A DNA stretch of 17,626 nt, from NCBI GenBank assembly GCA_014730235.1, contig WJIO01000040.1:1-17626 (forward strand). The letters are read 5' to 3'. The notes under the pieces are model-generated. The model was given only the letters and a program-made list of their open reading frames with translations, ran no database searches and had not been told where the DNA came from. The DNA is from Candidatus Poribacteria bacterium. Lineage in GTDB: Bacteria; Poribacteria; DTPJ01; WJIO01. A program made the position numbers and the translations under genes. Positions 1-17,626 of the stretch are shown piece after piece (the stretch's first letter is position 1; each line of letters starts with the position of its first letter).

Positions 1-1
1 C

Positions 2-2805
2 AGTATTGTTAAATATTCGGCTACCGGGAAAGACTCATACGGTAATATTATAGGCATTAACCCGAAATGGGAGATAAAAGGTCAGGATGTGGGTGAAATA
101 AGTTCAAACGGTCTGTTTATCACCAGAAAAGCTGGTGAAGCAAGAATCCGGGCCCAGTCGGGAAGCATAACCAGTGAAACTAAAATAAATGTAAATCCCG
201 GTGATCCCACTTATGTTAAAGTTGAGCCGGAAATTATTACCATATCAGAACAGTCATCAGAGAAAACAGTATTCACTATCAGAATATTTGACGCTTATGG
301 CAACGAGATAAATATTGATCCTGAAGATTTAAATACATCCTGGACAGTAACCGACGGAACAGGGATTATAGGCTTATCAACCGGCATATTCTCCCCGGAA
401 ACAGAGCCGCAGCTTCAGAAAAACGGATACGTTGTGGCAAGCGTTTCGCCGGATACAGAAACAATTCAGGAAAGAACAATAAGGGGAAGAGGTATAGTAA
501 TATATAAGTCAAAATCCACTCCACTGGAAAGCATAACCCTTTCGCCCAATCCTGCTGAAGTAATAAAAGGAGCAAAACAGCGGTTTACAGCCGCAGGACG
601 GGATTCTTATGGCACAGAATTAGATATAGCACCTGAATGGACAGTCATAAGCACTGATGGAAAAATTCAGATTAAAAACGCCATATCTCAGGACGGAACT
701 TTTTCCGCAACTCCTGAAATGGAAATTGGCTCTACATGGCGTGTTGTAGCTTCAGCGACTAACAGCCGGGAAGAGGTTATTACAGGCGAAGGAATAGTAA
801 ACATCACAGCCGGATCGCTGCAATCAATAGCAGTTACATGTGTTGATAATAAATGCGATAATCCTGTAAAATCAGGCAGCATAATTAATCTCAGCGTCAG
901 GGGATATGATCAATATGGCAACCTGCTTGATATTGAACCGGAATGGAAGTTAAGCCGGGATATAGGCAGTCTTGATAAATCTGTATTTACAGCAGGCAGA
1001 GCAGGATCAGGTGATATAATAGCCCAGGCCGGAGGTAAGGAAGGAAAAATACACATAGAGGTAACTCCCGGAGACTTGTCAGAAATAACCATTTCCTCAA
1101 CCCCAAAACCACTGGATAACGCAACCGGACAATCCTTTGACAGGCCAATGGTTATTAAATCAGGCGCAGAAGTTCGCTTTTCCGCCCAGGGTTATGACTC
1201 TGAAAGAGATGAAAACGGCATCCCTAAACCGGTCAACCAGATCAACATATCGCCTAAATGGTCTATAAATTCAGACACTGGGGAATTTTTGGGCAGCATT
1301 TCCACCTATGGGCGCTTTGTTGCCCAAAGTACCGGCAGCGGAGTTGTTAAAGCCGTATCTGGTTCAGTTGAAAGATCATTTTACATTCAGGTAATTCCCG
1401 GTGAACTTTCATTCATAAGGGTATCGCCGGCTGTTGCTTCTGCCACTGTAAATAATATACAGTTTTCAGCTGTCGGTTACGACAAAAACGATAATATTAT
1501 ACCAAAGATCAATCTCACATGGTGGGTGAATGGAAACATAGGGAGTATTGATAAAGACGGGATTTTTATGCCTGTTCAGTTACCTCCCGGAAGTCCGGGA
1601 ATATCGGGAACAATAGCGGCATCCTCAGAAGGAATACAGGGCAGCGCCAGTGTAGCGGTATTAGCCGAAATAGGGAAATTATTTAAAATAAAACTTACGG
1701 TTGAGCCATCAACCATACCGGCTGGCGGTCAGGCCGTATGCACAATAGCCGGAAACGATGAATCAGGAAACCTTATTAGCCAGATAACAGGGGCTTCCAT
1801 GCAAGTGCCATCGAACTTGGGAACGGCATCCAAGATTAGCGATAATGAATGGTTACTGCAATGTATCAGAAATTTATCGGATAATCCGGAAGAAAACACA
1901 GGATTAATAACAGCTTCTGTGGATGCAGAAGGAGAAACCCTGACTGACAGCATATCTATAAATATTGTACCAGGGAAGATCAGCAGGATTTCCATAGAAC
2001 CCCAGGAAATAAGCATTTCAGCAGGAACAGAATCAGTTTTCAAAGCCTTTGGCTTTGATATGTGGGGTAATCAACGCCCTCTGGGATCGCTGGAATGGAC
2101 ATTAACCCCGATTTCAGGTGATATTATGGATATAAACTCTCAGGAGGTAAAAATCAAGCCATATACCTCAGGTCAGGGACAATTGACGGCAAGATACCAG
2201 CTTTATGAGGGTATATCAGAACTGACAGTAACAGCGGCAGAACCCAGCAAATTGAATATAAATCCTGAAAAAGTTATCCTGGAAGCCGGTTCTTCCCAGA
2301 AATTCACATCTACAGGAACTGATTTATACGGAAACCGAATAGATGACATTTCTGTATCATGGCAAATCCAGGGCCAGCAAAAGGTAGGAGATATTACAAC
2401 AGACGGTATTTTCTCAGGTAAAAAAGCGGGAACAGCAAGGCTGAAAGCCGTCTATACGTACACAGGTGTTGAATCACCGGAAGCCAGTATAACGGTTGTT
2501 CCGGGAAGTCTGGCATCCATCCAGATAATGACCTATGGGGATGGAAATATTATAAAAGCGCCTTATGTATTTACTTCGGGAAGCTATTATGAAATGACGA
2601 TTTCAGGTCAAGATGCCTGGGGAAACAACATAGAAGATCCGGGGAAACCTTCGTGGGAAATAATGGGGGATATAGGAAATATAAACACATCACCCCAGAA
2701 CCCGGAAATATTTGATCTGCTAACCCTATTTCCGGTTCAGGGCAAAATATCCGCCAGTTCAGGGGATATATCATCAACTATAGAAGTTCAGGTCATACCC
2801 CATAT
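2..2805 (+). repeat. Ten divergent Ig-like (Big-type) repeats in protein
   Basis: Ten tandem protein-level repeats, the first cut by the window edge. Approximate unit boundaries fall at 205, 520, 810, 1075, 1400, 1670, 1977, 2245 and 2502. The units are recognisable only as protein (G.D.YGN core, W in the next strand, G.F turn). At the DNA level they are clearly diverged, unlike the repeats at 10245-13030, so this array looks old or diversified. The unit beginning near 1670 lacks the clear YGN/W pair and is the most degenerate. Confidence 0.75.
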
Positions 2806-3538
2806 CCATCAGGTTAACAGAGATAAAGGCGCTGATCTGACTGGCCCCCTTAACTCAAAGCTCTATATCCCTTCGGGTGCTTCTGATAAAGATACGGAAA
2901 TATCAATGTCCATCTCCGTATCACCAGCAAGTGGCTCAACAGAATCCCGCCAAATAGGTTATGTATACAGATTTGATCCATTGGGAACTATTTTTTCCAA
3001 ACCTGCCATTATAACTATACCATATTCTCTAAGTGATACAGAATCTAATGAAGATGAAATCAGCATATATTCCTGGGACATTTTCAACGAAAAATGGATC
3101 AGGGTTGGGGGCAATGTGGATAAACATCAGAAAACTGTGGCAGCATCCGTCAATTATCTGTCGTATTTTGCCATAATGAAAGACGATCAGATAACCCAGG
3201 ATATGGATCAGGAAGATGACCTGGAAATAGTTGACGCTATATTATCGCCAAATGCCTTCTTTGCCCCGGAGACAAACCGGCTTTCCATCATGTATAATAT
3301 AGTCAGCAAATCAGGAAAATCAATTGATGTCACCATAAAAATATACGATATACGGGGGAATCGGGTTAAGGAATTGCTGAATAAATCACCAAAGTATAAT
3401 GGATGGAATACAGACCAATGGAACGGCGAAGATGATTCGGGTGAAATTGTCAAGAACGGTCGGTATTTTGTTTTAATAGAAGCTGAATCCGGCGATAAAA
3501 AAGCCGGTAAGGTTAAACATCTGGCGGTCTTTAAGTAA
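2..3538 (+). CDS. Giant secreted Ig-repeat protein with C-terminal FlgD-type Ig domain (5' partial)
   Basis: The reading frame is open from base 2, and the residues before the GTG at 89 already fit the repeat pattern (SATGKDSYGN, then INPKW), so the gene starts outside the window. About ten Big-like units follow, each roughly 85-110 residues. They carry a recurring F.A.G.D.YGN core, an aromatic P.W, G.I...G.F, and a closing V.PG at about 200, 810, 1070, 1400, 1975 and 2500. From about 2800 to 3180 a ZU5-like region has IPSGA and FDPLGTIFSKPA. From about 3222 to the end lies a FlgD-type Ig domain (KIYDIRGN, WNGEDDSGEIVKNGRYFV). Such architecture is usual for surface adhesins or stalk-like proteins, and FlgD-like C-terminal domains are common in proteins crossing or anchored to the outer membrane. 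No enzyme motif is visible. The stop overlaps the next start (TAATG), so it is co-translated with a PorV-like barrel. Ligand and exact role are unknown. Confidence 0.9.
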   Translation, partial: SIVKYSATGKDSYGNIIGINPKWEIKGQDVGEISSNGLFITRKAGEARIRAQSGSITSETKINVNPGDPTYVKVEPEIITISEQSSEKTVFTIRIFDAYGNEINIDPEDLNTSWTVTDGTGIIGLSTGIFSPETEPQLQKNGYVVASVSPDTETIQERTIRGRGIVIYKSKSTPLESITLSPNPAEVIKGAKQRFTAAGRDSYGTELDIAPEWTVISTDGKIQIKNAISQDGTFSATPEMEIGSTWRVVASATNSREEVITGEGIVNITAGSLQSIAVTCVDNKCDNPVKSGSIINLSVRGYDQYGNLLDIEPEWKLSRDIGSLDKSVFTAGRAGSGDIIAQAGGKEGKIHIEVTPGDLSEITISSTPKPLDNATGQSFDRPMVIKSGAEVRFSAQGYDSERDENGIPKPVNQINISPKWSINSDTGEFLGSISTYGRFVAQSTGSGVVKAVSGSVERSFYIQVIPGELSFIRVSPAVASATVNNIQFSAVGYDKNDNIIPKINLTWWVNGNIGSIDKDGIFMPVQLPPGSPGISGTIAASSEGIQGSASVAVLAEIGKLFKIKLTVEPSTIPAGGQAVCTIAGNDESGNLISQITGASMQVPSNLGTASKISDNEWLLQCIRNLSDNPEENTGLITASVDAEGETLTDSISINIVPGKISRISIEPQEISISAGTESVFKAFGFDMWGNQRPLGSLEWTLTPISGDIMDINSQEVKIKPYTSGQGQLTARYQLYEGISELTVTAAEPSKLNINPEKVILEAGSSQKFTSTGTDLYGNRIDDISVSWQIQGQQKVGDITTDGIFSGKKAGTARLKAVYTYTGVESPEASITVVPGSLASIQIMTYGDGNIIKAPYVFTSGSYYEMTISGQDAWGNNIEDPGKPSWEIMGDIGNINTSPQNPEIFDLLTLFPVQGKISASSGDISSTIEVQVIPHIHQVNRDKGADLTGPLNSKLYIPSGASDKDTEISMSISVSPASGSTESRQIGYVYRFDPLGTIFSKPAIITIPYSLSDTESNEDEISIYSWDIFNEKWIRVGGNVDKHQKTVAASVNYLSYFAIMKDDQITQDMDQEDDLEIVDAILSPNAFFAPETNRLSIMYNIVSKSGKSIDVTIKIYDIRGNRVKELLNKSPKYNGWNTDQWNGEDDSGEIVKNGRYFVLIEAESGDKKAGKVKHLAVFK

Positions 3539-4422
3539 TGAAAAACCTGATGGTTAGAAACATAATATTATTCCTGATAATATCTATAATACCTGCGACA
3601 GCAAAGGCAGCCTTTACTGATGTGGAACTGGGGGCACGACCTTTAAGCATGGGAGCATCATTTGTGGCCGTAGCTGATGATAACAACGCCATATTCTGGA
3701 ATCCCGCAGGCCTGGAATCAGCTAGAAAAAAGGAGTTTACCGCGTCTTACATGGAATTATATGACATGGTAAGTTACAGCGCGTTAAGCTATATCCGAAA
3801 ATTCAGGGAAATTCCTGTGGGATTAGGATTGGTTAGTTCCAGCGATGTAGAGGGCGTTTACAGGGAAATAGGTTTGTATTTCTCCCTGGCCAGAAATATC
3901 AGGGATAAGCTGGATATTGGCACGAGTCTTAAATACCTATCATCAACGGCATATACGGCAAATATGAAGCTGGGAAACAGTCGGGGGTTATCCCTGGATG
4001 CAGGAATACAATACCATAACTGGCGAAACATATTGTCCTTCGGGCTTAATTTTCACAACATCCTGGGCCAGGTATCATACAACAGAAAATCAGTAAAGGA
4101 AATACCCGGAGAAAGTTACTGGCAGAGACCCGATTTTTCCTACAGGATCGGCCTGGCCGTTAATCCATTTAAAATGCCATCATACGCAAAATATACATTA
4201 GTTTCAGCCGAGATATGCGACGGTGATTTTCACCTGGGATTGGAGCGAAGTTTCTGGAATATATTGTCCTTAAGGGCAGGCCTGAGAACAGGTAATGCTC
4301 TTAACTGCGCTTTAACCGCAGGTTTTGGTTTACGCATGAACGCCCTCAGATTTGATTATGCCTATGTGGGCAGTAAATATGGAACGGAGACATCTCAATT
4401 TTCTGTTTCGATACGATTGTAA
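3538..4422 (+). CDS. PorV/UPF0164-like outer-membrane beta-barrel protein
   Basis: A 294-residue protein with a signal peptide: basic start, hydrophobic residues about 8-19, likely cleavage after AKA at 24. The mature N-terminus carries the signature of the PorV/PorQ/UPF0164 group, LGARPLSMGASFVAVADD followed by FWNPAGLE (about 31-60), as also seen in FadL relatives. The rest is alternating beta-barrel sequence ending in SVSIRL. In Bacteroidetes, PorV delivers type IX secretion cargo at the cell surface; whether this relative does so is inference. Its ATG overlaps the stop of the giant Ig protein by one base and the next barrel gene begins 12 bases downstream. That supports a joint role in export or surface attachment of the upstream protein. 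A generic hydrophobic-compound porin is the alternative. Confidence 0.8.
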   Translation: MKNLMVRNIILFLIISIIPATAKAAFTDVELGARPLSMGASFVAVADDNNAIFWNPAGLESARKKEFTASYMELYDMVSYSALSYIRKFREIPVGLGLVSSSDVEGVYREIGLYFSLARNIRDKLDIGTSLKYLSSTAYTANMKLGNSRGLSLDAGIQYHNWRNILSFGLNFHNILGQVSYNRKSVKEIPGESYWQRPDFSYRIGLAVNPFKMPSYAKYTLVSAEICDGDFHLGLERSFWNILSLRAGLRTGNALNCALTAGFGLRMNALRFDYAYVGSKYGTETSQFSVSIRL

Positions 4423-4434
4423 GCAGGTTTCAAA

Positions 4435-5670
4435 ATGATTCAGAAGTTTTTAAAGACACTAAAAATCTCCCTTAATCTCCCTTTAGAAAATGGAGAAACC
4501 TTTTATTTCCCCTTATTGAAAGTAAGGTTTAAGTTATACATTTTACTTGTATTATTCATTGTTTCACATCTGGCGATTCCAGCCCGGGCCAATGAATCGC
4601 TGCGGATAGCCGGAATGGGTGGGGCTTTCTCAGCAGTACAATATCCCGGGGCGTCTATTTTTGGGAATCCTGCGGGATTAACCAACTCTAGAAACAATAA
4701 CCTTTCAATGGGATTATCCACATATAATCTGGAATATAACAGCCTTCCTGTTTTAGAGGGAGAACAATCAAAGGCAAACTTATCCTTTGGTTTAAGGCCT
4801 TCATTATATTTTTCCAGAAATATAGGCAAAATCGGAATCAGTGTGGGATATATTTATGACATGAATAACCGAAACACCACCCTTACAGTCAAAGAAACCC
4901 TTGCCGAATATATCGTTGACGAGAGAAAATTTGCCTCAGAGACCGATGCAGTTCTTGAATATCATCTGGCCACCGAAAGTTCCCCGGTTATATCTGTAGG
5001 CTATCCAATTAACCCGGTTCTGTCTTTCGGAATAAGCCTGAGATACACCAGCCAGGTAATCAAAGAAGGTGTAATTAATAATCCCATGACTTTAACGGCA
5101 ATACACGGAGAGGATGTCAACCGCAACGACGCAACCAAACTTCTACCGGCTATTATTGACAACCTGGATGCGGGTGCAGCCATTGACGAATTCAGATCCG
5201 GTGAAAACAGTCAGGAGGAAGTCATAAAAGACCTGGGGGAAAAGGGATTTGATGTTGACCTGGGTATACAAACAAGACTCCCTCTTCCGGGAGATATAAT
5301 GGTGGGATTTACCATAAACAGGATTTTCCAGAAACAACTGGCTGACTCCAGAAACTCAAATATCAGACTGGGCATAGCAATATCACCTAAAAAATGGCTT
5401 TCCACAGCTTTTGATTACGGAAAGTATATGTATAAGGATGGAACCAGCATAAACCTGGGATGGGAGGTAAATCATAATTGGGAAAAGTGGTTTAAAGGCG
5501 GATTGATTTTCCGAAACGGAATATCCAGGGAATTTTCCCGAAATAAAATATCCGTAGGTATCGGTATTATTCTGGGAAGATCATACTGGGATTATGCCCT
5601 GGTGAAGGAATTAAACGGAGAATCAATCCTGAAGGCAAGCCACATGATCTCATCTACCACAAGGTTTTAG
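4435..5670 (+). CDS. Second FadL/PorV-like outer-membrane barrel protein
   Basis: A 411-residue protein. The mature part begins NESLRIAGMGGAFSA and then FGNPAGLTN (about 53-80), the same family signature as the preceding gene (GMGGAF, NPAGL). Alternating beta strands follow and the last residue is phenylalanine, typical of outer-membrane barrels. A hydrophilic, acidic stretch around residues 220-275 probably forms a long loop or periplasmic/extracellular insert. The signal peptide core is at residues 33-49 with ARA at 50-52, so about 27 residues lie before a normal signal peptide. That extra segment is encoded partly by a short tandem repeat (4464-4483). An in-frame TTG at 4516 would give a conventional signal peptide but has no visible ribosome site. 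The two barrels are paralogues in one operon; substrate or cargo is unknown. Confidence 0.75.
   Translation: MIQKFLKTLKISLNLPLENGETFYFPLLKVRFKLYILLVLFIVSHLAIPARANESLRIAGMGGAFSAVQYPGASIFGNPAGLTNSRNNNLSMGLSTYNLEYNSLPVLEGEQSKANLSFGLRPSLYFSRNIGKIGISVGYIYDMNNRNTTLTVKETLAEYIVDERKFASETDAVLEYHLATESSPVISVGYPINPVLSFGISLRYTSQVIKEGVINNPMTLTAIHGEDVNRNDATKLLPAIIDNLDAGAAIDEFRSGENSQEEVIKDLGEKGFDVDLGIQTRLPLPGDIMVGFTINRIFQKQLADSRNSNIRLGIAISPKKWLSTAFDYGKYMYKDGTSINLGWEVNHNWEKWFKGGLIFRNGISREFSRNKISVGIGIILGRSYWDYALVKELNGESILKASHMISSTTRF
4464..4483. repeat. Perfect 10-bp tandem duplication inside barrel gene 5' end
   Basis: AATCTCCCTT occurs twice back to back at 4464-4473 and 4474-4483. TCTCC at 4476-4480 can also pair with GGAGA at 4492-4496. 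The element encodes part of the unusual N-terminal extension (KISLNLPLENGE) before the signal peptide. It looks like a short dispersed intergenic-type repeat that landed in frame; dispersal elsewhere in the genome cannot be seen from this window. Confidence 0.6.
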
Positions 5671-5673
5671 CAA

Positions 5674-6582
5674 ATGTATATCTACATTACCCCAAGATCA
5701 GAGCAGGAAAAACATATAACAGAAGCCGAATGTATGGCCATAATCGGCGAAAAACCAGACGAAAACGGCCTTGTAATTTCTGATTTTGAAGCTGATATAT
5801 CAGGTGCAGCTTATATAAAAACGGCCATGAGAATTATTTTTCATGCCGCAAGCCTTGATGAATTATATAAAAAGCTGGAAGATTCTGATTTAAGCTCAGA
5901 TGGTTTCAGAGTAAGCGTTTTAAAAATCCCCCGAAGCCTCAAATATAGCTCAAGGGATATAATGCACAACACAGGTGCAAGAATAGCCGGTAAACCACAC
6001 CTCAATAACCCTAAAACAGTTTTTCTGGTGTTGATTACAAAAGAAGACATAAGGCTGGGTGAAGTAACATCCAAAGCCATTGGTGACTGGAACCAACATT
6101 CTCAAAAAGCTCACCTTTATTCCAGCGCCCTGCCAACGCGCCTGGCCAGGGGAATGATTAACCTTGTGGCAAAATCGGGAGACAGGATAATTGACCCATG
6201 CTGTGGATCAGGAACAATACTGGTTGAAGCCCTGAGCGCAGGTATGAAAGCAGCAGGATGCGACATTAACCCCAAAATGGCTGAAGCATCTATAGAGAAC
6301 CTGCGGCATTTTGGCATGGACTGCATGGTTCTTGTAGCCGATGCCAGAGACATAAAGGGCAGTTTCGACGCAGTTGTAACGGATTTACCTTATGGCCGAA
6401 ACTGTATGCTGGATGATCAATTATACCTGGATATATTGACTAATTTAAAGAACCTGGCCCCAAGAATATCCCTGGTGGTTCACGAAGACATAAGCCAGAT
6501 GCTCGGAAAAATCGGATATAAGGTGAAAAAAGTGATCCCTGTGCCCAAGACATCCCTGGTAAGGTATATACATCTGGCGTAA
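5674..6582 (+). CDS. THUMP-domain Trm11/UPF0020-type RNA methyltransferase
   Basis: A 302-residue protein resembling archaeal/eukaryotic Trm11-type tRNA guanine-N2 methyltransferases. Residues about 40-130 look like a THUMP RNA-binding domain: RVSVLKIPRSLKYSSRDI, then a NPKTVFLVLI strand. A Rossmann-type methyltransferase follows, with SAM motif I DPCCGSGTILVEA (174-186), acidic motif II CDINP (196-200) and motif IV DLPYG (237-241), where leucine replaces the first proline of the usual DPPYG. LPTRLARGMINL (153-164) is the helix that precedes motif I in this family. The likely reaction is SAM-dependent N2-methylation of a guanine in tRNA; the exact site (G10 or another) is inference. It begins three bases after the barrel gene with only a weak ribosome site, so it is probably coupled to the surface operon. 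It ends five bases before a convergent gene. Confidence 0.8.
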   Translation: MYIYITPRSEQEKHITEAECMAIIGEKPDENGLVISDFEADISGAAYIKTAMRIIFHAASLDELYKKLEDSDLSSDGFRVSVLKIPRSLKYSSRDIMHNTGARIAGKPHLNNPKTVFLVLITKEDIRLGEVTSKAIGDWNQHSQKAHLYSSALPTRLARGMINLVAKSGDRIIDPCCGSGTILVEALSAGMKAAGCDINPKMAEASIENLRHFGMDCMVLVADARDIKGSFDAVVTDLPYGRNCMLDDQLYLDILTNLKNLAPRISLVVHEDISQMLGKIGYKVKKVIPVPKTSLVRYIHLA

Positions 6583-6587
6583 CTATT

Positions 6588-7610
6588 TTATGACCATTCA
6601 AAAACCACTTTACCTGTCTTACCTTCATCAAATATTCTGTAAGCCTCAGATGCTTTATCTATGGAAAATCTATGGGTAACGGCCCCCTCGAATGTAATAT
6701 CCTGAGTGCTGATAAAATCCACCATTTCCCATGTCATCCAAAGGGGAATAACAAACGAACCCATCAGCGTCAACTGCGATCCTATTAACTGACCGGGGTT
6801 AATCACATTCTCCGAACTCCCTGCGCCTACAAATACGGCTTTACCCCCGCGACACAAACTTGATACAATATCTGTTCTGCCCTTTGCGCTGCCCGATGCC
6901 TCAAAGGCCAGGGGTGTTCCTTTTCCGCCGGTAAAATCCCGTATGACCTTTACCGGATCATCTTCCTTTGCGTTTACAACAGCATCCGCGCCCAGTTTTT
7001 TCGCCAGTTCTGTCCGTTCCTTGATTATGTCAACACCTATGACTTTCCCGCCCATAGCCTTTGCCAGTATCACCCCACTAAGGCCAACTGGCCCAAGGCC
7101 AAACACGGCCACAGTATCTCCTATACGAACATCCAGCTTTTTCATGGATGAATAAGCCGTTCCACCCGGACACGCAATAAACGCGCCGTCAATAAAGCTC
7201 ATGGAATCGGGCATAAGGACACAGTTCCGCTCATTGGCAATAACGTAATCGGCATGGGAACCATCAATGGCTCCGCCGTAACCCCGCCTTTCTTCACACC
7301 ACATAATATTACCGGCGGCGCATTGGTCGCAGTAACCGCACCCAAGCCAGTGGCCGATAGTAACCCTGTTACCTTCCTTAACTTTCTTTACTCCATTTCC
7401 CACAGCATCTACGATACCACAGGGCTCATGCCCGGGAATCCTTTCACCCCGCTTTTTCGCCTGCTGTTTGTCCATGTGATAAAGATGCAGATCGCTCCCG
7501 CATATACCCGTAGCCATCATCTTAACCCGCACCTCACCCACATCAGGCACAGGATCAGGAAAATCCTTTACACTGCATTCGCTTTCACCTAATATTACCA
7601 CGCCTTTCAT
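6588..7610 (-). CDS. Zinc-dependent, probably NAD-linked alcohol dehydrogenase (MDR family)
   Basis: A 340-residue medium-chain dehydrogenase of normal length. Catalytic zinc ligands are C37 in GICGSD, the H61/E62 pair in GHEPCG, and probably C147. The structural zinc lobe has four cysteines in the classical spacing (C91, C94, C97, C105). The nucleotide-binding fold has GLGPVG (171-176), and aspartate 194 after the second strand favours NAD over NADP. It belongs to the alcohol/sorbitol/threonine dehydrogenase branch; the substrate cannot be told from sequence. GGAGGT at 7616-7621 supports the ATG. It is transcribed alone, from a promoter with a palindromic operator-like site, suggesting substrate-controlled expression. 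It is unrelated in theme to the envelope genes around it. Confidence 0.92.
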   Translation of the reverse strand: MKGVVILGESECSVKDFPDPVPDVGEVRVKMMATGICGSDLHLYHMDKQQAKKRGERIPGHEPCGIVDAVGNGVKKVKEGNRVTIGHWLGCGYCDQCAAGNIMWCEERRGYGGAIDGSHADYVIANERNCVLMPDSMSFIDGAFIACPGGTAYSSMKKLDVRIGDTVAVFGLGPVGLSGVILAKAMGGKVIGVDIIKERTELAKKLGADAVVNAKEDDPVKVIRDFTGGKGTPLAFEASGSAKGRTDIVSSLCRGGKAVFVGAGSSENVINPGQLIGSQLTLMGSFVIPLWMTWEMVDFISTQDITFEGAVTHRFSIDKASEAYRIFDEGKTGKVVFEWS

Positions 7611-7642
7611 GTTTAACCTCCGTTCCTCGAAATTTCAGAATA

Positions 7643-7652
7643 TTGTATACAA
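7643..7652. promoter_or_regulatory. GntR-like palindromic operator over the dehydrogenase start point
   Basis: TTGTATACAA is a perfect 10-base palindrome with the GT..AC core typical of FadR-subfamily GntR repressor sites. It lies where transcription from the 7658-7686 promoter should start, a position that would block polymerase. A related half (ATACAACAAT, 7661-7670) sits in the -10/spacer region. The regulator is not in the window, so the match to GntR is an inference from base pattern only. Confidence 0.5.
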
Positions 7653-7657
7653 AAATC

Positions 7658-7686
7658 AGAATACAACAATATACCACAGGTGTCAA
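7658..7686 (-). promoter_or_regulatory. Sigma70-type promoter of the alcohol dehydrogenase
   Basis: On the minus strand TTGACA (7681-7686, perfect -35) is followed after exactly 17 bases by TATTCT (7658-7663, four of six to the -10 consensus). Transcription should begin near 7651, leaving a leader of about 40 bases before the ATG at 7610. No other site in this intergenic region is as good. Confidence 0.65.
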
Positions 7687-7784
7687 CAAATAATGAAAAA
7701 ACAATCTGTGAAAATCAGTGACTATTATATTTTCCCCTTATAAAAATTCTGAATTTGAGTTAAAATTATAGTGAAAAACATATC

Positions 7785-7790
7785 GGAGGT
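7785..7790 (+). promoter_or_regulatory. Ribosome binding site fixing the start at ATG 7798
   Basis: GGAGGT at 7785-7790 lies seven bases before ATG 7798. It lies inside the longer reading frame that would begin at GTG 7771, so the ATG is the credible start. No comparable site precedes the GTG. Confidence 0.75.
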
Positions 7791-7797
7791 AAAAAGA

Positions 7798-8259
7798 ATG
7801 CACTACGAATGCGAAGGCTGCGGAAGGATACTCAGGGAAGAGCATTGCTTGCAGTATGCCCATTTTGAGTTTACAGATGAAAATAAGTCCACATTGATCT
7901 TTTGTCCACCTCATTTCTTCGGAAGGAAGCGGTACATCTGGTGTCTGGAAAACACCCTGTATGCCATGTGTCAGTCGGTTGATGAAGCAAAATCAGGTGA
8001 AAAAATGCTGATAAGGCTTGAGATGGAGATACACGAACCCTTCGGCGGCAGGCAAATTGTAAAATCAGGCAGGTTTAAGTCTTTATCAGACCTGAAAAAA
8101 GCAATGAAATCAAGGGTTAATAAGGAATATGAAAGAAGCGATCTGAATATAATAAATGGTCAGCGTTTAGCTGAAGGGGATTACTTAACGCCTTCTCTAT
8201 GGCTTAATGAAAAAGCAAACGGAAGGGCCATAAAGAAGATTGAAATTGAAAAGGATTAA
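7798..8259 (+). CDS. Unrecognised 153-residue protein with possible zinc ligands
   Basis: I do not recognise this family. The ATG at 7798 is chosen over GTG 7771 because of GGAGGT just upstream. The N-terminal 60 residues hold six cysteines (5, 8, 17, 36, 49, 58) and histidines 16, 22 and 39. CEGC at 5-8 and CPPH at 36-39 form a C-x2-C...C-x2-H set that could bind one zinc. The rest is mixed helix and strand, with basic residues around 98-113 (KKAMKSRVNKEYER). There is no signal peptide or membrane segment, so it is probably cytoplasmic. It stands alone, divergent from the dehydrogenase and convergent with the methyltransferase 22 bases on. No clear promoter is visible. A nucleic-acid-binding or regulatory role is possible but unsupported. 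Confidence 0.7.
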   Translation: MHYECEGCGRILREEHCLQYAHFEFTDENKSTLIFCPPHFFGRKRYIWCLENTLYAMCQSVDEAKSGEKMLIRLEMEIHEPFGGRQIVKSGRFKSLSDLKKAMKSRVNKEYERSDLNIINGQRLAEGDYLTPSLWLNEKANGRAIKKIEIEKD

Positions 8260-8281
8260 GATTCAAAAGTCTAAATTAAGT

Positions 8282-9205
8282 CTATTTTTCCCACGCCATA
8301 ACTACACAATCCACGCCCTTGCGATTTACGGGCAGATCCAGATAGCAGGTAAGTTCCAGGGAATCGGCCTCATGTCTTAGAATTCCCCCCTGCCAGTCTA
8401 TGCAGAGCATGGATATTCTGCATCCCGGCTTTGCAACCCGGTGCATTTCCCGGAGTGCATGTTTTACCAGATAGTCGGTCTCCTCATGATAGGGAGGTTC
8501 AGTGGCAATTGCGTCAAAGGTTTCTGGTTTAAAGGGTAAACAGGCAGCATCGGCTACAGAGTGGTAATCGGCGATATGGTCCAGGCCATGTCTGAGGAAA
8601 TCGTCGGAATCGGTACTGAATACCCGATAGTTATTTGGAAAGGCCTCCAGAATAATCCCTCCGACACCGGCGAAGGGATCGAGAAAATTTTTATTTTCTC
8701 CTGGGGTAAATACCAGATTTGTCAGCAACCTCGCATCGCAAACTGGCAATCCCCGACGGCTCAGTAATCCACCATCGCCTCGGTATCCCCGGATAAATTT
8801 TACCTCACCCTCACAAATCTCCAGCATAAACTTTCTTCGGTCAGGTGCAAGCTTCCGTATACGTCTTTTGTCCTCTTCATATAGACGCACCAGCTTGTAA
8901 TAATCCCGCTTCCACTTTACCAGTTGCCTTCGGGATCGTTGTCTTGGGTTGGCAAGGGCTTCGGCAGGTTCCAGCATGTCCACAGCTTCTGTATAACCTA
9001 ACCTTTGCATTCGATCAACGGCATCGTCAATATGCTTCTGTGGTATATCTACCCAGAACACCTGACCTTTTTCCGACAAAGGCCCTCCTGATGGAATAAA
9101 TACACCCATATCCCGAAACAGGCACGATACCTCCATAATCGCCGCCTGTCGTGCTTTGCTTCGTGCTTTGCGTATGTAAAAAACCAGATGAATTATATCA
9201 GCCAA
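8282..9205 (-). CDS. UPF0020/Trm11-like methyltransferase with EPPY motif
   Basis: A 307-residue protein. The C-terminal half is a SAM-dependent methyltransferase: LPVCDARLLTNLV (153-165) precedes motif I DPFAGVGGI (176-184), then STDSD (197-201) ends the second strand, and motif IV is EPPY (236-239), with glutamate where Asp/Asn/Ser is usual. The order and the helix before motif I match Trm11/UPF0020 enzymes. The N-terminal half (1-130) is not a clear THUMP domain and ends in a very basic segment (NPRQRSRRQLVKWKRDYY, about 86-103), suggesting RNA binding. The start is TTG 9205, overlapping the LOG gene end by eight bases, with AAAGGA five bases upstream; no ATG fits better. It is the last gene of the tgt operon. 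Target RNA or DNA is unknown. Confidence 0.75.
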   Translation of the reverse strand: MADIIHLVFYIRKARSKARQAAIMEVSCLFRDMGVFIPSGGPLSEKGQVFWVDIPQKHIDDAVDRMQRLGYTEAVDMLEPAEALANPRQRSRRQLVKWKRDYYKLVRLYEEDKRRIRKLAPDRRKFMLEICEGEVKFIRGYRGDGGLLSRRGLPVCDARLLTNLVFTPGENKNFLDPFAGVGGIILEAFPNNYRVFSTDSDDFLRHGLDHIADYHSVADAACLPFKPETFDAIATEPPYHEETDYLVKHALREMHRVAKPGCRISMLCIDWQGGILRHEADSLELTCYLDLPVNRKGVDCVVMAWEK

Positions 9206-9728
9206 GGGTTTCCTTTAAAATTTCCACAGCCTGTTCTGGAGTATCTACCATAATCAATAAATCCTTGCTGCTTTTCTTTATCATCAGTTGGTCAATGATG
9301 CCATCAATGGCATTTTTCCAAGCCTCACCGATTAGTATTATAGGTTTCTTTATTTCTTTTACCGCGTTCAAAACCCAGACAAAGGTCATCTCAGAAAGAG
9401 TTCCAATACCACCTTCCAACACGACATAGGCATCAGCAACCATAGCCAGCATCATCATGCGTTCCATATAATTATCGGCCTGCCTTTGGATTATCGTCCA
9501 TTCGCTTGGTTTCTTGCGGAAAGTTTTTACTGTTATACCTATAGTTTTACCATCGGCTTCCACAGCACCTTTAGCCGCTGCATCCATAGTGCCGCTGTAT
9601 CCTCCGTTGCATACAGCAAAGCCAGCCTGAGCCAGGAGCTTACCCAGTAGATATGCCTCTTTATAACGTCGGCTGAGTTTTGACGCTTTTGAACTGCCAA
9701 ATATCGTTATTACTTTTTGATTATTCAT
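9198..9728 (-). CDS. LOG-family (TIGR00725-like) phosphoribohydrolase-like protein
   Basis: A 176-residue cytoplasmic Rossmann-like protein of the LOG ('lonely guy', formerly lysine-decarboxylase-like) family. It has IFGSS near the start, NGGYSGTM (41-48), arginine 90 in YMERMMM, and EGGIGTLSEM (105-114). This last matches the PGGxGTxxE family motif except that glutamate replaces proline. R90 and E113 occupy the places of the catalytic Arg and Glu. Known LOG enzymes cleave the N-glycosidic bond of cytokinin- or AMP-type nucleotides; many bacterial relatives have untested substrates. It begins eight bases after the giant beta-helix gene and overlaps the following methyltransferase, so it belongs to the tgt operon. 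The ribosome site is weak (AGGA three bases before ATG), suggesting coupling. Confidence 0.85.
   Translation of the reverse strand: MNNQKVITIFGSSKASKLSRRYKEAYLLGKLLAQAGFAVCNGGYSGTMDAAAKGAVEADGKTIGITVKTFRKKPSEWTIIQRQADNYMERMMMLAMVADAYVVLEGGIGTLSEMTFVWVLNAVKEIKKPIILIGEAWKNAIDGIIDQLMIKKSSKDLLIMVDTPEQAVEILKETLG
9211..9216 (-). promoter_or_regulatory. Ribosome binding site supporting TTG start of methyltransferase
   Basis: On the minus strand AAAGGA (9211-9216) is followed five bases later by TTG 9205-9203. The site lies within the 3' end of the LOG-family gene, and the two reading frames overlap by eight bases, consistent with translational coupling. Confidence 0.55.
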
Positions 9729-9736
9729 AATCCTGA

Positions 9737-12700
9737 TTAAGGCTCTATCGTCCAGAGTAAATCTATATCTGAATAAATCATATAGCCTTTGTCTGGCTCT
9801 AAACTCTGTATCTCATTTATAGGAATAGGAGAATCAAATATTGTCTTTGACCAGGTTTTACCCAGGTTATTGAATGTATAAAAAGCTGAAACATCGGCGC
9901 TTAAAATATCCCCAATATTTACGTTAAAAGCGGAATCGACAGAGTTCCAACCCGGTAACAAACGTATCACATTATTTTCAACTATCCTTCCTATAAAGCT
10001 CAATACAGCTTCCTGCCGCATATCAAACCAATAGCCCCTACCAGACTCCAGGTTCTCAAGGGTATTATTATTCCTATCCGGTATGTAGCTAAGCCATGAT
10101 CCCGAAGTGTTGTCATAAGTCCATACAGCCCTGTATGATTCCGTTATAGATATTAGTAAATTACTAATTTCACTGTTTACCGGATCAAGGCTGAAAGATA
10201 TGTAATTCCACCCCTGATAAAGGTTTAAGTCCTTCCTTATCAATGATAAGTCAACAGTTATACCATCGGAAAAACCCGTTTCAGAAAATAATCCTGCCAG
10301 GTTTTTTGCCCTGACGGATATATAATATGTCTGACCATCAGTCAGGATAAGCCCATCAATTAACACTTCAGTAGCATCACCGGCATTGAACCAGTTACGA
10401 ACATCATCTATCCCTGGTTGCGTCCCCACAGCATATTCATAGTGAGAAAAACCCGATTCCAAATCCTGTGAAGGTGTTATCCATACATACAGTTCATCCG
10501 CAGAATCAGTATAGACACCGCTGTCATATACCACAGGCTTTGTGGGTCCAGTCTTATCAATATCTATCTCCTGTAGCTTATCCTCCTCCACATATCCCGC
10601 GTTGTCCTCAGAGCGATAATACACAGTAGAGCCTGAAATGACGAAGGGTACGGTATAATCCAGCCATTCGCCGTCGTTGATTCGATACTGAGTCTTTTTG
10701 ACGCCGGATATTTCATCCTCGGCAGTAAGGGTGACAGTTACGTCGGACAGATACCAGCCATTTTCTCCTTCAGTTCCCTCAAGTTCGATAGTGGTAACAG
10801 GGGGATTGGAGTCAACGGTTATACCGTCGGAAATGGATGCATCTGAGAGCAGACCTGCGTTGTTCTTGCCCTTGACGCTGACATAATAAGTCTGGCCTTC
10901 GTCAAGCTCTATGCCCTCCACATTTACCAGATCCCCCATACCCAGCCATGTCCAGTCAAGAACATCATTCTCACCGGATATTAATCCTACAGCATACATG
11001 TAACCCATTATACCCGATTCTACATCTTCCGAATGTGTCCATGATATGGTAATCTGGGCCGAAGAATTTATATATCCACCTCCGTCGTTGACTACAGGCG
11101 CAGAAGGAGGCGTCTTGTCTATATTTATATCAAGGGATTTTTCATCCTCAATATACCCGGCATTGTCCTCAGAATAATAATAAATTGTAGAACCTGAAAC
11201 TACAAAGGGTTCGGAGTAATCAATCCAGTCTCCATCATTGATTCGATATTGAGTCTTTTTGATACCAGAGACTTCATCTTCGGCATTAAGGGTGGCGGTT
11301 ACATCGGACAGATACCAGCCATTTTCCCCTTCCGTTCCCTCAATCTTGACAGTTGTAACAGGTGGATTGGAGTCAACAGTTATGCCGTCGGAACTGGCTA
11401 TATCCGAAAGCAGACCTGCGTTATTTTTGCCCCTGACGCTGGCATAATAAGTCTGGCTTTCATCAAGCTCTATTGCACTTTCCATAGAATTCACCATACC
11501 TACCCATGTCCAGCCCAAAACATCACTTCCGCCGGGTGTTGTGCCTATGGCATACATATATCCCGTTATGCCTGATCCTGTATCCTCTGAATCTGTCCAT
11601 GATATGATAACCAGGTTTGATGAATTTATGTAATCACCTTCGTCACTGACCTCAGGTGCAGTAGGCGGAGTTTTATCTATGTTTATAACCTGGGATTTTT
11701 CGTCTTCCAGATTACCAACATTGTCCTCTGATTTATAATAGACAGTAGATCCTGTAATATTAAAAGACTCAGTATAAACCAACCATTCTCCATCATTGAT
11801 TTTATATTGTGTTTCTTTTACACCAGAGACTTCATCCCATGCCGTAAGAGTTACCTCAACGTCTGATGTCCACCAGCCGTTTTGCCCTTGCTGACCTGAA
11901 AGCTGGATGGTGGTCTCAGGAGGAACAGTATCAACAGATATACCATCGGTGCTAGAGGTAAATGAAAATATACCAGCTTCATTTTTCGCCCTTACATTGA
12001 CATAATAAATCTCTCCATCCGCCAAATCCAAACCTGTTATATCTTTTTCCAGCACCAGACCTGCTGAAGTCCAGTCCATTACATCTGTTGAACCGGCAGA
12101 TTTACCCACAGAGATTTTATAATCTGCGATCTCCGATTCTTCATCCAGGGATTCTGTCCATGATACACTTAAAGTATCAGAAGCAGTATAATCTCCCTCA
12201 TCAGTAATAACAGGCATGGAGGGTCTTTTTGTATCTACTTTTACAGTCAGGGATTTTTCTTCCTCTGTATTACCTATATTATCCATAGATTTATAATATA
12301 TTACCGAACCGGATACAACAAAAGGTTCTGTATAAGTTGTCCAGCTACCTTCGTTTATCTTATATTGGATGTTATTAACCCCTGAATATTCATCAAAAGC
12401 CGAGAGGGTTACGGTTACATTTGATATATACCAGCCGTTTTCCCCCTCAGTTCCAACCAGTTGGACAGATGTAACCGGTGGGGTTATATCAACGGTTATA
12501 CCATCATCCACATCAACATCCGAAAACAATCCTGCGCTATTTTTTGCCCTTACCGCAGAATAATATGTAACGCCGCCAGTAAGATCAAGCCCATCAGCAA
12601 TAACGCTGGTATCAGTTCCCACTGAAGTCCATCCCCGGACATCGGTTCCGCCGGAAGTCGTTCCTATGGCATACTGATATTCGGCAAGACCTGATTCACC

Positions 12701-14644
12701 ATCATTGGATTCCGTCCAGGATATGCTGAGTTCTGTGGTAGAATTTGTAAAATCATCGTGTTCTGCAATATTGGGTTTAGTTGGGCCCGTTTTATCTATA
12801 TTCAGGGTTTCTGTTTTAAAGGATTCTGTATTTCCCGCGTTATCCTCAGCCCTGTATTTGATCGTAGAGCCAGTAACAATAAAGGGGTTGTCATATTCCA
12901 GCCAACCCTGATCGTTGATCTGATAATATATCTTCCATACACCTGAAAGATTATCTGTAGCGGAGAGGCTAACTTTCACATTTGATATATACCATCCATT
13001 TTCGCCGGATGTGCCGTCCAGAACGGCCGTTGTTTCGGGTGCTGTGCTGTCTATAGTAAAATTGCCGTTGCTGGTATCTTCCGTAATGGTTTCCATGCTG
13101 GCATCTTTTGCAATAACTTTGACTTTAACGCCGTCGGAATCTTCACTGGCTACAGGCTGCCACATATACGAACCGTCATCGTCAGTGCTGTTTACGACGG
13201 TTTTGTTATATGAAGAACCACCGTCGGTGGAATAGAGTATCTGTATGCTCTGTATGCCGCTTCCCTGGGATTGCCATGTTATTTCCCGATCCGAGCCGCC
13301 TTTCCATATTTCCTCTCCGTTGGGTGATAAAACCATAACGGTTGCAGAGGGTTCACCCAGGGTGTTTTCATAAGCACCCATATCAGGGGATGAACCAATC
13401 GGAGTTGGGCGTAGGGTGCCTTCAATATCCTGATCAGGCATATCAGCGACTGTGCTTCCTGCACCTATACACGGGCTTATATCTTTAAGACTATAGCCGG
13501 TAAATTCGGGATCAGCATCAATGTTACCTGTATTCCAGTTAAGGGTTCCACCATCTTCAATTACAACGCCGGATTGGCCACCTTCCACATCCGAATATGA
13601 TATGGTTGCAGAACAGGGCGGCTCTGAATCGTCAATATCATAAAACGGTAAAAAATGTATGGATGTAGGCGGATCAGGGCTTAAAAATATCTCCTGCGGC
13701 GGATTATCCCAGAGTATTGTATTTTCAATAGTTGGGTGACAATCACCGTAACAGTGAATTCCTCCACTTCCGGAGCTTGTGTTGTTGGATATGGTATTAT
13801 TGATCAATTTTGGGGATGAATGTAATGTTATATTAACAGCCGAACCTTCATCACCGGAATTATAAACGATCACATTATTGGCAATTAACGGAGATGAGTA
13901 TTCTATACAGCGAATACCACCACCTCCCAGATCAGCCGAATTATACATTATGGTATTATTGGTTATTTCAGGATCTGACAAATGAGCGCATGATATTCCT
14001 CCGCCGTATCCTGTAACGTTGTTAAGAGTAATTACATTGCCATCTATTACAGGATCACTTATAGAGTTACAGCGGATTCCCCCGCCCACCACAGCCACAT
14101 TCTCCTGGATCGTGTTGTTGGTTATAGTCGGCGAAGAACGGTCATCACAACGAATACCCCCGCCAGCATTTTCAGCCCAGTTATCTATTATTATATTATT
14201 ATTTATTGTGGGAGATGATTCGTTGATACATTCAACAGCACCTCCACATCCTGCGGGCCAATCGCCTGTAACCCTACCGTTGGTTATGGTAAAGCCTTCC
14301 AGAACAGAATTTTCATCCTCACCACTGGAAAACTGAAAGGCCCGACCGCTGTCCTGACAATCTATAATACAGTCATCCGGGCCGTTTTGGGACTTGACGG
14401 TGATGGCCTTACCTGCGAAATCCATATCTCGGTTCTGCTCCCCGGTGTATGTGCCGTCCAGCACCATCACCGTATCGCCATTAACGGCTGCATCTATACC
14501 CTCCTGTATATATCGATAGGGATTGGCAAAGGAGCCATCCCAAGGGCCTGCGTTGTTGGCATCGTCAACATATATAATATCTGCATAAACACCTCCAGCC
14601 GTTATGGATATCAATATTATTATATATATAAATACAGATTTCAT
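9737..14644 (-). CDS. Giant secreted beta-helix + OmpL47/FN3-repeat protein
   Basis: A 1635-residue protein. A signal peptide (1-21, ending VYA) is followed by IYVDDANNAGPWDGS and a YIQEGIDAA segment typical of DUF1565/pectate-lyase-like helices. Residues about 140-315 are a right-handed beta-helix of 26-27-residue coils (SSPTITNNTI, GGGIRC), closed by a PCIGAGS...DMGAYE segment (391-425). An Ig-like domain (about 435-530, LSPNGEEIWKGGS) leads to five alternating pairs of OmpL47-like (ENGWY...SG...GSTIYY...DNAGN) and FN3-like (SISWTES...YAIGT...YYSVRAKN.AGL.S) units, residues about 539-1468. Two C-terminal modules begin YQGWNYISFS (about 1475) and LPGWNSVDSAF (about 1565). It is probably exported and surface-exposed, possibly binding or cutting polysaccharide; no catalytic residues can be assigned. 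GGAGGT (14648-14653) supports the start. The upstream lipoprotein gene ends 27 bases before it. Confidence 0.9.
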   Translation of the reverse strand: MKSVFIYIIILISITAGGVYADIIYVDDANNAGPWDGSFANPYRYIQEGIDAAVNGDTVMVLDGTYTGEQNRDMDFAGKAITVKSQNGPDDCIIDCQDSGRAFQFSSGEDENSVLEGFTITNGRVTGDWPAGCGGAVECINESSPTINNNIIIDNWAENAGGGIRCDDRSSPTITNNTIQENVAVVGGGIRCNSISDPVIDGNVITLNNVTGYGGGISCAHLSDPEITNNTIMYNSADLGGGGIRCIEYSSPLIANNVIVYNSGDEGSAVNITLHSSPKLINNTISNNTSSGSGGIHCYGDCHPTIENTILWDNPPQEIFLSPDPPTSIHFLPFYDIDDSEPPCSATISYSDVEGGQSGVVIEDGGTLNWNTGNIDADPEFTGYSLKDISPCIGAGSTVADMPDQDIEGTLRPTPIGSSPDMGAYENTLGEPSATVMVLSPNGEEIWKGGSDREITWQSQGSGIQSIQILYSTDGGSSYNKTVVNSTDDDGSYMWQPVASEDSDGVKVKVIAKDASMETITEDTSNGNFTIDSTAPETTAVLDGTSGENGWYISNVKVSLSATDNLSGVWKIYYQINDQGWLEYDNPFIVTGSTIKYRAEDNAGNTESFKTETLNIDKTGPTKPNIAEHDDFTNSTTELSISWTESNDGESGLAEYQYAIGTTSGGTDVRGWTSVGTDTSVIADGLDLTGGVTYYSAVRAKNSAGLFSDVDVDDGITVDITPPVTSVQLVGTEGENGWYISNVTVTLSAFDEYSGVNNIQYKINEGSWTTYTEPFVVSGSVIYYKSMDNIGNTEEEKSLTVKVDTKRPSMPVITDEGDYTASDTLSVSWTESLDEESEIADYKISVGKSAGSTDVMDWTSAGLVLEKDITGLDLADGEIYYVNVRAKNEAGIFSFTSSTDGISVDTVPPETTIQLSGQQGQNGWWTSDVEVTLTAWDEVSGVKETQYKINDGEWLVYTESFNITGSTVYYKSEDNVGNLEDEKSQVINIDKTPPTAPEVSDEGDYINSSNLVIISWTDSEDTGSGITGYMYAIGTTPGGSDVLGWTWVGMVNSMESAIELDESQTYYASVRGKNNAGLLSDIASSDGITVDSNPPVTTVKIEGTEGENGWYLSDVTATLNAEDEVSGIKKTQYRINDGDWIDYSEPFVVSGSTIYYYSEDNAGYIEDEKSLDINIDKTPPSAPVVNDGGGYINSSAQITISWTHSEDVESGIMGYMYAVGLISGENDVLDWTWLGMGDLVNVEGIELDEGQTYYVSVKGKNNAGLLSDASISDGITVDSNPPVTTIELEGTEGENGWYLSDVTVTLTAEDEISGVKKTQYRINDGEWLDYTVPFVISGSTVYYRSEDNAGYVEEDKLQEIDIDKTGPTKPVVYDSGVYTDSADELYVWITPSQDLESGFSHYEYAVGTQPGIDDVRNWFNAGDATEVLIDGLILTDGQTYYISVRAKNLAGLFSETGFSDGITVDLSLIRKDLNLYQGWNYISFSLDPVNSEISNLLISITESYRAVWTYDNTSGSWLSYIPDRNNNTLENLESGRGYWFDMRQEAVLSFIGRIVENNVIRLLPGWNSVDSAFNVNIGDILSADVSAFYTFNNLGKTWSKTIFDSPIPINEIQSLEPDKGYMIYSDIDLLWTIEP
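10245..13030 (-). repeat. Five tandem OmpL47+FN3 repeat units of 558-561 bp
   Basis: Aligned landmarks in the WY-S-D/N-V strand lie at 10742, 11303, 11861, 12419 and 12980, giving periods of 561, 558, 558 and 561 bases (186-187 residues). Units 4 and 5 (about 10450-11560) are similar in DNA over long runs, for example GACAGATACCAGCCATTTT in both, while units 1 and 2 are more diverged. This points to recent duplication at the 3' side of the gene. The array is coding and in frame throughout. Confidence 0.85.
13710..14230 (-). repeat. Beta-helix coil repeats with cysteine ladder
   Basis: Seven coils begin with S-[SD]-P or HP at residues 143, 170, 196, 223, 250, 276 and 303, spaced 26-27 residues (78-81 bases). 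Each carries an N-N-x-I turn. Coils end in GG[GA]-[IV]-x-C, with cysteines at 139, 166, 192, 219, 246 and 298; the coil before 276 lacks the cysteine. They should stack as one face of a parallel beta-helix. Confidence 0.75.
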
Positions 14645-14671
14645 TTTACCTCCATTAAAGATTATGGATCA

Positions 14672-15418
14672 CTACTGTTGTGGATCAGAAGTACCAATAA
14701 CGCCGTCAAGCCTTGCTTCCTGCATTAACCAGCCGTTTTCTACTCTATCGCCGGGAATTATTACAAAGGTTATCATATAGCGACCCGGTCTGGTGATAAC
14801 GTTTGATACATCCAGGTTCCTGATAGTTATAACATCTGTGGAAGGCTGTTCGCCGCCTATGGCCATATTATCCAGAACGACAGTCTGATTAACATATATG
14901 CTGAGAAAAGCGTCATTTCTATCCATATCCTGGACTATTTCATAATGTATAAACACCTTGCCAGTTTCTATTGACTTAACGTTTACATCATAGGCCAACT
15001 CGTCTTCGTAAGACGTTGAGGGCCAGTGGGTATCCCTGTCCATAATTATAGACTCTACATCCTGCTGACTGACGTTGATTTCAATAGTCTTTTCATCGGA
15101 AATAACCCCGTCACTTACTCTAAGATTGATAGAATAAACTCCGGGACTGTCGGGTGCGATATATGTGGCTCTATTGTCATCCCCTTGTATTGTTCCACCA
15201 GTCGCGCTCCATTTATAGAGTAAGACAGTCTCATCGCCGGTATAATCAACCAACGCCTGTATAGTTGCGGTTCCCCCTGTGCTCATTGATGATTGGGAAG
15301 CGTCCAGGGATATTATATCCAGGGTTTCAACGAATATAGGCAAATCCTCGCCGCAGCCAACAATAATAACCATAGCAAGCAAACATATAACAAGGGCGAC
15401 ATTAAATTTGTTTTTCAT
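14672..15418 (-). CDS. PKD/Ig-like lipoprotein
   Basis: A 248-residue protein with a lipoprotein signal peptide: basic start, hydrophobic core 8-20, lipobox IVGC with cysteine 22, followed by GED. Aspartate is not at +2, so outer-membrane sorting is plausible. Residues about 35-115 form a PKD/Ig-like domain (GGTATIQALVDYTGDE, then YKWSATGGTI and GVYSINLRVSDG). Residues about 120-245 are a second beta-rich domain (FIHYEIVQDMDRNDAFLSIY, then GRYMITFVII) that I cannot assign. AGAGGT upstream of ATG 15418 supports the start. It lies between tgt (11 bases) and the giant beta-helix gene (27 bases), so it may be the membrane-anchored partner of that secreted protein; this is inference from order and shared Ig-type modules. 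Confidence 0.85.
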   Translation of the reverse strand: MKNKFNVALVICLLAMVIIVGCGEDLPIFVETLDIISLDASQSSMSTGGTATIQALVDYTGDETVLLYKWSATGGTIQGDDNRATYIAPDSPGVYSINLRVSDGVISDEKTIEINVSQQDVESIIMDRDTHWPSTSYEDELAYDVNVKSIETGKVFIHYEIVQDMDRNDAFLSIYVNQTVVLDNMAIGGEQPSTDVITIRNLDVSNVITRPGRYMITFVIIPGDRVENGWLMQEARLDGVIGTSDPQQ

Positions 15419-15429
15419 AAGATACCTCT

Positions 15430-16689
<1,260 letters not shown>

Positions 16690-16707
16690 TTAGATTGAAA
16701 GATTTAG

Positions 16708-16734
16708 TTTTGGTCATGACTATAAGAACCAAAA
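16708..16734. promoter_or_regulatory. Inverted repeat upstream of beta-hydroxyacid dehydrogenase
   Basis: TTTTGGT (16708-16714) and ACCAAAA (16728-16734) are perfect inverted copies separated by 13 bases, between the divergent tgt and dehydrogenase genes. It could be an operator or a small hairpin. The stem is short and AT-rich, so chance is possible. I found no convincing promoter for the rightward gene. Confidence 0.25.
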
Positions 16735-16789
16735 ACCTTTATATGTTAAATTTAATAAAACCAGGTTCATTAAACAGGTATATTCAGAC

Positions 16790-17626
16790 ATGAAAGATAG
16801 AATAGGATTAATCGGATTAGGGCTTGTAGGTTCGGCTTTGACAGAGCGTTTTGTTAAAGCTGGGTTTGACGTTATTGGACATGATATAGATAAAAATAAA
16901 GTGAAATCCCTGGATGAAAAGCTTAAAGAAGCCGCTGATTTCCCCTGTGAAGTTGCGGAAAAATGTTCCCGGATTGTGCTTTCTCTTCCCAATTCCCATA
17001 TAGTCCGGGAAGTGATAGAAGGTGAAAACGGCATTATTCATTCAGCAAAAGCTGAAACGGTGATAATTGATACCACCACCGGCGACCCGGTGATGACGGC
17101 TGAATTGGCAGAAAGATTGCTAAAACACCATATACATTATATTGATGCTACCATCGCCGGTTCCAGTCAGCAGGTGCGCTCGGGAAATGTAATTTTGATG
17201 ATAGGGGGAGATGAAGATATTATAAATAACCAGATAGATATCCTGAAATCAATTACTTCTGACCTTTTCCTCATGGGGGTAAATGGTAAAGGGGCAGAGA
17301 CAAAGCTGGTGGTAAATCTCTTTATCGGTTTAAACCGGTTGGTTCTGGCCGAAGGCCTTTCTTTGGCTTTGAAAGCCGGGATAAATATTGACATGCTAAT
17401 GGAAGTTTTAAAAGCCGGTCCGGCTTATTCCAGGGTTATGGATATTAAAGGCGATAAGATGATCAAAAGAGATTTTACACCCCAGGGAAAATTAGCCCAG
17501 CACCTTAAAGACGTGGGGTTAATACTGGAAATGGGAGACCGTTTTCAGGCAAAATTGCCCTTAAGTAAGCTTAACTTTGAAATATTGACACAAGCAGTAA
17601 AAGATGGGCTGGGTGATGAGGATAAC
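16790..17626 (+). CDS. Beta-hydroxyacid dehydrogenase (HIBADH/GLYR-like), 3' partial
   Basis: Open from ATG 16790 to the window edge: 279 codons, so only about the last 10-20 residues of a usual 290-300-residue protein are missing. An N-terminal Rossmann fold has IGLIGLGLVGSAL with GLGLVG at 9-14, where valine stands in for the family's usual methionine. Aspartate 32 after the second strand favours NAD over NADP. Further family landmarks are IDTTTGDP (93-100), DATIAGSSQQVRSGNV (119-134, the usual D.P..G....A..G region, with GSSQQVR replacing more usual residues), catalytic Lys172 in GAETKLVVN, and DFTPQGKLAQHLKD near the end. It oxidises a beta-hydroxyacid or reduces a semialdehyde; the substrate is not clear. 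The ribosome site is weak (AGG about 11 bases before ATG). It is divergent from tgt. Confidence 0.88.
   Translation, partial: MKDRIGLIGLGLVGSALTERFVKAGFDVIGHDIDKNKVKSLDEKLKEAADFPCEVAEKCSRIVLSLPNSHIVREVIEGENGIIHSAKAETVIIDTTTGDPVMTAELAERLLKHHIHYIDATIAGSSQQVRSGNVILMIGGDEDIINNQIDILKSITSDLFLMGVNGKGAETKLVVNLFIGLNRLVLAEGLSLALKAGINIDMLMEVLKAGPAYSRVMDIKGDKMIKRDFTPQGKLAQHLKDVGLILEMGDRFQAKLPLSKLNFEILTQAVKDGLGDEDN

Follow-up and report, generated by a model that had tools for sequence, protein, structure and literature searches.

On balance, and by analogy with SprB and SprF, a truncated giant Ig-repeat protein and two outer-membrane barrels, encoded one after the other on the forward strand at positions 2-5670 of the window (the whole stretch of DNA analysed, 17,626 nucleotides, spanning all of contig C393), probably constitute a cargo/carrier operon of a type IX-like system, in which a single cargo would be served by a dedicated PorV-family carrier or anchor. 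The initial annotation had proposed that the two barrels export this one protein or hold it at the surface. This idea was borne out in so far as the first barrel is PorV-like, cargo-barrel pairing recurs and the cargo co-occurs with the barrels, while the tandem arrangement of barrels beside the cargo proved not to be fixed.

The source genome is a Candidatus Poribacteria MAG of 5.53 Mb in 451 contigs, 91.6% complete, and the best named relatives of the tRNA-guanine transglycosylase gene at 15430-16578 of the window all belong to Candidatus Poribacteria (77, 66, 64 and 63% identity). A methyltransferase gene of the TIGR01177/UPF0020 type (5674..6582, +) starts 3 bases downstream of the second barrel and is possibly co-transcribed with the three genes; it was rejected as a part of the module, as relatives do not keep it beside that barrel. 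This methyltransferase (127 bits) and a second one at 8282-9205 (-; 41 bits) both match TIGR01177 below its cut-off of 316.55 bits. Further along, a protein of 1635 aa is encoded at 9737-14644 (-); its N-terminal part is NosD-like, and it also has a choice-of-anchor Q domain together with five repeats of the OmpL47 type. Adjoining it at 14672-15418 is a gene for a PKD-domain protein with a lipoprotein-like signal. A profile scan of the window ORFs placed a FlgD-type C-terminal domain (CTD) in neither of these two proteins.

The candidate type IX cargo (2..3538, +) is represented by the C-terminal 1178 aa of a giant surface protein with Ig repeats of the Big_2 type (Big_2 match, 33.7 bits). Since the window is the whole contig and the ORF is open at its 5' edge, the true N-terminus of the protein is missing; full-length orthologues in three other genomes (G035, G023 and G016) measure 2308-2854 aa, and the 1178 aa of the window align to their C-terminal half. 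The protein ends in a FlgD-type Ig domain (3248..3535, +), a candidate sorting domain, which scored 29.3 bits against FlgD_ig within the ORF and 31.2 bits as an isolated CTD (cut-off 27). This domain stops 14 residues before the C-terminus of the cargo, and an alignment of the orthologues displays a VVFK-like tail at their end. Adjoining the CTD is a ZU5-like domain (2825..3073, +; 20.6 bits, cut-off 21), also found in an orthologue, and in reduced cargo forms of about 350-430 aa in family f3 the ZU5 domain and the CTD are the sole parts kept. The isolated CTD gave 23.8 bits with CHU_C and 20.1 bits with Por_Secre_tail, both with cut-offs of 27, and the cargo CTD fell short of the cut-offs both for type A sorting domains (PF18962, 20-24 of 27 bits; TIGR04183, 17.8 of 23 bits) and for type B sorting domains (PF13585, 24 of 27 bits; TIGR04131, 16.5 of 35 bits).

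The TAA stop of the cargo and the ATG of the first barrel share one base (AAG TAATG). This junction, together with the profile matches, confirmed the initial reading of a giant repeat protein with a FlgD-type Ig end overlapping a PorV-signature barrel by one base. The barrel itself, barrel 1 (3538..4422, +), has 294 residues with a hydrophobic signal at the N-terminus, and passed the PorV/PorQ family model NF033709 with 105.1 bits against a cut-off of 90. It lies far under the cut-off of the PorV equivalog NF033710 (37.8 of 250 bits) and is therefore to be regarded as a paralogue, a member of the family and not PorV itself. Neither the PorP/SprF models (TIGR03519, 14.1 of 90.55 bits; PF11751, 20.4 of 22.3 bits) nor the FadL-type transporter model PF03349 (15.4 of 29.7 bits) reached its cut-off with barrel 1, and a profile of the barrel 1 family matched PorV with an E value of 5.9e-31 versus 7e-4 for FadL. 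The predicted structure (pLDDT 85) came nearest to PorV in the SprA translocon, at Z 32.0 for 8gl6_F and Z 31.0 for 6h3i_F, with FadL-type channels at 29.7 or below, and one of these nearest PorV chains derives from a RemA-CTD-bound complex. By profile and by predicted fold barrel 1 is thus an outer-membrane barrel of the PorV family, and as such a candidate carrier, and its assignment as a true FadL transporter was rejected on the same profile scores and fold.

The absence of any other type IX component, pointed out by the initial annotation, holds for the window and not for the genome, where homologues of both Sov and PorU were found by a genome-wide search. A Sov/SprA homologue of 2297 residues is encoded on contig C368 (L084:6643-13536); it matched TIGR04189 with an E value of 9e-54 and SprA_N with 28.3 bits (cut-off 27), and we refer to it as a homologue rather than a certified equivalog because its total of 182 bits with TIGR04189 is just under the curated cut-off of 200. 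Such a homologue was found in 57 of 58 Poribacteria genomes. The protein carries a LysM domain at its N-terminus (38.8 bits) and may thereby be linked to peptidoglycan. Four C25 peptidases are encoded in the genome, three of them PorU-like: one, on contig C261, reached 460 bits with NF033707 (cut-off 420) and two more scored 397-410 bits. On contig C26 a PorU-like gene is directly followed by a PorV-family gene, and PorU-PorV-like arrangements, consisting of a CTD protein of 2091-2147 aa and a barrel of the same clade as the C26 pair, were present in three other genomes (G010, G035 and G047). PorV-like barrels number about 20 in the genome and proteins with a FlgD-Ig end about 50; these ends mostly lie 12-25 residues from the C-terminus, many scoring above the cut-off of a type IX sorting model. 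PorM (GldM) gave no match above the cut-off in the source MAG, 92% complete, and PorL (GldL) none in 56 genomes, the weak matches to both resembling those in control genomes; this pattern would suit a divergent motor as well as a missing one. The profile search also returned one OMP_b-brl_2 match. Since Sov/SprA and PorU homologues are present, and even though PorL and PorM went undetected, the suggestion of a reduced or different system is not supported. What emerges instead resembles a type IX system whose set of PorV-family carriers is enlarged, in a phylum for which we found no report of one.

Pairing of FlgD-Ig proteins with PorV-like genes was then not peculiar to the window. Within the source genome, a CTD gene stands directly upstream on the same strand of 8/22 PorV-like genes and downstream of one more; in four further genomes, drawn from three families, it lies directly upstream of 17/65 and directly downstream of 6/65, whereas about 0.7% per gene would be expected by chance (under 1% per gene and side). 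All pair counts, like the counts of CTD classes, depend on the output of a simple gene caller and of profiles made here from the same genome. Orthologous clades of barrels mostly retain the pairing. Among those that do are the PorU-PorV clade and clades with cargos of about 2260-2310, 2270-2310, 690-1046 and 470-481 aa; PorU and its PorV-family barrel are already known as the core machinery of attachment, and the other kept pairs look dedicated. None of 10 paired CTDs reached the type A Por_Secre_tail cut-off, as against 18 of 25 unpaired ones, and several paired CTDs scored higher on the type B model. The PorP/SprF model, too, picks up two of the paired barrels, with scores under its cut-off. 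Pairs of a CTD cargo and a PorV-family barrel, mostly with the cargo first, thus recur throughout the phylum. With respect to conservation in relatives, such pairs are kept and the three-gene order of the window is not.

Two observations were made in passing during the survey of these loci. On contig C249 a 5436-aa protein (L076:2279-18589) with a type B-like CTD (CHU_C, 46 bits) is flanked by a PorV-family barrel on either side, the downstream one having a C-terminal TPR-like stretch and matching the PorP/SprF model with 39 bits (cut-off 90.55). Secondly, a C-terminal tail, V.P..KL.TTWG.[IL]K, recurs across several Poribacteria genomes at the end of proteins about 180-460 aa long, most of them 220-290 aa; it was seen in 24 distinct ORFs out of 1582 in the loci examined (for example L097:2475-4133, L228:9610-11444 and L279:11317-12141) and is not a type IX CTD.

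The locus itself is differently organised in relatives. Four genomes from four other families (G023, G035, G057 and G016) have the two barrels side by side, the giant not being beside them; genus g6 has barrel 2 by itself in unrelated genomic surroundings, barrel 1 not being seen next to it. In G001, a genome of the same taxonomic order as the source genome, the barrel 2 orthologue is preceded at a distance of 2 bases by an N6_N4-type DNA methylase gene (L225:3063-3560) in place of barrel 1. No PorV-like barrel was found beside the full-length giants of G035, G023 and G016 or beside the reduced forms of family f3, and the reduced cargo in genus g6 likewise has no adjoining barrel. The adjacency of cargo and barrel in the window was seen only in its own genome, and the three-gene order was thus rejected as a conserved operon, relatives keeping the giant and the barrel pair at separate loci. 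The operon of the window unites parts that are kept separate in relatives.

These parts are nevertheless inherited together. Across 56 genomes, cargo orthologues and barrel 2 were both present in 21 and both missing from 32, with one genome holding only the cargo and two only the barrel (Fisher p 4e-12, relatedness not corrected for); two of the three discordant genomes (G001 and G036) are fragmented or less complete assemblies. On a tree of Sov homologues, all six of the independent barrel 2 contrasts were matched by the cargo in most random pairings, with a median p of 0.031, the lowest value attainable with six pairs. As this tree is long-branched at its base, the contrasts within genus g6 weigh most, and here 16 genomes had both cargo and barrel 2, 8 had neither and 2 were discordant. 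The orthologues of barrel 1 form one clade, which was absent from both genomes checked for it, G010 and G047, each of which is also without cargo and barrel 2. The giant and the barrel pair lie apart in relatives and yet co-occur; the link between them is therefore one of co-inheritance and not of fixed gene order. That the parts of the operon tend to occur or be missing jointly across the phylum suggests that each giant has its own carrier, with none shared.

The main rival to this reading is that the cargo, as an ordinary substrate of type IX secretion, uses the general PorV of the cell, that encoded beside PorU on contig C26, and that the adjacent PorV-family barrels do another job, having come to lie next to the cargo by a chance rearrangement in this lineage. 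It would accommodate the confinement of the three-gene order to one genome, the barrel pairs without adjoining cargo in four families and the solitary barrel 2 of genus g6, and it is also consistent with more than half of the PorV-like genes having no CTD neighbour. Against it, however, cargo and barrel 2 co-occur almost without exception and are lost concordantly, the cargo-then-barrel order is habitual across the phylum, and cargo and barrel 1 overlap translationally; we consider this rival unlikely.

Barrel 2 (4435..5670, +) has orthologues in other Poribacteria and matches to the PorV family and BamG models below their cut-offs (20.3 of 90 bits for PorV/PorQ, 18.9 bits for BamG); it had no match to the FadL-type model PF03349, and a single-protein query against named genomes returned nothing. 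The gap of 12 bases between the barrels, noted at the outset, stands if the first ATG (4435) is taken as the start and falls if the probable start, TTG 4516, is the true one; the latter is favoured because the orthologues are shorter by about 32 aa and because the pLDDT of the structural model stays below 50 over most of its first 50 residues. The relatedness of barrel 2 to PorV, likewise noted, is weak. Its predicted structure (pLDDT 81) fits FadL, TodX, PorV and BamG in a near tie (Z 25-29), and sequence profiles assign it to no family, every family score being below the cut-off. A role as a second PorV was thus rejected, for want of any above-cut-off support and in view of this tie, and from sequence and model barrel 2 is placed as a barrel of the FadL/PorV/BamG superfamily, without finer assignment. 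A grouping with true FadL transporters, envisaged beforehand as an alternative for both barrels, consequently fails for barrel 1 and leaves barrel 2 in a tie. On another view, barrel 2, and perhaps barrel 1, would transport hydrophobic small molecules in the manner of FadL or else act in assembly as BamG does, the giant being an adhesin or surface-layer protein merely co-regulated with it. While the even structural fit of barrel 2 and the indecisive profiles are in keeping with this, the scores of barrel 1 point to PorV and not to FadL, and joint gain and loss with one surface protein would be unexpected for a general transporter, so that we regard this possibility as distinctly improbable. 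That the FlgD-type Ig domain is simply the last Ig repeat, devoid of a sorting role in a protein exported by another route, is very hard to credit: FlgD_ig is widespread outside type IX secretion in control genomes and the cargo CTD lies below the type A and type B cut-offs, but about 50 proteins of the genome end in FlgD-Ig, many above the sorting cut-off, Sov and PorU homologues occur in the phylum, and the ZU5 and CTD end alone survives in reduced forms of the cargo.

In the cargo/carrier reading that we prefer, the giant Ig-repeat protein would be taken to the periplasm by Sec and would cross the outer membrane via the Sov/SprA homologue encoded elsewhere in the genome. Barrel 1, the PorV-family barrel dedicated to this cargo, would receive the C-terminal Ig domain and remain bound to it, keeping the giant at the cell surface in the way that SprF keeps SprB. 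The same unit would contain barrel 2 as a further subunit, of the FadL superfamily, which might serve as another anchor or help in assembly. Gene order, the family assignments of barrel 1 and the cargo CTD, the homologues of Sov and PorU, recurrent pairing and the joint occurrence of barrel 2 with the cargo were observed; secretion, binding, anchoring and stoichiometry, as well as this role of barrel 2, we infer.

Poribacteria are an uncultured phylum known for sponge symbionts. No report on type IX secretion in Poribacteria was found in the open-access literature, a scope outside which lay most subscription papers and all bioRxiv preprints, and type IX genes have been listed for the FCB phyla alone, other phyla being stated to be without them (PMC11285876). 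The near-universal Sov homologue, with PorU-type sortases and PorV-like barrels where examined, would extend type IX secretion to this phylum. Conserved pairs of an Ig-type CTD and a PorV-family barrel would show that dedicated carriers arose within the PorV family too, and would offer many natural pairs in which signal recognition by the carrier could be tested. Tentatively, and with less than even confidence, we propose that Poribacteria use a third type IX export logic, in which FlgD-like Ig C-terminal signals each have their own PorV-family carrier (about 15-20 paralogues) and one giant has a carrier of two tandem barrels, in a phylum so far unlisted for type IX secretion and possibly lacking the canonical PorL/PorM motor.

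Dedicated carriers encoded downstream of their cargo have precedent (PMC12618676, PMC9143113, PMC12635249). The locus resembles SprB/SprF and other type B CTD cargo with PorP/SprF-like carriers of Flavobacterium johnsoniae (PMC12618676, PMC9143113) in having a giant repeat surface protein with a terminal CTD and a gene for a FadL-superfamily barrel directly downstream. It differs in that barrel 1 is a PorV/PorQ-family (105 bits) and not a PorP/SprF-family protein (14 bits, cut-off 90.55), in that the cargo CTD scores higher on FlgD_ig than on the type B model, in its two tandem barrels and in its phylum. With FadL, TodX and BamG both barrels share the superfamily fold, and barrel 2 is structurally about as near to these as to PorV; in contrast to them, barrel 1 has no above-cut-off FadL support in its sequence and barrel 2 is below every family cut-off. 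The PorV-type fold and family, the Ig-like CTD and the PorU-then-PorV gene pair on contig C26 are features in common with PorV and PorU-PorV of Porphyromonas gingivalis and F. johnsoniae. In F. johnsoniae, however, the Ig-like type A signals use one PorV in common and dedicated carriers serve only type B (PMC12618676), whereas here there are many PorV paralogues, several of them each tied to one cargo.
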